A DNA stretch of 64,000 bases from an uncultured Dehalococcoidia bacterium (GTDB taxonomy: Bacteria; Chloroflexota; Dehalococcoidia; Lucifugimonadales; JADFKI01). The DNA lies in assembly GCA_958295865.1 (NCBI GenBank), contig CATQHF010000003.1, positions 434,001-498,000 of the forward strand. The letters run 5' to 3'. How positions within the stretch are numbered: the stretch's first letter is position 1; each line of letters opens with the position of its first letter. Below, one piece after another: positions 1 to 64,000 of the stretch. The position numbers and the translations under genes were made by a program. The notes beneath the pieces are model-generated. The model did no database searches and had not been told where the DNA came from. It worked only from the letters and a program-made list of their open reading frames with translations.

Positions 1-2
1 CG

Positions 3-365
3 GAAGAGCGCAGCAACTGGCGCCTAATTGGCATGGGCGATGGCATACACTGGCCTGATCTTGATGAACATATCAGCGTGGAGAATCTGCTTACCGGCAG
101 CCCGTCCGGCGAAAGCTCCGCATCGCTCAAGCGGTGGCTGGATGCGCGAGCGGCGCAGGGCAAGAGCAAAGTAGAAACATTGATTTCGCTTCCTCTGAGT
201 CTCGATGACCTGAGTGTCGAAGAGCGCGTCCTGCTTGTGCAACAAATCTGGGACAGTCTTGAAGAGGAAGAGGGCGCTTTGACGCTACTCACTGATGAGC
301 AAAAGAGGGAACTTGCCCACCGTATCGAGGCGTATAAGGTAAATCCGAGCGATGCTATTCGCTAG
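3..365 (+). CDS. DUF2442 / addiction-module-component fusion, 5' truncated by window edge
   Basis: The open frame enters from the left edge, so the true start is outside the window. The visible N-terminal part (EERSNWRLIGMGDGIHWPDL) is nearly identical to the C-terminal half of the DUF2442 protein that follows. The last 55 residues (LSVEERVLLVQQIWDSL, then LLTDEQKRELAHRIEAYK) match the short antitoxin-like family called putative addiction module component (TIGR02574 type). So a DUF2442 domain is followed by an antitoxin-like helical tail. Both families are known mostly as small accessory genes linked to toxin-antitoxin loci; no biochemical role can be read here. The neighbour is a paralogue lacking this tail, which suggests local duplication. 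Confidence 0.7.
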   Translation, partial: EERSNWRLIGMGDGIHWPDLDEHISVENLLTGSPSGESSASLKRWLDARAAQGKSKVETLISLPLSLDDLSVEERVLLVQQIWDSLEEEEGALTLLTDEQKRELAHRIEAYKVNPSDAIR

Positions 366-392
366 ACCGATAATATCTACTTGGAGAATGGC

Positions 393-737
393 ATGCCTTC
401 TTCGGTGATCGAACTTAAACTACAGATGGCTAGGGCGATGGATGTCATCGTTACAGAGGAAGCCTTGACTGTGGAATTGGAGGATGCGCGGACGGTATCC
501 GCGCCTCTGGGGTGGTATCCGCGCTTACTCTTCGCTACGCCGGAAGAGCGCGACAACTGGCGCTTGATTGGCGGGGGCGAAGGCATACACTGGCCGGACT
601 TGGATGAGGACATCAGCGTAGAAGGGCTGCTTATTGGCAATCCGTCGGGGGAAACTGAAAGGTCGTTCAAGCGTTGGGTGGAGTGGAGGGAGGTTCATGG
701 CAAGACTGAGGATAGGGTCAAGGTGATTGGCGATTAG
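393..737 (+). CDS. DUF2442 domain protein
   Basis: A protein of 114 residues with the DUF2442 pattern: an N-terminal beta-rich part (VTEEALTVELEDARTVSAPL), an aromatic GWYPRLLFATPEERDNW stretch, and GEGIHWPDLDEDISVEGLL near the C-terminus. I chose the ATG at 393 because TTGGAG lies six bases upstream; an in-frame TTG at 381 is the alternative. The DNA at 541-700 is closely similar to 1-160, so this gene and the truncated gene before it are tandem paralogues. DUF2442 proteins are often found beside DUF4160 proteins as a presumed antitoxin-like partner, but no DUF4160 gene is seen here. Function unknown. Confidence 0.75.
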   Translation: MPSSVIELKLQMARAMDVIVTEEALTVELEDARTVSAPLGWYPRLLFATPEERDNWRLIGGGEGIHWPDLDEDISVEGLLIGNPSGETERSFKRWVEWREVHGKTEDRVKVIGD

Positions 738-994
738 CCGCAAGATTTTTCACTTGTCCTCTAGGACGGAGTGAAGGGGCTAGAATCTTTGTCATATTAG
801 GCGTGTTGGTGGCGGGGATTTTAGATTCCTCACTGCGTTCGGAATGACAGAAAAAATTGATCAGAATAACAAGGGCGAGTGCTTGGAATGACAGGGGTAG
901 GCGTTTGGAGTGATAGGGGAAATTGCTTGGGATGATAGTGAGAACGATGCTCTGACAATTGAAATGTCCTACTAGCTGGCAGATGGAGCAATCA
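738..994. repeat. Repeat-filled gap (Rep-B, long form)
   Basis: Contains the long form of Rep-B: a GGACGGAGTGAAGGGGCT block, GGCGTGTTGGTGGCGGGGAT, then TTAGATTCCTCACTGCGTTC and GGAATGAC, followed by degenerate GGAATGACAGGGG-type units ending near CTCTGACAATTGAAA. The same block order occurs at about 30725-30970 and in part at 44790-44865. No gene is apparent. Confidence 0.7.
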
Positions 995-1639
995 ATGGAC
1001 AGAGAACTTTTGGACAGGAACATTGAGCCTGTAAGATGGCAAATCGCTCACTCATTTGCACAGTGGACTGCTCGTGCAGCAACTCAGTCTCAGGGAACAA
1101 GAGATAGATTCCCTAATAAACAAAAAGAGATCAACGGTTATTTGGGAACTGTTGAATTCGATAGTCTGTTTGACATGTCCTTAGGCACAATTGAAAAGGA
1201 TGAATTCAATGAGTGGCATGTCGCACAAGTTAACAATCTAATGAACTGTCATCCTAATATCAATGTAGGATGGGCAGCGAAGATGATTGCCGTTTATCTC
1301 AAAACGACCTGCTATTTAGCGGGATTCGGTAGGGATGGTTTGGACACTGTAATTCATCCACCGTTTGACAACAAACTAATGAGGAATATGGGAGAATATG
1401 CCCATCAATCCCTCGTTGATTCGATAGAAAGCCTCAAGGACGTTGATGCTGATTTATATGAGATCGCGTTCAGAAATTTGGATGGTTTCTTAAGTGCTCG
1501 AAGGGAGGACATGAGCACTCGAATAAAAGACGTTGACGAAGACTTTTATTGGCAAGTGCTTATCGTAACTTGTGAGAGTGTTGCTGAACAACTGGGATGC
1601 ACACTTTTTGAAGTGGAACAGCTGTGGACGACGGAGTAG
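995..1639 (+). CDS. Hypothetical soluble protein, low-GC
   Basis: A protein of about 214 residues that I do not recognise. The ATG at 995 is preceded by GGAG at the right spacing; the ATG at 983 is possible, and the TTG at 959 is unlikely because it lies in repeat sequence. It has no signal peptide or membrane segment. It looks mainly helical, with a central GWAAKMIAVYLKTTCYLAGF stretch followed by HPPFDNKLMRNM and an acidic C-terminal part. The DNA is visibly more AT-rich than argG and the other core genes, which fits recent transfer. It stops seven bases before the next DUF2442 fusion gene, so the two may be co-transcribed as an accessory pair. Confidence 0.55.
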   Translation: MDRELLDRNIEPVRWQIAHSFAQWTARAATQSQGTRDRFPNKQKEINGYLGTVEFDSLFDMSLGTIEKDEFNEWHVAQVNNLMNCHPNINVGWAAKMIAVYLKTTCYLAGFGRDGLDTVIHPPFDNKLMRNMGEYAHQSLVDSIESLKDVDADLYEIAFRNLDGFLSARREDMSTRIKDVDEDFYWQVLIVTCESVAEQLGCTLFEVEQLWTTE

Positions 1640-1645
1640 GGGAAG

Positions 1646-2062
1646 ATGTTCCCAGAGATAGTTGATTCCAAGTATGTCGCCGGCTATAAGGTGTGGCTTA
1701 AGTTTGACGACGGCAAAGAAGGGGAGATTGACCTGAAGGGTGAGTTGTGGGGGGAGATATTTGAGCCGCTCAACGATGTGAACTATTTCAAGCGGGTTCG
1801 ACTTGACAAGGAACTCGGCACTATATGTTGGGAGAACGGCGCTGATTTCGCGCCCGAATTCCTGTATGACAACTTGAAGACGGACTACATAACCCAAGTG
1901 TGGGAACGGTCGGATATACGGAATATGAGCATTGATGAACGCCTTGAACTCATAGGGAAAATCCGGGACAGCATCGAAGCCGAACGGGACAAGATGACTG
2001 TAACGGATGCCCGAAAATGGGAAGCCGTAGAAGCCGGACTCACATCCGCGAAGGACGAATAA
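1646..2062 (+). CDS. DUF2442 / addiction-module-component fusion
   Basis: 138 residues. Residues 1-82 are a classic DUF2442 domain (VWLKFDDGKEGEIDL, LWGEIFEPLND, TICWENGADFAPEFLYD). Residues 83-138 are helical and resemble the putative addiction module component family (MSIDERLELIGKIRDSIEAE). The first gene in the window has the same arrangement, so the fusion is recurrent rather than a chance read-through. A purine-rich AGGGGAAG lies directly before the ATG. The gene ends seven bases before argG, on the same strand, so it probably shares a transcript with argG without being related in function. The role as an antitoxin is inferred only from family context. Confidence 0.75.
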   Translation: MFPEIVDSKYVAGYKVWLKFDDGKEGEIDLKGELWGEIFEPLNDVNYFKRVRLDKELGTICWENGADFAPEFLYDNLKTDYITQVWERSDIRNMSIDERLELIGKIRDSIEAERDKMTVTDARKWEAVEAGLTSAKDE

Positions 2063-2068
2063 GCACTG

Positions 2069-3331
2069 ATGAATTGGCGTGAATTGAAGGATGGCGGTAT
2101 AACGCAGGTGGCGGGGGCGGTGTCGGGTGGGCTGGATAGCTGCACGGTTACGCACTGGCTGAAGGGCAAGGGCTTTTCGGTGCATTGCTATACGGTTGAC
2201 TTGGGGCAGCCGGATGAGGAGAGCCTGGATGCGGTGAAAGAGCGCATGGTTGGCTGCGGCGCGGAGGGCGCGCATATCATACCGGGGCAGGATGCGCTGG
2301 CGGAGGCGGGGCTGAAGGTCATACAGTCGCAGGCGCGGTATGAGGGCGGCTATTGGAATACGACGGGCATTGCTCGTCCGATCACGGTTGGGGCGATGCT
2401 GCCGGAGATCCAGGGGCAGGGGATAGGCGTGCTGTTTCATGGCGCGACGGGGCGAGGCAACGACCAGGTGCGCTTTCAGCTCGCTGCCAACACGCTTGAG
2501 CCGTCGCTGCATGTGTATGCGCCATGGCGCGATCCTGAGTTCGTGGAGCAGTTTCCCGGACGCCAGCAGATGCTCGACTACTGCGAGAAGTATGACTTGC
2601 CTATACGGCCGGCGCGCGAGTCGCGTTACTCTACGGACGCAAACTTTCTGGGGCTGACGCACGAGGCGGGCGACCTCGAGGATGTTACAATCTCGCCGGT
2701 GTTCGTGGAGCCTGGGATGGGGGTTTGGCCGTGGGACGCTCCCGATGAGCCTGAGGTCGTTACTATACGATGGGAGCGGGGGGTTCCGGTGGAGCTCAAT
2801 GGCAGGCGCATGGGGCTTGTCGATATGTTTCAGGAGGCGAACCGCGTTGCGGGCGCGCATGGCGTCGGCATCGGCACGCATGTGGTTGAGAACAGGTTTG
2901 TGGGCGTGAAGTCGCGCGGTATCTATGAGTCGCCGGGGATTGAGTTGCTGGGGCGCAGCTATGAATATATGCTGCAATTCATTCTCGATCGGCGGGCGCG
3001 CGAACTCTTTGACTATCTGTCGGGGGTGATAAGCCTTCAGATATATCAGGGGTACTGGCTGGACTTGGCGACTACGGCGGCGCTGGCGGCGCTGGAGCCG
3101 ATGACACGGCTTGCCACCGCCACTATCTCGGTGAGGCTGTTCAAGGGCGGGATATTCTTCGATACTGCCGAGGATACGCCGGATGCGATGCCGCACTCGC
3201 TCTATACCGATGACTCGTCCATGGAGGCGATGGGGACTTACGACCACTCGGACGCGGAGGGCTTTTTGAAGGTGCTGGGCATATCGTCCAAGAATGTGGG
3301 GACACGGCAGTTTCCGCATCTGGGGCGATGA
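2069..3331 (+). CDS. argG: Argininosuccinate synthase
   Basis: Catalyses ATP-dependent condensation of citrulline and aspartate to argininosuccinate, the penultimate step of arginine synthesis, in the cytosol. The 420-residue length fits. The N-terminal PP-loop nucleotide motif is SGGLDSCTVTHWL, with the serine in the place usually taken by threonine. YTVDLGQPDE follows, then the substrate-binding HGATGRGNDQVRFQ typical of the family. The C-terminal part (GRSYEYMLQFILDRRARELFD) is the dimer and synthetase region. argH lies about 3.8 kb downstream on the same strand, separated by accessory genes. argC is at 48.2 kb, so the arginine genes are dispersed. Confidence 0.93.
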   Translation: MNWRELKDGGITQVAGAVSGGLDSCTVTHWLKGKGFSVHCYTVDLGQPDEESLDAVKERMVGCGAEGAHIIPGQDALAEAGLKVIQSQARYEGGYWNTTGIARPITVGAMLPEIQGQGIGVLFHGATGRGNDQVRFQLAANTLEPSLHVYAPWRDPEFVEQFPGRQQMLDYCEKYDLPIRPARESRYSTDANFLGLTHEAGDLEDVTISPVFVEPGMGVWPWDAPDEPEVVTIRWERGVPVELNGRRMGLVDMFQEANRVAGAHGVGIGTHVVENRFVGVKSRGIYESPGIELLGRSYEYMLQFILDRRARELFDYLSGVISLQIYQGYWLDLATTAALAALEPMTRLATATISVRLFKGGIFFDTAEDTPDAMPHSLYTDDSSMEAMGTYDHSDAEGFLKVLGISSKNVGTRQFPHLGR

Positions 3332-3346
3332 AGGGAGGCGACGAAT

Positions 3347-3577
3347 ATGGGGGAATTCATGACCATAGAGGAGATATACGCTCAGTTCGAGTCGGAATGG
3401 GTGGTTCTATCAGACCCCGTAACCAACGACAAACGGGAGGTCAAGGGGGGCATACTGGTATCGCACGGCAAGCACAAGGATGAGGTGTATGACAAGGCAT
3501 CGGAGATTCCGCCTCCTCACAACCTCGCGTTCATGTACACGGGGAAAATTCCGGATGGGACGGTGGTTGTCATTTGA
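3347..3577 (+). CDS. Small protein upstream of retropepsin-like protease
   Basis: A 76-residue protein of unknown function, with N-terminal MTIEEIYAQFESEWVVL and a central KGGILVSHGKHKDEVYDKA. Its stop codon overlaps the TTG start of the retropepsin-like gene (TTGA), so the two are translationally coupled. Small proteins of this type commonly sit directly before clan AA retropepsin-like genes in bacteria, in the way toxin-antitoxin partners do (family context, not shown here). The ATG at 3347 is preceded by GGGAGGCGACGAAT. The ATG at 3359 (MTIEEIY) is an equally reasonable start. Confidence 0.65.
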   Translation: MGEFMTIEEIYAQFESEWVVLSDPVTNDKREVKGGILVSHGKHKDEVYDKASEIPPPHNLAFMYTGKIPDGTVVVI

Positions 3578-3957
3578 GTCTTCCATTCAATGCGAGTGAA
3601 GGCTTAATCGTAACGCAAGTCATTCTTGAAGGTCCTTCAAGAAGTGTATCAGCGTACCTCGCATTGGATACGGGCGCGATAATGTCGGTAGTGGACAGGC
3701 GTATTCTGTTGACTTTAGGATACGACCTTTCGGAAGCATCCGAACTTGTTCAGATGACTACCGGAAGCGGCGTAGAGTTCGTGCCTGAAATTACGGTAAG
3801 ACGGATTGAGGCGCTGGGACAAGAGCGCATGAACTTTCCAATCTTGTGCCACATATTTCCCCCAAGCGCAACCGTAGATGGCGTTCTAGGCTTGGACTTT
3901 CTCAGATACGGGCGGCTGGTCTTGGACTTTCGCGCAGGACTGATAACTTTAGATTAA
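3574..3957 (+). CDS. Retropepsin-like aspartic protease
   Basis: A single-domain 127-residue pepsin-fold protein of the retroviral type. The catalytic DTGA motif is in LALDTGAIMSVVD, and the second conserved hydrophobic-hydrophobic-Gly element is VDGVLGLDFLRYG, as expected for a protein that must dimerise to make the active site. It starts with TTG inside the preceding stop codon, which argues for coupled translation with the 76-residue protein. No signal peptide is present, so it should act in the cytosol. Two further, different retropepsin-like genes are at 52.7-53.6 kb. The substrate is unknown. Confidence 0.8.
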   Translation: MSLPFNASEGLIVTQVILEGPSRSVSAYLALDTGAIMSVVDRRILLTLGYDLSEASELVQMTTGSGVEFVPEITVRRIEALGQERMNFPILCHIFPPSATVDGVLGLDFLRYGRLVLDFRAGLITLD

Positions 3958-3969
3958 GCAGGTAAGTAT

Positions 3970-5127
3970 ATGACACTCACTTCTATGGAAACCCGCAGTC
4001 AGATGGCGAGCCTCGTGCGCGAGTTTGTTCGGCGCGATGTCGAACCCGTCGTCGCACACTATGAGAATGAGGACATCTATCCGCAAGAGTTGGTGGACAA
4101 GATGGCTGAGATGGGGCTGTTCGGCATCATGATTCCGGAGGAATATGGCGGGCTGGGGCTGGACTACACCACTTTCGCCCTTATCTTCGAGGAGCTGAGC
4201 AAGGGCTGGATGAGCCTTACGGGGCCTCTGGGGACGCATCATATTCTGGCGTATGTGATTGCCACATACGGGACGGATGAGATGAAGCGGCGCTTTTTGC
4301 CGAGGATGGCAGAGGGGGTGGTTCGGGGCGGTCTGGCACTGACAGAGCCGAGCGGCGGCAGCGATATGCAGAACCTCCAGACTTCGGCGGTTAGGAACGG
4401 GGAAGAGTATGTCATCAACGGCAACAAGATGTTCATATCCAACGGGGCGAGCGGGAATGCGTTCGCGGTGCTTGCGCGCACGGATAAGACGGCGCAGCCT
4501 CCGCATCGGGGGATCAGCTGCTTCGTGGTGGAGAAGCCGGCGGCGGGCTTTACTGTGGCGCAGAAGCTGGACAAGCTCGGCTATCGCGGGATAGACACTA
4601 CGGAGCTTGTGTTCGACAATGTGCGGATTCCCACGGAGAACCTGGTTGGGGAGGTCGAGGGACAAGGGTTTAGTCAGGTGATGAGTGGCTTGGAGGGGGG
4701 GCGCATAAATGTTGCGGCGCGCGCTGTGGGCGTGGCGACCGCGGCGTTTGACGCTGCCATCAAGTACGCTCAGCAGCGCGAGTCGTTCGGCCAGCCTATC
4801 GCGCAGCATCAGGCGATTCAGCTGAAGCTCGCGGAGATGGCGACGAATATCGAGGCGGCGCGTCTGCTCACATACGAGGCGGCGCGCAAGAAGGATTCGG
4901 GCGAGCGAGTTGACCTCGAGGCGGGGATGGCGAAGCTGTTCGCCAGTGAGATGTGCGGCGAGGTTACGATGGAGGCGATGCGTATTCACGGCGGCTACGG
5001 ATACATCAAGGACTATCCGCTGGAGCGCTACTACCGCGACGCGCCGCTGATGATCATCGGCGAGGGGACTAATGAGATACAGAAGTTGATAATCGCGCGG
5101 CGGTTGCTGCGGAAGTATCAGATTTAG
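3970..5127 (+). CDS. Acyl-CoA dehydrogenase
   Basis: FAD-dependent alpha,beta-desaturation of an acyl-CoA, with electrons passed to ETF. The 385-residue length is standard. Visible signatures are LTEPSGGSDMQNLQT in the middle domain, GYRGIDTTELVFDNVRIP, the helical C-terminal domain with QRESFGQPIAQHQAIQ, and GGYGYIKDYPLERYYRDA. The catalytic glutamate is in IGEGTNEIQ near the C-terminus. The chain-length preference (butyryl, isovaleryl or other) cannot be set from sequence. A maoC gene lies 1.5 kb downstream on the same strand, so this may belong to a fatty acid or branched-chain acid degradation route. Confidence 0.92.
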   Translation: MTLTSMETRSQMASLVREFVRRDVEPVVAHYENEDIYPQELVDKMAEMGLFGIMIPEEYGGLGLDYTTFALIFEELSKGWMSLTGPLGTHHILAYVIATYGTDEMKRRFLPRMAEGVVRGGLALTEPSGGSDMQNLQTSAVRNGEEYVINGNKMFISNGASGNAFAVLARTDKTAQPPHRGISCFVVEKPAAGFTVAQKLDKLGYRGIDTTELVFDNVRIPTENLVGEVEGQGFSQVMSGLEGGRINVAARAVGVATAAFDAAIKYAQQRESFGQPIAQHQAIQLKLAEMATNIEAARLLTYEAARKKDSGERVDLEAGMAKLFASEMCGEVTMEAMRIHGGYGYIKDYPLERYYRDAPLMIIGEGTNEIQKLIIARRLLRKYQI

Positions 5128-5143
5128 CCAAGTTCTTCGTCGA

Positions 5144-5422
5144 GTGGTCATATACACGCGCCATGCCAGAATACAGATGGATAAGCGCGGCGTCTCAGAG
5201 GATGAGGTTGCCGATGCGCTGGCCGGTGGATACGATGTGAATGTCAGGCACCCGCGCAAAGGTCGTCGGAAGGTATTCACTTCGGGGTATTTCATGGAGG
5301 GGCGCTCGTATCCTCACATGGAGTTGACGGTGATATATGCTGAGGAGGGCGATTCGTTTGTGATAGTGACTGTAATTGCCAGATATGGAAGATGGGAGCA
5401 GTCAGATGCGGATAACCTATGA
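5144..5422 (+). CDS. DUF4258 domain protein (toxin-like)
   Basis: 92 residues with the DUF4258 pattern: YTRHARIQMDKRGVSEDEV at the N-terminus (the HA..QM..RGIS motif), then FTSGYFMEGRSYPHMELTVIY and FVIVTVIARY. It starts with GTG 16 bases after the acyl-CoA dehydrogenase stop. DUF4258 proteins are small, RelE-like in size, and frequently adjacent to DUF2283 proteins; here the DUF2283 gene begins inside this gene. That arrangement resembles a type II toxin-antitoxin pair, but toxicity is an inference. It is the first gene of an overlapping three-gene unit that ends with the nuclease/HEPN fusion. Confidence 0.75.
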   Translation: MVIYTRHARIQMDKRGVSEDEVADALAGGYDVNVRHPRKGRRKVFTSGYFMEGRSYPHMELTVIYAEEGDSFVIVTVIARYGRWEQSDADNL

Positions 5423-5855
5423 CGCTTCGGCGGACGCAGCCTATTTCTATCTGTCCGATGGCGCTAAATCCATTGAGACGAGGCAGATAGACGAGGATAT
5501 TAACATAGACTTCAATGAGCGGGATCAGATGGTCGGTATCGAGGTTCTGGGAGCTTCGGAAAGGCTGCCGCTCTCGGAAATCTGGCAGTCGATGGAGAAC
5601 TTGGATACCGATTGGCTGGCGCTGACTGAAGCGCTCGAAAGCAAGAGGGCGCGCAATATGCCCATCACAGCCTCAGAGAAGGGGGGGAAAGCCTGGATCG
5701 AAGATGTGGGCTATGCTCATGTCGTCTTCAAGGATGAAGCCGGTGGATTGCGAAAAGTGCATGCTTATCAGCTTCCCGGTTCGCAGTCCGGAGATCCGCT
5801 AATCGAAACGCTGCGTAAGATGGGCAACTATGACAATAATAGTGTGATTCAATGA
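5406..5855 (+). CDS. DUF2283 protein with C-terminal extension
   Basis: 149 residues from the ATG at 5406 (MRITYDASADAAYFYLSDGA). The first 55 residues are a textbook DUF2283 domain, including IDEDINIDFNERDQMVGIEV. DUF2283 proteins are usually only 60-70 residues, so the remaining 95 residues are an extension: an acidic helix (EIWQSMENLDTDWLALTEAL) and a beta-rich end containing AWIEDVGYAHVVFKDEAGGL. The start overlaps the DUF4258 gene by 17 bases and the stop overlaps the next ATG (ATGA), so three genes are translationally coupled. The role may be an antitoxin or regulator (inferred). Confidence 0.7.
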   Translation: MRITYDASADAAYFYLSDGAKSIETRQIDEDINIDFNERDQMVGIEVLGASERLPLSEIWQSMENLDTDWLALTEALESKRARNMPITASEKGGKAWIEDVGYAHVVFKDEAGGLRKVHAYQLPGSQSGDPLIETLRKMGNYDNNSVIQ

Positions 5856-6517
5856 TAGAAGACATAATCATCGCTGAAAGGCAGCGCATCGATGCCATAG
5901 CGCAAGAGTATCTCGCCAAAGGCTACGAAGTGAGCAGGGGAGTTCCGCTTGACTTCTTTCCGAGTTTTCGCGCCGATATTGTCGCCAGAAAGGGCGACAA
6001 GGTGAAAGTAATAGAGGTGAAGGCGCAAACTTCAATGGAGCGGAATCCCTCAACAGGCGAAATGTTGAAGATACTCTATTCAAAGCCCGGCTGGACTTAT
6101 CAGCTGAATCTGGTGGGCGAGCGGGGGAAACTGCGTTCGCCTGAAGATGCGCGCCCATACGCAAGCCCTGATATTCGGCGGCATATCGAGGAATCCGAGC
6201 GACTCCTCCGGCTGGGCTTTACGGAAGCCGCTTTTCTCATCGCATGGTCGGCTTCCGTCGCAGTGTTAAGGACGCTGATTGAGGAGCACGGAATTACGGT
6301 CAAGCGTGTAACCAATTCCGCTTATATCGTTGATCTTGCGGTGATTGAGGGCGTCATATCACGCGAGGATTATGAATATCTGAATGATGTGATGAAGCAT
6401 AGGAACGCAGTTGCTCACGGATTCAGCGTTAGCGGTGTGAACGACGAATTTGTGGTAAATCTGCTTGAAGTCATACAACGGCTTTCACTTGAATCGTCCG
6501 ACCAATCCATAGAGTAG
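5852..6517 (+). CDS. Restriction-endonuclease-fold / HEPN fusion protein
   Basis: 221 residues, two apparent domains. Residues 1-65 carry a PD-(D/E)XK-like arrangement: an aspartate in FRADIVA (about D42), then a strand ending in IEVKA (E55, K57), with a preceding helix, resembling the AHJR-like REase group. Residues 105-215 are helical and end with MKHRNAVAHGF, in which R184-N-A-V-A-H189 fits the RX4-6H signature of HEPN nucleases. It overlaps the DUF2283 stop by ATGA. HEPN domains with REase folds are found in defence and toxin systems, so an RNA- or DNA-cleaving effector is plausible. This is inferred from motifs only. Confidence 0.65.
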   Translation: MIEDIIIAERQRIDAIAQEYLAKGYEVSRGVPLDFFPSFRADIVARKGDKVKVIEVKAQTSMERNPSTGEMLKILYSKPGWTYQLNLVGERGKLRSPEDARPYASPDIRRHIEESERLLRLGFTEAAFLIAWSASVAVLRTLIEEHGITVKRVTNSAYIVDLAVIEGVISREDYEYLNDVMKHRNAVAHGFSVSGVNDEFVVNLLEVIQRLSLESSDQSIE

Positions 6518-6608
6518 TTTCTATCTCGTCGCTTGCGATAATCAAGATACGCTAGGCTTTGTATGAGTCTTACACAAACCATAACAAGGTTAAGGTGAAA
6601 TTGCAGAT

Positions 6609-7112
6609 ATGATACATGATGGGCGCGATGACTTTGGCGGGTATTTGGAGGATTTTGAGGCGGGCGATGTGTTCAAGCACTGGCCGGGCAAGACTATCAC
6701 GGCGATGGACAATCATCTGTTCACGCTGCTGACGATGAACACGAATCCGCTGCACTTCGATGAGCATTATATGAAGGACCATCCGCACGGCAAAATCCTT
6801 GTGAACGGGATGCTGGTCTTCAGTCTTGTCGTGGGCATTAGCGTGCGGGATACCTCGGGGAAAGCCATCGCTAATCTTGAGTACGAGAACGCTACTCACG
6901 ATGGGCCTACCTTCGAGGGCGATACTATCTATGCGGAGAGCGAGATTTTGGATGTGCGGGTATCCAAGAGCCGTCCTGATCGGGGCATCGTGTATATGGA
7001 GTCGCGGGGCATCAATCAGCGGGGCGAGCAGGTGTTGACGCTGAGGCGGCGCTTTCTGGTTACGAAGCGTCCGGTCGCGTCCGCAGCAGGGGCGATGCAG
7101 TCAGATGACTAG
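6609..7112 (+). CDS. MaoC family dehydratase (hot-dog fold)
   Basis: 167 residues with the R-hydratase pattern: FEAGDVFKHWPGKTIT at the N-terminus, then TMNTNPLHFDEHYMKDHPHG, in which the N-P-L-H-F-D region supplies the catalytic Asp/His hydratase pair, and GKILVNGMLVFSLVVG. The closest recognisable sub-type is the mesaconyl/itaconyl-CoA hydratase-like group, which hydrates an enoyl-CoA. The last eight bases overlap argH, so the two are co-transcribed though metabolically unrelated. An acyl-CoA dehydrogenase is upstream on the same strand. Confidence 0.87.
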   Translation: MIHDGRDDFGGYLEDFEAGDVFKHWPGKTITAMDNHLFTLLTMNTNPLHFDEHYMKDHPHGKILVNGMLVFSLVVGISVRDTSGKAIANLEYENATHDGPTFEGDTIYAESEILDVRVSKSRPDRGIVYMESRGINQRGEQVLTLRRRFLVTKRPVASAAGAMQSDD

Positions 7113-8472
7113 GCTCGGCGGGATGCGCGAGGTGTCCTCAGCCTACACGGTCTCTATCCACTACGACCGCAGGCTCTATCGGCAGGACATCGCAGGCTCA
7201 ATCGCCCACGCGCGGATGCTCGCAAAGCAGGGCATTATCGCGGAGGGCGACTTGTCCGCGATAGAGCAGGGTCTTGTGGAGATACGCGAGGAGATCGAGG
7301 ACGGTAGTTTCGTATGGCGCGCGGAGCTCGAGGACATCCACATGAATGTGGAGCGGCGTCTGCATGAGAAGATAGGGGATGTGGCGGGCAGGCTGCATAC
7401 GGCGCGCTCGCGCAACGACCAGGTGGCGCTGGATGTGCGGATGTTCACCAAGGACGCCATCGGCGATATTCTGGGCGGGATCCATGACCTGAGGGCAGCG
7501 CTGGCGGGGCAGGCGGAGGCGAACGCGGATGTGGTGATGCCCGGCTATACGCATGTTCAGCGGGCGCAGCCTGTGCTGTTCTCTCATCACATGCTGGCGT
7601 ACTTCGAGATGCTTGGGCGCGACGCCGAGCGCTTTCGGCAGGCGTATAGGCGCGCCGATGTTCTGCCGCTCGGCAGTGGCGCGCTGGCAGGGTTGCCGTA
7701 TCCGATAGACCGCGAGTTTGTGGCGCGGGAGCTTGGGTTTGGCAGCATTTCGCGGAACAGCATGGACGCGGTTGCGGACAGGGATTTTCTGCTGGACTTT
7801 CAGGCGGCTTCGGCGATATGCATGATGCACCTGTCGCGGCTGGCGGAAGAGATGGTACTTTGGTCGTCTGACGAGTTTGCCTTCATTCGGCTCAGCGATG
7901 AGTTCACGACGGGCAGCAGCATCATGCCGCAGAAGCGCAACCCTGATTTCGCGGAGCTTGCGCGCGGCAAGACGGGCAGGGTGTATGGCGGCTTGATGGC
8001 GCTGCTGACGCTGTTGAAGGGGCTGCCGCTTACATATAACCGGGATATGCAAGAGGACAAGGAAGGTTTTTTCGATACCTTCGATACGCTGCTGAATACG
8101 GTTGCGATTTTTGCGGAGATGCTGGCGACGATGAGCGTGAACGCCGGGCGGATGCGCGAGGCGGCGCAGGGGGGGTATATGCTTGCGACCGACATCGCGG
8201 ACTATCTCGTGGAGCGGGGCATGCCCTTCCGCGAGGCGCATGGGGTCGTGGCTAGGCTGTCGGAGTATGCCGTGGAGCGCGGCGTTCAGTTCGAGCAATT
8301 GACATTGGAAGAGTATCGCGGGTTCTCATCGCTGTTCGGTGAGGATGCGCTTTCCATAAGCGTGGATTCATCCGTTGCCGCGAGGGATGTGCCGGGGGGA
8401 ACGGCATTTGGGCGTGTGCGGCAGGCAATTGTGGAGGCAAGGGCTGAACTGGAGGCGGAGAATGAGCGATGA
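7105..8472 (+). CDS. argH: Argininosuccinate lyase
   Basis: Cleaves argininosuccinate to arginine and fumarate. 455 residues. The fumarase/aspartase superfamily signature [20 protein letters not shown] is intact. [16 protein letters not shown] carries the conserved SRNDQ substrate-binding motif, and [11 protein letters not shown] carries the conserved TH.Q catalytic region. The N-terminus is slightly shorter than usual, with [12 protein letters not shown] in place of the usual LWGGRF beginning. It overlaps maoC by eight bases and rpe by eleven bases, so maoC-argH-rpe form one operon. Confidence 0.95.
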
Positions 8473-9133
8473 ACGCCGTATCAAGATAGCGCCGTCCATC
8501 CTGTCGGCGGATTTCAGTCGTCTGGGCGAGCAGGTGGCGGAGGCGGAGCGGGGCGGGGCGGACGCGATACACATCGACATTATGGACGGCAACTTCGTGC
8601 CGAACATCACGATGGGGCCGGTGGTGGTGGAGGCGATACGACGCTGGACTAGCCTGCCGTTCGACCTGCACCTGATGATTGACGCGCCGGAGCGGTATAT
8701 CGCGGACTTCGCGGGCGCGGGCGCGGACATCATAACCGTGCATGCGGAAGCCTGCATGCACCTTCATCGCACGGTGCATCAGATACGGGAGGCGGGCAAG
8801 AAGCCGAGCGTCGCTATCAGCCCCGCCACGCCGGTGTCGGCTATCGAAGAGGTCATCGGGGACATAGACCAGGCGCTGGTGATGACGGTGAACCCCGGCT
8901 TCGGCGGGCAGGCGTTCATCGAGTCTATGCTCGGCAAGATTAGCCGCGTGCGCGCGCTGCTCGATGAGCGCGGACTGGACGCGGACATTCAGGTGGACGG
9001 CGGCATCAGCGCGGCGACCGCCGGCAGCGTGGTGCGGGCGGGCGCGAATGTGCTGGTGGCAGGCTCTGCGGTGTACAACGACCGCATGAGCGTGGGAGAG
9101 GGGATTGCGGCGATAAGGGCGTGCGCCGTCTAG
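8462..9133 (+). CDS. rpe: Ribulose-phosphate 3-epimerase
   Basis: Interconverts ribulose-5-phosphate and xylulose-5-phosphate in the pentose phosphate pathway. 223 residues, a TIM barrel. Signatures: [36 protein letters not shown] (metal ligands H and D), [30 protein letters not shown], and IQVDGGIS with the second catalytic aspartate. The start at 8462 ([12 protein letters not shown]) overlaps the argH stop by eleven bases, so translation is coupled to argH. The stop overlaps the region where the following membrane-protein frame opens. Confidence 0.95.
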
Positions 9134-9141
9134 GGCGGCGG

Positions 9142-9747
9142 ATGGAAGCGTTCAGCGGCAGGGTGTTTGGGTACGCTTTTGGCATTGCGCTGGGCATCGC
9201 TTTTGCCGTCGCGCTTACTTTGGTCGTGGCTTGGAACGCTCTCAGTGCGTTGAGCGTGCTTGTTGCGGTTTTGGCGTCGTTGGGGATTTCGGTTGCTATC
9301 GCCGCGCTTATCGCGGGATACAGATTGCCGCTAGTCTGGAGCACGCGGGCTTACCGCGCAGTCATGCGAAGGCTTGCGAGGAGAGCGATCCGTTCCAGTA
9401 TTGCGTATGCAATGACGCGGGTTGAGTGCTTGGGTATACTTGAGATAGAAGGCGATGTTGCAATCAGAGTTCAAGCTGGGCAATCGCAAGGCGTGAAAGA
9501 GGGTACATACTTCAATGTATATGAGGCGACTGACAATCGACTATGGGGTGTGGTGAGGGCTGTGGATGTGAGGGACTTCGATTGCGATTGCATTCCGTAT
9601 GACATGATAAACCCGTATTTCTGGGAAGAACTTGAGAATAGAGTGAATACGGATACATCAAAGCCCGCAAATGTATATCTGGTTAGAGATTTGCCAGAAG
9701 CGGAAATAATTAGTACATTAGCGGGACTGTTGGATAACTGGAGATGA
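9142..9747 (+). CDS. Two-TM protein with FlgT-like beta-barrel domain
   Basis: About 201 residues. Residues 5-60 hold two hydrophobic helices (VFGYAFGIALGIAFAVALTL and a second with LSVLVAVLASLGISVAIAAL), so it is a membrane protein. After a basic, Arg-rich linker, the C-terminal half contains VAIRVQAGQSQGVKEGTYFN and VYEATDNRLWGVVRAVDV, which resembles the small barrel of FlgT C-terminal-like domains and of the next gene. The ATG at 9142 is preferred; an in-frame GTG at 9121 lies within rpe. It is four bases from the next gene and almost certainly co-transcribed. Function unknown. Confidence 0.6.
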   Translation: MEAFSGRVFGYAFGIALGIAFAVALTLVVAWNALSALSVLVAVLASLGISVAIAALIAGYRLPLVWSTRAYRAVMRRLARRAIRSSIAYAMTRVECLGILEIEGDVAIRVQAGQSQGVKEGTYFNVYEATDNRLWGVVRAVDVRDFDCDCIPYDMINPYFWEELENRVNTDTSKPANVYLVRDLPEAEIISTLAGLLDNWR

Positions 9748-9751
9748 TGCC

Positions 9752-10165
9752 ATGCAATCTACTCAAGTGGGAACGATAGAAGGAAAAGTCGCGAAGGTTC
9801 TGAACAAGCGCGAGTTGGTCATAAACCGGGGCGCAGAACATGGTGTCGAAAACGGCATGAGATTTGAAGTGGTAGATGATTTCGACCCAATTCTTGATCC
9901 CGACACGGGGGAAACCCTAGGCACTATCAAAAGGGTGAAGATACGAGTCAGGGTATCCTATGTTCAGCCGCGCTTTTCAATAGCGCGCACCTATGAAACT
10001 TATCAAGTGAGTGAACCGTCTTCGATGTTGTCACTTGATCTTCGGAAAATCACCAAAGTAAAGACAATATCTGAATACGATGATGACTTTCCGAGCACGG
10101 CATACGAACGCGCTCAAAGTTTCGTCGGAGTCGGCGACAAGGTGGTGCAGATGGACTTGGATTAG
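9752..10165 (+). CDS. FlgT C-terminal-like beta-barrel protein
   Basis: 137 residues, soluble. VAKVLNKRELVINRGAEHGV, ENGMRFEVVDDFDPILDPDT and GETLGTIKRVKIRVRVSYVQ show the pattern N-R-G-x-x-x-G-V-x-x-G-M-x-F, DP-TGE-LG and a following R-V strand. This is typical of the small barrel found at the C-terminus of FlgT and in stand-alone relatives that accompany stress or defence genes. Since there are no flagellar genes in the window, a flagellar role is not supported. It pairs with the preceding membrane-anchored barrel protein; the two may interact. Confidence 0.6.
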   Translation: MQSTQVGTIEGKVAKVLNKRELVINRGAEHGVENGMRFEVVDDFDPILDPDTGETLGTIKRVKIRVRVSYVQPRFSIARTYETYQVSEPSSMLSLDLRKITKVKTISEYDDDFPSTAYERAQSFVGVGDKVVQMDLD

Positions 10166-10215
10166 ATTGCTGGGTGTCGCTTTTGGGTGTGATTGCGGGG
10201 TCGGGGGGTTGCGCT

Positions 10216-12552
10216 TCATTTGTCGAGGTTGATTTTACCCTCCCATAGATGCTGATAGCCACCGCCCACACGCACATACTGTCCCGTGCGGATTGCGGCG
10301 ATGTCATAGTCGGGCAGCGGAACGGTCGCCAAGCAAGCATCGCCGAATGTCTCGCCATGCTGCTCAAATCTGAAGTCGAGATTATCAAACCCGTGCTGCT
10401 TGCGATGTTCGGGCAAGTCCTCTACATCAATCGGGTCGATGTGCAGGAAGAAGGACGCCTCGGTGTCGTCCACGATGCACTGCCCTTTGGCGTAGATGAG
10501 ATCGTTTTCGATGAGATACACACCAAAGTCGGAGCGGATGGCGAGCGCATCGTCACCGACTAGACGCGCGAAATAGTCGTCTGCCGACATCGCCTCGACG
10601 CGAATGGGCAATGCCGCATCGTGGGGCAGCACGACGGTGGTTGTGCACAGCCCGGTTTGCGTTTTCGCCCATGTTATGGCGATAGGTCCGCTTGCTTGAC
10701 CGCTCCACGACCATACCGCAAACTCACCCGATTCGCAGTCTTGCGTGAATGCCTGCGCCAGACGGTCGTCCACAATCAGCCCTACGCCGTCGGATTCGTA
10801 GTGGAAGTGCGGCTTCATACGCTCGTAGAACCAAGCGGCGTCAAAATCTTCCGGCAACTCATAGATGCCGACATCGAATTGCCGATTGGAGGATATTGAG
10901 CCTTCAAAAATCAGATCACTGAAGCCGATGCCCGAAACATTGGCAAAGTGAGTTATTCCCAGCTCTCGGTATAGGTGTTTGAATTCACCATCGTTCCAGT
11001 GGGCATATCCGTCTGTATCCACATTCGTGGCGTGAAAATAGTCGTAAGAATTGACCAGTCCGTCTAGGTTCACCACCGGATGCCGCGAGAAGTAACCTAT
11101 GATGCCGGCGTCCCACGAGCCGATCACGCTGCCTTCGGGAAGCAGGCGATTGGTAACTAGCGTACCGGCATAGACCCCGGCAGACCATCCGTCAGGATTG
11201 GTGGTCGCATCACTAGCCTGGTCAACGAACCTGAATGGCTGACTGAAACCCACTGCCGTAAGCAGAAAGACCGCGCCGACGACGACCACGCCCGCTATCA
11301 GGATGTTGGCCGCGATATGCCACATCGGCGCTATGAAATGGCGAATGCAGTACACCGCGATGTAGCAACCGATTGGGACGACCAAAGCCATCATCAGATA
11401 CGCGGGAACGAAATACCATGGCGACAATGGTTCAGCCGGATGCACTGTGAGGACGGTTTGCGCGAACTTTGCCAGATGGCCGGCGGCGAGACTGAACACG
11501 CACAGCAGAAAGACTAGCGTCAGCCAGTCATCGCGGCTGCGGGAGCGGCGGGCGAACCACCAGATTATCAGAAAGCAGGCGCAGATTGCCAACGCGACCA
11601 GCAGTTCGTAGTCGAAGGCGAAAATCTGCAATGTATCCTGAAAGTTTTGGAGCAGGCTGTACCCGCCTTCGTTCCATCGCGCCTGCGACCATGCTCGCTT
11701 GGTGGCTGCGCTGACGGGGATGATGCCGCCAAAGACAAGTTGGTTGTAGGCGAAATAGACCAGAATGCCGGCGACGGCGGCGAGCAGCGAAGGCAGCGCT
11801 TGCAGTCGGGATAGGGTGCGCGTCAACTCGCGCCACGATGCGCCGAGTGGCTTGTCGCGCCACGACAATTCTACGAGGCACAGAGCGCCGGTTGCCGCAA
11901 GCGATATGGCGATGTACTCGAGGCGCGCCCAAGGGAGCGCGAAGGCGACGGCGGCAAGCAGCCACTTCCAGCGGGCGGGGCTGCGCGCGTAGAGCATCAC
12001 CGCCAAGAAGAGCGCGCCCAGCATAAACAGCGCCAACGCTGCCTCCATGCCCACTGTCAAGTTGCGAACGCGGTAAAGCATGGGCAGCAGCGCGAACAGC
12101 AGGATCCAGGGGAGGCGCGCTAGTCGCGCGGCAACGGCGATGAGCGCCACGCTGCCCGCAACCAGCATTATCTCGAACGCCTTGATGCCGAACAGCGCGG
12201 CTTCCTTGTCTAGCGCCCAGTAGAAGGGCGTGATGACAAACATCCAGAGAGGATGGTAGCCGTTGGTGCGAGTAATGCCGCCGTCGAAGGTGGAGAACTT
12301 GCCCTCGGCGAGGTTGTAGGCTATCTGAAAGTAGTAGAAGGAGTCGTCTGTGTTGACATCGAGGATAATGTTGATGAGGTCGAAGCGGGTGAGCATGTAT
12401 GCGGCGAATGCCGCGCCATAAGCGAGGATTGCCGCGATGAACAGGGCGAACAGGGCGTTTCGCAGTCGGGGGGACGAAATACCCTCCCCCCCCGTACCTA
12501 TGTTCTGGTAATGCGCCGCCAAAGCCCGCCGGAGATTATTGAGCGTGGTCAT
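10216..12552 (-). CDS. GT-C fold membrane glycosyltransferase-like protein
   Basis: 778 residues from the ATG at 12552 (MTTLNNLRRALA). About ten to twelve membrane helices occupy the first 500 residues. The first external loop has NTDDSFYYFQIAYNLAEG and GGITRTNGYHPLWMFVI; the acidic DD pair and TNGYHPLW are characteristic of lipid-phosphosugar-dependent GT-C (PMT/ArnT-like) transferases. The last 280 residues are a soluble, probably extracytoplasmic domain. The frame is open a further 43 codons upstream, but that part is translated Rep-C sequence (HNPILNS), so I reject it. Sugar donor and acceptor are unknown. The gene stands alone on the minus strand. Confidence 0.75.
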   Translation of the reverse strand: MTTLNNLRRALAAHYQNIGTGGEGISSPRLRNALFALFIAAILAYGAAFAAYMLTRFDLINIILDVNTDDSFYYFQIAYNLAEGKFSTFDGGITRTNGYHPLWMFVITPFYWALDKEAALFGIKAFEIMLVAGSVALIAVAARLARLPWILLFALLPMLYRVRNLTVGMEAALALFMLGALFLAVMLYARSPARWKWLLAAVAFALPWARLEYIAISLAATGALCLVELSWRDKPLGASWRELTRTLSRLQALPSLLAAVAGILVYFAYNQLVFGGIIPVSAATKRAWSQARWNEGGYSLLQNFQDTLQIFAFDYELLVALAICACFLIIWWFARRSRSRDDWLTLVFLLCVFSLAAGHLAKFAQTVLTVHPAEPLSPWYFVPAYLMMALVVPIGCYIAVYCIRHFIAPMWHIAANILIAGVVVVGAVFLLTAVGFSQPFRFVDQASDATTNPDGWSAGVYAGTLVTNRLLPEGSVIGSWDAGIIGYFSRHPVVNLDGLVNSYDYFHATNVDTDGYAHWNDGEFKHLYRELGITHFANVSGIGFSDLIFEGSISSNRQFDVGIYELPEDFDAAWFYERMKPHFHYESDGVGLIVDDRLAQAFTQDCESGEFAVWSWSGQASGPIAITWAKTQTGLCTTTVVLPHDAALPIRVEAMSADDYFARLVGDDALAIRSDFGVYLIENDLIYAKGQCIVDDTEASFFLHIDPIDVEDLPEHRKQHGFDNLDFRFEQHGETFGDACLATVPLPDYDIAAIRTGQYVRVGGGYQHLWEGKINLDK

Positions 12553-12952
12553 ATTGGCTTTTTGGTATTCGGTCGGCGTTTCCAAGATTTTGGTTTGATG
12601 CTCGTTTCTGCTGGGTAGGGAGGAATTAAGAATTGGGTTGTGTTGAGGGTTGGCGTGGGATGTTTCGCAACTCGATGGCAACCGCCGTTGAACTTCGGTT
12701 GCTGAAGGCTGTGTGTTCGGCGGATTAGGATTTTTGATTCCTCACTGCGTTCGGAATGACAGTAGGGGGCGTTTGGGATGACAGTATATGGGGTTCGCAA
12801 TTGTAAGTGTCGGCGAATTAGCCAACACTTACAGGAATGACAGGGTATGGGTGTTTGGGATGGCAGTAGGAGTAGTGCGCTGTGTTCGGGATGACGGCGT
12901 GGGTGGGGCGCTGCGTTGCGCCCTGGATTAGGTTGTGTTGCATTGGCTTGTC
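12553..12952. repeat. Repeat-filled gap (Rep-C, Rep-B)
   Basis: Rep-C runs from about 12617 to 12720 (GAATTAAGAATTGGGTTGTG, then GATGGCAACCGCCG), followed by Rep-B at about 12725-12785. Shorter GGAATGACAGGG-like fragments continue to about 12900. No coding signal was found. Confidence 0.7.
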
Positions 12953-14230
12953 TTATGCTAGGGCGCGGCGGGCGGCGTTTAGGGTTGCTTGGATGTCGGC
13001 GTCGGTGTGCGCTAGGGATACGAACATTGCCTCGAATGGGGACGGGGGCAGGTAGATGCCTTGGTCTAGCATGCGGTGGAAGAAGCGGGTGAAGCCTTCT
13101 CTGTCGGAGGCGGATACGCTGTCCCAGCCGGTTACTTCGCCGGGGTTGAAGAAGAGGGTCATCATGGAGCCGATGCGGTTGATTCGCAGTGGGATTTCGG
13201 CTTCGGCGAATACTTCTTGCAGTCCGGCGGCGAGTGACGCGGCTTTTGCGCCTAGGGTGTTGTACACGCCCGGCTCTTGGAGCTGCTTGAGGGTTGCTAT
13301 GCCGGCTGCCATCGCGACGGGATTGCCTGACAATGTGCCAGCCTGATACATCGCGCCCAGCGGGGCGACGGTACGCATAATCTCATCGCTGCCGCCGTAG
13401 GCTCCGACGGGCATTCCGCCGCCGATTATCTTGCCTAGGCAGGTGATGTCGGGGCGGATGCCGTATCGCTGCTGCGCGCCGCCGTATTCTACGCGAAAGC
13501 CGGTGATGACTTCGTCGAAAATGAGCAGCGCGCCGTGATTTGCGGTCAGTTCGCGCAGTCCGCGCAGGAAGCCGTCTTGCGGGGGGACGACGCCCATGTT
13601 GCCGGCGACCGGCTCGACGATGACGCATGCGATGTCGTTTGGGTAGGCGCTGAAGTGGGCTTCTACGGATGCGATGTCGTTGAACTTGCCTAGCAGGGTG
13701 TCTTGGGCGAATGATTCGGTTACGCCGGCGCTGTCGGGGATGCCGTGCGCCAGCGCGCCGGAGCCGGCGGCGACGAGCAGGGCGTCGGAGTGGCCGTGGT
13801 AGCCGCCTTCGAACTTGACGATTTTGGGTCTGCCGGTGAATGCGCGCGCGAGCCTGAGGGCGCTCATGGTGGCTTCGGTGCCGGAGTTGACGAAGCGCAC
13901 CATGTCTATGGAGTCGTAGGCGTCGACGACTAGGCGGGCGATTTCGTTTTCGCGCTGGGTGGGCGCGCCGAAGCTTGTGCCGTCGGCTGCTGCCCGGGTT
14001 ATGGCGTCGATGACTTGCTTGTTGGCGTGTCCTAGGATTAGGGGTCCCCAGGAGCATACATAGTCGATGTATTCGTTGCCGTCCACATCCCAGACTTTGC
14101 TGCCGGATGCGCGCGCGAGGAAGAGCGGGTCGCCGCCGACGGCGCCCCAGGAGCGGGCGGGGCTGTTCACGCCGCCGGGGATTATGGCGCGGGCGGTGTC
14201 GTATAGCTGGGTGGAGCGTTCTCGGTTCAA
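12953..14230 (-). CDS. hemL: Glutamate-1-semialdehyde 2,1-aminomutase
   Basis: Converts glutamate-1-semialdehyde to 5-aminolevulinate, so this organism makes tetrapyrroles by the C5 route. 425 residues, PLP-dependent class III aminotransferase fold. The substrate loop is IIPGGVNSPARSWGAVGG. The PLP lysine is in CLGKIIGGGMPVGAYGG, and IFDEVITGFRV holds the cofactor aspartate. MYQAGTLSGNPVAMAAG is the usual gating region. No hemA or hemB is adjacent; the gene is isolated between repeat blocks. The start at 14230 is the only sensible one (MNRERSTQLYDTARAII). Confidence 0.95.
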   Translation of the reverse strand: MNRERSTQLYDTARAIIPGGVNSPARSWGAVGGDPLFLARASGSKVWDVDGNEYIDYVCSWGPLILGHANKQVIDAITRAAADGTSFGAPTQRENEIARLVVDAYDSIDMVRFVNSGTEATMSALRLARAFTGRPKIVKFEGGYHGHSDALLVAAGSGALAHGIPDSAGVTESFAQDTLLGKFNDIASVEAHFSAYPNDIACVIVEPVAGNMGVVPPQDGFLRGLRELTANHGALLIFDEVITGFRVEYGGAQQRYGIRPDITCLGKIIGGGMPVGAYGGSDEIMRTVAPLGAMYQAGTLSGNPVAMAAGIATLKQLQEPGVYNTLGAKAASLAAGLQEVFAEAEIPLRINRIGSMMTLFFNPGEVTGWDSVSASDREGFTRFFHRMLDQGIYLPPSPFEAMFVSLAHTDADIQATLNAARRALA

Positions 14231-15003
14231 TGTTCACCTCGCTGATGTGGGTAATGTCGGCGTATATCATACCATTATCAATTGAGAATTAGGAATTAAG
14301 AATTAGGAATTGGGTTGTGTTTGGGCTTGGGGCGCGATGTTTGGCGGCGTGATGGCAAGACGGAGTGCATCGGAATTAAGAATTAGGAATTAAGAATTGG
14401 GAATTGGGGGATGGCGAGCGGGTGCGGTGTGGGCGATGGCGAGCGGGCGTGCGGTTAGGGCGGGTGCGGGGCGATGGGGGCGACTGCCAGTTGCCGCTAC
14501 CGGAGAGTGGCTGATAGGGGAGGGAATTGAGAATTGAGGAATGGCGAGCGGGCGTGCGGTTAGGGCGGGTGCGGGGTGCCGCTACAAGGGCGGAGCACTC
14601 GGAATGACGGGCGAAATTGCTGTGTCATGTTCAGGATGACGGCAACTTAGGATTTTTGATTCCTCACGCTGTTCGGAATGACAGGGGGAATTGCTGCGGT
14701 GTGTTTGGGATGGCGCAGTATTGAAGGCGCTGGATTCCTGCCCCTGCTTTCGCCGGGGTGACGGGGTGAAAAGTCTAAATGTCCACAGAGCCTGGCACAG
14801 GTTTAGCCGTCGATGGGCAAGCATTTTCGCCCCCATCCTAACCTTCCCCCAGAGGGGGAAGGGACAATCACATCTGCGGCGTCCTCGCCTCGCCGACGAA
14901 CCTTCCCTCGTCAAGGGGGAAGGGACTAATGCAATTTTCTCAGTTATTCGGTCAAGATCTTTCAGTCGTAGCGTCCCCCCTGTGATCCTGAACGCCGCTG
15001 CTG
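14231..15003. repeat. Repeat-filled gap (Rep-C, B, E, G end, A)
   Basis: Two or three Rep-C fragments (about 14282-14410), with degenerate GGGCGTGCGGTTAGGGCGGG repeats at 14435-14580. Rep-B is at about 14645-14690 and Rep-E at about 14725-14765. At about 14770-14793 is a sequence matching the inverted end of Rep-G (AAATGTCCACAGAGCCT), followed by Rep-A. No gene is visible. Confidence 0.7.
14796..14942. repeat. Rep-A copy 1 (long form)
   Basis: Begins inside the element at GGTTTAGCCGTCGATGGGC and ends at AATGCAATTTTCT. It contains the internal hairpin CCTTCCCCC..GGGGGAAGG and the extra ACATCTGCGGCGTCC / CGCCGACGAACCTTCCC segment found in the long copies at 18.2 and 26.5 kb. Confidence 0.75.
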
Positions 15004-15780
15004 TCAGCGGAAGGGTGGGTGGCGTTCGGGGCGGCGGGGCTTTTTGTTGCCGGGGAGGTGGCTTATCTCTGATAGGTAGTCGGTGTGTCCCTGGGAGATT
15101 TGGCGGGCGCTTTCGGCTGCTTTTTCTTCTATTCGCTCTGCTTCGGCTACTTCTTTCATGTGCGCTTCGGATACCGGTTCGTGGCTCTGGATGACGGCGG
15201 GGTGGTCTTCGTCTAGGTCGCGGCAGGCGCAGATGCAGTCGGGGTGGCAGGGGGAGTAGTAGGACATGAACTCTGGGTCGGGGACATGCGGGTTGCCGAA
15301 GCCCCAATTCAGCAGGATTTTCGCGGCTTCTATCCTGTCCCTTGGCTTGGCGTCTCGGTCGCGTCCTTCCATTATCTCTGCCAGGATTCTGACTATGCTT
15401 GCGCCTTCGCCGGTCTCGACGCGGATGCGGGCGACGAGTTTCTTGTTCAGCCTTTCGTGTTCGGGGCTGATTGCTTGCTGCGCGGGGCCGTCTTCCGTCT
15501 GCGTGTCTTTGTTTTTTGGTTGGCTTTCTTGCTTGGCGCTGATGTTGGTTAGGACTTCTCTTGCTTCTTCGAAGCCTATCTTGAGGAGGATCTTGCCTGC
15601 TTCCATCTGGTGCCAAGGGGTGGAGCCGGGTTCTGCGCCTTCCATGATGTTGACGAATGTGCGGATGATGCGTCGGCCGCCGTCGGTCTCTTTGCGGACG
15701 ATGTGCTGGAGGGATTCGAGATGGTGCGTGTGGGCATCCGAATCGTGTTGATGTGGGTTTATGGGGGTTGGTTGGTTCAT
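15004..15780 (-). CDS. Hypothetical protein with internal 45-residue duplication
   Basis: 258 residues, not assigned to a family. Two similar helical segments are seen: IRTFVNIMEGAEPGSTPWHQ continuing to MEAGKILLKIGF (residues about 39-71), and VRILAEIMEGRDRDAKPRDR continuing to IEAAKILLNWGF (about 129-161). An internal tandem duplication is therefore clear. The second is followed by a cysteine cluster, CHPDCICAC, that could bind a metal. The C-terminus is charged and likely disordered. The AAKILL-x-x-GFG pattern resembles helical segments in some phage or terminase-small-subunit-like hypothetical proteins, which is weak evidence. Confidence 0.55.
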   Translation of the reverse strand: MNQPTPINPHQHDSDAHTHHLESLQHIVRKETDGGRRIIRTFVNIMEGAEPGSTPWHQMEAGKILLKIGFEEAREVLTNISAKQESQPKNKDTQTEDGPAQQAISPEHERLNKKLVARIRVETGEGASIVRILAEIMEGRDRDAKPRDRIEAAKILLNWGFGNPHVPDPEFMSYYSPCHPDCICACRDLDEDHPAVIQSHEPVSEAHMKEVAEAERIEEKAAESARQISQGHTDYLSEISHLPGNKKPRRPERHPPFR

Positions 15781-15929
15781 GGGAGGGTGTCAGGCTTTCA
15801 GGTTTTCAAGTGGTCAGGTTTTTAGGGGTTTGGGGTTGTTTGAGTGTTCGGCTTTGTGTGCGAATTAAATGTTCTTGCAAGTAGAGTAACAGGGATGTGT
15901 GGGGGGTGTCAAGGGGGGTTTTCAATTAA

Positions 15930-16005
15930 GAGAAAATTGCATTGGTACGGTTTAGCCGTTGATGGGCGGGCATTTTCGCCCCCATCCTAGCCTTCCCCCA
16001 TTAAG
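15930..16005. repeat. Rep-A copy 2 (partial)
   Basis: Starts with AGAAAATTGCATTGGTACGG and TTTAGCCGTTGATGGGC and stops after CCTTCCCCCATTAAG, so only the left half of the element is present; Rep-C follows directly. Confidence 0.7.
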
Positions 16006-16510
16006 CGGAATTAAGAATTAGAAATTAAGAATTAAGAATTGGGTTGGGGTTTAGGCTTGGTGTGCGGGATGTTTCGTGGATTGATGGCGAGACGGAGTGC
16101 GAAGGTGGTTGCTGAAGTTTGTGTGTTTGGTGGATTGGGATTTTTGATTCCTCACGCTGTTCGGAATGACAGGGGTGTCAATTAAGAATTGAGAATTAGG
16201 AATTAAGAATTGGGTTGTGTTTGGGCTTGGGGCGCGATGTTTGGCGGCGTGATGGCAAGACGGAGTGCAAGGGTGGTTGGTGAAGTTTAGGGGTTCGGTG
16301 GTCTGGGATTTTTGATTCCTCACTGCGTTCGGAATGACAGGGGGAGGGCGCGGGATGATAGGGGAGCGTTTGGGATGGCAAGGGGGATTGCTGGGGGGTG
16401 TTTGGGATGGTGGCGTTGGGGGCGCTGGATTCCTGCCCCTGCTTTCGCAGGGGTGACGTTCTTTCGCAGGAATGACGGGGGTGGGTGTTCGGAAGGGTGG
16501 TTCGACAGGC

Positions 16511-16617
16511 TCACCACGAACGAAAAAACGGCTGACTACGAACGAAAAAACGGCTGACTACGAGCGAGAAAATCGGTTTGCTGCGAACGGAGAAAATCGG
16601 CTCGTTGCGAATGGGGA
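16511..16617. repeat. Tandem array of 22-24 bp units derived from Rep-D
   Basis: About five degenerate units, each holding a C-x-x-C/G-CGA(A/G)CG(A/G)A core (CTCACCACGAACG, CTGACTACGAACG, CTGACTACGAGCG, TTGCTGCGAACG, CTCGTTGCGAATG) separated by AAAAAACGG-like spacers. The same Rep-D tail has expanded in phase inside the M14 peptidase gene at the right edge. Confidence 0.7.
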
Positions 16618-16763
16618 GGGTGGGATTGGCACGGACGGGATGGAGAGTGGCTGTGATGATGAGAGTGCGCTGATGGGGTTGGCGGGGTGGGCGGGATGGA
16701 TGGGGTAGGGTGTATAGTGGTTGGGGTTATGATGTATGGTATAGGGGCGAAGGAGAGGTTGAT

Positions 16764-17903
16764 ATGAAGATTACGGGGATTAGGACGCATATATTTTCGT
16801 CGCAGCATCGGAATGCTAAGCGCAATTGGCTTATTGTGCGGCTGATGACGGATGAGGGTGTGGAGGGCATCGGCGAGGCTTCTATGCTGAGCTATGATCC
16901 GATGGTGGCGTCGCTGCTGGAAGAGTGGACGGCGGCGTATCTGGTGGGGAAGAGTCCGCTGCATAGTGAGGTTCACTGGACGCGGATGTATCAGGATAAT
17001 CTGGGGCGAGGCGGGCGGCTGTTCAGCACGGCGTTGTCGGGGATCGACATCGCGCTGTGGGATCTGCGGGGCAAGGCGCTGGGCGTTCCGGTGTATGAGC
17101 TGCTCGGGGGGCCTTATATGGAGCGCGTCCGCGTGTATGCGAATGGGTGGTACACGAATCCGGGCGCGCCGGAGCAGAACGCGGAGGAGGCCAAGCGCGT
17201 GGTGGCTATGGGCTATACGGCGATGAAGTTCGATCCGTTCGGGCAGCACAACTATATGACTATCTCGCCGGAGGAGGCGCAGCTGGCTGAGGATAGGGTT
17301 GCCGCGGTGCGGGAGGCGGTGGGGCCGAATGTGGAGATTTTGGTGGAGGTGCATGCCAAGTTCAATGTCTATACGGCGGTGCATCTTGGCAAGCGGCTGG
17401 AGCGGTATCGCCCGTTCTGGTTCGAGGAGCCGGTGTCGCAGGAGAATGTGTCGGAGATGAAGCAGGTGCGGGATAATGTGAATATACCCATCGCGACGGG
17501 GGAGCGGCTATACACGAAGTTTCCGTTTTTCGAGCTGGTGCGGAATGAGGCGGTTGACATATTGCAGCCGGATATGTGCAATGCGGGCGGGATTACGGAG
17601 CTGAAGAAGATTGCGGCTATCGCGGAGGCGCAGCATGTGATGGTCGCGCCGCATAATACGAATGCGGCGGTGGGCACGGTGGCGAGTTTTCATCTGGACG
17701 CGGCGATGCCGAATTTCTTGATACAGGAGTATCACGCGGAGTTCTATGAGCCGCACTATTTCGAGGTGTTCGAGGGGCTGCCGCGCCAGAAGGATGGGTA
17801 TGTGGAACTGCCGAAGGGGCCGGGGCTGGGCTTGACTTTCAATGAGGAGGTGGCGGCGGCGCATCCGTATGTGGCGCTGGGGCATGGGGTTAGGGGGATA
17901 TAG
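16764..17903 (+). CDS. Mandelate racemase / muconate lactonizing enzyme family protein
   Basis: Enolase-superfamily enzyme of 379 residues from the ATG at 16764 (MKITGIRTHIFSS), which is preceded by GGAGAGG. The capping domain is followed by a barrel with the KFDPFG catalytic lysine region (GYTAMKFDPFGQHNYM), LVEVHAKFN as the first metal-ligand strand, FEEPVSQEN as the second, and PIATGERLYTKF as the third. VMVAPHNTNAAV holds the catalytic histidine. This pattern (K, E/D-E-E, H) matches the galactonate/gluconate-dehydratase-like group, so it is probably a sugar-acid dehydratase. The substrate cannot be assigned. The gene is flanked by repeats on both sides and has no catabolic partner next to it. 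Confidence 0.85.
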   Translation: MKITGIRTHIFSSQHRNAKRNWLIVRLMTDEGVEGIGEASMLSYDPMVASLLEEWTAAYLVGKSPLHSEVHWTRMYQDNLGRGGRLFSTALSGIDIALWDLRGKALGVPVYELLGGPYMERVRVYANGWYTNPGAPEQNAEEAKRVVAMGYTAMKFDPFGQHNYMTISPEEAQLAEDRVAAVREAVGPNVEILVEVHAKFNVYTAVHLGKRLERYRPFWFEEPVSQENVSEMKQVRDNVNIPIATGERLYTKFPFFELVRNEAVDILQPDMCNAGGITELKKIAAIAEAQHVMVAPHNTNAAVGTVASFHLDAAMPNFLIQEYHAEFYEPHYFEVFEGLPRQKDGYVELPKGPGLGLTFNEEVAAAHPYVALGHGVRGI

Positions 17904-18352
17904 GGGGGCGGGGTCAATTAAGAATTAGGAATTGGGAATTAAGAATTGGGTTGTGTTTGGGGTTGGTGTGCTGTGTTTCGTGGGTTGATGGCGAGACGGA
18001 GCGCTAGGGTGGTTGGTGAAGTTTAGGGGTTCGGTGGGTTGGGATTTTTGATTCCTCACTGCGTTCGGAATGACAAGGGGAGAAGGGGTTCGGAATGACA
18101 GGGGTGTCAATTAAGATAGGACTTACGTAGTTGAGCGCGATTTCGTACTTGAAACGGGTCAATCTCGGGTAGGGGTTCATATTCAAGTGCGTAAGTCCTG
18201 ATGAGAAAATTGCATTGGTACGGTTTAGCCGGCGATGGGCGGGCGTTTTTGCCCCCATCCTAACCTTCCCCCAGAGGGGGAAGGGACAATCACATCTGCG
18301 GCGTCTTCGCCTCGCCGACGAATCTTTCCCCTTGATGGGGGAAGGGACTAAT
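17904..18352. repeat. Repeat-filled gap (Rep-C, B, F, A)
   Basis: Rep-C (about 17917-18020), Rep-B (18035-18080) and a second short GGAATGACAGGGGTGTCAATT fragment, then a complete Rep-F and directly after it Rep-A. The order Rep-F then GATGAGAAAATTGC of Rep-A recurs at 37.7-37.9 kb. Confidence 0.75.
18118..18199. mobile_element. Rep-F copy 1, 82-bp inverted-repeat element (MITE-like)
   Basis: Bounded by AGGACTTACGTAGTTGA on the left and the inverse of AGGACTTACGCACTTGA on the right. The interior includes GCGCGATTTCGTACTTGAAA. It has no coding capacity. Nearly the same sequence is at 26283 (opposite orientation) and 37744. The 16-17 bp terminal inverted repeats and constant length suggest a non-autonomous element mobilised in trans. 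Confidence 0.75.
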
Positions 18353-18353
18353 T
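18203..18353. repeat. Rep-A copy 3 (long form)
   Basis: GAGAAAATTGCATTGGTACG, GTTTAGCCGGCGATGGGCGG, the CCTTCCCCC..GGGGGAAGG hairpin, the CATCTGCGGCGTC segment, and GGGACTAATTCATT at the end. Its last bases run into the stop codon of the convergent restriction-modification gene, where it could act as a terminator. Confidence 0.7.
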
Positions 18354-21300
18354 CATTCGGGGTTTTTTGTTAGGAAGTCTTCGGTTTCGAGTTCGTCCAA
18401 AAGTCGGTTCAGGTGCAGTGGGTCTATTTCTTTTGTGAAGCCGCTGTGGTTTGGCTTGACGCGAAATGGGGGTTTTGCGCCTGGGGTGTCGTCGGTTGAG
18501 GGGTTTAGCCAGGTGGTTGCGGCGTTTATTTGGGCGGTTAGGCGGGTGGTTTGTTGGAGGGCGGCGGCGATTTGTTTGTAGTGGTCGATGTCGTTGAAGG
18601 TTAGGGTGCGTCCTTTGCGGTCTTTTAGCCATTTGTCTAGGGGCTGGTAGCCGCCGATGCGGGATGCCCAGGCGTCGGGGGGTATGCTGTCGAAGTATTG
18701 GCCTTGCTTGCCTGTTTTGCGATTGCTTTTGCTGATATAGACTCTGCCGCGCTTGATGGGGGCGCGCTCGCCGGTTGGGGTTTCGCCGGGGGCGTAGTAT
18801 TTCGGGTGGGCTTTCTCTACGATGTTGTCGCCGGGGACGGGGAAGGCGAATTGCGCGCCATTGAGATTTGGGGATTTGAGCAGGTGAACTGCCGTCAGCT
18901 CAGCGCCTAGGCGGACGAGCGCGCGGAATAGGTCTGTGTCGTCGGTGAGGGGGACGCGGGGGAAGTCGGCGCGTAGGAACTGGTCGTAGCGTTGGCGGTA
19001 GGCGGGGGCGTGAAAGACGGCGTAGATGTAGTGGAATACATCTTCGGGGCCGAAATTTTTGTCTAGGTCGCCTTTGCCGTCAGGGATGAATTGCAATTTG
19101 AGCCGTCGTTCCAGGTCTGCGGTGAACGCGGGGGACAGGTTGGGTTCGCGGTGGTCGGGCGGGTATAGCCCTAGCTCGATTTCTTGTTCGGTCGGGTAGA
19201 TGTAGAGGGGGAATAGCGAGTTTATTTCGCGTGTAATGTTTGATATAGCGCAAGACTCAATTATGGAATCACTTACTCCGCAAAGTTGCCATGAATCTGC
19301 TGAGCGCGCTTGTTGACGGCAAGTAATTAGTCCAATGTTTGACCCTGCAAACATGTGGCGCATCACTTCTTGGCGACGCCTTGTGATTACCGAAGCGCTG
19401 TAATAGATGTATCGGGTATCAAATGGACGATATTGGATTGGGATTACAAGTTCGTCGTCCATCTTCTTATCGTCGGGAAATGTGAAACCATGCGCCGCAG
19501 CCGTCATTTCGTCCTTCGACCAGCGTATAGCCACCTTGTCTTGTCCAGTGACGACGCCTGCGGATTTGATGGGCATGATGTCGGTAATCTTTTGCCACCG
19601 CTCATACTCTGCCGCTAGTTCGTTGTTCCAAGGCTTGAACAGGTAGTTGGGCGCGGCAGGGGCGAGCCGCTCCCAGTTGGTGGTTGATATGTCTGACGCG
19701 GATAGGGTTTCGTACTTGGCTTCGCGCACTCCGTATAGGTCGGCGTGGTGAACTCGCGCGGGGGCGCTCTTGTTCGGCTCTTTGACGAACAGCGCGATTG
19801 CTACGCCTTGCCGAATGTCGAATACATTCCGGTCTGCGCCGCCGTCGGGCGCGCGTTCCTGCCTTAGAGAATTGCCGTGCAGGTCAAGCAGGTATATGTC
19901 GGTGAAGGTGTCCATCAGCTGCTGGCGCATGCCTCTGAAGGTGGGGCTGTCCAGATATGAGTGGTTGGTGATGAAGGCGAGTATGCCCGCGCCGCTCTGC
20001 TGGATGCGCTGCTGTCCAAAGCGGATGAACTTCACATAGTCGTCTTGCAGCCATTTGGGGTTGCGCTCGCCGAGCGGCTTGCCGTCAACTATTTTGTAAT
20101 CTTCGATGAGTTTGCCTATCCAAGTGAGTTTGCCGTTCTTTTGGCTGGCGTTGGGCGAATTGCCTGAATAGGGCGGGTTGCCGAGCACGACCATGATGGG
20201 GAGTTCGCGCTTGATTTTGGATGCGGCGTTGGCTTCTTCGGTGATTGCGCGCATTGGGCCGAATAGGTCGGGTATTTGTTGTTCTGCCTGTTCCAGGGAG
20301 TTGGTGAGATATACGCCGAGTCGTTCATTGGGGTTGAAGTGGTAAGCCCAATCCGCGCGGCGTTCTTCGGGCATGTCTTGGGCTGCTAGCTGCATTGCCA
20401 ATTTGAGGTGGGACATGGCGTAGGGCGCCATCATGAGTTCGAAGCCGAATATGCGCTTGAGCAGGTGTTTGCGGACGTAGCCGTTCCACATTCCCAGATT
20501 GCCGCCGCGCCGGTAGGTCTCGCGTATGCGGTCTATGACGGCGTAGAGGAATGAGCCGGTGCCGCAGGCGGGGTCGAGTATGAGGACGCGATGCGCTGGC
20601 TTGGTGACCGGCTTTTGCTCGCCGTCCACTTGCTCCATGGTTTGGTATTCCGCCATTTGGTAGTCTGCCAAGCCTTCGGGGCAGCCGAATCGTTCGCGCA
20701 GGAGGAGGTCGACGGAGCGGACGATGTAGGATATGACGGGTTCGGGGGTGTAATAGACGCCGCGCCGATCTCGCAGGTTGGGGTCGTAGGCGGTGAGGAA
20801 GGTTTCGTAGAAGTGCATGATGGGGTCTTGGAGCGCGCCGCGCTTGCCGAAATCGGCGAGAATGGCTTGGATGTCGGAGTTGGCGAGGAGCTGCGCTAGG
20901 TCGTCCACAAAGCCGATGAAGGGTTCGTTCTCGGCGTTGAATCCGGCGACGAGGTTGAAGATTTCTCTCAGGAAGGGGTTGGCGGCGGGTATGTCGTACA
21001 CGGCGGTTCGCCTGTGAAAGTCGCCCGCGCTGTGGTTCACGCGGGAGGCGAATAAGCCATAGGCGAGCGTTTGGGCGAACATGTCGGCGAAGTCTTCGAG
21101 GGACAGGTCGGCGACGAGCGCTTTCTGTGTGGCTTCGTATAGGTCCTTGACATCCATAGAGGCATGGTCGTTGTTGAAGGCTTCTTGAACGACATCGCGT
21201 ATCATGTGGGTGAGGCGCGCCATGCGTTGGGCGAGGTCTTGGGGATTGACGACGGGTTCGGGGCGGCGGTCGATGAACGCTGAGAGCAGTTCGTCGGTTT

Positions 21301-21748
21301 CGGTGATGTAGGCGTTGTTGGCGGTGAGATTGCCGCTGCCGTCATCGTCGGCGAGTGTTGCAATCGAGCGGCGTTCGCCGTCGACATACCATCGGAATTC
21401 GGTGTAGTTGGTGAGTATGAGGTTGGGGAGGGCGTGGCGGTAGCGCTTGAGTTGCCTGCCGTTGGGTGAGCCGGGGTTCTTGAGGCTGCTGTCGCGCTCG
21501 AGGGCGTCGAGGCTGACGCCATAATCTTTTGCCTCGATGTAGCCGATGGTCAGAGCGTTGGCTGATATGGCGAAATCGGGCGCGCCACATTCGATCCGCT
21601 TGGGTTCGTTGGTGGCGGTGATGCCGCGCATGGCGGATTCGAGCAGTGTTTTCAGGGCGGGGCGGTGGGTGTGCTCGGTGGCGTCGCCTTGCTTGAGGTT
21701 TGCGCGGATGCTGCGGATGTATTGTCGGAATGGGTTTGTGTTGGGCAT
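18353..21748 (-). CDS. Type ISP-like single-chain restriction-modification enzyme
   Basis: 1131 residues combining nuclease, adenine methyltransferase and specificity regions. N-terminal PD-(D/E)XK: APDFAISAN, then IGYIEAKDYG (D...E-A-K). Helical connector with FLTAYDPNLRDRRGVYYTPE. N6-adenine methyltransferase with motif I ILDPACGTGSFLYAVIDRI and motif IV VVLGNPPYSGN. The C-terminal 350 residues (PIQYRPFDTRYIYYSASVIT, GSNIGLITCRQQARS) match the target-recognition region of type ISP enzymes. No helicase motifs lie between nuclease and methylase, so it resembles type IIG / helicase-less ISP proteins. No separate specificity or antirestriction gene is adjacent. It is intact, with no frameshift seen. 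Confidence 0.85.
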   Translation of the reverse strand: MPNTNPFRQYIRSIRANLKQGDATEHTHRPALKTLLESAMRGITATNEPKRIECGAPDFAISANALTIGYIEAKDYGVSLDALERDSSLKNPGSPNGRQLKRYRHALPNLILTNYTEFRWYVDGERRSIATLADDDGSGNLTANNAYITETDELLSAFIDRRPEPVVNPQDLAQRMARLTHMIRDVVQEAFNNDHASMDVKDLYEATQKALVADLSLEDFADMFAQTLAYGLFASRVNHSAGDFHRRTAVYDIPAANPFLREIFNLVAGFNAENEPFIGFVDDLAQLLANSDIQAILADFGKRGALQDPIMHFYETFLTAYDPNLRDRRGVYYTPEPVISYIVRSVDLLLRERFGCPEGLADYQMAEYQTMEQVDGEQKPVTKPAHRVLILDPACGTGSFLYAVIDRIRETYRRGGNLGMWNGYVRKHLLKRIFGFELMMAPYAMSHLKLAMQLAAQDMPEERRADWAYHFNPNERLGVYLTNSLEQAEQQIPDLFGPMRAITEEANAASKIKRELPIMVVLGNPPYSGNSPNASQKNGKLTWIGKLIEDYKIVDGKPLGERNPKWLQDDYVKFIRFGQQRIQQSGAGILAFITNHSYLDSPTFRGMRQQLMDTFTDIYLLDLHGNSLRQERAPDGGADRNVFDIRQGVAIALFVKEPNKSAPARVHHADLYGVREAKYETLSASDISTTNWERLAPAAPNYLFKPWNNELAAEYERWQKITDIMPIKSAGVVTGQDKVAIRWSKDEMTAAAHGFTFPDDKKMDDELVIPIQYRPFDTRYIYYSASVITRRRQEVMRHMFAGSNIGLITCRQQARSADSWQLCGVSDSIIESCAISNITREINSLFPLYIYPTEQEIELGLYPPDHREPNLSPAFTADLERRLKLQFIPDGKGDLDKNFGPEDVFHYIYAVFHAPAYRQRYDQFLRADFPRVPLTDDTDLFRALVRLGAELTAVHLLKSPNLNGAQFAFPVPGDNIVEKAHPKYYAPGETPTGERAPIKRGRVYISKSNRKTGKQGQYFDSIPPDAWASRIGGYQPLDKWLKDRKGRTLTFNDIDHYKQIAAALQQTTRLTAQINAATTWLNPSTDDTPGAKPPFRVKPNHSGFTKEIDPLHLNRLLDELETEDFLTKNPE

Positions 21749-22173
21749 TGGTTTTGCCTTTCGTGTTTGTCATTATAGACGGAATTGTGGGGAAAGGGGG
21801 GAGGAATTAAGAATTAAAAATTAGGAATTAAGAATTGTGTTGTGTTTAGGGTTGGTGTGCGATGTTTTGCGGTGTGAGGGCGACGGATGTTCAAGGGTGG
21901 TTCGACAAGCTCACCACGAACGGAAAGGGGCTGGGCGGTTGGGGTTTTGGGCTGTGCTACAATGTGCTGAGCAATATGGGTTGTTGGGAGAGAATTGCAT
22001 TGGTATGGTTTAGCCGTTGATGGGCAAGCATTTTCGCCCCCATCCTAACCTTCCCCCAGAGGGGGAAGGGACTAATGCAATGTATTGGGCAAGCATTTTC
22101 ACCCTCCATCCTAACCTTCGCCCATTAAGGGGGAAGGGGCTAATGCGATTTTCTCGTTGTTGGAGGCTTGGCT
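21749..22173. repeat. Repeat-filled gap (Rep-C, D, A)
   Basis: Rep-C from about 21802 to 21895, Rep-D at about 21898-21922 (GGTTCGACAAGCTCACCACG), then Rep-A copy 4. TGGAGG near 22161 is the ribosome binding site of the Uma2 gene. Confidence 0.7.
21988..22155. repeat. Rep-A copy 4 (complete, both termini)
   Basis: Left end GAGAGAATTGCATTGGTA, right end GGCTAATGCGATTTTCTC; the two are inverse of each other. The interior has two successive CCATCCTAACCTTC blocks, so it looks like a head-to-tail partial duplication of the element. Confidence 0.75.
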
Positions 22174-22914
22174 ATGACGACTAGCGGGTATGATGTGGCG
22201 TCGGCGGGCGCGGCGGTTGAAATGCCGTGGTATGAGCTGATAAATGATGCCCCGGAACCGCCGGAGGACGCGATGGAGCAGGCGAGTACGATTCTGTATG
22301 TGATGTCCGTACTGCTGCGACGCTACATGCATGTGCCGGATGTGCTCGTGTCAAGCCGGACGAATGTGATATATGACTCGGAAGTGCCGGGGTCGGTGGT
22401 GGTTCCGGACGGGTATGTTGTGCTGGGGGTGGATGCTAGGACGATAGAGATGCACCGTCGGAGCTACCGAGTGGATGAGTGGGATAAGCCGCCGTCGTTT
22501 GTGCTGGAGGTGGCGTCGGGGAGTACGGCGGCGCGGGATCTTGGGGAGAAGCGGGAGATTTACGCGCGGATGGGGGCTGAGGAGTACTGGCGGCTGGACT
22601 GGAAGCAGGCGTATTACCGCGAGCCGCTGGTGGGTGAGCGTCTGGTGGATGGCGTGTATGAGCGGTGTGAGCTTCATACGGAGGCGAATGGGGATATATG
22701 GTCTCGGAGTGAGGTTTTGGGGGTGGACTTCTACTATCGGGTAGAGGATGGGGCGGGTAGGTATTTGCTGCGGGACAGCGTTACGGGCGATTGGCTGGGC
22801 AGCGTGGGCGAGGAGCGTGATGCGCGGTTGGCGGCGGAGGCTCGGAATGAAGAGCTTCGGTCTGAGAATGAAGAGCTTCAGGCTGAGATTGAGCGGCTGC
22901 GGGGGCAGGGGTGA
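22174..22914 (+). CDS. Uma2 family (DUF820) putative endonuclease
   Basis: 246 residues. Uma2 proteins have a PD-(D/E)XK nuclease fold, are abundant in cyanobacteria and Chloroflexota, and are of unproven function. Visible motifs: SEVPGSVVVPDGYVVLGVDA with the PD element, then PPSFVLEVASGSTAARDLGE carrying the catalytic glutamate, KREIYARMGAEEYWRLD with the usual lysine, and a central LVGERLVDGVYER. The last 45 residues form a coiled coil (RNEELRSENEELQAEIERLR), a common Uma2 appendage. TGGAGG precedes the ATG at 22174 by seven bases. It is followed after 65 bases by a DUF2283 gene on the same strand. Confidence 0.85.
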   Translation: MTTSGYDVASAGAAVEMPWYELINDAPEPPEDAMEQASTILYVMSVLLRRYMHVPDVLVSSRTNVIYDSEVPGSVVVPDGYVVLGVDARTIEMHRRSYRVDEWDKPPSFVLEVASGSTAARDLGEKREIYARMGAEEYWRLDWKQAYYREPLVGERLVDGVYERCELHTEANGDIWSRSEVLGVDFYYRVEDGAGRYLLRDSVTGDWLGSVGEERDARLAAEARNEELRSENEELQAEIERLRGQG

Positions 22915-22979
22915 ATAGAGCGTGTCGGCGCTTGGCGTGTGGTGAGCGTGTTTTTTGACCGCAAGATGAGGGGAAGGCT

Positions 22980-23180
22980 ATGAAACTGAATGTGGATAGG
23001 GAGGCGGATGCGCTTTATCTGCGGCTTGATGACTCTATGATAGTCGAGTCGGAGGAGGTCGCGCCGGGGGTTGTGCTGGATTATAACGAGGCGAATGAGG
23101 TGGTGGGCGTGGAGATGCTTTATCTCTCGCGGCGTTCCGCTAATCTGAACTTGTCCGTCTTGGAGTTTGAGACGATTTGA
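22980..23180 (+). CDS. DUF2283 protein
   Basis: 66 residues, standard length for the family: MKLNVDREADALYLRLDDSM, EVAPGVVLDYNEANEVVGVE and a C-terminal LYLSRRS. GGGGAAGG lies just upstream of the ATG. It is shorter and clearly distinct from the extended DUF2283 protein at 5.4 kb. DUF2283 proteins often accompany DUF4258 or nuclease-like proteins as presumed antitoxins; here its neighbour is Uma2. No function is established. Confidence 0.8.
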   Translation: MKLNVDREADALYLRLDDSMIVESEEVAPGVVLDYNEANEVVGVEMLYLSRRSANLNLSVLEFETI

Positions 23181-23204
23181 TTTGACTATCTAAGCGTTTG
23201 AGAC

Positions 23205-23379
23205 TAGGTTGTGTGGACATTTGCGTCATTCCCGTGAAAACGGGAAGCCAGAGCTTCGGAATGTGGGCACTTTCGCATATTCTAGGCTATCTCAAAACAC
23301 TGGATTCCTGCTTTCGCAGGAATGACGGGTGAGTGAACAGGAATGACGAGACGAAAAGTCGAAATGTCAACAGAACCTA
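23205..23379. mobile_element. Rep-G copy 1, 175-bp inverted-repeat element
   Basis: Ends: TAGGTTGTGTGGACATTT on the left and AAATGTCAACAGAACCTA on the right, an 18-bp imperfect terminal inverted repeat. The interior contains two hairpins, CCCGTGAAAACGGG and TTCCTGCTTTCGCAGGAA (Rep-E). The core at 26.7 kb is the reverse complement of this one. No coding capacity. Confidence 0.7.
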
Positions 23380-23425
23380 AATCGAACGCTTGGATTCTAA
23401 CTACGACATAGGGCAGTGAAGCACC

Positions 23426-24451
23426 ATGAATATACTTGGGATCGAGACATCTTGTGATGAGACGGCGGCGGCGGTTATCGAGGATGGGACGCATATACGC
23501 TCTAATGTGGTGGCGTCGCAGGCGACGCTGCACGCGCAGTATGGGGGTATCGTGCCTGAGATTGCGTCTCGGCAGCACATGGTTACTATCGTTCCGGTGA
23601 TGCGGCAGGCGCTGGATGAGGCGGGGATGAGGGCGGATGAGCTGGACGGGGTGGCGGTTACGCATGGGCCGGGGCTTGCGGGCGCTCTGCTGATTGGGGT
23701 GAATGCGGCGAAGGGGTTCGCGCTGTCCAATGAGCTGCCGTTCATCGGGCTTAATCACCTGGAGGGGCATGTTTACGCGGCTTGGCTGGAGGATGTGAAC
23801 CCGGAGGCGTCGCCGGGGTTTCCGCTGATGTGCCTGATTGCTTCGGGGGGGCATACGGACTTGATACTGATGAAGGGACATGGGGATTATACGCTGATCG
23901 CTAGGACGCGGGACGATGCGGCGGGGGAGGCGTTCGACAAGGCGGCGCGCGCGCTGGGGCTTGGCTTTCCGGGGGGGCCGGAGATACAGAGGGCGGCGGA
24001 GGATAGCGTTGGCGGCGAGCCGCGCTTTCCGCGCCCGGTGGTGAGGAACTCGCTGGACTTTAGTTTCAGCGGCTTGAAGTCGGCTGTGGCGCGGCGCGCG
24101 GAAGAGTATGGGATGTATCCGCCGTCGGAGGATGCGCCGCCGGACGCGCAGCAGGTGGCGAATATGGCGGCGGCGTTTCAGGAGGCGGCGGTCGATTGCA
24201 TGGTGGGGCGGACGCTGGAGGCGGTGAAGCGGTATTCGGTCAAGGGTGTAGTTCTTGGCGGCGGGGTTGCCGCGAATAGCCATTTGCGGCAGGAGATGCA
24301 CAAGCGCGTGCCTGTGGAGGTGATTGTGCCGCGGCCGGCGCTGTGTACGGATAACGGGGCGATGATGGGCGCGGCGGGGTTCTTTCACTTCCGCACGGGG
24401 GTGCGCTCGCAGTGGGATGTGGATGTGATGCCGAGTTTGCGGTTGGGATGA
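23426..24451 (+). CDS. tsaD: tRNA N6-threonylcarbamoyladenosine synthase subunit TsaD
   Basis: Transfers the threonylcarbamoyl group to A37 of ANN-decoding tRNAs, together with TsaB/TsaE. 341 residues, ASKHA (Kae1/Qri7) fold. Signatures: MNILGIETSCDETAAAVIED, VTHGPGLAGALLIGVNAAKG, LNHLEGHVYAA (the HxxxH iron ligands), CLIASGGHTDLILMKG, FSFSGLKSAVARR, and VLGGGVAANSHLR with NGAMMGAAG near the C-terminus. No tsaB, tsaE or rimI is adjacent in this window. Eight bases separate it from the convergent PH-like membrane gene. Confidence 0.96.
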   Translation: MNILGIETSCDETAAAVIEDGTHIRSNVVASQATLHAQYGGIVPEIASRQHMVTIVPVMRQALDEAGMRADELDGVAVTHGPGLAGALLIGVNAAKGFALSNELPFIGLNHLEGHVYAAWLEDVNPEASPGFPLMCLIASGGHTDLILMKGHGDYTLIARTRDDAAGEAFDKAARALGLGFPGGPEIQRAAEDSVGGEPRFPRPVVRNSLDFSFSGLKSAVARRAEEYGMYPPSEDAPPDAQQVANMAAAFQEAAVDCMVGRTLEAVKRYSVKGVVLGGGVAANSHLRQEMHKRVPVEVIVPRPALCTDNGAMMGAAGFFHFRTGVRSQWDVDVMPSLRLG

Positions 24452-24458
24452 ACGGTCG

Positions 24459-25016
24459 CTATCGGGGGGCGAATGCGCGGGCGCGGCGCGGAGTGGCGCG
24501 CTCGTCTTTCAGCGCGAACAGGTCGGCGATGAGCGCCTCGGCTTCGGACTGCTCAGCATCGTTCTTTATTGTGCCGCGAATTTCGCTTGCGCCCGTCTTG
24601 AAGACGACTACTCGCGCGCCGCGTGAGGTGAGGCGGTCGATAATCAGATAGACGCCCATTAAGGCGACTAGGACGGCTGCCACGAGCGAAATCGTCTGGC
24701 TTTCGATGACGCGCAAGAGCATTACGGATACGAAGAAGGCGAGGGCTGCCCATACGAAAGCGCCGTAGCCTTCGGTTTGCCGCGTTAGTTCTACGGCGAG
24801 GATGTCGTCTATGGCGGCGAATGATGCGCGCCGCTTTGCGTCCGAGCCGCTGACTTGGATGATGCGCTTGTCGGTCAGCAGCAGGATGTCTTTGTCTTCG
24901 CTGCTATCGGCTTCGTCCATGCCCAGGGTGGACCGGATTTCTTCGTCGGGTATGAGGGTGATGCCGTATAAGCTGCTCTGGGGCGGTTCGCTCTCCCGCG
25001 TGTGTGCATGTAGCAT
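24459..25016 (-). CDS. Membrane protein with split PH-like domain
   Basis: 185 residues from the ATG at 25016 (MLHAHTRESEPPQSS). Residues 20-80 look like the first half of a bacterial PH-like domain (ILLLTDKRIIQVSGSDAKRR, then FAAIDDILAVELTR). Two hydrophobic helices follow (AFVWAALAFFVSVMLLRVI and ISLVAAVLVALMGVYLIID). Then comes a segment like the second half of a PH domain (ARVVVFKTGASEIRGTIKN and the helix EAEALIADLFALKDE). The arrangement suggests a membrane hairpin inserted in the domain. It lies 11 bases after the amidohydrolase gene, so the two are co-transcribed. Function unknown. Confidence 0.65.
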   Translation of the reverse strand: MLHAHTRESEPPQSSLYGITLIPDEEIRSTLGMDEADSSEDKDILLLTDKRIIQVSGSDAKRRASFAAIDDILAVELTRQTEGYGAFVWAALAFFVSVMLLRVIESQTISLVAAVLVALMGVYLIIDRLTSRGARVVVFKTGASEIRGTIKNDAEQSEAEALIADLFALKDERATPRRARAFAPR

Positions 25017-25027
25017 GTGCGCTCCGT

Positions 25028-26254
25028 TCAACGGCTGTCGAGGTGGGTGACGCCGTCTTTCATTACATATTTGACGGCGTTGCCGCGCTCGAGGATTGAT
25101 ATGTCGTGGAGTGGGTCGCCTTCGACGAGGATTAGGTCGGCGCGCTTGCCGGGTTCGATGCTGCCAATCTGCCGCTTCCAGCCCATGCACTCGGCGGCGT
25201 GGCTTGTGGCGGCTACGATGGCTTGCATGGGGGTTAAGCCCGCTTCAACGAGGCAGGTGAGTTCGTGGGCGTTGTTGCCGTGTTCCCATCCGCCTTCGTC
25301 GGTGCCGGCGGTTACTTTTACGCCGTATTGCATTGCCATTTGGACGCTTTTGACATGGTGTTCACGGAGCGCGGCGGCGCGTGCCTTGCCGTGCGGCGTG
25401 CCGTGCGTGGCGTGGAAGGTGTACACGCCGAAGGTTGGGGTGAAGAAGATGTTATTGTCTGCCATCATCTCAAGCAGTTCGGGGTCTTCGTCTAGGTATG
25501 TGCCGTGTTCGATGGAGTCAACGCCGACTTCGATAGCCATACGCAAGCCTTCGCCGCCGAGCGCGTGGCACATAACGCGGCGACCGCGCTTGTGCGCCTC
25601 GTCCACTAATGCTTGCAGTTCGGCGCGCTCGAAGAGGATGTCTTTTGGGCCTAGGCCGGCTGCCGAGCTTGCGCCGCCGGTGGTTGCCGTCTTTATGACA
25701 TGGGCGCCCGCGCCGACCATTTCGCGCACTTTGGCGCGCATGCCTTCCGCGCCGTCAGCGACGCCCCAGGGCAAGCCGGAGTCTTCGCCTGCGGGCGGCT
25801 TGTATCCGAGCGGGCTTACGCGGTCTGCCATGCCGCCGGTGGGGGTGATGAAGCCTAGCCCGACTTGCAGGCGGGGGCCCGGCACCAAGCCTTCATCTAC
25901 GGCGAGCGCGAACCCAGCGTCCAGCCCGCCCGCATCGCGGAGGGCGGTGTAGCCGGTCATTAGGGTTTGGTGCAGTACGGAGGCGATGCGTAGATGACGG
26001 GTGCTGCGCGGCTCGTCGATGCCCCAACGACTGGCGATTTCGTAGCTGAATGAGGCGAGGTGGTCGTGTGTGTCTATGAGGCCGGGCATTAGGGTCATGC
26101 CTTGCGCGTCTATCACTTCGACGCCTTCCGGCGGCTGGACTTGCCGAGCGCTGCCGACGGCGTGGATTTCGCCATGGTCAATCAGCACGACGGCGCGCGC
26201 GACGGGTGCGCTGCCCGTGCCGTCGATCATGGTTGCGCCGGTGATTGCCTTCAT
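25028..26254 (-). CDS. Metal-dependent amidohydrolase (imidazolonepropionase/prolidase-like)
   Basis: 408 residues, cytosolic TIM-barrel hydrolase. Metal motifs: LMPGLIDTHDHLASFS (HxH, strand 1), HVIKTATTGGASS (the probable carboxylated lysine, strand 4), VMCHALGGEGLRMAIE (His), VDSIEHGTYLDED (second His), and VKVTAGTDEGGW (Asp, strand 8). Relatives include Xaa-Pro and Xaa-Arg dipeptidases as well as amidohydrolases of unknown substrate, so the substrate should not be named from sequence. It is the first gene of a two-gene minus-strand unit. A Rep-F element lies 28 bases upstream of the start. Confidence 0.86.
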   Translation of the reverse strand: MKAITGATMIDGTGSAPVARAVVLIDHGEIHAVGSARQVQPPEGVEVIDAQGMTLMPGLIDTHDHLASFSYEIASRWGIDEPRSTRHLRIASVLHQTLMTGYTALRDAGGLDAGFALAVDEGLVPGPRLQVGLGFITPTGGMADRVSPLGYKPPAGEDSGLPWGVADGAEGMRAKVREMVGAGAHVIKTATTGGASSAAGLGPKDILFERAELQALVDEAHKRGRRVMCHALGGEGLRMAIEVGVDSIEHGTYLDEDPELLEMMADNNIFFTPTFGVYTFHATHGTPHGKARAAALREHHVKSVQMAMQYGVKVTAGTDEGGWEHGNNAHELTCLVEAGLTPMQAIVAATSHAAECMGWKRQIGSIEPGKRADLILVEGDPLHDISILERGNAVKYVMKDGVTHLDSR

Positions 26255-26282
26255 GTCTGGCCTCCTCGCGGATGGTGTGAAC

Positions 26283-26364
26283 AGGACTTACGCACTTGAA
26301 TATGAACTCCTACCTGAGATTGACCTGTTTCAAGTACGAAATCGCGCTCAACTGCGTAAGTCCT
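26283..26364. mobile_element. Rep-F copy 2, 82-bp inverted-repeat element (opposite orientation)
   Basis: AGGACTTACGCACTTGAATA at the left and ACTGCGTAAGTCCT at the right. The sequence is the reverse complement of copies 1 and 3 with a few substitutions. It lies just upstream of the divergent amidohydrolase start and could carry or disturb its promoter. Confidence 0.75.
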
Positions 26365-26540
26365 AGTGAAATTGGCTTGGGGTGAGAGCCGCCGCCGATG
26401 GGACGGCTATCCTCCTAGCATACGCGGTAAAATCTCGCTTTGCTGATGATACCACGAACGGGGGTGATAGGATGGGGTGGTTTGTCCTTTGGCAGAGGGA
26501 ACGGGCGACGGGCCGGGCGTTCATGCGTGCGCCGCATGGA

Positions 26541-26687
26541 GAGAAAATTGCATTAGTACGGTTTAGCCGTCGATGGGTAAGCGTTTTCGCCCCCATCCTA
26601 ACCTTCCCCCATAGGGGGAGGGGACATCTACATCTGCGGCGTCCGCGCTTCGCCGACGAACCTTCCCCTATCAAGGGGGAAGGGACT
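26541..26687. repeat. Rep-A copy 5 (long form)
   Basis: GAGAAAATTGCATTAGTACG at the left; hairpin CCTTCCCCCATAGGGGGAGG; CATCTGCGGCGTCCGCG segment; ends in AAGGGGGAAGGGACTA, where Rep-G starts. Confidence 0.75.
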
Positions 26688-26830
26688 AGGTTATGTGGAC
26701 ATTTCGATTTTCATCCCGTCATTCCTGCGAAAGCAGGAATCCAGCGCTTTTGGATTGCCTGAAATATGCGAAAATACCTACATTCTGAGATTCTGGATTC
26801 CCGTTTTCACGGGAATGACGGGTGAGCGGG
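26684..26830. repeat. Rep-G copy 2 (one end recognisable)
   Basis: Begins TAGGTTATGTGGACATTT. The interior is the reverse complement of the Rep-G copy at 23.2 kb, with hairpins TTCCTGCGAAAGCAGGAA and CCCGTTTTCACGGG. The second terminus is not recognisable. Confidence 0.65.
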
Positions 26831-26943
26831 CGGGAATAATGAAAATGCGCTGTGGATGCGGTTGTGAGTTGGACGAAGTATCGCTGCTGTGCTATTCTCC
26901 AAACCTAATCAGCCAAACTTTATCGGAATACAGGAGTTCTGGA

Positions 26944-28053
26944 ATGGAACGGCCAATACTCAAGCCTGTTGGAACGCCCGTGGATGAGCTGGACACGCCC
27001 GCGCTGGTTGTGGATATGGATGCGCTGGAATCTAATATCGAGACGGTTCATGCTCGCTTTCGCCAATCGGACGCCAAGCTGCGCCCGTACACTGAGGTTC
27101 ATAGATGTCCCTCTATCGCGCATAAGCAGCTCGCGGCAGGGGGCAGCGTGGGCGGCATTAGCGTCGCGAGTGTGGGCGAGGCGGAGATTTTCTCCCAGAA
27201 CGGCATCACGGACATCTTCGTTGTGAATGAGGTCGTGACCACGCCGAAGATTAGCCGTCTGTGCGCGCTTGCCAGAAGTGTCAGCGTGAGCGTGGCGGTG
27301 GACGACGCCGACAATGCGCGGCGACTGTCGCAAGCGGCGCAGGACGGCGGGGTTGCGCTGAATGTCGTGATTGACATCAACACGGGGCAGGATCGCAGCG
27401 GCGTTGCGCCGGGACAGCCCGCGCTCGACCTCGCTCGCGCCATCGCGCAGAGTGGTGGACTTGAGTTTGCGGGGTTGATGTGCTGGGATGAAGCGGACTT
27501 GACGGGGGACGCCGATGCTATCGCCGCGGAGTCGGGCAGGCGCATACAGCAGGCGTTGGACACGCGCGAGATGCTGGAACGGGACGGCTTGGAGGTTCGC
27601 AGGGTCAGCGTTGGCGGGACGCACTGCTATGAGTTGGCGTGTGATACGGACGGCGTTACGGAGGCGCTGGCGGGGGCATACGCGCTGATGGATTATCGGC
27701 ACAGCGCGCTGCTTCCTGAACTGACGCCCGCTGCCGGGGTGATTGCCGCAGTTACGAGCCTGCCGGAGGACGGGACGGCAATCCTGGATACGGGACGCAA
27801 GGCGATGGGGGACGATTACGGCTTTCCTGTGATAGCGGACTCGGATGTCTTGGAGGTCGCGTCGATGAGCGCGGAGCATGGCAAGCTTCAGTGGCGGGAC
27901 GATGCGGATGTGTCGCTGAAGCTTGGGGATAGGGTGCGGTTCACGCCGATGGATACGGGCGCGTGCGTCAATGTGTATGATTACATTCATGGGGTGCGCG
28001 ACGGGAAGTTGGAGGCGGTGTTCAACATATCGGCCAGGGGGCTGTATCGCTAG
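26944..28053 (+). CDS. D-threonine aldolase-like fold III protein, PLP lysine replaced
   Basis: 369 residues, alanine-racemase-type barrel followed by a D-serine-dehydratase/D-threonine-aldolase-like C-terminal domain. Family marks: ELDTPALVVDMDALESNI at the start, GISVASVGEAEIFSQNG, NVVIDINTGQDRSGVAPG, GGTHCYE, and VFNISARGLYR at the end. In characterised members the cofactor lysine lies in LRPHxKTHK. Here that stretch is LRPYTEVHRCP, with Glu51 in the lysine position. The metal HxC/HxD near the C-terminus reads MDTGACVN, so ligands are also lost. It is therefore probably not a standard PLP aldolase. It is followed 38 bases later by a paralogue that keeps the lysine. The start at 26944 follows GGAGTTCTGGA. 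Confidence 0.75.
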   Translation: MERPILKPVGTPVDELDTPALVVDMDALESNIETVHARFRQSDAKLRPYTEVHRCPSIAHKQLAAGGSVGGISVASVGEAEIFSQNGITDIFVVNEVVTTPKISRLCALARSVSVSVAVDDADNARRLSQAAQDGGVALNVVIDINTGQDRSGVAPGQPALDLARAIAQSGGLEFAGLMCWDEADLTGDADAIAAESGRRIQQALDTREMLERDGLEVRRVSVGGTHCYELACDTDGVTEALAGAYALMDYRHSALLPELTPAAGVIAAVTSLPEDGTAILDTGRKAMGDDYGFPVIADSDVLEVASMSAEHGKLQWRDDADVSLKLGDRVRFTPMDTGACVNVYDYIHGVRDGKLEAVFNISARGLYR

Positions 28054-28091
28054 TTTGCATTTAAGAGCATGAGTATATTGGGAGCATAGAC

Positions 28092-29192
28092 ATGGAGAAT
28101 TATCGTCCTCTCGTGGGGACACGCATCGAGGATTTGGATACGCCCTGCCTGCTGGTTGAGATCGACGCGCTTGAGCGCAACTATCAGTTGATTGCGGATA
28201 CCTACCGGGATACTGAGTGCAAGATGCGCGCGCATATCAAGAACTTGAAGTCGCCGATGCTGGCGCACATGCAGATACGCGCGGGCGGCACGGTGGGCGG
28301 TGTGTGCGCGGCTAAGGTCTCTGAGGCGGAGGCGATGGTCGACGGCGGTATCGACGACATACTCATACCGAACCAGGTTGTTACGCGCGACAAGATTGCG
28401 CGGCTGTGCGCGCTGGCGAAGCAGGCGAGCATCATGGTCGCCGCGGACAACACGGACAATCTGCAAGCCATATCGGAGGTGGCCGACGCAATGGGCGTTA
28501 CCATCGGCGTGGTCATCGAGGTGGACACGCAGATGCAGCGCGCCGGAATTCGCGCGACTGAGCAGGGGGTCGCGCTCGCCAAGGTCGCCGCGTCGCTGCC
28601 GGGCGTCGCCTTCAAGGGCGTGATGAGCCATCAGACGCTGCCGGGCCAGCCTGACCGCGAGACGCGCTTCATCGAGGGGCCTCGCTTCATACAGAAGACG
28701 CTGGATGTGAAGGACGCAATCGAGGCGGTGGGCATTCCTGTCGAGGTGGTGTCGGCGGGCGAGAGCTGGACATACGACATTTGCCCGACGATTCCCGGCG
28801 TTACCGAGGTGGAGGGCGGCACATACGCGCTCATGTCCCATGCCTATGCCTACATGGAGGATTTTGAGTTTGCGGGCAAGATTTTGGGGACGGTAACGAG
28901 TACGCCGCGCCCGGGGGTTGCGATAGGCGATACCGGCTCGCGCTGTCTGGCGTCGCCGAGCGGAGTTCTGCCCGAACTGGAAGGCGTGGACGGGGTGCGC
29001 GTGGATTCGCTTGCGGCGAACCATATCGTGCTGAAGTCGGAGGGCGATATGCCGCTGAAGGTGGGCGACAAGTTTTTGCTGATTTCGGGGCAGCAGGACA
29101 TCATGGTGAATCGGTGGGACCAGTTCGTAGGGGTGCGGAACGGAGCAGTGGAAGCGGTCTGGGACATTACGGCGCGCGGGTGTCATAACTAG
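28092..29192 (+). CDS. D-threonine aldolase / D-serine dehydratase-like protein
   Basis: 366 residues, same family as the gene before it; the two are tandem paralogues. IEDLDTPCLLVEIDALERNY begins the barrel. The cofactor segment MRAHIKNLKSP keeps the lysine (K50) that forms the Schiff base in the family. GVVIEVDTQMQRAGIRATEQ and EVVSAGESWTYD follow. The C-terminal metal site reads GQQDIMVN, where canonical enzymes have H-x-C or H-x-D: the Asp position is kept and His is replaced by Gln. It is likely to cleave or dehydrate a D-beta-hydroxy amino acid or a related compound, but the substrate and the metal need are open. Followed after 21 bases by a methyltransferase gene. Confidence 0.78.
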   Translation: MENYRPLVGTRIEDLDTPCLLVEIDALERNYQLIADTYRDTECKMRAHIKNLKSPMLAHMQIRAGGTVGGVCAAKVSEAEAMVDGGIDDILIPNQVVTRDKIARLCALAKQASIMVAADNTDNLQAISEVADAMGVTIGVVIEVDTQMQRAGIRATEQGVALAKVAASLPGVAFKGVMSHQTLPGQPDRETRFIEGPRFIQKTLDVKDAIEAVGIPVEVVSAGESWTYDICPTIPGVTEVEGGTYALMSHAYAYMEDFEFAGKILGTVTSTPRPGVAIGDTGSRCLASPSGVLPELEGVDGVRVDSLAANHIVLKSEGDMPLKVGDKFLLISGQQDIMVNRWDQFVGVRNGAVEAVWDITARGCHN

Positions 29193-29213
29193 CGGGGTGG
29201 GCGCGGTATCGGC

Positions 29214-29828
29214 ATGAGTTTCAGCAAGTGGATGTTCGCGGCGTGGTATGACCTGCTGAACTCCGGCGTCGAGGGCCGGGTAGTCCCGTATCGCAGGGAG
29301 ACGGCGGGCAAGGCTTGGGGCGATGTGCTGGAGATTGGCGGCGGCACGGGCGCGAACCTCGCCTACTATCCGTCGGATGCAAAGATTACTTTCATCGAGC
29401 CGGACATGCACATGGTTCGGCGACTGCGACGGCGCGCGGCGCGGCAGGCGCGGGATGTCGTGATTGTGCGGCAGGTGGGGGAGCGGCTGCCGTTTGCCGA
29501 CGCGTCGTTTGACAGCGTGGTTACAACGCTCGTGCTGTGCATGGTGCGGGACGCCGATGCGGTCGTGCGGGAGGCTAGGCGAGCGCTCAAGCCGGGCGGC
29601 TCGTTTCTGTTCTATGAGCATGTGGTATCACCGAGGCGGCGCGGGCGGTGGTGGCAGCAGACGCTCAATCCGGCGTGGCGCTGCCTGACGACCGGCTGCA
29701 ATCTCGATCGGGACCTCACGGCGTCCATCGAGGGGGCGGGTTTCAGCAGCGTGGAGTTGCGGGCGTTCGATCTTTCGGTGGGGCTGCCGGTTACGATACC
29801 GAACATAGTTGGGGTGGCGAGGGTGTAG
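29214..29828 (+). CDS. Class I SAM-dependent methyltransferase
   Basis: 204 residues. Motif I is VLEIGGGTGANLAYYP, motif II the acidic FIEPDMHMV, and the post-II region LPFADASFDSVVTTLVLCMV. It belongs to the UbiE/Methyltransf_11 type. FYEHVVSPRRRGRWWQQTLN resembles the C-terminal segment of METTL7-like (thiol/phospholipid) methyltransferases, which fits a small lipophilic or thiol acceptor (weak inference). It lies 21 bases after the aldolase-like pair on the same strand and is probably co-transcribed. Confidence 0.82.
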   Translation: MSFSKWMFAAWYDLLNSGVEGRVVPYRRETAGKAWGDVLEIGGGTGANLAYYPSDAKITFIEPDMHMVRRLRRRAARQARDVVIVRQVGERLPFADASFDSVVTTLVLCMVRDADAVVREARRALKPGGSFLFYEHVVSPRRRGRWWQQTLNPAWRCLTTGCNLDRDLTASIEGAGFSSVELRAFDLSVGLPVTIPNIVGVARV

Positions 29829-29997
29829 AGCCGATGTGTTTTTGGGGGTGGCTGCTGATGAAGGCTCGGCGGGCTGCTGATAGGGCGTGTCGCTGCCGCG
29901 CTGCTTTTGACGGCGGGGGTGGTTTGTGTTTGCATCGGCGCATGTGCGCTGAACTTGAACAAGGCGGGTACAAGATTTTCAGGATAGGGAGGAATCG

Positions 29998-30423
29998 ATG
30001 AACTTTGAGGATGTTCGGCCATTCATGGAGACGCACCACAGAGGCGTCATATCGACGCAGCGTCCGGATGGCGCGGCGCACTCTAGCATCGTGGTGTGCG
30101 GCGCATACGAGGGGAACGCGGCGTTTGTGTCGGTATATCCACGCTCGCAGAAGATACGCAATCTGCGGCGCAATCCGAACTGCACGGTGCTGTGCGTAAG
30201 GGAGGACTGGCGTGAGTGGGTGTCTGTCGAGGGGCAGGCGACGCTCTATGACTATGGCAATATGGATGCGGAGGCGGCGCGCGTGATGCTGCGGAAGGTG
30301 TATATGGCGTGCAGCGACACGGAGCATCCGGACTGGGAAGAGTATGACCGGGCGATGATAGACCAGGAAGCGGTCATTGTGCTGGTAGAGCCTAAGCGCG
30401 TGTATGGGCTGCTGCGGGGGTAG
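29998..30423 (+). CDS. PPOX-class F420/FMN-dependent oxidoreductase-like protein
   Basis: 141 residues, split-barrel flavin or deazaflavin-binding fold. RPFMETHHRGVISTQRPDGA at the N-terminus, then SVYPRSQKIRNLRRNPNCTV (the conserved R/K..NL..NP) and VSVEGQATLYD are typical of the TIGR03618-type PPOX family found with F420 in Actinobacteria and Chloroflexota. Whether it uses F420 or FMN cannot be decided here. GGGAGGAATCG precedes the ATG at 29998. The 170 bases between the methyltransferase and this gene hold no recognised feature. Confidence 0.8.
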   Translation: MNFEDVRPFMETHHRGVISTQRPDGAAHSSIVVCGAYEGNAAFVSVYPRSQKIRNLRRNPNCTVLCVREDWREWVSVEGQATLYDYGNMDAEAARVMLRKVYMACSDTEHPDWEEYDRAMIDQEAVIVLVEPKRVYGLLRG

Positions 30424-31209
30424 GGGGGTATCAATTAAGAATTAGGAATTGAGAATTAAGAATTATAGATGGAGGGAGTTGGTAGAACTTATCTCGTAGA
30501 TGGGTTGATTGCGATTTTCGGGGTGAAGGGCGGGGTTGGTTGTGCTTGGGTGTGTCTTTGACGCTCGGGATTGCTCTTGATTTCGCAGGGGTGATGTCCT
30601 TTTGCGGGAATGACGGGTGACTTCCAGAGGCTCACGGGACCAGGGCGATGGGGTTGTGGTGGTTCGCCCTTCGACGAGCTCAGGGGGGCTCGCTATGGAC
30701 GGGGGGGAATCGGGGTCTTTGGATTGTCGTCTTGGACGGAGTGAGGGGGCTGGAATGCTTGCCATGTGGGGCGTGTTGGTGGCGGGGATTTTTGATTCCT
30801 CACTCCGCTGTGCTGCGTTCGGAATGACAGGGGAGGGGGCGCTCGGGATGACAGGGGGAGGGGGCGCCTGGAATGACGGGAGAAATTGCTCGGAATGACG
30901 GGAGAAATTGCTCGGAATGGCAGGGGGAGACGCTTGGAATGACGGGGGTGGACGCTCTGGCAATTGAAAGACGCCAATCTTCTGTTTGAGAAAATTGCAT
31001 TAGTACAGTTTAGCCGTCGATGGGCGAGCGTTTTCGCCCCCATCCTAACCTTCCCCCAAAGGGGGAAGGGACAATCACGCCCTAGGATTGCGCTTGACAG
31101 CAGGCAACCTTCCTCCATCAAGGGGGAAGGGACTAATTCAATTTTATCTCTGTTTTTTGTCGACGTCCGGGTGTGCCGAGTTGTGTTATAATTTGGGGAG
31201 GTTTGCGGG
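30424..31209. repeat. Repeat-filled gap (Rep-C, H, E, D-like, B, A)
   Basis: A short Rep-C at 30430-30468, a degenerate Rep-H at about 30485-30610 (GAACTTATCTCGTAGATGGG, TTGCGATTTTCGGGG), a Rep-D-related TTCGACGAGCTCAGG at about 30670, Rep-B long form at about 30725-30960, then Rep-A copy 6. TGTGTTATAATTTGGGG, ending near 31200, looks like the -10 region of the tRNA-Ser promoter. Confidence 0.7.
30988..31150. repeat. Rep-A copy 6 (both termini)
   Basis: Left end GAGAAAATTGCATTAGTACA, right end GACTAATTCAATTTTATCTC. The middle segment (CACGCCCTAGGATTGCGC) differs from the CATCTGCGGCGTC segment of other long copies. Confidence 0.75.
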
Positions 31210-31299
31210 GGAGAGATGGCCGAGCGGACGAAGGCGCCGGTCTCGAAAACCGGTATGGGCGCAAGTTCATCGTGGGTTCGAATCCCACTCTCTCCGCCA
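31210..31299 (+). tRNA. tRNA-Ser (anticodon CGA)
   Basis: A 90-nt class II tRNA. The acceptor stem is GGAGAGA paired with TCTCTCC, with discriminator G and CCA encoded. The anticodon stem-loop is CCGGT-CTCGAAA-ACCGG, so the anticodon is CGA, reading UCG. It has a long variable arm (ATGGGCGCAAGTTCAT) and a T loop of GTGGG-TTCGAAT-CCCAC. It lies directly upstream of the TIR/membrane module; tRNA-Ser genes are frequent integration sites. Confidence 0.95.
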
Positions 31300-31352
31300 C
31301 ACAACGCACGCTGCATCAAGGGTTCGGCATATAGAGGCGATAGGACGCGGTC

Positions 31353-31766
31353 ATGGAGAAGAAACTTAAGCACCTTGAGTTTGTCCAAGCGGTTATCAAC
31401 CGAATGGCGCGCAATTCGTTTATGCTGAAGGGGTGGACTGTAATCCTTGTTGCGGCAATCATTGCGTTTGTCGCAAGAGGCGGGGATGCAGAGTACATCA
31501 TTGCAGTGTATTTTGTTGTTGTTGCCTTCTGGGTTCTCGACGGTTTTTTTCTATCGCAGGAGCGATTGTTCAGGGGGTTGTACGACCATGTGCGACAACT
31601 GGATGAAGATGCCATTGATTTCTCGATGGATACCAGAGCGTATAGAGTGGACGGTCGTAATGGTTGGATTAGAACGATGTTCTCGAGAACTTTGGTGATA
31701 TTCTATGTGTGCGTGGGCTTGGTTGTTCTTGCAATTCCGGTGTTAGGAGTGCTGAGATTATGGTGA
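31353..31766 (+). CDS. Small membrane protein paired with TIR protein
   Basis: 137 residues with three probable membrane helices: residues 27-43 (GWTVILVAAIIAFVARG), 48-66 (YIIAVYFVVVAFWVLDGFF) and about 112-133 (LVIFYVCVGLVVLAIPVLG). An amphipathic N-terminus precedes them (LEFVQAVINRMARNSFMLKG), and a charged cytosolic loop (SQERLFRGLYDHVRQLDEDA) lies between helices 2 and 3. The size and helix pattern resemble SLATT-type and other small membrane effectors of nucleotide-activated defence. The stop overlaps the start of the TIR gene by seven bases, so expression is coupled. It begins 53 bases after tRNA-Ser. The membrane-effector role is an inference. Confidence 0.7.
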   Translation: MEKKLKHLEFVQAVINRMARNSFMLKGWTVILVAAIIAFVARGGDAEYIIAVYFVVVAFWVLDGFFLSQERLFRGLYDHVRQLDEDAIDFSMDTRAYRVDGRNGWIRTMFSRTLVIFYVCVGLVVLAIPVLGVLRLW

Positions 31767-32254
31767 GACGGCGAGTATTCTACAGTTTCCATTACATGCC
31801 AGACAATTCGCGGGCTAGTCAAGTCCGTAACATCGGCGTTGTCGAAGGTAATCGGCCCGCTACCGACAACGATTGGGAAGAGGTTGTAGGTGCCGGGGAT
31901 GCTGCAATCAAGAGGTGGATAAACGGCCAACTGGAAGGTCGCACCTGTACGGTCGTTCTCGTTGGCAGCCAAACTGCTGGCAGGAAGTGGATCACCCACG
32001 AGATAATGGAATCTTGGAACAAGGGCATGGGCGTTGTTGGAATATACATACATGGACTGAAGGATCTTAATCAGCGGATTTCAAAGAAAGGCAACAATCC
32101 CTTTGATTACATAGACTATGACGGTAAAAAGTTATCTCAGATAGTGAAGTGCTACAATCCCCAAGGAACTAGTAGCAAAGCTAAGTATGCTTCGATTAAA
32201 AGTAACTTGGCTAGGGTGATTGAAGAAGCCATAGAAATCAGAAAGAACAACTAG
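31760..32254 (+). CDS. TIR-like domain protein (DUF1863 / ThsB-like)
   Basis: 164 residues, a single TIR-like flavodoxin-type domain of the MTH538/ThsB class. RRRVFYSFHYMPDNSRASQV is the first strand and the BB-loop region with the family's SFHY. TVVLVGSQTAGRKWITHEIM carries W77 and Glu81, in the position of the catalytic Glu of TIR NADases and cyclases. Next comes GVVGIYIHGLKD. The C-terminal 55 residues are charged and helical. In Thoeris, ThsB makes a cyclic-ADP-ribose signal on infection. By analogy this protein may make a signal that activates the small membrane protein encoded just upstream. No ThsA, SIR2 or SLOG gene is nearby. The DNA is more AT-rich than flanking core genes. Confidence 0.8.
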   Translation: MVRRRVFYSFHYMPDNSRASQVRNIGVVEGNRPATDNDWEEVVGAGDAAIKRWINGQLEGRTCTVVLVGSQTAGRKWITHEIMESWNKGMGVVGIYIHGLKDLNQRISKKGNNPFDYIDYDGKKLSQIVKCYNPQGTSSKAKYASIKSNLARVIEEAIEIRKNN

Positions 32255-32263
32255 CAATCAGCG

Positions 32264-32710
32264 ATGGTGAGAAGCGCGGCGGCGACAGTCGAAGAGTATT
32301 TGGGTGAGCTTGCTCCTGAGCGGCGTGAGGCGATTGAGGCGGTGCGCGGTGTGGTGCTGCACAACCTGCCTGATGGCTATGATGAGGCGATGAACTGGGG
32401 CATGATTTCGTGGGAGGTGCCGCTGGAACGGTATCCCGACACCTACAATAAGCAGCCGCTGATGTATGCGGCGCTGGCGTCGCAGAAGAACTATATGTCG
32501 CTCTATCTGATGGGCGTGTACACGGATGGGGATGATAAGACTTGGTTTGAAGCGCGGTTCAAGGCGAGCGGCAAGAAGTTGAACATGGGCAAGTCTTGTG
32601 TGCGCTTCAAGAAGGTCGATGACCTGCCGATGGAGCTTATCGCGGAGACGATAGCGTCAACGCCGGTGGATGAGTACATCAGCCGATATGAGGCGGCGCG
32701 CAAGAAGTAA
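32264..32710 (+). CDS. DUF1801 domain protein
   Basis: 148 residues with the DUF1801 (YdhG/YdeI-like) pattern: ATVEEYLGELAPERREAIEA, the NWGMISWEVP motif, QKNYMSLYLMGVY, NMGKSCVRFKKVDDLPMELI, and a C-terminal helix. It has a fold like the iron-scaffold CyaY-type proteins; no function is established. It starts nine bases after the TIR gene but has a GC content more like the chromosome, so whether it belongs to the TIR unit is uncertain. A tRNA-Ser follows 30 bases later. Confidence 0.82.
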   Translation: MVRSAAATVEEYLGELAPERREAIEAVRGVVLHNLPDGYDEAMNWGMISWEVPLERYPDTYNKQPLMYAALASQKNYMSLYLMGVYTDGDDKTWFEARFKASGKKLNMGKSCVRFKKVDDLPMELIAETIASTPVDEYISRYEAARKK

Positions 32711-32740
32711 TCTAAAGGGATGGCGGGTTGACAATGTCGC

Positions 32741-32830
32741 GGAGAGGTGCTGGAGTGGACGAACAGGCACGACTGGAAATCGTGTGTGCCTGAAAGGGCA
32801 CCAAGGGTTCGAATCCCTTCCTCTCCGCCA
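32741..32830 (+). tRNA. tRNA-Ser (anticodon GGA)
   Basis: A 90-nt class II tRNA with acceptor GGAGAGG / CCTCTCC, G discriminator and encoded CCA. The anticodon stem-loop is CACGA-CTGGAAA-TCGTG, giving anticodon GGA. It has a long variable arm (TGCCTGAAAGGGCA) and a T arm of AAGGG-TTCGAAT-CCCTT. Together with the tRNA-Ser at 31.2 kb it brackets the TIR, membrane and DUF1801 genes. Confidence 0.95.
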
Positions 32831-32906
32831 TATCCACAGAGGCGGCGCGTAGCCATGCATAGCGAGACTGCTTTTGAACTGGAAACATGACCCCAATCTG
32901 AGCGCG

Positions 32907-33395
32907 ATGAGCGACAATGACCATCTGAGGCAGGTCGCAGACAGCTTGACTGACGCTATCCATGCAGCGCCTGATGATGCGCGCGCATGGTTTCTGCGCG
33001 GCAACGCTTATCTGGATCGGGGCGCGTTTGATTTCGCTATCGGCGATTACAGCAGGGCTATCGAACTTGTGCCGGATGATGCCGTTGCGTACAACAATCG
33101 AGGCATAGCGCATCGCAGCAAGGGCGATGCCGAACTTGCCATCGCCGATTACGCCAAGGCGATAGCGCTCAACCCGGATTACCGCGACGCTTATAACAAT
33201 CTGGGCATGGCGCTCTCGGACAAAGGGGACTATGAGGGAGCCATCGCGCAGTTCACGCGCGCGATAGAGCTTGACCCCGACTACTGGTATGCCTACAACA
33301 ATCGGGGCATGGCGCTGTGGGCGACGGGCCGCCGCGAGGACGGCATCCGCGACTATGAGCATGCCAAGCGCCTCGCTACCGCCGCTCCAAGGTAA
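32907..33395 (+). CDS. Tetratricopeptide repeat protein
   Basis: 162 residues from the ATG at 32907 (MSDNDHLRQVADSLTDAIHA). Four TPR units can be seen: around ARAWFLRGNAYLDRGAFDFA, AVAYNNRGIAHRSKGDAELA, RDAYNNLGMALSDKGDYEGA and YWYAYNNRGMALWATGRRED, each with the W/Y..G/A..Y/F spacing. No signal peptide or other domain is present, so it is a cytosolic protein-interaction scaffold of unknown partner. A TTG at 32874 is an alternative start. Confidence 0.85.
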   Translation: MSDNDHLRQVADSLTDAIHAAPDDARAWFLRGNAYLDRGAFDFAIGDYSRAIELVPDDAVAYNNRGIAHRSKGDAELAIADYAKAIALNPDYRDAYNNLGMALSDKGDYEGAIAQFTRAIELDPDYWYAYNNRGMALWATGRREDGIRDYEHAKRLATAAPR

Positions 33396-33398
33396 CGC

Positions 33399-33530
33399 TA
33401 GAACCTATCTCATAGATAGACTGATTGCGATTTTCAGAGTCAAACGGCAGCGTTGTTCATACTTGGATGCGCCTTCAATGCTCCGGATTCCCGCGAAAGC
33501 GGGAATGACATTTGTGTTTATAAGGTAGCA
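33399..33530. mobile_element. Rep-H copy (with internal Rep-E hairpin)
   Basis: Starts CGCTAGAACCTATCTCATAG, then CTGATTGCGATTTTCAGAGT, then ATTCCCGCGAAAGCGGGAAT, and ends at TGTTTATAAGGTAGC, whose inverse resembles the start. The same layout occurs at 39.96, 53.03 and (degenerate) 30.48 kb. Confidence 0.65.
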
Positions 33531-33553
33531 TTACCTTTCCCTCTCGGAACGAA

Positions 33554-33570
33554 TTGCGCGAAAAGCGCAA
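33554..33570. other. Perfect inverted repeat upstream of promoter
   Basis: TTGCGC-GAAAA-GCGCAA forms a six-bp perfect hairpin twenty bases upstream of a strong promoter. It is not followed by a T-run, so a terminator is unlikely; it may be an operator or chance. Confidence 0.4.
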
Positions 33571-33589
33571 ATCTTGTCTGAAATAGTCC

Positions 33590-33618
33590 TTGACAAGAAC
33601 ATTATTTCGTTCTATGCT
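33590..33618 (+). promoter_or_regulatory. Strong sigma-70-like promoter for two-domain glyoxalase gene
   Basis: TTGACA at 33590-33595 and TATGCT at 33613-33618, separated by exactly 17 bases. The spacer and -10 edge contain AGAAC-N8-GTTCT, an inverted repeat placed where a repressor would block RNA polymerase. The gene start is 55 bases downstream. Confidence 0.7.
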
Positions 33619-33673
33619 TGTTCTATCAAAGTGCTTAAACGGCACACAATTTGCCTAATTGATAGGAGGAGTA

Positions 33674-34456
33674 ATGGGAAACCCAGTAGTTCACTTCGAG
33701 ATAGGAGGTCCCGACGGGCCTGCGCTGCAACAGTTCTACCGCGACCTGTTCGGCTGGAGGGTCGAGCAGCAGGACGAGGATATGGGGTTCTATGGCGTGG
33801 TATGGGCGAATGAGGGCGGCATCGGCGGCGGCGTATTTCCCACGACCGAGGACATGCCGGTTCGCAACTATGTGACGGTCTATACCCAGGTCGATGACCT
33901 GCAAGCCGCGCTGGACAAGGCGTCCGGTCTGGGCGGGAATACCATAATGCCGCCGATGGAGATAGGGCCTGAGGTCGGCTCGGTCGCTATGTTCATGGAT
34001 CCGGCGGGCAATGCCATGGGGCTGTATTCGCTGCCTGAGAACTGGTCGGGCGAGATGCCGCCGAAGGGCGACGGCCCGGCAGTGGTGCATTTCGAGGTCG
34101 GTGGAAGCGACGCGGAGGGGCTGGAGAACTTCTATACGCAGATGTTCGACTGGCAGATAAGCGGCGTGGACATGGGCGGGATGACCTACAGACTCGTGCA
34201 GCAGGAAGGCGAGGGCATAGGCGGCGGCATCTTCCCGCATGAGGAGGGCATGCCGCCAAACACGCCTTCCGTTGCGGTGATGGTCGATGATCTGCAAGCG
34301 TATCTGGACAAGGCGGTCAGCCTGGGCGGGGAGGCGATGATGCAGCCGACCGATCTGCCCGGCGGGTTCGGGTCAATCGCAATCTTCTATGACATCGCGG
34401 GCAACCGCATATCACTCTACAAGTCGACGGAGGGGCATACTCACCCGCACGATTAA
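33674..34456 (+). CDS. Two-domain VOC (glyoxalase/bleomycin-resistance) protein
   Basis: 260 residues made of two VOC modules, residues about 3-120 and 133-250. Each begins with the same kind of strand (NPVVHFEIGGPDGPALQQFY and PAVVHFEVGGSDAEGLENFY), contains a GIGGGIFP-like strand, and ends with the metal-site strand (SVAMFMDPAGNAMGLY and SIAIFYDIAGNRISLYK). In many such enzymes H and E are metal ligands; here the last position is not Glu in either module, so a metal-dependent lyase or dioxygenase is uncertain. AGGAGG precedes the ATG at 33674, and a strong promoter lies upstream. The gene appears to be a single transcription unit. Confidence 0.85.
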   Translation: MGNPVVHFEIGGPDGPALQQFYRDLFGWRVEQQDEDMGFYGVVWANEGGIGGGVFPTTEDMPVRNYVTVYTQVDDLQAALDKASGLGGNTIMPPMEIGPEVGSVAMFMDPAGNAMGLYSLPENWSGEMPPKGDGPAVVHFEVGGSDAEGLENFYTQMFDWQISGVDMGGMTYRLVQQEGEGIGGGIFPHEEGMPPNTPSVAVMVDDLQAYLDKAVSLGGEAMMQPTDLPGGFGSIAIFYDIAGNRISLYKSTEGHTHPHD

Positions 34457-34559
34457 TTCTTTCTCGCAGTCGTTCCTCCGTGGTCGGCGCTTCTGATAAG
34501 CGCGGCTATGGGGGGACGGCTGGATGTCAGGTTTTTGTATGGGACGAAAGGATATTGGG

Positions 34560-34979
34560 ATGGTCAGGCATTTTGCCAGCGTCGCGGAGATTGTCGAGGA
34601 TGTCGATGCGGCGGTGAGGTTTTACAGGGATGCGCTAGGGCTGGAGGTGGAGCCGCTCAGCGATGGTTATGCGCTGGTGAAGATGTCCGGCGCGCTGCAT
34701 TTCGCAATTTGGTCGCGGGGGGAAGCTGCCAAAGCCACTTATGGCAGCGCGGATGTGGCTGAGCGCGTTCCTCTTGGCTTCACGGTGGGCTTGGAGGTTG
34801 ACGATGTTGATTCTGCCAGCCGGCGCATCGGTGAGGCGGGGACGGCGATGGAGCAATCCGCAAAGACTGAACCTTGGGGTCAGGTGACGGCGCGCTTCTT
34901 GTCGCCAAGCGGGGCGCTGTGCGAGGTTGCGGAGACGCCTTGGGCGCGGCGCATTACGCAGGATGTGAAGGCTGAATGA
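34560..34979 (+). CDS. VOC family protein (single domain)
   Basis: 139 residues from the ATG at 34560 (MVRHFASVAEIVEDVDAAVR). The pattern is glyoxalase-like: VRFYRDALGLEVEPLSDGYA in the first beta-alpha-beta unit, and FTVGLEVDDVDSASRRI with ARFLSPSGALCEVAET in the second. The final strand has the E-V-A-E glutamate that serves as a metal ligand in VOC enzymes. Upstream in-frame ATGs at 34539 and 34524 are possible. No partner genes suggest a substrate. It is 104 bases after the two-domain VOC gene but too divergent to be a simple duplication. Confidence 0.82.
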   Translation: MVRHFASVAEIVEDVDAAVRFYRDALGLEVEPLSDGYALVKMSGALHFAIWSRGEAAKATYGSADVAERVPLGFTVGLEVDDVDSASRRIGEAGTAMEQSAKTEPWGQVTARFLSPSGALCEVAETPWARRITQDVKAE

Positions 34980-35085
34980 GCGTCGCCGGCGTGGTTCGAC
35001 AGGCTCACCACGAACGGATGGATTAACGGGTAAGTTGCTGCGATAATCAAATACATGTCTCAGTCAGGCATGAACGGGTGTGTTG

Positions 35086-36681
35086 CTACCAGCCGATGGC
35101 GCAGCCGTCGTTGCGGGGTTCGCTGCCGCCGATTAGCGCGCCGCTGTTTGCGTCCCGCGCGATGACTTGCCCGCCGCCAAAGTAGAGCGGGTGGGAATCT
35201 CTGACGACTATCTTGTGGCCTCGCGCTCGGAGTTCGTGGGCGGTGGCGGTGCTGATGCGCGGCTCCAAGCCAATCTCGCCTTCCATGGGCCTGTAGCTGA
35301 AGCGCGGCGCGTTCAGCGCGTCTTGCGGCGTCATGTTGAAGTCAATCATGTTGCTCAGCACTTGGAGTTGCCCTTGCGCCTGCTGTACCGTGCCCATTAC
35401 GCCGTAGCTCAGCCATAGCTCGCCGTTTCTGGTGGCGATGCCGGGTATGAGCGTGTGGAACGGGCGCTTGCGCGGCGCGAGGGCGTTGGGGTGGCTTGGA
35501 TGCAGCGAGAACGATGCGCCTCTGCTGTGGAGCGCGATGCCGGTTTTCGGCACGACGAGGCCGGTTCCGAAGTCTGAGAAGACGCTGTTGATGAGGGAGC
35601 AGGCGTTGCCCGCGCCGTCGATGCAGGTGATATAGACGGTATCGCCGTCGGGCGGTTTTAGTCCGACGGGTATGGTGTCCATGGCGCGCTCTTGTCGTAT
35701 CAGGGCGCGGCGCTTGTGGGCGTATCGCTTGGATATGAGCGCGGGGGCGTCTATGTTCATGTGCGCGGGGTCGGTGATGTGATGCATGCCGTCGGTCAGG
35801 GCGAGTCGGGCGCACTCGATGAGGTGGTGATGCCTGTCGGGGGACTGCGCGCCCATCGCGCCGATGTCAAAGCCCTCGGCGATGTTCAGGGCGAGCAGGA
35901 CATTCACGCCCTGGTTATTGGGCGGGCATTGCCAGACGGTCGCGCCCCGGTAGTCGGTGGATATTGGCCGCTCCCATGTGGGCGCGTGCTGATCCAGGTC
36001 GTCGGCGGTGAGCCAGCCGCCTTGCTCTTGAACGAAGGCGGCTATCCGCTTGGCAATATCGGACTTGTAGAAGGCATCCGCGCCGCCCTCGCCAATCGCG
36101 CGTAGGGTGGAGGCGAGCGTTGGCATTTTGATGACTTCGCCGGCGCGGGGCGCTCTGCCGTTCAGCAGAAGCTCATCGCCTGAGGGGCGCTTCTTCAGCC
36201 TTTGCTCCGCGCCCTGCCATTGGAGGGCGATTATCTCTGAAACGGGATAGCCGTTCTCGGCGTAGTCGATGGCGGGGCGGAGCGCGTCGGAGATGGGCAT
36301 GTTGCCGAACTTGTCCAGCAGCGCCTGCCAGCCGCTGACCGCTCCGGGGACGGTGACGGCGTAGGGGCTATCGTCGGGGATGCCGTCGTAGCCTGCCGCA
36401 CGGAGCGCCGCCGCGTCGGACGCTGCCGGGGAGCGTCCGCTCGCGTTTAGGGCATAGACCTTGCGCTCGCTTGCGTTCCAGACGAGGGCGAATACATCGC
36501 CGCCCACGCCGGTGGAGAACGGCTCCACGACATTCAGGACTGCCGCCGCCGCGACCGCCGCATCGACCGCCGATCCGCCGGCGGTTAGCGCGCGGAGTCC
36601 CGCCATTGCCGCAAGCGGCTGGCTGGTGGCGACCATTCCGTTGCTTGCCATTACATTGGAGCGCCTGGAGTCGAACTTCAT
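35086..36681 (-). CDS. Gamma-glutamyltransferase family protein (YwrD-like)
   Basis: 531 residues, an autoprocessing Ntn hydrolase. The large-subunit region has SNVMASNGMVATSQPLAAMA, STGVGGDVFALVW and VTVPGAVSGWQALLDKFG. The processing site that yields the N-terminal nucleophile threonine is in PDGDTVYITCIDGAGNACSL, where canonical enzymes have a TTH motif; the first Thr is kept, the next two residues differ, as in YwrD-like members. GIALHSRGASFSLHPSHPN and RPFHTLIPGIATRNGE follow. There is no signal peptide, so this copy is cytosolic, unlike classical GGT. The ATG overlaps the stop of the upstream kinase gene (ATGA). Its true substrate may be a gamma-glutamyl or cephalosporin-like amide. Confidence 0.87.
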   Translation of the reverse strand: MKFDSRRSNVMASNGMVATSQPLAAMAGLRALTAGGSAVDAAVAAAAVLNVVEPFSTGVGGDVFALVWNASERKVYALNASGRSPAASDAAALRAAGYDGIPDDSPYAVTVPGAVSGWQALLDKFGNMPISDALRPAIDYAENGYPVSEIIALQWQGAEQRLKKRPSGDELLLNGRAPRAGEVIKMPTLASTLRAIGEGGADAFYKSDIAKRIAAFVQEQGGWLTADDLDQHAPTWERPISTDYRGATVWQCPPNNQGVNVLLALNIAEGFDIGAMGAQSPDRHHHLIECARLALTDGMHHITDPAHMNIDAPALISKRYAHKRRALIRQERAMDTIPVGLKPPDGDTVYITCIDGAGNACSLINSVFSDFGTGLVVPKTGIALHSRGASFSLHPSHPNALAPRKRPFHTLIPGIATRNGELWLSYGVMGTVQQAQGQLQVLSNMIDFNMTPQDALNAPRFSYRPMEGEIGLEPRISTATAHELRARGHKIVVRDSHPLYFGGGQVIARDANSGALIGGSEPRNDGCAIGW

Positions 36682-37673
36682 GTTGCTTGTCCTGTGGTTC
36701 TGAATGTGCCGTTGAGCGCGGCGAGGCGCAGTGCGGCGTCGATAGACACTACGCGGGGGCCGTTGGCGCTTAGGGATACATGCGCCTGCTGACCGGGCAG
36801 CAGGGTGAAGGCGCGTTCGCCGTCCAGCGCGACGGTGCAGGGGCGCAGTTCGATGTCGATGCGCTCGCCGATGTCCATCGCCGCCCAGCGCGCGATGTGG
36901 ACGGGGATGATGACGCCGGGCGCGACGGGCGCGTTCACCGTCTCGCCGCCCTGTCCTAGCCTGATGTACAGCCCGCTCTCGTCGGTTATCGAAACGGGTC
37001 GCAGCTGCGCGCCTATGGCTGATAGTCCGATGCTTGCAGGCTCCGCGCGGGCGAGGTAGAGGGCGTTCACGGTGCTCATGTCCCAGATGGCGCGCGCGCC
37101 CACGAACCGCTCGGTGGATATGGCGACATCCACCAGCGCAATGTCTCTGAGCGCGCCGTCGACATATACTTCGAGGCGCTTGTTGGGGAGGGTCGCTTCT
37201 TGGGGCGGCACGAGACCTCGCGCCACGATGCCGGCCGCAAGCCCGGCAAGCGTTCCTTCCGCCATGACGGGGAATACATTGTTCGTGCCGGTGGAGACGG
37301 GGACGAGCGGCACATCGGCGCATCCTTTCGCCACGGCGCGATTGGTGCCGTCGCCGCCCAGGGTTATGAGGCTGCCGACGCCTATGTCAGCCATCAGTTC
37401 GGCGGCGCGTATAGAATCGCGTTCAGCGTTGAAGACCGTCATATCCAGGAACTCGACATTCAGCGCGGACTTCGCGCCGTCGAGCGCGCCTTTGCCCAGC
37501 ATCGCCATATCCGGCATCATCACTATGTCGGTGACGCCGGTTGCCTCCAGCCCCGCGAGAATGCGCTTGAGGATGTTGACTTTTTCTTGGTTGGGGACGA
37601 AACGCCCTTGAGCCACCAGCCGTCGGATGTCCTTGCCTGCGGCGGGGTTGGCGATAATGCCTACGGTTGCCAA
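36678..37673 (-). CDS. ATP-NAD/AcoX-type kinase family protein
   Basis: 331 residues. The N-terminal diacylglycerol/NAD-kinase-like fold is clear: VGIIANPAAGKDIRRLVAQG, then SLITLGGDGTNRAVAKGCAD with the GGDGT nucleotide motif, and PLVPVSTGTNNVFPVMAEGT. Members of the AcoX-like group are called ATP-NAD kinase family proteins, are often beside acetoin or lipoate-related genes, and have no settled substrate. Here it is translationally coupled (ATGA overlap) to a gamma-glutamyltransferase gene, an unusual pairing. The C-terminal 120 residues form the usual beta-sandwich. No acetoin dehydrogenase genes are seen. Confidence 0.82.
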   Translation of the reverse strand: MATVGIIANPAAGKDIRRLVAQGRFVPNQEKVNILKRILAGLEATGVTDIVMMPDMAMLGKGALDGAKSALNVEFLDMTVFNAERDSIRAAELMADIGVGSLITLGGDGTNRAVAKGCADVPLVPVSTGTNNVFPVMAEGTLAGLAAGIVARGLVPPQEATLPNKRLEVYVDGALRDIALVDVAISTERFVGARAIWDMSTVNALYLARAEPASIGLSAIGAQLRPVSITDESGLYIRLGQGGETVNAPVAPGVIIPVHIARWAAMDIGERIDIELRPCTVALDGERAFTLLPGQQAHVSLSANGPRVVSIDAALRLAALNGTFRTTGQAT

Positions 37674-37743
37674 TGATGCCTCACAATTCGGATGCTGTTC
37701 GGTAATTGAGAATTAGAAGGGGGCGGTAGAACTTATCTCATGT

Positions 37744-37824
37744 AGGACTTACGCAGTTGAGCGCGATTTCGTACTTGAAACGGGTCAATACAGATAGGAG
37801 TTCATATTCAAGTGCGTAAGTCCT
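37744..37824. mobile_element. Rep-F copy 3, 81-bp inverted-repeat element
   Basis: AGGACTTACGCAGTTGAGCG at the left and CAAGTGCGTAAGTCCT at the right. It appears to interrupt a Rep-H copy (AGAACTTATCTCAT directly before it) and is followed at once by Rep-A, exactly as at 18.2 kb. Confidence 0.78.
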
Positions 37825-37827
37825 GAT

Positions 37828-37920
37828 GAGAAAATTGCATTGGTATAGTTTAGCCGTCGAGGGGCAAGCGTTTTCGCCCCCATCCTAACCTTCCCCCAAA
37901 GGGGGAAGGGACTTTCTCCA
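37828..37920. repeat. Rep-A copy 7 (short form)
   Basis: GAGAAAATTGCATTGGTATA, GTTTAGCCGTCGAGGGGC and the CCTTCCCCCAAAGGGGGAAGG hairpin; the right end is GGGACTTTCTCCA, a shortened terminus. Confidence 0.7.
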
Positions 37921-38060
37921 ATGACGGGTGAGTGAGCGGGAAAGGCTTATCCAATCTTCTTGTGCGCCCGAACTGAAACGGTGTGCGCCATGGATGGCGG
38001 GTTATTCTGCGCTTGGTGGATGCTATACTATCATTTTGTTGGGCAAGTGGGGGAGTAGTT

Positions 38061-39023
38061 ATGAGCAGATATGCGCTTGCGGCCGATGTGGGAGGCACAC
38101 AGACGAGGGTTGCGCTGGTCGATGCGGTTGGCGGCATATCGCGCAGGCATGCCGCCGAAACGCTGGCGCATGAGGGCAGGGACGCGGTGATGGGCAGGCT
38201 TGCGGATGCGCTGGAGCATGTGGCTGCCAGCCAAGCGGGGGATGTTGTGGGGGTTGGGCTGTCGGTCGCAAGTCCTACGGATCCTGAAACGGGCGTGATG
38301 TACAACCCGCCGAACCTGGGCGACGAGTGGCACTTGTACACGCCCAAGCCGTTTCTGCAAGAGCGTTTGTCGCTGCCGGTCTGGGCGGTGAATGACGCCA
38401 CGCTGGGCGCGCTGGGGGAGCATGCGTTTGGGGCGGGCAGGGGATGCCGCAACATGGTGTATATGACGGTGAGCACCGGCATAGGCGGGGGCATCGTCAT
38501 CGATGGGAAGCTGTATGCGGGGGCAAGCGGCTTCGGCGGCGAGATCGGTCACATGACTATCGACCGGAATGGGCCTTTGGACAATTGCGGCAATGTGGGA
38601 TGCTTGGAGGCGCTGGCGTCAGGCACCGCCTTGGCGCGCATCGCGCAGGAGAGGCTGGCGCTAGGGGAGGGCAGCGCGCTAATCGAGCTTGCGGGCGGAG
38701 ACATTGGCAGGGTGGATGCACGCGTCGTGGCCGAGGCGGCGCTGTCGGGGGATGCGCTGGCGGTGTCGCTGATGCGAGAAGTGGCGGTCAATCTTGCGAG
38801 CGGGATCATCAATCTGATGCACATATTCGATCCGCAGCTCATCGTCATCGGCGGCGGCGTGGCGCAGAACCTGGACATGCTAATGCCGACTATCCAGGCT
38901 GAGGTGGAGCGGCGCGCGATGGCTCATTTTCGGGGGGCGATGCCGGTCGCCAAGTCGCAGCTTGGGGATGATGTTAGCCTGCTGGGAGCGGCGGCGCTGG
39001 CGTTCGCCAATGCCGCCGAATAG
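38061..39023 (+). CDS. ROK family sugar kinase / transcriptional regulator-like
   Basis: 320 residues from the ATG at 38061 (MSRYALAADVGGTQTRVALV). ADVGGTQTR is the phosphate-1 loop. NDATLGALGEH holds the catalytic Asp region, and TVSTGIGGGIVIDG is phosphate loop 2. EIGHMTID and the zinc motif region DNCGNVGCLEALASG follow; the first Cys of the usual CxCGxxGCxE is replaced by Asp. The adenosine loop is LIVIGGGVAQN. No DNA-binding N-terminal domain is present, so it is a kinase (glucokinase or fructokinase type) rather than a NagC-like repressor. GGGGGAGTAGTT precedes the start. The neighbouring HEAT-repeat gene is convergent. Confidence 0.88.
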   Translation: MSRYALAADVGGTQTRVALVDAVGGISRRHAAETLAHEGRDAVMGRLADALEHVAASQAGDVVGVGLSVASPTDPETGVMYNPPNLGDEWHLYTPKPFLQERLSLPVWAVNDATLGALGEHAFGAGRGCRNMVYMTVSTGIGGGIVIDGKLYAGASGFGGEIGHMTIDRNGPLDNCGNVGCLEALASGTALARIAQERLALGEGSALIELAGGDIGRVDARVVAEAALSGDALAVSLMREVAVNLASGIINLMHIFDPQLIVIGGGVAQNLDMLMPTIQAEVERRAMAHFRGAMPVAKSQLGDDVSLLGAAALAFANAAE

Positions 39024-39025
39024 TC

Positions 39026-39955
39026 CTAGAAGCTGAAGCCGAGCGGGTCGTCGTCGAATTCTAGGTTGGCGAGGGCTTCCATCGCGGTTTCGGTGAGCGC
39101 GTCATCGCCGAGCTGAACGGCGCGCAGCAGGGCGCGCTTTGCCAAGGGCCCGCCGATGTTGCCTATGGCGGTTACGGCGGCGCACTGGACTTCGATGTCT
39201 TCGTCGGAGATGAGTTCAATCAGGTGAGGTATGATGGATTCGTCGCCGAGCAAGCCGCAGGCGTTCGCCACCTCGTATCGGATGGCGGGATTGTTGGCGT
39301 TTATCTCTTGCAGCACGGTGGGCAGCCATTCGCTGTTGGAGCTGCGCCCCATCGCGTATATGGCGGACTGGCGCATTGCGGCCTCGGCGCTTGCGTAGGC
39401 GTCGCGCACGATTTGGTCGATCTCGGGGGTGTTGAAGCTGGCGACTGCCTCGATGGCGCGTCGGCGCACCTCCAAGTCTTCGTCGCCGCGCGATATGACG
39501 GCAAGCAGCGCCTCGCGGATGCGTTCTTCATCGCGCGACATTAGCTTGCCCTGCTGCGCCATGTCGGTGAACTTGGACAGGGAGATAGCGGCGGCGGCGC
39601 GCACCTTGGACGATGGGTCGTCCTTCAGCAGACCGACGAGCGGGCGGATTACGACGCGGTCGTCGGTTTCCAGCAGTCCGCGCGTTGCCTGTTCGCGCAC
39701 CGTCTCGGATTCGTCGGACAGGCAGCAGCGGAATATGGCGCTGAAGTCGAGTTCTAGGTTGTCCTCGCTCAGTTCCACCAGAAGCGCGAGTATCTCGCGC
39801 TTGCGTCCTCTAGGCACGGCGCGCCAAGAGCGTCTGAAGCCTCTGATGTCGTCTCTTGTCAGGCTTGAGAGCTGAAGCAGACCGGAGCGCTTTATCGGAC
39901 TTGCCTCGTCCGCAATCTCCGTCATGTAGGTGTCAAGCGTCATTATAATCACCAA
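39026..39955 (-). CDS. HEAT-repeat protein
   Basis: 309 residues, almost entirely alpha-helical, built from about seven HEAT/PBS-like repeats: for example CLSDESETVREQATRGLLET, GLLKDDPSSKVRAAAAISLS, VISRGDEDLEVRRRAIEAVA and LISDEDIEVQCAAVTAIGNI. No catalytic domain or membrane segment is present. It is likely an interaction scaffold; related proteins include phycobilisome lyase-like HEAT proteins, but no pigment genes are here. The start could be at 39955 or the internal ATG at 39943 (MTLDTYMTEIADEA). The gene is isolated on the minus strand, with a Rep-H element directly upstream. Confidence 0.85.
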   Translation of the reverse strand: MVIIMTLDTYMTEIADEASPIKRSGLLQLSSLTRDDIRGFRRSWRAVPRGRKREILALLVELSEDNLELDFSAIFRCCLSDESETVREQATRGLLETDDRVVIRPLVGLLKDDPSSKVRAAAAISLSKFTDMAQQGKLMSRDEERIREALLAVISRGDEDLEVRRRAIEAVASFNTPEIDQIVRDAYASAEAAMRQSAIYAMGRSSNSEWLPTVLQEINANNPAIRYEVANACGLLGDESIIPHLIELISDEDIEVQCAAVTAIGNIGGPLAKRALLRAVQLGDDALTETAMEALANLEFDDDPLGFSF

Positions 39956-39960
39956 AGTTC

Positions 39961-40135
39961 GTAGTGTTTATCTCATAAATGGACTGATTGCGATTTTCAG
40001 AGTTAGACGGCAGCGTTGTTATGCTTGTATGCGCCTTCAATACTCTGGATTCCTGCCCCTGCTTCCGCAGGGGTGACTTTCTTTTCGCAGGAATGACATT
40101 AGCATTTATAAGATGTTCTAGCGTTTGTTGTAGGT
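39961..40135. mobile_element. Rep-H copy, most complete
   Basis: Left end GTGTTTATCTCATAAATGGA, right end GCATTTATAAGATGTTCTAGCG; these are imperfect inverse copies. Between them are TGATTGCGATTTTCAGAGTT and a Rep-E hairpin (CCTGCCCCTGCTTCCGCAGG). It sits directly upstream of the HEAT gene. Confidence 0.65.
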
Positions 40136-40479
40136 TTCTTGTTTTGAGATTAAGTGAGTGTCTAAAACCTTGTCAAGTGAAAGCGAGTTAATCATGAACG
40201 GAGATTGTGGGTGGCGCGGCTTTGCGGAGTGAGCGGCATGCGGCGCGAAAGCGGTATCGCCTTGACACTCTGCGCGCTCGCTCGTAACATTCCGATTGAT
40301 ATATGCCAACCGATATGGGTTTTCGGCATTTGCCGCCGCACTCTCGCACGGATGGCGGCGCAGCGTTTCCTTTTAGATGGTTCTGGCGCTTTGTTATACC
40401 GGATTTCTGCGAAAGCGGGAATATGGATAGTTCGGATCGCGCAGACATCCTGATAGTCATAGTCAAGGGGAGGTTCACT
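40136..40479. other. Gap upstream of dihydropyrimidinase gene
   Basis: About 340 bases. Apart from a Rep-E-like TTCTGCGAAAGCGGGAAT at about 40405, I see no recognised repeat, RNA or gene. AGGGGAGG at 40465-40473 is the ribosome binding site of the next gene. Confidence 0.5.
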
Positions 40480-41892
40480 ATGGTTGACATCATTATTCAG
40501 GGCGGCCAGGTTGTAACTCCGGGGGGCGTGGGCAACTGGGATGTGGCGATCGATGGCGAAAAGATTGTCGCCGTCGCTGAGCCGGGCAGCCTTGCGCTGG
40601 AAGCGGACAAGCGCATCGATGCGGGGGGCAAGCTTGTCGTGCCGGGGGGCATCGAGCCGCACGCGCATATCGGGGGGCCGCGTCAGCCTGAGCGCTCGGG
40701 CGCTGAGCCGGTGTCGCTGGCGGCAGTTCATGGCGGCACGACGACGGTGCTCGACTTTGCGACGCAGGTGCCGGGCCACGACTTGCACCACGCGCTTGGC
40801 GAGGCTGCCGAACGCTGGCAGGGGAACGCATACACGGACTATTCGTATCATCCGATATTCACCAGAGGCGCGGAGGATGAGGTAATCGGGCAGATTGGCG
40901 AACTCGTGCAGGACGGCTACGCCAGCTTCAAGGTATTCACCACCAGCATCAGGCCGCCCAGCCCGCAGATGCAGGACAACAAGACCGACTTCGGCCGGCT
41001 GTCCGCCATAATGGACGAGGTTGCGGAGCATGGCGGCATTCTGATGATTCACTCTGAGGACGACGATATGGTGTCGTACAACTACGACCACGCGCAGGGG
41101 CGCGGGCAGTGGGACTGGTGGAATATGCACCATATCCATTCGAACTTGTCGGAGGATGTGTCTTTCCGAAGGGCGATTCGGCTCGCGGAGCAGAAGTCTT
41201 GTCCTATCTATTTCGTGCATGTCAGCGCGGATGAGGGGGTCGAGGCGGTCGGCGAGGCGCGCGGGCGCAATCTGCCGGTGTACGGGGAGACGCTGCACAA
41301 CTATGCGTGCTTCAATGCGGAGAATTACCGCGAGGACAACGGGATGAAGTATCATACTTACCCGTCGCTGAAGTCGCCGGGGGACGCCGATTCGCTGTGG
41401 CAAGGGCTGCTCGACGGGAGGCTGTCCACAGTGGCGACGGATCTCGTTTCCACGACTTGGGAGGAGAAGATTCGGTTCAAGACGGTGGCGGATGTTACGG
41501 GCGGGCATAACGGCATCGAGACGCGCATGGGCGTGGCGTACAGCGAGGGCGTGGTGAGGCGCGGCATGTCTTTGCAGCGGTTCGTGGACATCACATCGGC
41601 GAATGCGGCGAAGATATTCGGGATGTATCCGCGCAAGGGGGCTATCGCGGCGGGGAGCGACGCGGACATCACCATCATCGATCCGAACATCAAGGGGCCG
41701 CTGTCGCTTGACGACCTGCATTTGGAGGATTACAGCATCTGGGAGGGGTGGCCTGTGGAGGGGTGGCCGGTGACGACGATCTTGCGCGGCAACATCATGG
41801 TGGAGGATCGCAATCTGAGCGGGAGCGCGAGCGTGGGGCGGCTGGTTCGCAGGAAGATAGACGTGGAGGTGCTTAGCAAGCCGGTGTGCTGA
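40480..41892 (+). CDS. Dihydropyrimidinase / D-hydantoinase family protein
   Basis: 470 residues. It hydrolyses a cyclic amide (dihydropyrimidine, hydantoin or related) in a binuclear metal barrel. VVPGGIEPHAHIGGPRQPER holds the HxH; GYASFKVFTTSIRP contains the lysine that is carboxylated. MIHSEDDDM, YFVHVSADEG and TVATDLVSTTWEE supply the later ligands (the last Asp is kept). ITSANAAKIFGMYPRKGAIA is the usual C-terminal region. The ATG at 40480 is preceded by AGGGGAGG. The loop after HAHIGG and the TDLVSTTWEE segment differ from characterised hydantoinases, so the substrate is open. A GlcG-like gene follows on the same strand. Confidence 0.88.
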   Translation: MVDIIIQGGQVVTPGGVGNWDVAIDGEKIVAVAEPGSLALEADKRIDAGGKLVVPGGIEPHAHIGGPRQPERSGAEPVSLAAVHGGTTTVLDFATQVPGHDLHHALGEAAERWQGNAYTDYSYHPIFTRGAEDEVIGQIGELVQDGYASFKVFTTSIRPPSPQMQDNKTDFGRLSAIMDEVAEHGGILMIHSEDDDMVSYNYDHAQGRGQWDWWNMHHIHSNLSEDVSFRRAIRLAEQKSCPIYFVHVSADEGVEAVGEARGRNLPVYGETLHNYACFNAENYREDNGMKYHTYPSLKSPGDADSLWQGLLDGRLSTVATDLVSTTWEEKIRFKTVADVTGGHNGIETRMGVAYSEGVVRRGMSLQRFVDITSANAAKIFGMYPRKGAIAAGSDADITIIDPNIKGPLSLDDLHLEDYSIWEGWPVEGWPVTTILRGNIMVEDRNLSGSASVGRLVRRKIDVEVLSKPVC

Positions 41893-41960
41893 GGAATTAG
41901 AAATTAAGAATTGGGAATTAAGAATTGGGTTGTGTTGAGGCTTGGAATAGGAGGATACGG

Positions 41961-42377
41961 ATGGCGACTCTTACATTGGCGGAAGCGGAAGCGATACTTG
42001 CGGGGGCGCGGGTGAAGATGGAGGCTATGGGCGTGAAGCTTAGCGTCTCTATCGTGGATGGCAGGGGGGACTTGATAGCGCTTGCTCGCGTTGACGGGGC
42101 GTCTTGGCGGACGCCGTACATCTCGCAGGGGAAGGCGGTTGCGTCTGCGACATGGGGCTTGTCGAGCGCGGATATGGCGGCGCGCTGGAGTGAGCCGATA
42201 TTCCCGGGTTTCATGGCTCTTCAGGGTGGGCGCTTTATACCCAGCCAGGGGGCGTTGCCAATCTACAAGGATGGCGAGCTTGTGGGCGCGGCGGGGGGCA
42301 GCGGCGGCACGCCGCAAGAGGATGAGGATGCGGTTAGAGCGGGCATCGAAGGGGCGGGGCTGGCTACGGAGGGGTAG
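41961..42377 (+). CDS. GlcG/HbpS family (heme-binding-like) protein
   Basis: 138 residues, the GlcG/HbpS (DUF336) fold: MATLTLAEAEAILAGARVKM, LSVSIVDGRGDLIALARVDG, TPYISQGKAVASATWGLSSA and LPIYKDGELVGAAGGSGGTP, ending with an ED-rich helix. Members bind heme or act as small accessory proteins near catabolic operons; here it follows a hydantoinase gene, as GlcG-like genes often accompany such enzymes. AGGAGG precedes the ATG at 41961. A Rep-C fragment separates the two genes. The function is not certain. Confidence 0.82.
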   Translation: MATLTLAEAEAILAGARVKMEAMGVKLSVSIVDGRGDLIALARVDGASWRTPYISQGKAVASATWGLSSADMAARWSEPIFPGFMALQGGRFIPSQGALPIYKDGELVGAAGGSGGTPQEDEDAVRAGIEGAGLATEG

Positions 42378-42381
42378 TCGG

Positions 42382-42867
42382 TCAGCGTTTGAGTTTGCCG
42401 ACTGTCTTGAAGGCGCGCGCGGCTAGAAGGCGTACATCTTCGGGGGGCGGGACGGTGGGGCCGCGCTTGGTTTGGAGCGCGTCGCCGCTTGCAAGCTTGT
42501 CCGCGCTCACCCAGAGCCAGCCGTCGTTGATGGGCGCGGCGTCGCCGATCAGTCGGCAGAAGTAGATCATATCTATGTGCTGATGCCAGCCTTGCGCGGG
42601 GTCGTCGATGTCCTCAATCATTATGGTGAATGGGGCGTGAACCTGCGTGGGGTAGTCCATCTCAATGAGGACGCCGGTGGGCACGACCTCCGCGGCGACG
42701 CCGGTTTCCTCTTTGATTTCGCGCAGGACGGCTTGCACAGGGTCTTCGTTGGGGTCGATGTGGCCGCCGGGCGGCAGCCACATCTTGACTTTGGGGTGCC
42801 AGTGCAATAGGCAGTGTCCCTCATGCACCACGAAGCCGGTTACGGTGAAATGGCGGACGGTCGCCAT
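42382..42867 (-). CDS. NUDIX hydrolase
   Basis: 161 residues from the ATG at 42867 (MATVRHFTVTGFVVHEGHCL). The Nudix box is complete: GGHIDPNEDPVQAVLREIKE followed by ETGV (G-x5-E-x7-REUXEEXGU). The N-terminal strand (LLHWHPKVKMWLPPGGH) resembles the bis(5'-nucleosyl)-tetraphosphatase/MutT-like group that reads nucleoside diphosphates linked to another moiety. The exact substrate is unknown. It starts seven bases after the stop of the DUF4349 lipoprotein gene, so the two are probably one transcript, although no functional link is evident. Confidence 0.87.
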   Translation of the reverse strand: MATVRHFTVTGFVVHEGHCLLHWHPKVKMWLPPGGHIDPNEDPVQAVLREIKEETGVAAEVVPTGVLIEMDYPTQVHAPFTIMIEDIDDPAQGWHQHIDMIYFCRLIGDAAPINDGWLWVSADKLASGDALQTKRGPTVPPPEDVRLLAARAFKTVGKLKR

Positions 42868-42874
42868 GTTGGGG

Positions 42875-44539
42875 CTACTCATCCGTGTTGGCGGGCTGCC
42901 GCGCCGCGTCATTGGCGGCTATGGCGGATTGTCGTGAGGTGCGTATCAGGCGGCTTCGGAAGCGGACAATCACGAAGACGAGTATTGCCAGCACAATCCA
43001 TACGGGGCTGAAGATCGCCAGCCAGATTAGCATCGTGCCTAGCACTTGCGCCACGCCCGACAGCGCGCGGACGGAGTCTTTGAGGGTGTCGCCCGCGCTC
43101 CAGCCGGAGATGACAAGCCCTTGCGCTTCTTCCACGAACACCTCGAAAGAGCTGCTGCCTAGGACAGTGCCGGCGTCGCTTTCCGCCGATATGGTGAGGG
43201 TGACGGTGTAGGAGGCGGGGCGATGATTGTCGAATGTGTGGAGTGTTTCCACGGTGGTCGCGCCTTCTTCGGGCGCGCCGCTCACGGATGCCGAGCCGTC
43301 TCCGAAATCCCAGCTATACTTATAGTTCGTCAAGCCTTTGGGCCGTGTGAATGAACCCGAGTATGTCTCCTCGCTATCCTCTTCTACGACGCGATGGTCG
43401 CCGGCGAACACGACGATTGCGGGCACCTGGCTGACGCTGGCGATGAAGGTGTCCGCGCCTTCGACGATGCCTGCGTCGCCCGTTCCGATAATCGAGACCT
43501 CTACGATGTAGGGGGAATCGCGGTCGTCGTTATAGACATGGTTGACGGTGGCGGTTATGCGCCGTCCGGCGTCGGTCGTGGGCGCGCTGCCGTTGCCACT
43601 GACGGGCGGCGTGCCGTCTCCGAAGTCCCAGGTGAATTTGAAGTCGTCGATGCCTTCGGGGGGCGCGAATGTTGCTCTGAAGCGGACAAGCTCGCCTACG
43701 CTGAAGGTTTTGTCGGGGCCCGCGTCGACCTGCATATTCACGGGCGCGAGGTTCAGGGCGATGTGAACCAGGGAGAACGCGGCGGTCTCTTCCAGCAGCT
43801 TGATGCGCCCTAGATGCGCTTCTATCTCCACCTGAAGGCGGGCGAGCTCGCGCTGGACTTCGAGCGCGTCCTCCACCTTTTCCGCTTTGTCCAGCAGCTT
43901 CAGAAGCGCGGTTTCGGTGGCTTGAAGGCTTTTGACGCGAGAGCGCAGGTCGTAGTATTCGTCGGTTACATCTGTACTGGTGGATGACTCGGAGAGGACA
44001 TCGACGCCCACATCGCGCATCCATTCGAGGGATGAATCGAGTTCTCCGGCCGGAACGCGCACGGATATGAACCCGTAGTGCGTGGAGCTTCTGTCGGAGT
44101 TGACGACCCAGCCGCCGGACTGCTGGACGCTCTCGGAAATGACATCTATGGCGTTGGCTACATCCTGGACTTCTAGGTTGAGGTTCACGGTTCGCACGAT
44201 GATGCGGTTTTGGGCAATCAGCGCGACCTGCGCTTCGTCGAACTCGCCGACCTGCGAAGTATCGCTTGCCGTCTGCGCTTCTTCGGCGACTTCCTTCTCC
44301 ACGACTATCCTTTGGACGTCCGCCGCCTGTGCGGGCGCGGGCGCTGCTGCAGCTGCTGGAGCCGGCACTGCGGGAGCTGCGGGGGCGGGCATGGATTCTG
44401 CCATAGCAGGAGCAGGCGGCGCCTGGGCCGGCGCTGCGGGAGCCGGCGCTGACGCGCTGAACTGTTCGGTGGCAGCACCGCAGGCGGCGGTCATTATCGC
44501 TATGAGCAGGGCTATGAGCGCCAAGCATGCTTTGTTCAT
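42875..44539 (-). CDS. DUF4349 lipoprotein with two PKD domains
   Basis: 554 residues. A lipoprotein signal peptide (MNKACLALIALLIAIMTAAC) predicts export and lipid anchoring at the Cys. Residues about 22-80 are Ala/Pro-rich and unstructured. The DUF4349 region (VNLNLEVQDVANAIDVISES, SGGWVVNSDRSS, RVPAGELDSSLEWM) is followed by a coiled coil (LLKLLDKAEKVEDALEVQRE). In place of the usual direct link to the membrane there are two PKD domains, each with the WDFGDG motif (KFTWDFGDGTPPVSG and KYSWDFGDGSASVSG). A C-terminal helix (MLIWLAIFSPVWIVLAILVF) anchors it again. It is likely an envelope structural or sensing protein; the PKD insertion is unusual for the family. Confidence 0.82.
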   Translation of the reverse strand: MNKACLALIALLIAIMTAACGAATEQFSASAPAPAAPAQAPPAPAMAESMPAPAAPAVPAPAAAAAPAPAQAADVQRIVVEKEVAEEAQTASDTSQVGEFDEAQVALIAQNRIIVRTVNLNLEVQDVANAIDVISESVQQSGGWVVNSDRSSTHYGFISVRVPAGELDSSLEWMRDVGVDVLSESSTSTDVTDEYYDLRSRVKSLQATETALLKLLDKAEKVEDALEVQRELARLQVEIEAHLGRIKLLEETAAFSLVHIALNLAPVNMQVDAGPDKTFSVGELVRFRATFAPPEGIDDFKFTWDFGDGTPPVSGNGSAPTTDAGRRITATVNHVYNDDRDSPYIVEVSIIGTGDAGIVEGADTFIASVSQVPAIVVFAGDHRVVEEDSEETYSGSFTRPKGLTNYKYSWDFGDGSASVSGAPEEGATTVETLHTFDNHRPASYTVTLTISAESDAGTVLGSSSFEVFVEEAQGLVISGWSAGDTLKDSVRALSGVAQVLGTMLIWLAIFSPVWIVLAILVFVIVRFRSRLIRTSRQSAIAANDAARQPANTDE

Positions 44540-44900
44540 TTTCGCGCCTCTTGTCTATGTTCCCGCTTTTATCTCGTGGCGAAAGAGTGGCTGATACTTG
44601 TAAAACGATGGTGTCGGCGGCAGGTTAGCACTTGCTGGGATATTGCTGGCGGTTCGGGGCAATCGCATCTAAATCTCAGGGGCAAATCCTACTGAAAATT
44701 GGCGCTTTGACACATAGCCGATGTTCAGACATTATGGGTTCGTTGATTTGCTCAGGGACTTTCAATTGTTACGCCGAATGGGGGTAGGGGGCTGAAATGC
44801 TTGCCGTATTGGGCGTGTTGGTGGCGGGGATTTTAGATTCCTCACTTCGTTCGGAATGACAGAGAAGGGGGTAATGACGATTTAGATGCGATCGCCATGG
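44540..44900. other. Gap upstream of the thi operon, holding Rep-B
   Basis: Rep-B long form is at about 44785-44865 (GGCGTGTTGGTGGCGGGGAT, CTCACTTCGTTCGGAATGAC). The first 240 bases hold no recognised feature, and nothing suggests an overlooked gene. Confidence 0.5.
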
Positions 44901-44907
44901 GTGGCGG

Positions 44908-44936
44908 TTGACATCGTGGGCGGTGTGGGCTAGTGT
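44908..44936 (+). promoter_or_regulatory. Promoter for the thi operon
   Basis: TTGACA at 44908-44913, a 17-base spacer, then TAGTGT at 44931-44936. Transcription should begin about 25 bases before the TPP aptamer. Confidence 0.6.
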
Positions 44937-44964
44937 TGGGACAGGATAACATATACACGAAGAC

Positions 44965-45056
44965 ATAGGGGGAGCTTGGGTAGAGCCAGGCTGAGAGGCT
45001 CCGACATTTTGGGGCGACCCTATACCTGATCTGGGTAATGCCAGCGTAGGGACTTG
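44965..45056 (+). promoter_or_regulatory. TPP riboswitch (THI-box)
   Basis: All consensus blocks are in order: CTGAGA at 44991-44996 in the pyrimidine-sensor arm, then ACCTGATCTGGGTAATGCCA and GCGTAGGGA, the pyrophosphate-sensor arm and P1 return strand. The closing strand is ATAGGGGGAG at the left. It lies 112 bases before thiG, so it controls thiG-thiE-thiS in response to thiamine pyrophosphate. The hairpin at 45077-45103 is the probable terminator. Confidence 0.92.
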
Positions 45057-45076
45057 TGGAACGATGCGATCGGAGC

Positions 45077-45110
45077 AAGCCGCTGGCATGATGTCAGCGG
45101 CTTTTGCGTT
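45077..45110 (+). terminator. Intrinsic terminator / riboswitch expression platform
   Basis: AAGCCGCTG-N9-CAGCGGCTT is a perfect nine-bp stem with a T-rich tail (TTTTGCGTT). It lies 20 bases downstream of the TPP aptamer, as expected for a transcription-terminating OFF switch. Confidence 0.75.
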
Positions 45111-45167
45111 AGTGATATACTTTGGGCGGGTTGTAGGAACGGCATGAATTCAGCAGGAGACATCTAC

Positions 45168-45959
45168 ATGAGCGATCCCCTTATTATCGGAGGCAAAGAG
45201 TTCAAGTCCCGTCTGATGGTCGGCACCGGACGCCATCGCAGTATGGAAGAGATGGTATCGTCGGTGAAGTCGTCGGGCGCTGAGATTATCACTGTCGCAA
45301 TTCGCCGCCTGGACTTGGACAATCCCGCCGAGAAGAACATTCTGGATTACTTCGACTGGGACGACTACACCATCTTGCCCAATACCGCCGGCTGCAAGAC
45401 CGCGGAGGAAGCGGTCTTTACGGCGCACTTGGCGCGCGAGGTTACCGGCTCGTCATGGATAAAGCTGGAGGTCATTCCTGAACCGAAGCATCTGCTGCCC
45501 GATCCCATCGGCACATTCGAGGCGGCGCGGCAGCTCGTGGATGAGGGCTACACGGTGCTGCCGTATATTCACGCCGACCCGGTGCTTGCCAAGCGTTTGG
45601 AGGATATAGGGTGCGCCACGGTGATGCCGCTTGGCTCGCCCATCGGGTCAGGGCAGGGCATCCTTACGCTGGATGAGATACGCCTGATTATCGCCGACGC
45701 CAATGTGCCGGTGGTAGTGGATGCGGGGCTTGCCGTGCCGTCGGAGGCGTCGCAGGCGCTGGAGATTGGGGCTGACTGCGTGCTTGTGAACACCGCTATC
45801 GCGCAGGCTGCGGATGCCGAACTCATGGGTGAGGCGTTCAGGCTTGGCGTGGAGGCGGGGCGCAAAGCCTATATGGCGGGGCGTATTCAGAGCAAGCAGT
45901 CCGCGACGGCGTCCAGCCCGACGGAGGGCGTCGCCGCTCCGGTTGGCAGCGTCGGTTAG
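45168..45959 (+). CDS. thiG: Thiazole synthase
   Basis: Forms the thiazole phosphate moiety of thiamine from 1-deoxy-D-xylulose-5-phosphate, dehydroglycine and ThiS-thiocarboxylate. 263 residues from the ATG at 45168 ([20 protein letters not shown]), with AGGAGA upstream. The ATG at 45144 is an in-frame alternative. [20 protein letters not shown] holds the catalytic lysine. [16 protein letters not shown] and [20 protein letters not shown] with [14 protein letters not shown] are the phosphate-binding loops of the barrel. The C-terminal 20 residues are a short disordered tail. Regulated by the TPP riboswitch; thiE follows after eight bases. Confidence 0.95.
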
Positions 45960-45967
45960 GCAGCGGG

Positions 45968-46648
45968 ATGGAGTCTTCTTTTCCCGCGCTTCCCGCGTTC
46001 CCCGCGCTGTGCCTAGTAACCGACCGTCGGCGGTGCAACGGCAGGCGTATCGAGGATGTCGTAGCCGCCGCGGTGGAGGGCGGCGTTGAGCTGGTGCAGT
46101 TGCGCGAGAAGGATATGTCCGCATCGGAACTATATTCGCTGGCGCGTCGGCTGAAGGCGATGGTAGAGGGCAGGGCGCTGCTGTTCGTGAACGACCGCCT
46201 GGATGTCGCGCTCGCGGCGAAAGCGGACGGCGCGCAGCTTGGGGAGAGCGCGCTGCCGTTGGATGCCGCAAGGCGCGTCGCGGGCGGCAGGCTGCTGCTG
46301 GGACGGAGCGTGCATAGCGTCGAGGGCGCGGTCGCGGCGGAGGCTGAGGGCGCGGATTTGCTGACGCTGGGGACGATATTTCCGACGGCGTCGCATCCCG
46401 ATGCTCCGACGGGCGGGTTGACGCTTGTGCGGGATGTCAACGCGGCGGTGAGCGTGCCATTCGTGGGGATAGGCGGCGTGACGGCGTCGAATGTGGGCGA
46501 TGTGGTGGCGCAGGGCGCATCCGGCGCGGCGGTGATTACGGCAATCACCACCAGCGCTGACCCTGCCGCCGCATCCGCCGCGCTGCTGGCGAGCATGCGG
46601 GCGGCATTCGCGCCGGTGGCGGTATCGGGCGCTGTGGGGAGTGCGTGA
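45968..46648 (+). CDS. thiE: Thiamine-phosphate synthase
   Basis: Joins HMP-pyrophosphate and thiazole phosphate to thiamine phosphate. 226 residues. Signatures: LCLVTDRRRCNGRRIEDVVA, GGVELVQLREKDMSASELYS, LLFVNDRLDVALAAKADGAQ, DLLTLGTIFPTASHPDAPTG and VPFVGIGGVTASNVGDVVAQ. The last 20 residues (LLASMRAAFAPVAVSGAVGS) are a tail that recurs, shifted in frame, at the end of the first thiS, showing that a tandem duplication took in the thiE 3' end. The stop overlaps the first thiS start (GTGA). Confidence 0.94.
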   Translation: MESSFPALPAFPALCLVTDRRRCNGRRIEDVVAAAVEGGVELVQLREKDMSASELYSLARRLKAMVEGRALLFVNDRLDVALAAKADGAQLGESALPLDAARRVAGGRLLLGRSVHSVEGAVAAEAEGADLLTLGTIFPTASHPDAPTGGLTLVRDVNAAVSVPFVGIGGVTASNVGDVVAQGASGAAVITAITTSADPAAASAALLASMRAAFAPVAVSGAVGSA

Positions 46649-46827
46649 TTACACTAAATATAAACGGCAAAAAGCGCACATTGGACGCGCCGGCACGCCT
46701 TGTTGACTACTTGGAGTCGCTTGAGGTGAACACCAAGTTCATCGCGGTCGCTCTCAACGGCACAGCGCCGGTGAGCATGCGGTCGGCACTTGCGGCGGTG
46801 GTATCGGGCGCTGTGAGGAGTGCATGA
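46645..46827 (+). pseudogene. Truncated thiS duplicate lacking the C-terminal Gly-Gly
   Basis: 60 residues starting with GTG inside the thiE stop. Residues 1-40 (MITLNINGKKRTLDAPARLV through VNTKFIAVALNGT) are almost identical to the complete thiS that follows. After residue 40 the sequence changes to a tail derived from the 3' end of thiE (MRSALAAVVSGAVRSA). The C-terminal -GG that ThiF adenylates is missing, so it cannot work as a sulfur carrier. It arose by tandem duplication of about 180 bp. Its stop overlaps the next ATG (ATGA), so it still passes translation on. Confidence 0.85.
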
Positions 46828-47027
46828 TTACACTAAACATAAACGGCAAAGAGCGCACATTGGACGCGCCGACACGCCTTGTTGACTACTTGGAGTCGCT
46901 TGAGGTGAATACCAAGTTCATCGCGGTCGCTCTCAACGGCACGGTGCTGCGACGCGAGGAGTTCGGCGACATCACGCTTGGCGAGGGCGACGAGGTGGAG
47001 ATTGTGCGCGCGGTCGGCGGTGGGTGA
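46824..47027 (+). CDS. thiS: Sulfur carrier protein ThiS
   Basis: 67 residues, ubiquitin-like fold; carries the thiocarboxylate used by ThiG. MITLNINGKERTLDAPTRLV, then VNTKFIAVALNGTVLRREEF, GDITLGEGDEVEIVRAVGGG. The C-terminus carries the required Gly-Gly (plus one extra Gly). It begins in the stop codon of the truncated duplicate. No thiF, thiO or thiH is seen in the window, so the ThiS-activating and glycine/tyrosine-derived imine enzymes must be elsewhere. Confidence 0.92.
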   Translation: MITLNINGKERTLDAPTRLVDYLESLEVNTKFIAVALNGTVLRREEFGDITLGEGDEVEIVRAVGGG

Positions 47028-47068
47028 TTTTGGCTGTCTGCCGGATGGCGACATGACACCGGCGGGGG

Positions 47069-47869
47069 CTAGGCGGGCTTGCGCGCCTTATAGACGATTG
47101 CGAACGGGACTTTGCTCAGCCGCTCGCGGTCGCTCTCCCAATACGCGCCGCCGTAAGGCGTTTTTTTGCCATCGGTCTCAGACGCGCTTTGCGCGTCGTA
47201 GGGCGCGGGTTCGACTATCCGTTCGACCTGAAAGCCTGCGCTCACAAGCAGATTGAAGATCTCCTGAAAGCCGCGGAAGAATGTCAAGCCCTTCTGTTCC
47301 GCGCTGTCCGTCGGCTCCTCCCAGACCTCTATCGGCGGGTTGAAGTAGTCGGTCACCCAGAGCGCTTTGGCGTCGGCGTCCCACTCGAACGCGGTCAGCG
47401 GATGCACGGTGCTTATGACTAGCAGCCCGTCGTCTTTCAGCACGCGGAAGCACTCGCGCAAGCAGGCGTCGGGGTTGGGCAGGAACTCCAAACCAAAACA
47501 CGAAATCACCAAATCGAAGCAACCGTCGGTGAACATGGTGAGCCGTTCCATGTCGGATTGCAGCAGATCGACCGGTGCGCTCTCTCGCGCGATGAGCGTC
47601 TTGGCATGGGCGAGTTGGCGGGGCGACATGTCGAGCGCGGTCGGGCGTGCGCCGCACTTGGCGAGGGCGATGGAGTTCTGGGCAGCGCCGCAAGCAAGCT
47701 CTAGGGTTCGCTTGCCGCGCACCTCGCCGATGATGTTGAGTTCGCGCTCGCCGGGGCATAGCGGCGCGTAGTGGACATCGTGGAGCGAGATTCGCGTCGT
47801 TGCCTGATAGGACGCGGACATCTCGTCCCAGCCCAGACGGATAGCCCTTTTGATGCGGTCGGTGGACAA
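47069..47869 (-). CDS. Class I SAM-dependent methyltransferase
   Basis: About 266 residues if it starts at the TTG at 47869 (STDRIKRAIRLGWDEMSASY), whose helix is typical of the family; the first ATG is at 47821. The frame stays open further upstream, but that part is the complement of a tRNA-Glu gene, so it is not coding. TLELACGAAQNSIALAKCGA is motif I, then ALDMSPRQLAHAKTLIAR, FDLVISCFGLEFLPNPDACL and LKDDGLLVISTVHPL. The acceptor is unknown; a small molecule is likely. It is encoded between thiS and argC with tRNA-Glu directly upstream on the same strand. Confidence 0.8.
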   Translation of the reverse strand: MSTDRIKRAIRLGWDEMSASYQATTRISLHDVHYAPLCPGERELNIIGEVRGKRTLELACGAAQNSIALAKCGARPTALDMSPRQLAHAKTLIARESAPVDLLQSDMERLTMFTDGCFDLVISCFGLEFLPNPDACLRECFRVLKDDGLLVISTVHPLTAFEWDADAKALWVTDYFNPPIEVWEEPTDSAEQKGLTFFRGFQEIFNLLVSAGFQVERIVEPAPYDAQSASETDGKKTPYGGAYWESDRERLSKVPFAIVYKARKPA

Positions 47870-47920
47870 GGTTGGGAAGACCTGGGCGCGACGGCTGCGC
47901 GGGGAAAGTGGGTGTGGTGG

Positions 47921-47996
47921 TGGTGGCCCCAACGGAATTCGAATCCGTGTTTGCGGCTTGAAAGGCCGCTGTCCTAGTCCCCTAGACGATGGGGCC
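47921..47996 (-). tRNA. tRNA-Glu (anticodon TTC)
   Basis: A 76-nt tRNA on the minus strand. The acceptor GGCCCCA pairs with TGGGGCC, with discriminator A and an encoded CCA. The anticodon stem-loop is GCGGC-CTTTCAA-GCCGC with anticodon TTC. The T arm is ACGGA-TTCGAAT-TCCGT. It charges glutamate, which also feeds the C5 heme pathway (hemL is in this window). Confidence 0.94.
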
Positions 47997-48096
47997 ACTA
48001 AATCGGCGTGTGAAGCGGCACGGATGCGCCGGCAACTTGGCTGACTATTCTATTGTAGAGATTCGGAGTGCGACGCGCAACGAAATTTTTTGTATT

Positions 48097-48198
48097 GAGA
48101 AAATTGCATTAGTCCCTTCCCCCTTGATGGGGGAAGGTTAGGATGGGGGTGAAAATGCTCGCCCATCGACGGCTAAACTGTACTAACGCAATTTTCTC
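48097..48198. repeat. Rep-A copy 8 (complete, both termini, inverted orientation)
   Basis: GAGAAAATTGCATTAGTCCC at one end and ACTAACGCAATTTTCTC at the other, perfect inverse copies over GAGAAAATTGC with one mismatch. The interior runs in the opposite direction to the other copies. At 102 bp it is the shortest copy with both ends and defines the element best. It lies just downstream of argC and could serve as its terminator. Confidence 0.8.
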
Positions 48199-48211
48199 TT
48201 GTATTGGGTGG

Positions 48212-49246
48212 CTATGGGTATAGGGCGAGTTGGGTTATGCCTTCGTCTTCGGGCAAGCCGAACATGAGGTTCATGTTCTGCACGGCTTGGCCGGCTGCGC
48301 CCTTGACGAGATTGTCTATGCAGCTGAGGACGATGAGCCGGTTCGTGCGCGTGTCGACGGTGGGGTATATCACGCAGTCGTTGTTGCCCAGTGTGTGCTT
48401 GGTCATAGGCGGGGCGTCCACGACCTTGCCGAAGGTTTCGTCCTTGTAGAAGTTGTCGTAAATGTCGCGCACTTCGTCTTTGGCGTCGGGGCCGGATGCG
48501 ATTGCGCCTTCCTTCAACGGGGCGTAGCAGCTTGCGAGTATCCCGCGCGTCATTGGAACGAGATGCGTGAGGAAGGTGATGTTTAGGCTGCCGTTGGAGT
48601 GCAGAAGCTCTAGTTCCTGCTGAATCTCGGGCAGGTGGCGGTGGCCGTCGACCGAGTATGCCATGAAGTTTTCGTTGACTTCGGAGAAGTGGGTCTTGAG
48701 GGACAAGCCGCGCCCCGCGCCGGAGACGCCCGATTTGGCGTCTATGATGATGTCGCGCTCGATGATGCCGGCATCGATGGCGGGGGCGAGCGCCATTATG
48801 GACGCGGTAGGGTAGCAGCCGGGGTTGGCGACGAGATTGGCATCGGAGACTTCTTCGCGGTGGAGTTCGGTCAAGCCATAGACGGCCTGCTCCATGTTTT
48901 CGGGGCAGGGGTGCTGCACGCTGTACCAGTCTTCGTACACGGCGAGGTCTTTGAGGCGGAAGTCGGCGCTGATGTCTATCGCCTTCACGCCGTCGGAGAG
49001 GGCGCGGCCGATGCGCTCAGCGCTCGCGGCGTGGGGCAGCGCGGAGAAGACCACATCCACGCTCTCGGTTATCTCTTCGGTGATGGTCAGGTCGATCTCG
49101 GACAGGTGCGGGAATACATCGCCGAGCTTCTGCCCGGCGGCGCTTCGTCCGGTGACGGAGGTTATCTGCGCGTCAGGGTGTCGAGCGAGGATACGAGCCA
49201 ATTCCACGCCCGCATATCCGGTTACATTGATGATGCCTACTTTCAA
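48212..49246 (-). CDS. argC: N-acetyl-gamma-glutamyl-phosphate reductase
   Basis: Third step of arginine synthesis: NADPH-dependent reduction of N-acetylglutamyl phosphate to the semialdehyde. 344 residues. MKVGIINVTGYAGVELARIL is the dinucleotide-binding N-terminus, and VVFSALPHAASAE and DISADFRL are typical. The nucleophilic cysteine is C144 in VANPGCYPTASIMALAP. SGVSGAGRGLSLKTHFSEVN and DGHRHLPEIQQEL carry the catalytic histidine. LVPMTRGI is the usual family segment. argJ, argB and argD do not follow, so it is a single gene here; argG and argH are at the left end of the window. Confidence 0.96.
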   Translation of the reverse strand: MKVGIINVTGYAGVELARILARHPDAQITSVTGRSAAGQKLGDVFPHLSEIDLTITEEITESVDVVFSALPHAASAERIGRALSDGVKAIDISADFRLKDLAVYEDWYSVQHPCPENMEQAVYGLTELHREEVSDANLVANPGCYPTASIMALAPAIDAGIIERDIIIDAKSGVSGAGRGLSLKTHFSEVNENFMAYSVDGHRHLPEIQQELELLHSNGSLNITFLTHLVPMTRGILASCYAPLKEGAIASGPDAKDEVRDIYDNFYKDETFGKVVDAPPMTKHTLGNNDCVIYPTVDTRTNRLIVLSCIDNLVKGAAGQAVQNMNLMFGLPEDEGITQLALYP

Positions 49247-49439
49247 CGCATCTGCCTCCTGAATATGATTGTGCTATAAGTTTATATGCTATGTGGTATG
49301 GGTAACAAGTGGGATGTTTTCGCCGAGAAAATTGCATAAGTGGAATTACAATGGTCAGGCGTTGCCAATTTCTGGATTCCCGCGAAAGCGGGAATGACGG
49401 GTGAGCGAGCGTGAAAGGCTTGTGCAATCTTCCTTTTCG
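49247..49439. repeat. Rep-E hairpin in a short gap
   Basis: TGGATTCCCGCGAAAGCGGG and AATGACGGGTGAGCG at about 49373-49405, preceded by a short GAGAAAATTGCATAAG that resembles a Rep-A terminus at about 49325. No gene. Confidence 0.6.
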
Positions 49440-49850
49440 CTATCGTATGACTTCCAAGGCTGAGCCGTCGGCGAGGCGATAGACATAGAAATCGCTGTCA
49501 AAGGAGAACACTCTACGCAGAGAAAGAATTTCTGCCGTCGCAATCAGGGATGCGTCCGCCAAGTCCATCGGGGTGTCTTGGTATTGTCCCATAAGCGCCA
49601 TCATCCTGTCGATTTCTTGGGGTTTGTGGTTGTGCAAGACAAGCCTGCCTGATGTCCACAGGCTCCAGAGGGCAGCCTGATGGGTATATCCCTCGGACTT
49701 GCCTAGCATATACATGGCTTCCGTGAGGCAAGGCAGCGTGGTGAGCATAGACTCATCCGACATATAATTCAGTACGGCTATACCTTGATCATGGTATGGG
49801 TCTGTGACATCGAGTAGCGCCACCAAAGGGCCCGTGTCCGTCAGGAGCAT
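49440..49850 (-). CDS. PIN-domain ribonuclease toxin (VapC-like)
   Basis: 136 residues. PIN-domain acidic residues are in place: LLTDTGPLVALLDVTD (first Asp), the LTEAMYML segment (Glu), MDLADASLIATAEIL (Asp) and FSFDSDF (fourth acidic site). PIN toxins of VapBC cleave tRNA or rRNA in a Mg2+-dependent way. It overlaps the preceding antitoxin gene by ten bases, the usual order with the antitoxin first. Family subtype and RNA target unknown. Confidence 0.85.
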   Translation of the reverse strand: MLLTDTGPLVALLDVTDPYHDQGIAVLNYMSDESMLTTLPCLTEAMYMLGKSEGYTHQAALWSLWTSGRLVLHNHKPQEIDRMMALMGQYQDTPMDLADASLIATAEILSLRRVFSFDSDFYVYRLADGSALEVIR

Positions 49851-50170
49851 TCTTTGTTCTTTCGATTCTTTCGGAGATGCTCATCGAGTGCGATAATGCC
49901 ATCGGTGAACTTCATGCTGGCGAATTCAGACATGCGGGCGCCGCCTTCGACGGTTTCGCCGCTGTCAATCACGCCGATGTGGTCGCGCAGAGCGTCATAC
50001 AGCGTTTGCCCTTCCTTTGGCTTGGTGAGCGGCTTGGTGTCTTTGTGCTTTACCGGCGGCGAGAACCGCGTTCGCAGAAAGTCGAGCACTGTATTTTCGG
50101 GCGTCTTGCCCAGTATCTCCGCGTGCTTTAGCACTTCTTCTTCCATTTCGGGCGGGATTTTGATATTCAT
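49841..50170 (-). CDS. Antitoxin paired with PIN toxin
   Basis: 109 residues. The first 40 residues (MNIKIPPEMEEEVLKHAEIL, GKTPENTVLDFLRTRF) form a ribbon-helix-helix-like DNA-binding segment; the second half is charged (EGGARMSEFASMKFTDGIIA, DEHLRKNRKNKE) and should wrap the toxin. Start at 50170. It is directly upstream of the PIN gene with a ten-base overlap, so the pair is a VapBC-type module. It is longer than common VapB proteins (70-85 residues). Confidence 0.75.
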   Translation of the reverse strand: MNIKIPPEMEEEVLKHAEILGKTPENTVLDFLRTRFSPPVKHKDTKPLTKPKEGQTLYDALRDHIGVIDSGETVEGGARMSEFASMKFTDGIIALDEHLRKNRKNKECS

Positions 50171-50189
50171 GGCGTTCCTCCCACCTGCA

Positions 50190-50936
50190 TTATACCTTTT
50201 TTCGCTTTGCGGCGGGCTTGCGCGCTGATCGTTTTGCTTCGCGCTCTATCTTGGGGCGGGCAGGGCAGCCCCATGCTAGGGGACATTCGCCGCAGAGGGG
50301 GCGCTGCGCCTTGCATACTTGCCGTCCGTGCTGGATGAGGTACATGTGGAAGGCGAATACATCTTGCGGCGCGACCATCGGCTCTAGGATGTCGTGCGCT
50401 TTGTCGGCGTTCACCTTCTGCCCAATCAAGCCGAGGCGCTTGGATACGCGGAAGATGTGCGTGTCCACCGGCATGGCGGGCATGCCCAGGGAGAAGCAGA
50501 GGATGATTGCCGCTGTCTTGGGGCCTATGCCGTTCAGCCGCTTGAGCCATGCTTTCGCGTCGTCGAGGGGCATTTCGGCGAGGAATGACAGGTCGAAGCC
50601 GCCAATCTCGTCGCGTATCTGGCAGAGGACATTTTTGATACGCGGCGCTTTCTGCTTTGCCAGTCCACCGCGCCGTATCGCTTCCTCGATGGCGTCGACG
50701 GGGGCGTCTGCAACGGCGTGGAGCGAGTCGAACGCGCTCATCAGGCTCTTGAATGCGCGCTCGGAGTTCAGGTCGGATGTGTGCTGGGACAGGATGGTAT
50801 AGACCAGTTCCTCGGCGGGCGAGTAGCGCACATGCCATTGTACGGGGCCGTATTGCGCGCCGAGGCAGTCCATGACGTCCTGCGCGCGCAGCTTGCGCCT
50901 TCTGCGGGTCGTGGCGGTCTTTGCGGTCGCTTCCAT
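50190..50936 (-). CDS. nth: Endonuclease III-family DNA glycosylase
   Basis: Base-excision repair glycosylase/AP lyase. 248 residues. LSQHTSDLNSERAFKSL at the N-terminus, helix-hairpin-helix LNGIGPKTAAIILCFSLGMP with the Lys before TAA (nucleophile), and PVDTHIFRVSKRLGL with the catalytic Asp. The 4Fe-4S ligands are CKAQRPLCGECPLAWGC (spacing C-x6-C-x2-C-x5-C). The basic C-terminus (KRSARKPAAKRKKV) is an unusual tail. It ends 20 bases before the antitoxin start; it could be co-transcribed with the VapBC pair and with the following dehydrogenase. Confidence 0.92.
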   Translation of the reverse strand: MEATAKTATTRRRRKLRAQDVMDCLGAQYGPVQWHVRYSPAEELVYTILSQHTSDLNSERAFKSLMSAFDSLHAVADAPVDAIEEAIRRGGLAKQKAPRIKNVLCQIRDEIGGFDLSFLAEMPLDDAKAWLKRLNGIGPKTAAIILCFSLGMPAMPVDTHIFRVSKRLGLIGQKVNADKAHDILEPMVAPQDVFAFHMYLIQHGRQVCKAQRPLCGECPLAWGCPARPKIEREAKRSARKPAAKRKKV

Positions 50937-50941
50937 GCGCC

Positions 50942-52012
50942 TTAGCCTTTGCCTAGCGCGTTGACTACGGCGTCGCCCACCTGCGAGGTGGATGATGTGC
51001 CGCCGAGGTCGGGCGTGAGTATCTCGCCCTGCGCGATGAGGTAGATTACTGCCTTGTCCATTACGTCCGCGGCTTCGTCGTGTCCAAGGTGGCGCAGCAT
51101 CATGGAGGCGGAGAGGATTGCTGCCATGGGGTTGGCGATGCCCTTGCCCATGATGTCGGGGGCGCTGCCATGAACCGGCTCGAACATGGACGGGAAGCGG
51201 CGCTCAGGGTCGATGTTGCCGCTTGGGGCGAGTCCCATGCTGCCGGTGATGATTGCGCCAATGTCGGTCAGGATGTCGCCGAACAGGTTGCTGCCTACTA
51301 CTACATCGAAGCTTTCGGGGCGGCGCACGAAGTCCATGCATGCGGCGTCTATGAGCAGGGAGTTGGTGGCGATGTCCGGGTAGCGTTCGGCAATTCTGTC
51401 GAACGCGCGGTCCCAGACGAGCATGCCGTAGCCTAGGGCGTTGGACTTGGTGATAGATGTTACATGCTTTGCCTTGTTACGCTTGCGCGCCTGCTCGAAG
51501 GCGTAGGTGATGACGCGCTCACAGCCGCGCCGCGTGAACACGCCGGATTGGACGCCTATCTCGTCCTCGAAGCCGGCGTACTGGAAGCCGCCTACCTCGG
51601 CGTATTCGCCCTCGACATTCTCACGGATGACCAGCATGTCTATGTCGTAGGGATTCGGGTCGCGCAAGGGGGATGTTATGCCCGGGTACAGCACGCTGGG
51701 ACGCTCGCAAACATACTGGTCGAAGCTGCGTCGTATCGGCAGCAGCAGCCCGTTCAGCGTGATGTGGTCTTGCAGTTCGGGATGTCCCACCGCGCCGAGG
51801 TATATGACGTCGGACGCCGCCATTTGGTCTAGCGCGTCGGCGGGCATCATCCTGCCGTGCTCGAAGTAGTAGTCCGAATTCCACGGATGCTCGATGAAGT
51901 TCCAACCGATGCCGTACTGCTCGCCGACGGCGTTCAGCACCTTGATGCCTTCTTCGATGACCTCGACGCCGACGCCGTCGCCGCGAATGATGGATACCTT
52001 GTATTCGGCCAT
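50942..52012 (-). CDS. Tartrate / D-malate dehydrogenase-type isocitrate/isopropylmalate dehydrogenase
   Basis: 356 residues, NAD-dependent decarboxylating dehydrogenase superfamily. VSIIRGDGVGVEVIEEGIKV at the N-terminus; IRENVEGEYAEVGGFQYAG in place of the IMDH signature; KHVTSITKSNALGYGMLVWD carries the substrate-binding lysine. The metal-ligand Asp signature is VVVGSNLFGDILTDIGAIIT followed by GSMGLAPSGNID. These choices match the TtuC/DmlA group rather than LeuB, whose true copy is at 58.5 kb. Likely substrate D-malate, tartrate or a similar 2-hydroxy acid. It is six bases upstream of nth on the same strand. Confidence 0.85.
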   Translation of the reverse strand: MAEYKVSIIRGDGVGVEVIEEGIKVLNAVGEQYGIGWNFIEHPWNSDYYFEHGRMMPADALDQMAASDVIYLGAVGHPELQDHITLNGLLLPIRRSFDQYVCERPSVLYPGITSPLRDPNPYDIDMLVIRENVEGEYAEVGGFQYAGFEDEIGVQSGVFTRRGCERVITYAFEQARKRNKAKHVTSITKSNALGYGMLVWDRAFDRIAERYPDIATNSLLIDAACMDFVRRPESFDVVVGSNLFGDILTDIGAIITGSMGLAPSGNIDPERRFPSMFEPVHGSAPDIMGKGIANPMAAILSASMMLRHLGHDEAADVMDKAVIYLIAQGEILTPDLGGTSSTSQVGDAVVNALGKG

Positions 52013-52066
52013 TTTGACCTCTCGTTGGCTTATGGTATGCGGAGGCTTTGCCGCATCGCTATCATA

Positions 52067-52639
52067 CTACAATTTGGGGCTTATAATCCCTTCAAGCCAC
52101 CTTTTGGTTTGTGATGCCGAAGTGAAGCGCATTACTTTCAGATGGCGGTACTGCGGCTGTGAGAATGCGGCGGGCAGGGACTTGCGCCGTTTCCAATGGG
52201 TCCGAAACGCCCAGAGAAAGAGGGAGTCCTTGGTTAAGAAGTGCCGCCACAGGTCTTCGCGGTTGTCGTTCCACAGCCGCCTTCGCATTATGCCGCGTGT
52301 CATGGTGCGGAAGAAGAGTCTCCAGAATACCAGAGGGAATGAGTAGTCGAGCCATACGAGCGTCGTGGCGCGCGACCAGATTATATCGCGCGCCACGCTG
52401 TAGTTGCCATCGACAACCCAGCCCTCACCGCGCAGCGCATCGGCGATGCGCTGTCTGAATACATCGTCGGGCGTTTCTGTCCAGTTGGGGCCGTGCCGTA
52501 TGGCGTCCAGCTCCACTACGGGGACGCGCAGTATTTGCGCTAACTCTCGCGCCAGCGTTGACTTGCCTGAGCCGGTCGTGCCGAGAATGACTATGCGGCG
52601 CAGGCTTGAATGGTTGTGGGGGAGTGTATCGTTCTTCAT
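52067..52639 (-). CDS. P-loop NTPase, adenylate-kinase-like (FlaR/topology-modulator type)
   Basis: 190 residues. The Walker A is VILGTTGSGKSTLARELAQI, followed by VVELDAIRHGPNWTETPDDV, and the LVWLDYSFPLVFWRLFFRTM segment after Walker B, which is typical of DNA-topology-modulation FlaR-like and related small kinases. These proteins carry no established substrate in bacteria. It stands alone, minus strand, between the malate/tartrate dehydrogenase and the retropepsin genes. Confidence 0.8.
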   Translation of the reverse strand: MKNDTLPHNHSSLRRIVILGTTGSGKSTLARELAQILRVPVVELDAIRHGPNWTETPDDVFRQRIADALRGEGWVVDGNYSVARDIIWSRATTLVWLDYSFPLVFWRLFFRTMTRGIMRRRLWNDNREDLWRHFLTKDSLFLWAFRTHWKRRKSLPAAFSQPQYRHLKVMRFTSASQTKRWLEGIISPKL

Positions 52640-52653
52640 GGCAAGTTGGATGT

Positions 52654-53010
52654 TCAGAGGAGGAAGCTGTCGACGGGGATGAGGCGGCCGTTCACGGGGT
52701 CTATGCCTAGCGCGAATATCTCGAGGGTTACGGCTCCGAGCAGAGGCATGGAGTTGTCATCGCTGAATACGACGGGGGATGTGTGGTTCTCTCCGTCAAT
52801 CCTGATTCTGGTCTCGCCGAGGTTCATTTGTATGCGGCTGCCGTCCGCAAGTATAAATGTACGGCTCGACTCCGCGCCAACGCCTAATCCATGCAGCAGT
52901 GAACTTGGCAGCATGGTGTAGGTCGCGCCTGAATCGACCATGGCTTCGACCGTTTCATAGCGCTGCCCTTGCGGGTCGCCTATTTGCAGCTCGACTTGAA
53001 ATACTCCCAC
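52654..53010 (-). CDS. Retropepsin-like aspartic protease, paralogue 1
   Basis: 118 residues, clan AA (TIGR03698-type). MGVFQVELQIGDPQGQRYET at the N-terminus, the active-site motif VDSGATYTMLP (DSGA), the flap region FILADGSRIQMN and the second conserved strand LLGAVTLEIFALGIDPVNGR. No signal peptide. Both ends are nearly identical to the next paralogue while the middle (residues about 37-83) differs, which suggests duplication followed by gene conversion or by diversifying change of the substrate-binding part. Confidence 0.82.
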   Translation of the reverse strand: MGVFQVELQIGDPQGQRYETVEAMVDSGATYTMLPSSLLHGLGVGAESSRTFILADGSRIQMNLGETRIRIDGENHTSPVVFSDDNSMPLLGAVTLEIFALGIDPVNGRLIPVDSFLL

Positions 53011-53027
53011 TTATCGCCCTCCTCGCT

Positions 53028-53160
53028 AGAACTTGTCCCATAGATAGGGTGATTGTGATTTAGGGTTAAACGGCAAGGTTGTTTATACTTGGGTGTGCCT
53101 TCAATGCTCTGGATTCCCGCGAAAGCGGGAATGACGGGTGAATGAGCGGGGATGACGAAA
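53028..53160. repeat. Rep-H / Rep-E copy between the two retropepsin genes
   Basis: Starts CGCTAGAACTTGTCCCATAG (from 53024), then ATTGTGATTTAGGGTTAAAC and the hairpin ATTCCCGCGAAAGCGGGAAT. It separates the duplicated protease genes. Confidence 0.65.
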
Positions 53161-53246
53161 AGGTTTGCCGCCTGAACGGAAACGCTATCGCGGGAGGACA
53201 GTGGCTTTGCATTTTGCGCTGACTTTCCTGTTCGATCTGCTCTTGT

Positions 53247-53603
53247 TCAGAGGAGGAAGCTGTCAACGGGGATGAGGCGGCCGTTCACGGGGTCTATGCC
53301 GAGCGCGAATATCTCGAGGGTTACGGCTCCGAGCAGATGCATGGAGTTGTCATCGCTGAATACGACGGGCGAGACTATCCGCCTTCCGTCAATTTTGATC
53401 CAGGTCTGACCGAATTCCCTTTGCATGCGGCTATTATCTGCCAGTATGAAAGTCCTGCTTTCTATTGCTTCGACCCCAAGTTCTCGTAGCAGCGACTCGG
53501 GCAATGTGGTGTAGGTCGCGCCTGAATCGACCATGGCTTCGACCGTTTCATAGCGCTGCCCTTGCGGGTCGCCTATTTGCAGCTCGACTTGGAATACTCC
53601 CAC
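53247..53603 (-). CDS. Retropepsin-like aspartic protease, paralogue 2
   Basis: 118 residues, the same length as paralogue 1. The first 35 residues and the last 30 (SDDNSMHLLGAVTLEIFALG) are almost identical at the protein and DNA level. The centre reads LLRELGVEAIESRTFILADN and EFGQTWIKIDGRRIVSPVVF. DSGATYTTLP is the active-site motif. The gene lies 237 bases upstream of paralogue 1 in the same direction. It should form homodimers, or heterodimers with paralogue 1. The start at 53603 follows GAGGAGAGCGACA. Confidence 0.82.
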   Translation of the reverse strand: MGVFQVELQIGDPQGQRYETVEAMVDSGATYTTLPESLLRELGVEAIESRTFILADNSRMQREFGQTWIKIDGRRIVSPVVFSDDNSMHLLGAVTLEIFALGIDPVNGRLIPVDSFLL

Positions 53604-53691
53604 TTGTCGCTCTCCTCGATGTGGATATGGTCAATTATAGCGTGAGTGAGCGGTAGTTGTGAGGGCTGCGCTTTGCGAGAGGGGATTTACC

Positions 53692-53720
53692 TTGACGCCA
53701 ATGTTGCCCGATGCTAGGGT
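53692..53720 (+). promoter_or_regulatory. Promoter of the leuS T-box leader
   Basis: TTGACG at 53692-53697, 17-base spacer, TAGGGT at 53715-53720. Spacing and the TAGgGT -10 resemble the promoter found before the TPP riboswitch. Confidence 0.6.
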
Positions 53721-53734
53721 AGTTGAATATAGAT

Positions 53735-53994
53735 GAAACGCATCGAAGGGGAGTAGTAGCGGCGCGGGGAGGCTGGCAGAGAGCCGGGGATGGTGGGATC
53801 CCGGCGCGCCGACCTGCCGTGAACTCGCCCTGGAGCATCCGGCCTGAAAGCGATAGACTTGGTAGGGCCGGACGGGTATGCCCGTTAAGGCTATCGAGTG
53901 TCTCGGCTGAGTAGCAGGCGAGGAACAAGGGTGGTACCGCGGTATCTTCCGTAGTGAAGTCCCGTCCCTGATGCAGAGGGGCGGGTTTTTTTTG
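53735..53994 (+). promoter_or_regulatory. T-box leader controlling leuS
   Basis: The antiterminator T-box AACAAGGGTGGTACCGCGG lies at 53924-53942. Stem I includes GGGGAGTAGTAGCG (the AGTA element) and GGAGGCTGGCAGAGAGCCGG. The specifier is probably CTC at 53824-53826 in GTGAACTCGCCC, a leucine codon, which matches the downstream leucyl-tRNA synthetase. The leader ends in a hairpin, CCCGTCCCT-AGGGGCGGG, with a run of eight Ts. Uncharged tRNA-Leu should bind and allow read-through into leuS. Confidence 0.92.
53961..53993 (+). terminator. T-box terminator hairpin
   Basis: CCCGTCCCT (53961-53969) pairs with AGGGGCGGG (53977-53985), followed by TTTTTTTT (53986-53993). This is the default stop of the leuS leader. 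Confidence 0.85.
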
Positions 53995-54029
53995 TGGCTT
54001 TGGCAGTTGAATTGAGCGGAGGGTAGATT

Positions 54030-56501
54030 ATGGCAGTTGTCAGAACGACGGAGCGGCGCTTCGACCATAACGCGATTGATGCCAAGTGGCAGCGGCGCTG
54101 GCTTGAAGACGGCTCAAATAGGGTGAATGACGACGACCCGCGCCCTAAGTGGTATGAGCTGACGATGTACCCGTATCCGTCGGGGGATCTGCATATCGGG
54201 CATTGGTATGCGATGAGTCCGTCAGACGCTCATGCCCGGTTCCGACGCATGCAAGGCTACAATGTGCTGCATCCGATGGGGTTCGACGCGTTCGGGCTGA
54301 ACGCGGAGAACGCTGCCATTCAGCGCGGCATTCATCCCTACAAGTGGACGACGGACAATATGGAGAACATGCGCCGTCAGCTCCGCAGCATGGGGGCAAT
54401 CTACGATTGGGAAAGGGAAGTCGTTACCTGCGCGCCGGAGTATTACAAGTGGAACCAGTGGTTCTTTCTCCAGTTCTACAAGAACGGGCTGGCGTATCGC
54501 GCATACGCGCCGGTCAACTGGTGTCCCTCGTGTCAGACCGTTTTGGCTAACGAACAGGTGATTGACGGCGGCTGTGAGCGCTGCTCGACCAGTGTCACGC
54601 ACCGGGATCTCAATCAGTGGTTCTTCAAGATAACCGACTATGCCGAGGAACTGCTGGACAACTCCAAGATTGACTGGCCTGAGAAGATAAACAGGATGCA
54701 GGAGAACTGGATTGGTCGCAGCGAGGGCGTGGACATCGAGTTCGACATATCCGAGTATGGGCTGAGCGAGCAGTCTATCACCACTTTCACGACGCGCATC
54801 GATACGGTGTACGGCGTTACCTTCGTGGTGCTTGCGCCTGAGCATCCGCTGGTCGAAGAGCTGACAATGCCCGAACAGCGGGCTGAGGTGGAGGCATATA
54901 TCGCGCAGGCGCGCGCGCAGACTGAGATAGAGCGCCTCTCGACCGACAAGGATAAGACGGGCGTGTTCACGGGCGCGTACTGCGTCAACAAGTTGAATGG
55001 GGAGCGCGTGCCCATCCTCGTCGGCGACTATGTGCTGCTGACATACGGCACGGGCATCGTGATGGGGGTGCCGGCGCACGACGAGCGCGACTTTGTGTTC
55101 GCGCAGAAGTACGGCTTGCCCATTCGCGTGGTGGTCGCGCCGCCCGACTGGAATGGCGAACCGCTGGAAGAGGCGTATCTGGGCGTGGGTACACAGGTCA
55201 ACTCGGCGCAGTTCGACGGAATTAGCAGCAGCGAAGGCTTGAGGCGCATCGCCGACCACATCGAGGAAAACGGCTGGGGACGCCGCACCGTGCAGTATCG
55301 GATGCGCGACTGGCTAATCTCTCGCCAGCGCTACTGGGGGACGCCGATTCCCATCGTCTATTGCGGGGAGTGTGGCGATGTTCCCGTGCCTGACGACGAC
55401 CTGCCGGTTCTGCTGCCGGAGGACGCGGAGTTTCTCCCGACGGGCGAGTCGCCGTTGACGCTGAACGACGCCTTCTTGAATACGACCTGCCCGGAGTGCG
55501 GAGGGCCTGCCAAGCGGGAGACGGACACGATGGATACCTTCGTCGATTCGTCGTGGTACTTTCTGCGCTTTACGGATGCCAAATACGCGGACGGCGCGTT
55601 CGACTCGGACAAGCTGGCGCAGTGGGGCGCGGTTGACCAGTACACGGGCGGCGTGGAGCATGCGGTGATGCACCTGCTTTACGCGCGCTTTTTCGTGAAG
55701 GCTCTGCGCGATCTGGGCATGCTGAGTTTCGACGAGCCGTTCGACCGCCTGTATAACCAGGGGGTCATACTTGGCACAGACCACGAGAAGATGAGCAAGT
55801 CGCGCGGCAATGTCATCGCGCCTGATGAGTATGTCGATGTGTTCGGCGCTGATACGGTGCGCTGCTTCCTGATGTTCCTGGGACCTTGGGACCAGGGCGG
55901 GAGCTGGAGTGATTCGGGCATCAACGGCATGGCGCGCTGGATGAACCGCGTCTGGGATGTCGCTACGCGCGACGCAAGGCAGCTGGACGATTTCCCGCGT
56001 GACGATGACGCGGTGCGGGGGATGCAGCGGCTGATGCACAAGACGATACGGCGTGTGGGGGAGGACTTGGAGCGCTTTAAGTTCAACACGGCTCTGGCGG
56101 GGCTGATGGAGTACACGAATGGGCTGAACCAGCACTGGGAGGCGAAGGGCGTACATTCGCAGCACTGGGCGGAGGCGATCAGCAACTTGCTGACGCTGAT
56201 GTCGCCGATGGCGCCGCACATATCGGAAGAGCTGTGGGAGCGCACGGGCCATCAGGGCAGCGTGCATGCGAATGCGTGGCCGCAGTGGGATGAAGCGCTT
56301 GCCGCCGATGAGGTGTTCACGCTGGTGGTGCAGGTGAACGGTCGTGTGCGGGACAAGCTGGAAGCGCCGGTCTCCGTGGATGAGGATGCAGCCAAGCGCG
56401 CCGCGCTGGAAAGTCGGCGCGTCGCGCCGCATATAGAGGGCAAGAGCATCGCGCGGGTGATATATGTGCCGGGGAAGCTGGTGAATGTGGTGGCGCGGTA
56501 G
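54030..56501 (+). CDS. leuS: Leucyl-tRNA synthetase
   Basis: 823 residues, class Ia synthetase with an editing domain. MYPYPSGDLHIGHWYAMSPS contains the HIGH motif, and LGTDHEKMSKSRGNVIAPDE contains KMSKS. ETDTMDTFVDSSWYFLRFTD is the leucine-specific region. The CP1 editing domain is visible (TYGTGIVMGVPAHDERDFVF). The C-terminal anticodon-binding domain ends VNVVAR. Its expression is controlled by the T-box leader just upstream. Essential for translation; no partner genes in the same operon. Confidence 0.97.
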   Translation: MAVVRTTERRFDHNAIDAKWQRRWLEDGSNRVNDDDPRPKWYELTMYPYPSGDLHIGHWYAMSPSDAHARFRRMQGYNVLHPMGFDAFGLNAENAAIQRGIHPYKWTTDNMENMRRQLRSMGAIYDWEREVVTCAPEYYKWNQWFFLQFYKNGLAYRAYAPVNWCPSCQTVLANEQVIDGGCERCSTSVTHRDLNQWFFKITDYAEELLDNSKIDWPEKINRMQENWIGRSEGVDIEFDISEYGLSEQSITTFTTRIDTVYGVTFVVLAPEHPLVEELTMPEQRAEVEAYIAQARAQTEIERLSTDKDKTGVFTGAYCVNKLNGERVPILVGDYVLLTYGTGIVMGVPAHDERDFVFAQKYGLPIRVVVAPPDWNGEPLEEAYLGVGTQVNSAQFDGISSSEGLRRIADHIEENGWGRRTVQYRMRDWLISRQRYWGTPIPIVYCGECGDVPVPDDDLPVLLPEDAEFLPTGESPLTLNDAFLNTTCPECGGPAKRETDTMDTFVDSSWYFLRFTDAKYADGAFDSDKLAQWGAVDQYTGGVEHAVMHLLYARFFVKALRDLGMLSFDEPFDRLYNQGVILGTDHEKMSKSRGNVIAPDEYVDVFGADTVRCFLMFLGPWDQGGSWSDSGINGMARWMNRVWDVATRDARQLDDFPRDDDAVRGMQRLMHKTIRRVGEDLERFKFNTALAGLMEYTNGLNQHWEAKGVHSQHWAEAISNLLTLMSPMAPHISEELWERTGHQGSVHANAWPQWDEALAADEVFTLVVQVNGRVRDKLEAPVSVDEDAAKRAALESRRVAPHIEGKSIARVIYVPGKLVNVVAR

Positions 56502-56580
56502 GGGAGGATGTCGCGGCCGGAGCGGGTAACTTGTTGTGCCAGACATTGCCTTTGAGTTCGTGGACTGACAGCAGTTTGGC

Positions 56581-56937
56581 TCAGGGAGAAACTCGGCTGA
56601 CGCGAAATGTCCCGGGTGTCAGAACTGCGAAGTTGTTCTCTATCGTCTCGCCGTGTTCTTGAAGCGTTGCGGATACCAAGTCTATCCTGGCATCGCGGGA
56701 AAGCCTATGTATCCGCATTAGCAGCACGCCGTTAGTTGCTCGGTTTTGGCGAAATATCAACTCCCCGAAGTCGCGGTCGTGCGTCAATATCAGAGAGGCG
56801 TGTTGCCTTGCCAAATCCAGAATTGCGTCATCGGACTTAGTTGGCGCGAGTTCAGCGACGTAGATGACTGAGTGTCCGTCCTCGCGTAGTCGCTCGACCA
56901 TTTGGATGTCCAGATTTTCGTCTGCCAAGATGTTCAA
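56581..56937 (-). CDS. DUF5615 PIN-like toxin
   Basis: 118 residues. MNILADENLDIQMVERLRED carries the first PIN-like acidic residues, then VIYVAELAPTKSDDAILDLA (acidic pair) and LILTHDRDFGELIF (the THDxDFG motif of the DUF5615 family). Such proteins are the RNase partners of DUF433 antitoxins, as in the next gene; their ATGA overlap confirms pairing. Expected to be a Mg2+-dependent ribonuclease with antitoxin-controlled activity; target unknown. Confidence 0.87.
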   Translation of the reverse strand: MNILADENLDIQMVERLREDGHSVIYVAELAPTKSDDAILDLARQHASLILTHDRDFGELIFRQNRATNGVLLMRIHRLSRDARIDLVSATLQEHGETIENNFAVLTPGTFRVSRVSP

Positions 56938-57176
56938 TCGGCTACCTCAGGGACCGAATGGATAGCCGTTGAACGCATTGCTTCAGCCGCGAACGCCAGG
57001 GCTGCGCGTATGTCTTCCTCGGTCAGTCGTGGATGTTCTTCGACGACCTCGGCGATTGTTTCTCCACAAGCCAGTTTTTCCAGTATGTGTTCGACGGTGA
57101 TGCGCGTGCCGGCTACTACCGGCTTGCCCAGCATTACATCTTGGTCAGAAACTATACTCCCGCTCCATGCATTCAT
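56934..57176 (-). CDS. DUF433 antitoxin
   Basis: 80 residues from the ATG at 57176 (MNAWSGSIVSDQDVMLGKPV); the ATG at 57194 is an alternative. VVAGTRITVEHILEKLACGE and EEHPRLTEEDIRAALAFAAE give the winged or helix-turn-helix pattern of DUF433. The stop overlaps the toxin start by four bases. The pair is a complete DUF433/DUF5615 toxin-antitoxin module. Confidence 0.87.
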   Translation of the reverse strand: MNAWSGSIVSDQDVMLGKPVVAGTRITVEHILEKLACGETIAEVVEEHPRLTEEDIRAALAFAAEAMRSTAIHSVPEVAD

Positions 57177-57232
57177 ATCTGATACTCCTCGCAAGCTTCC
57201 ATGCCACGCCGCTATTCCATCATATCAACTCC

Positions 57233-58372
57233 CTAGTTTTGAAGCCGCGCCAGATTGAACATTCCTATGTCGTGGGTGGTTGCGCCGTTTAGGGTTAGGT
57301 CTGTGAGGATTTCGCCGATGACGCTGGCGAACTTGAAGCCGTGACCGGAGAAGCCTGCGGCTATGACGACCTGCGGGGCGTCGGGCAGGCGGTCTATGAT
57401 GAAGTGCTCGTCGGGGCTGTTGGTGAACATGCAGGCTTTCATGGAAGAGGTTGCGCCCGCGCCGTCGGGGAAGTATTTTTCGGCGAATTGGCGCAGCACG
57501 GCTTCGTCGCGGGCGTTGGGGCGGCGGTCTATGGCGTCGGGGTCAACATCCTCTTCAAAGTGATGGTAGCGTCCGAACTTGAAGCCGGGAATGCCATAGA
57601 CCGGAAAGCCGTAATACTTGCCTTCTTCCACTATCAGGTTGAATACGGGGAAGTTTTCGGGCGTGAACAACTGAGGCTTGAGCGTTTCAAGCCATGCGAG
57701 CACTTGGCGCTCCGGTATCGCCGCCGCGCTTAATGACGGCAGAAGCTTGGATGCCCATGCGCCTGCCGTGATGACCAGATTTTCGGCTTCGTATTCGCCG
57801 TTTTCGGTTCGCACGCGGACGCCGCTTTCGGTGGGCTGCCACTCTAGCGTGCGTTCGTTGGCGTGAACGGTCGCGCCGAGCGTTTGCGCCTGTTCTACGA
57901 ATAGGGCGATGCAGCGCTCCGGCAGCAGGAAGCCGCCGTCCTCTTGGAAGACCGCCATGGTTTCGCCGGGCAGGCGGTAGCCCGGGAAGCGCTTGGTAAT
58001 CTCCGCGCTAGTCAGGACTTCGTGAGGTATGTCGTGTTCTTCGCAGGATAGCAGCGATCCGGTGAAGTTCGAGCTGCCGTGCGGGCCGGCGTCGAGTGAG
58101 CCTGTGATGTGGAGGATTTGCTCGTTGGTGGATGCCTCCAGTCTGCGCCATAGCTCGTAGGCACGGCGTATCAGGGGAACATACGACGGGTGTTCATGGT
58201 AGGCGAGGCGAATGATGCGGGTAACGCCGTGCGACGATCCCATGTCGTGCGCGATGCCGAACCGCTCGATGCCGAGCACGCGCTTGCCGCGCCGGGAGAG
58301 CTGATAGAGGGCGGCGCTGCCCATTCCGCCAAGTCCGATTACGATGGCGTCGTACTGCTGTCTTGTGGTCAT
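57233..58372 (-). CDS. Monomeric sarcosine oxidase / N-methyltryptophan oxidase-like flavoprotein
   Basis: 379 residues, DAO-type FAD oxidoreductase. N-terminal dinucleotide motif YDAIVIGLGGMGSAALYQLS. SSHGVTRIIRLAYHEHPSYV is the flavin-contacting segment. The covalent FAD cysteine is in MKACMFTNSPDEHFIIDRLP. HGFKFASVIGEILTDLTLNG is the C-terminal signature of MSOX/SolA. It oxidises an N-methyl amino acid to the amino acid, formaldehyde and hydrogen peroxide; sarcosine, N-methyltryptophan or pipecolate are all possible. No folate or catalase genes are next to it. It is divergent from leuB with about 140 bases between. Confidence 0.88.
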   Translation of the reverse strand: MTTRQQYDAIVIGLGGMGSAALYQLSRRGKRVLGIERFGIAHDMGSSHGVTRIIRLAYHEHPSYVPLIRRAYELWRRLEASTNEQILHITGSLDAGPHGSSNFTGSLLSCEEHDIPHEVLTSAEITKRFPGYRLPGETMAVFQEDGGFLLPERCIALFVEQAQTLGATVHANERTLEWQPTESGVRVRTENGEYEAENLVITAGAWASKLLPSLSAAAIPERQVLAWLETLKPQLFTPENFPVFNLIVEEGKYYGFPVYGIPGFKFGRYHHFEEDVDPDAIDRRPNARDEAVLRQFAEKYFPDGAGATSSMKACMFTNSPDEHFIIDRLPDAPQVVIAAGFSGHGFKFASVIGEILTDLTLNGATTHDIGMFNLARLQN

Positions 58373-58515
58373 CGTGCTGCCTCCACAGGCTTGTGCTTCG
58401 GGTTGCCGATTTTGATGAGTTGGATGCGTAAGGGCATTGTAGGCGGTTTTGGCATATAATACCTTGTGCGCGTGCGCGCGACTATATCATATCAAGATTT
58501 TGACGGGAGTTAGCG

Positions 58516-59610
58516 ATGAACTTTTCCATTACGGTGCTGCCGGGCGACGGCATTGGGCCTGATGTTGTTTCGGAGGCGGTCAAGGTGATGAACGCGGTCG
58601 GGGGGCGTTTCGGGCATAGTTTCGATGCCGAATATGGCAGGGTGGGCGGCAATGCTATTGACGACTTCGGCACGCCGCTGCCGGATGAGACGGTGGAGAT
58701 GTGCCGTGAAACGGACGGCATCCTGTTCGGGGCGGTGGGAGGTCCTAAGTGGGACGATCCGCGCGCGCCGACGCGCCCGGAAGACGGTATTCTCGCCATT
58801 CGCAAGAGCCTGGGGCTGTTCGCCAACCTGCGCCCGGTCAAGGTGTATCCGCAGCTGATAAACTCCAGCCCCATCAAGCCGCACCTGCTGGAAGGGGTGG
58901 ATATGATTATCGTGCGCGAGTTGACGGGCGGGCTGTACTTCGGGAAGCCAAAGCGACGCTGGGACACTTCAAGGGGGCGGCGCGGAGTGGATACGCTGAA
59001 GTACACGGAGGAGGAGATTGAGCGCATCTTGCGCGTCGGGTTCGACTTGGCGCAGGGGCGACGCAAGCGGCTGACATCGGTGGACAAGGCGAATGTGCTG
59101 GAGACGGGCAGGCTTTGGCGTGAGATCGCGACGGAGGTGGGTGAGGACTATCCGGATGTGGAGCTTGAGCATGTGCTGGTTGACGCGGCTTCCATGCAGC
59201 TGATAAGCAATCCGGCGCACTTCGATGTCATCGTGGCTGAGAACACCTTCGGCGACATTCTTACGGATGAGGCGTCGGTGCTGGCAGGCTCTATGGGCAT
59301 GCTGCCGTCGGCGAGCCTGTCGGGGCTGCCCAAGCCGGGCGCGCGCAGGCGTCCCGTCAGCCTGTATGAGCCGATACACGGGAGCGCGCCGGACATCGCG
59401 GGGCAGGGGATCGCCAATCCTATCGGCACTATCTTGAGCATGGCGTCTATGCTGCGGTACTCGCTGAATTTGGAGGCTGAGGCGCAGGCGGTCGAGCGGT
59501 CGGTGGAGGGTGTGCTGGCGGAGGGCTACCGGACGCCTGACATCGCGGGCGACGGGGGTGAGGTGGTCAAGACGACGGAATTGGGCGATGTGATAGCGGG
59601 GCGGGTATAG
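58516..59610 (+). CDS. leuB: 3-isopropylmalate dehydrogenase
   Basis: Third step of leucine synthesis, oxidative decarboxylation of 3-isopropylmalate to 2-oxoisocaproate. 364 residues. [44 protein letters not shown] (LeuB-specific GIYFG-like), [17 protein letters not shown]-type [15 protein letters not shown] and the metal-site [20 protein letters not shown]. The region [20 protein letters not shown] is also typical. GGGAG lies upstream of the ATG at 58516. leuA, leuC and leuD are not adjacent. A paralogue of the tartrate type is at 51 kb. Confidence 0.95.
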
Positions 59611-59894
59611 GAATTAGAAATTAAAAATTAGGAATTAAGAATTGGGTTGTGTTGAGGGTTGGTGTGCGGGGTGTTTCGTGGCTTGATGGCAAGACGGAGT
59701 GAAAGGGTGTTGCTGAAGTCTAGGTATCCGGTAGGCTAGGATTTTAGATTTCTCGCTACGCTCGAAATGACAGGGATGGACGCTTGAAATGATAAGGGCG
59801 TGGGTTTCGGAATAACTGAGGCGGCATTAGGGGCGACCGGCCGGTGTCGCCCCTACATCTTCTTCCTGATGGCTGACAGGGGTGTTGAGTTAGG
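59611..59894. repeat. Repeat-filled gap (Rep-C, Rep-B)
   Basis: Rep-C from 59611 to about 59735 (AATTAGAAATTAAAAATTAG, GGGTTGTGTTGAGGGTT, GATGGCAAGACGGAGTG), then a degenerate Rep-B at about 59738-59778 (TTTCTCGCTACGCTCGAAAT). No gene. Confidence 0.7.
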
Positions 59895-61163
59895 CTAGTG
59901 GTGGTGGTCGGATGGTTGGTTGGTGCGTGGGAGTGGGATGAAGGCGAGTATGATTGCGCCGAGGGCGAATAGCACGGCTACATAGGTGAATGCGGCTTGG
60001 GGGCCAGTGAGGTCAAGCCCGCCGAGCGCGAAGCCGTCGTCGTAGAGTTTGCCCGCGATTAGGGGGGATGCGGCGCTTAACAGGAATCGTTCGAGCGATA
60101 GGATGCCCAGCACGGTGGTGGGGACTTCGTCGCCTGCTACATCTAGGGCGAGGGCGGTGAGGATGGGCTGGTCGCCGAACAGGAATATGCCCAATAGGGC
60201 GATGATGATAATGAGCGAGATGCCGACGCCTGAGCTTCCAAGCAGGAATGAGAGCGCCGCCAGCAGCAGCAGCCCGGGAACGAGAACTACCTTTCTGCCC
60301 AGCCTGTCCGACAGATAGCCGACGATTGGCGTGGAGACGATGCCAATTGCCATGAGCAAGCCAAAGTGAAGGTTTCTCACCAAGGGGGACATTCCGAGGT
60401 CGTTCAGGAATATGGTGAAGAAGGTTATGAGGGCGAGGAACGCCATGCCCCTTATGCCGCCTACGAATGCGACAATCCAGAGTATAGGGTTGCGGAGCAC
60501 GCGCTTTGTGGCTTGGAACTGGCTTGACGGCTCATCGGACGGTTCATTTTCTTCGTGCGTTCTGCCGATGTTCCTGAAAGCCCAATAGACTAGGAAGGCG
60601 AGGAATATGGGTAGGGCGGCGTAGATGCTGATTATCTCGCGCCATGCGAGAAAGCCCAGAAGCAGCCCGGTTACGGGCGGGGCGAGGGCGTCGCCAATCT
60701 GACCGCCGACTCCGTGGAATGACAGGGCGGTTCCCTTGCGGTGCGAGAAGTGGTGCGACAGCGATGCCATCGCGGGCAGATGCCATATAGAGGCGGCTAG
60801 GGCGACGACTGCCATTCCGAACAGAAGGACATAGTAGTGCGGCGCGATGCTGATAATCAGCCAGCCGATGCCGAAGAGCGCCATGCATACGGCGAGCACC
60901 ATTCCCCAATACTTTCGGAGCGCGTCGGCGATTACGCCGCCCGGCAGGGTTACTACGCCGGAGACGAGTTCGCGTATCGAGGTTATGCCGCCGACGCCCA
61001 CGCCGTCGAGCGCGAAGGCGGCTTTAACTTCGGGCAGCATGGCGATGAGGCTCTGGGTGAACCAGTGGAATACGCCGTGTCCGCTCGTGAGGCCGGATAT
61101 GATGAAGCCGCCCCGCTGCCTGACGTCGTGGTGATGCTCAGTCTGTGGCTCTGTTTGCGCCAT
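59895..61163 (-). CDS. Major facilitator superfamily transporter
   Basis: 422 residues from the ATG at 61163 (MAQTEPQTEHHHDVRQRGGF), with GGAGG upstream; 12 membrane helices are expected. GHGVFHWFTQSLIAMLPEVK is helix 1, and TLPGGVIADALRKYWGMVLA contains the MFS signature loop (G-x-x-A-D). FSHRKGTALSFHGVGGQIGD and VGYLSDRLGRKVVLVPGLLL are the other A-like loops. HHH at the C-terminus (SDHHH) is a short His-rich end. It resembles nitrate/oxalate-type transporters loosely, but the substrate is not assignable. Confidence 0.87.
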   Translation of the reverse strand: MAQTEPQTEHHHDVRQRGGFIISGLTSGHGVFHWFTQSLIAMLPEVKAAFALDGVGVGGITSIRELVSGVVTLPGGVIADALRKYWGMVLAVCMALFGIGWLIISIAPHYYVLLFGMAVVALAASIWHLPAMASLSHHFSHRKGTALSFHGVGGQIGDALAPPVTGLLLGFLAWREIISIYAALPIFLAFLVYWAFRNIGRTHEENEPSDEPSSQFQATKRVLRNPILWIVAFVGGIRGMAFLALITFFTIFLNDLGMSPLVRNLHFGLLMAIGIVSTPIVGYLSDRLGRKVVLVPGLLLLAALSFLLGSSGVGISLIIIIALLGIFLFGDQPILTALALDVAGDEVPTTVLGILSLERFLLSAASPLIAGKLYDDGFALGGLDLTGPQAAFTYVAVLFALGAIILAFIPLPRTNQPSDHHH

Positions 61164-61454
61164 GGTTCCTCCAGCCGTTTCTTCGTCAACTTGGGGGATA
61201 CCCGCAGGTAGTATCAAATTAGTGGCTTATCTTGTCAAGCGGGTGAGGTTTCTATTCCGATGAGTTGCTTATGCACTCTGTCCTTCGACAGGCTTCCTTC
61301 GACAAGCTCAGGACGAACGGGATTTCTGCCCCTGCTTTCGCAGGGATGACGGAACAAGGGTGCGGGGATGGCGAAACGAGGGTGTGGGAATGGCGAAAGG
61401 GTTTGCCACTTGAATGAAAATGGGCTAGGTTCTTCGCCTTTTGCGGGGGCGCGC
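61164..61454. repeat. Gap with Rep-D and Rep-E fragments
   Basis: Two Rep-D-like cores (TTCGACAGGCTTCC and TTCGACAAGCTCAGGACGAA) at about 61282-61317 and CCTGCTTTCGCAGGGATGAC at about 61330-61350. The rest, including a short GAATGGCGAAA tandem, has no clear meaning. Confidence 0.6.
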
Positions 61455-61934
61455 TCACTCGCGCGCGCTCATTCCCAGCTTTGTGACGATGTCCCATTCA
61501 TGGGAGGTTACGGGCTGGACTGATAGGCGGGAGTTTTTTACCAGCGCCATGTTTTCCAAGCCCGGGGTTGCCTTGATTTCGCGCAGGGGGATGGGGTGGT
61601 CGAATGGGGCTATTGCCTTGATGTCCACCATGTACCAGATGGGGTTGTCGGGCGTGCTTTTGGGGTCGGGGTGCTCGGAATTGGGGTCCCAAGCGGTGTC
61701 GTCGGGGTAGCCCTCGCGCACAATGACGGCGGTGCCGACGACGGCGGGCGGCTTTGCGTTGGAGTGGTAGAACAGCACACCGTCGCCGACTTTCATGTCG
61801 TCGCGCATGGTGTTGCGCGCCTGATAGTTTCGCACGCCGTCCCATTCCGCTGTGCTGTCGTCTTCGTTCATCAGGTCGGAGAATGAGTAGGCGCTAGGTT
61901 CGGATTTCATCAGCCAGTAGCGTTTTTCCGTCAT
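61455..61934 (-). CDS. EVE domain protein
   Basis: 159 residues from the ATG at 61934 (MTEKRYWLMKSEPSAYSFSD), with GGAGG upstream. EVE domains are PUA-like readers that bind modified bases or RNA. MKSEPSAYSFSDL, WDGVRNYQARNTMRDDMKVG and VLFYHSNAKPPAVVGTAVIV are the conserved pocket regions, and ENMALVKNSRLSVQPVTSHE is the C-terminal pattern. It is a stand-alone copy, not fused to a McrB-like or nuclease domain, so it is probably a housekeeping thymocyte-nuclear-protein-1-like member. Confidence 0.88.
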   Translation of the reverse strand: MTEKRYWLMKSEPSAYSFSDLMNEDDSTAEWDGVRNYQARNTMRDDMKVGDGVLFYHSNAKPPAVVGTAVIVREGYPDDTAWDPNSEHPDPKSTPDNPIWYMVDIKAIAPFDHPIPLREIKATPGLENMALVKNSRLSVQPVTSHEWDIVTKLGMSARE

Positions 61935-62044
61935 GCTTTCCTCCATTGATGTATGCTATTTGGGGCTAACTAGGGTTAGCGGGATGTATAGGATAGGGGA
62001 TTTCATTATCTTATCGCAGTTGAGTATTGTTTGGGATTAGTTGT

Positions 62045-64000
62045 ATGACCATTGATAAACGGAAATCGATACCGACGCCCGGCGAGCATCTTGGATTTGA
62101 AGTGGGTGATGATCGCAAGCTTGCCGGCTGGGCGGAGATTGTGGACTACTTCAAGATACTCGATGAGTCGTCGGAGCGTGTGCGGACGCTTGAGATTGGG
62201 AGAAGCACGAAGGGCAACCCGTTTCTCATGGCGATCTGCTCTTCGCCGCAGAACCTTGCGGAGCTGGATGAGTTCAGGGGGATACAGGCGCGGCTGGCGG
62301 ATGCGCGCACTATCGCGGATGACGCTGAGGCGGAGCGGCTCATATCACGGGGCAGGGTGGTTGTTGCGATAACTTGCAGCATTCACGCTACGGAGGTGGG
62401 GGCGACGCAGATGTCGCTGCTTCTGGCGCATCGGCTTGCGACCTGCGAGAGCGATGAAGTGCGGCAGATTTTGGATAATGCGATAGTTCTGCTGCTGCCG
62501 AGCCTTAATCCGGACGGGCTGGTCGATGTGAAGACATGGTATGAGAGCACGCTGGGGGAATCTTATGAGGGCGTAATGCCGCCCTTCCTGTATCAGCACT
62601 ACACGGGGCATGACAACAACCGTGACTGGTTCATGTTCACGCAGCAGGAGACGCGGCTGGTGGTGGATCACTGCCTGAATGCGTGGCATCCGCATGTGGC
62701 GCTGGATATGCACCAGACGCGATCGAATGGCATGCGGATGATATTGCCGCCATTCGTCGATCCCGTTGGGCCGAATGTCCATCCGATACTGACTGCCGAG
62801 ACCGCGATGCTGGGTTCGGCTATGGCGGCGGAGCTGACGGCGCAGGGCAAGGCGGGGGTGTCCGTGAATGTGGTGTATGATTCGTACAGTCCCAATCGCA
62901 CATATCAGCAGTATCACGGCGGGATTCGGCTGCTTTCGGAGGCTGCGGGCGCGCGCATCGCCACGCCGGTGAATGTGCCGGAGCGCGATTTGCAATCTGA
63001 TCGGGGTGAGACGCCGACGCAAGAAACTTGGAATCATCCGATGCCGTGGAGGGGGGGAACATGGCGGCTGAGGGACATCGTGGAGTACGACTTCGAGGCT
63101 GCGATGGGCTGCCTGCGACATTCGGCGCGGCTGCGTGAAATGCTGGTGAGCAATTTCTACAAGGTGGGCAGGGATGCGGTCGAGGACAGCGGTTCGCCGT
63201 ATGCGTTCGTAGTTCCGACGCAGCAGCATGACATGGCGGCGGCGGCGGAGATGCTTGACGCGCTGCGGATGGGCATGGTGGAGATTCATGAGGCGACGGC
63301 GGCGTTCAGCGCGGATGGCGAGCCGTTCGCGGCGGGGGCGCGTGTCATTCTGAGGGGACAGCCGTATTGGGCGTATGCCAAGACGCTGCTGGAGCAGAAT
63401 AAGTATCCTGAGCTGCTGACGCATCCGGGGGGGCCGCCGAAAGCGCCGTATGATGTAACGGCGCACTGCCTGCCAATTCAGATGGGCGTCAATACATACA
63501 CTATCAGGGGCAAGTTCGCGGCTCAGCTCAGGCTGCTTGGGGCGAGCGAGCCGGCGATGCCTGTGCCGATGGGGGGTGGTTCGACAGGCTCACCACGAAC
63601 GAGGGATACAGGCTTGCCACGAACGAGAAGTACAGGCTCACCACGAGCGAGGGATACAGGCTCACTACGAGCGGGAAGTACAGGCTTGCCACGAACGATA
63701 AGTACAGGTTCAGCACGGGCGGGAGATAGGGAAGGGCAGCCGCGAATGGGGACGGGGCGGCTTGACGCTCGCATCATACCGCCGGAATCGAATGCGGCGG
63801 CGCGGCTGGTGAACCGACTGCTGGCGGCGGGCGTTCCGGTGTCGCGGACGAAAGAGCCGCTTACGCTGAACGGCGTGTCGTATGGGCGCGGGGCGTTTGT
63901 GGTGGAGGATGGGAAGGCATTTAACGATGTGGTTCGACAGGCTCACCACGAACGGGAAGTACAGGCTCACCACGAACGAGGATTGCAGGCTCACCACGAA
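62045..64000 (+). CDS. M14-family metallopeptidase, 3' truncated by window edge, with in-frame repeat insertions
   Basis: The frame opens at the ATG at 62045 (MTIDKRKSIPTPGEHLGFEV) and stays open to the right edge, at least 652 residues. Zinc site: ITCSIHATEVGATQMSLLL provides H-x-x-E, and HVALDMHQTRSNGMRM holds the second His. LPSLNPDGLVDVKTWY and YTGHDNNRDWFMFT are typical of the large M14 proteins (zinc carboxypeptidase-like, with a D-N-N-R-D loop). No signal peptide is visible. Rep-D sequence is inserted in frame at residues 512-560 and again from about residue 629. The normal domain between them (ARIIPPESNAAARLVNRLLA through GAFVVEDGK) is intact, so the protein may tolerate both. Confidence 0.8.
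   Translation, partial: MTIDKRKSIPTPGEHLGFEVGDDRKLAGWAEIVDYFKILDESSERVRTLEIGRSTKGNPFLMAICSSPQNLAELDEFRGIQARLADARTIADDAEAERLISRGRVVVAITCSIHATEVGATQMSLLLAHRLATCESDEVRQILDNAIVLLLPSLNPDGLVDVKTWYESTLGESYEGVMPPFLYQHYTGHDNNRDWFMFTQQETRLVVDHCLNAWHPHVALDMHQTRSNGMRMILPPFVDPVGPNVHPILTAETAMLGSAMAAELTAQGKAGVSVNVVYDSYSPNRTYQQYHGGIRLLSEAAGARIATPVNVPERDLQSDRGETPTQETWNHPMPWRGGTWRLRDIVEYDFEAAMGCLRHSARLREMLVSNFYKVGRDAVEDSGSPYAFVVPTQQHDMAAAAEMLDALRMGMVEIHEATAAFSADGEPFAAGARVILRGQPYWAYAKTLLEQNKYPELLTHPGGPPKAPYDVTAHCLPIQMGVNTYTIRGKFAAQLRLLGASEPAMPVPMGGGSTGSPRTRDTGLPRTRSTGSPRARDTGSLRAGSTGLPRTISTGSARAGDREGQPRMGTGRLDARIIPPESNAAARLVNRLLAAGVPVSRTKEPLTLNGVSYGRGAFVVEDGKAFNDVVRQAHHEREVQAHHERGLQAHHE
63578..63724 (+). repeat. 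In-frame Rep-D array in M14 peptidase gene (first)
   Basis: Starts GGTTCGACAGGCTCACCACG, then five degenerate 24-base units each ending in a C-A-C/T-G-A-A/G-C core. Read in frame they encode an 8-residue repeat (TRDTGLPR, TRSTGSPR, ARDTGSLR, AGSTGLPR, TISTGSAR). No stop arises in this frame. Length 147 bp. Confidence 0.85.
63931..64000 (+). repeat. In-frame Rep-D array in M14 peptidase gene (second)
   Basis: Same repeat core, GGTTCGACAGGCTCACCACG, read in another frame: VVRQAHHEREVQAHHERGLQ followed by AHHE at the edge. The unit length is again 24 bases. It continues past the window. Confidence 0.82.

Follow-up and report, generated by a model that had tools for sequence, protein, structure and literature searches.

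An M14 zinc carboxypeptidase gene of a SAR202-type bacterium (Chloroflexota) contains two in-frame tandem arrays of a short dispersed repeat, Rep-D, and the explanation which we regard as very probable is that Rep-D insertions were tolerated and amplified, being filtered for reading frame and for flexible linkers. The window, i.e., the whole stretch of 64,000 nucleotides that was analysed, corresponds to G000:C3:434001-498000 in a genome of 3.44 Mb in 6 contigs (G000), to which the closest relatives with a name are SAR202 cluster bacterium bin90, the Chloroflexi SB0664_bin_29 and TM_07, and an uncultured Dehalococcoidia; we take marine sponges to be the source of bins such as these. Of this genome the analysis covered stretches around Rep-D copies, about 390 kb in all, and each species was represented by one genome.

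The M14 gene is predicted on the forward strand from 62045 to the end of the window at 64000 and runs on to about 64876 (open frame 546-3377 of locus L009). It forms an intact frame of 943 codons from the ATG at 62045, of which the window covers the first 652, and the frame stays open through both arrays, with a normal C-terminal domain beyond the second. The profile search gave a match to PF00246 (E 7.8e-16, 59 bits vs a cut-off of 21.6), and the zinc ligands of the HxxE + H type were kept, with H114, E117, and H223 invariant in 10 homologues. By profile and zinc ligands, the predicted gene product is a peptidase of family M14. A repeat-free M14 homologue showed no sequence match among solved structures.

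The 20-bp core TTCGACAGGCTCACCACGAA is found at 63580-63599 and again at 63933-63952 without mismatch, in comparison to 0 occurrences expected from 100 shuffles, and a tandem array begins at each copy. Array 1 (forward strand, 63576-63728, with a degenerate tail to about 63760) consists of the leader GTGGTTCGACAGGCTCACCACGAACG and five more 24-bp units, giving six clear units of exactly 24 bp each, and is read as STGSPRTRDTGLPRTRS..., a peptide of the TGSPRT(RD/RS) type. Array 2 (forward strand, 63929 to about 64111, with 63929-64000 inside the window) begins with the Rep-D leader followed by further units, the unit lengths being 24, 24, 27, 24, 27, and 24 bp in order, and is read as VVRQAHHEREVQAHHERG..., a peptide of the QAHHER(E) type. 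The forward-strand segment between them, 63761-63928, aligns with homologues. The sequence-only reading of this DNA had proposed that the core enters the gene twice, read first as a TGSPR-type and then as a QAHHER-type repeat, and this is what the analysis found, both arrays lying in one 943-codon frame with the two peptides as different reading frames of one core. Its 24-bp unit holds exactly for array 1 but not for array 2, which mixes 24 and 27 bp, and its extent of 63578-64000 takes in only the first part of array 2, which continues outside the window.

Both arrays can be read, in different frames, because the Rep-D unit consensus contains no stop in any of the three sense frames and every retained unit is made of whole codons. 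Among the sense frames of both arrays, stops are confined to the two that are not read, a pattern which is weak evidence for translation because the independent stops are few. Judging from the sequence, we infer that the array peptides are translated in the cell. In the model of the window M14 protein, residues 509-573, coinciding with array 1, were below pLDDT 50, and array 2 was modelled as a low-confidence continuation of a helix. The peptides may serve as spacers that affect the enzyme little; that of array 1 would be disordered, and that of array 2 may lengthen a helix.

An alignment with 13 homologues from the order showed that the Rep-D arrays are missing from all 13, while the regions on either side are common to them. 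The four congeneric orthologues are 837-845 aa long and share the C-terminal region, and the array positions are short, variable stretches in the homologues; in the model of the repeat-free bin90 homologue both sites are low-confidence linkers (504-521 and 584-586). Two Rep-D arrays would have entered the M14 gene in this lineage, at two flexible linkers, after the lineage had split from its sequenced congeners. Because the array-free relatives, both the four congeners and outgroup families, continue into the same C-terminal domain, the finding that the sequence-only reading had named as counting against it, a stop before the repeats in close relatives, is not what is seen. For both flanking regions dN was 0.14-0.16 with dS > 1, and the similarity of the array-bearing M14 protein to outgroups was not lower than that of repeat-free congeners; the slow flanking divergence together with the equal closeness to outgroups indicates that the enzyme is still under constraint. 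The proposal that repeat-derived peptides are added to a real enzyme is supported by the in-frame arrays, the array-free orthologues, and the kept zinc ligands, as far as sequence can tell, and the effect of the arrays on the enzyme is probably small or near-neutral. The further claim of a well-conserved domain between the insertions has to be given up, since the inter-array segment is the least conserved aligned part, with 31-54% identity to outgroups in comparison to 55-65% for the M14 domain.

Rep-D itself is a dispersed 27-bp element with the consensus GTGGTTCGACARGCTCACCACGAACGG (118 copies) and about 100 copies in the genome, in which 107 places match the 20-bp core with at most 2 mismatches; related cores were found in 23 of the 60 genomes of the order. 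The window holds further forward-strand copies: an intergenic copy with 22-bp tandem units at 16501-16572, which serves as a comparison case, core matches outside predicted genes at 21901-21920 (one mismatch) and 34995-35014 (exact), and a variant of the GTCC/GGAC type upstream of the M14 gene at 61298-61317. The ends of the element covary (GTGG/CCAC in 80 copies, GTCC/GGAC in 5, GCCC/GGGC in 2, and GTGC/GCGC in 1); its fold energy was not better than that of shuffles (z -0.38), so a strong hairpin was not found by energy. In the consensus of the 118 copies the tetranucleotide tag GTAG or CGTC is missing at the end of Rep-D, where GTGG is found instead, with GTCC as a variant. In the genome, which is 94.65% complete, no RAYT gene (PF01797) was found, in comparison to matches in 5 of 14 control genomes, and RAYT was rejected as the mobiliser of Rep-D. 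Because the tag and RAYT tests both failed, Rep-D was not filed in the GTAG/CGTC superfamilies. Phage records gave no match to the arrays, and the literature searched held no mention of the core strings.

Another dispersed unit, about 970 bp long, contains a 270-aa ORF that belongs to no known family; 25 copies were seen, mostly 91-97% identical (L046:1925-2737, L044:1928-2716, L104:1513-2322, and about 22 further loci). Where Rep-D stands beside this unit, the two lie on opposite strands in 32 of 32 cases, with Rep-D placed 50-103 bp beyond the 3' end of the unit or else some 200 or 500 bp ahead of its 5' end. The unit may carry Rep-D along.

The two M14 arrays could also descend from a single Rep-D insertion, array 2 being a copy of array 1 that recombination moved within the gene. 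The arrays are 78% alike over 127 bases, closer to each other than either is to an intergenic array. Both of them, however, open with a complete Rep-D leader, the frame that is read differs between them, and related 24-bp units are also present in the intergenic array at C1:233.6k, so that we hold a single insertion to be possible but not the likely course of events. The M14 arrays may have been amplified in place or may have arrived ready-made.

In-frame insertion of Rep-D into conserved genes was found for M14, a DUF885 protein, a 467-aa family, and an MmgE/PrpD protein of G073, with Rep-D read antisense in two of the genes other than M14. The DUF885 protein (PF05960, 304 bits) carries EPTPSVRGEPSLPAHGEPTPSVRGEPVEP, which is an antisense reading of Rep-D, and this stretch is missing in four congeneric orthologues. 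A seven-residue repeat that ends in (V/G)RGEPV is present in the 467-aa gene as well as in its two paralogues (93-94% identical). Within the repeat stretch, one of these paralogues, in the same genome, is shorter by exactly 63 bp, i.e., three 21-bp units. Copy change without a frameshift, as the sequence-only reading had proposed, is illustrated by this family, while length variability of the M14 locus itself is not supported. The MmgE/PrpD protein (PF03972 and PF19305; L161:970-2502) comes from G073, a genome of another family of the order; its array, VVRQAHHERTLNQTHYEHTLNQAHHER... / VVRQAHHERTLNQTHYEH..., has 27-bp units read in the frame of M14 array 2 and is placed inside the N-terminal domain, where relatives align on both sides without the array. 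A search of NCBIfam returned nothing for the M14 proteins, for the 270-aa ORF, or for the 467-aa protein. Three other in-gene candidates (L064, L090, and L091, presumably SAICAR-synthetase-like, HisH-like, and amidase-like by our own reading of the sequences) were rejected, as each of them sits in an N-terminal extension, upstream of the start that is likely to be the true one.

Relatives were also found to carry other repeats in the same linkers. In the M14 orthologue of G008 (L018) the first linker holds a different in-frame repeat, of the CTTCCCCC..GGGGGAAGG type, and copies of this repeat are dispersed in G008 as well as in G000. The 467-aa family has, in G001, a linker (L125, L129, L133, and L136) with other in-frame dispersed repeats, read as SPLSPRERVRVRG, RHSCESRNP, and TDNSEL; the one read as RHSCESRNP, CATTCCTGCGAAAGCAGGAATCC, has 26 matches in G001 and 189 in G000. 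A broader but rather doubtful proposal is that certain linkers in this order are standing acceptor sites, which capture several unrelated dispersed repeats in frame and then change in length by gain or loss of units. If this proposal is true, intergenic repeats would routinely give rise to new disordered segments in proteins.

The reuse of the same linkers by different repeats in relatives, the whole-codon units, and the 63-bp in-frame difference between the paralogues of another array-bearing gene would also suit arrays that are adaptive, length-tunable linkers, in which gain or loss of units alters domain spacing and activity in the manner of a contingency locus. We consider such adaptation unlikely, given that the read frames yield different, unrelated peptides and that relatives without the repeats already have variable linkers at these sites, so that tolerance suffices to explain them. 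Under tolerated insertion, selection would act as a filter, and in-gene arrays would survive only in tolerant flexible segments and with frame-preserving units. Small dispersed repeats would land widely, and most landings in genes would be lost.

The distribution of Rep-D copies is consistent with such a filter. With gene calls near Rep-D copies made by a simple codon-usage script, the leaders lie inside real genes in 4 of 94 distinct copies, though 71% of the examined DNA is coding; the 94 copies are not independent landings because many adjoin the 970-bp unit. In about 40% of the non-coding copies, further units come after the leader at spacings of 20-60 bp, and these spacings have no preference modulo 3 (21, 19, and 19 over the three remainders). 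The coding units, in contrast, are always 21, 24, or 27 bp, namely 24 and 24/27 bp in the M14 gene, 24 bp in the DUF885 gene, 21 bp in the 467-aa family, and 27 bp in the G073 gene. Given that 10 of 37 non-coding arrays start with a multiple of three, the chance agreement of four independent coding arrays is 0.005 if ascertainment is ignored, and part of the frame rule is ascertainment, since genes broken by Rep-D were not systematically sought.

The assembly places the M14 locus at an unresolved contig junction, because C2:1-14951 is identical to C3:489538-504488 (contig ends; L040 and L041) and these 14,951 shared bases include the gene, which is thereby doubled in the assembly and was counted as one locus. 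Misassembled arrays, or a pseudogene that happens to stay open, might be suspected from these shared ends but are highly improbable, since both contig copies have identical arrays, 943 codons are open with the catalytic residues kept, the flanking domains show the same slow evolution as those of repeat-free congeners, and the pattern is seen again in three genes besides M14, including one from another genome.

Several known systems resemble Rep-D. The Rickettsia palindromic elements (RPE) of Ogata and Claverie, reviewed as 'protein-coding palindromes' (PMC2229807), are likewise dispersed short repeats in frame within genes for conserved proteins, and the enzyme apparently keeps its function. 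They differ in that their sequence is unrelated to Rep-D and that a CGTC end tag is an RPE feature (PMC3733652), while Rep-D makes codon-multiple tandem arrays, in two frames within one gene. Di Nocera et al. 2013 described intragenic GTAG/CGTC REPs, palindromic repeats of 20-40 bp in genes, with two insertions in a single gene, clusters that code for 43-82 aa, and insertions at the same site in orthologues (PMC3733652); Rep-D shares the intragenic setting, the double insertion, the clustering, and the same-site insertion in orthologues, but lacks the GTAG and CGTC tags, and no gene for a RAYT-type Y1 transposase was found in its genome. Coding minisatellites (e.g., PMC8161180) are also tandem units in multiples of three within genes which give amino-acid repeats, as the 24- and 27-bp units do in M14, whereas the source of the Rep-D unit is an element dispersed between genes, the non-coding arrays of which can take any period. 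MITE-gene fusions (PMC2229807, PMC5896051) similarly join small non-autonomous repeats in frame and change protein length, but MITEs are longer than the 27 bp of Rep-D, have terminal inverted repeats, and are not tandem. Rep-D works like intragenic REP or RPE, and this kind of event is already known. What seems to be new is that a dispersed element is expanded in tandem under a frame filter which can be measured, that two frames are used in one gene, and that unrelated repeats reuse the linkers.

The M14 gene offers a clear case of non-coding repeats becoming protein outside Rickettsia and Proteobacteria. The internal controls, that is, two frames in M14, antisense reading in two genes, and intergenic arrays of any period, make the filter on frame and linker position measurable, and since relatives carry other dispersed repeats in these linkers, the origin of new disordered protein segments can be approached by comparison of sister genomes.

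Other repeats were also observed in the window. A direct duplication of 179 bp, 92% identical and coding-looking, lies at 46591-46942. Tandem repeats of GAATTAA / AATTAAG with periods of 7 and 14 bp recur at 14280-14405, 16008-16343, 21804-21836, 30433-30465, 41894-41929, and 59612-59643.
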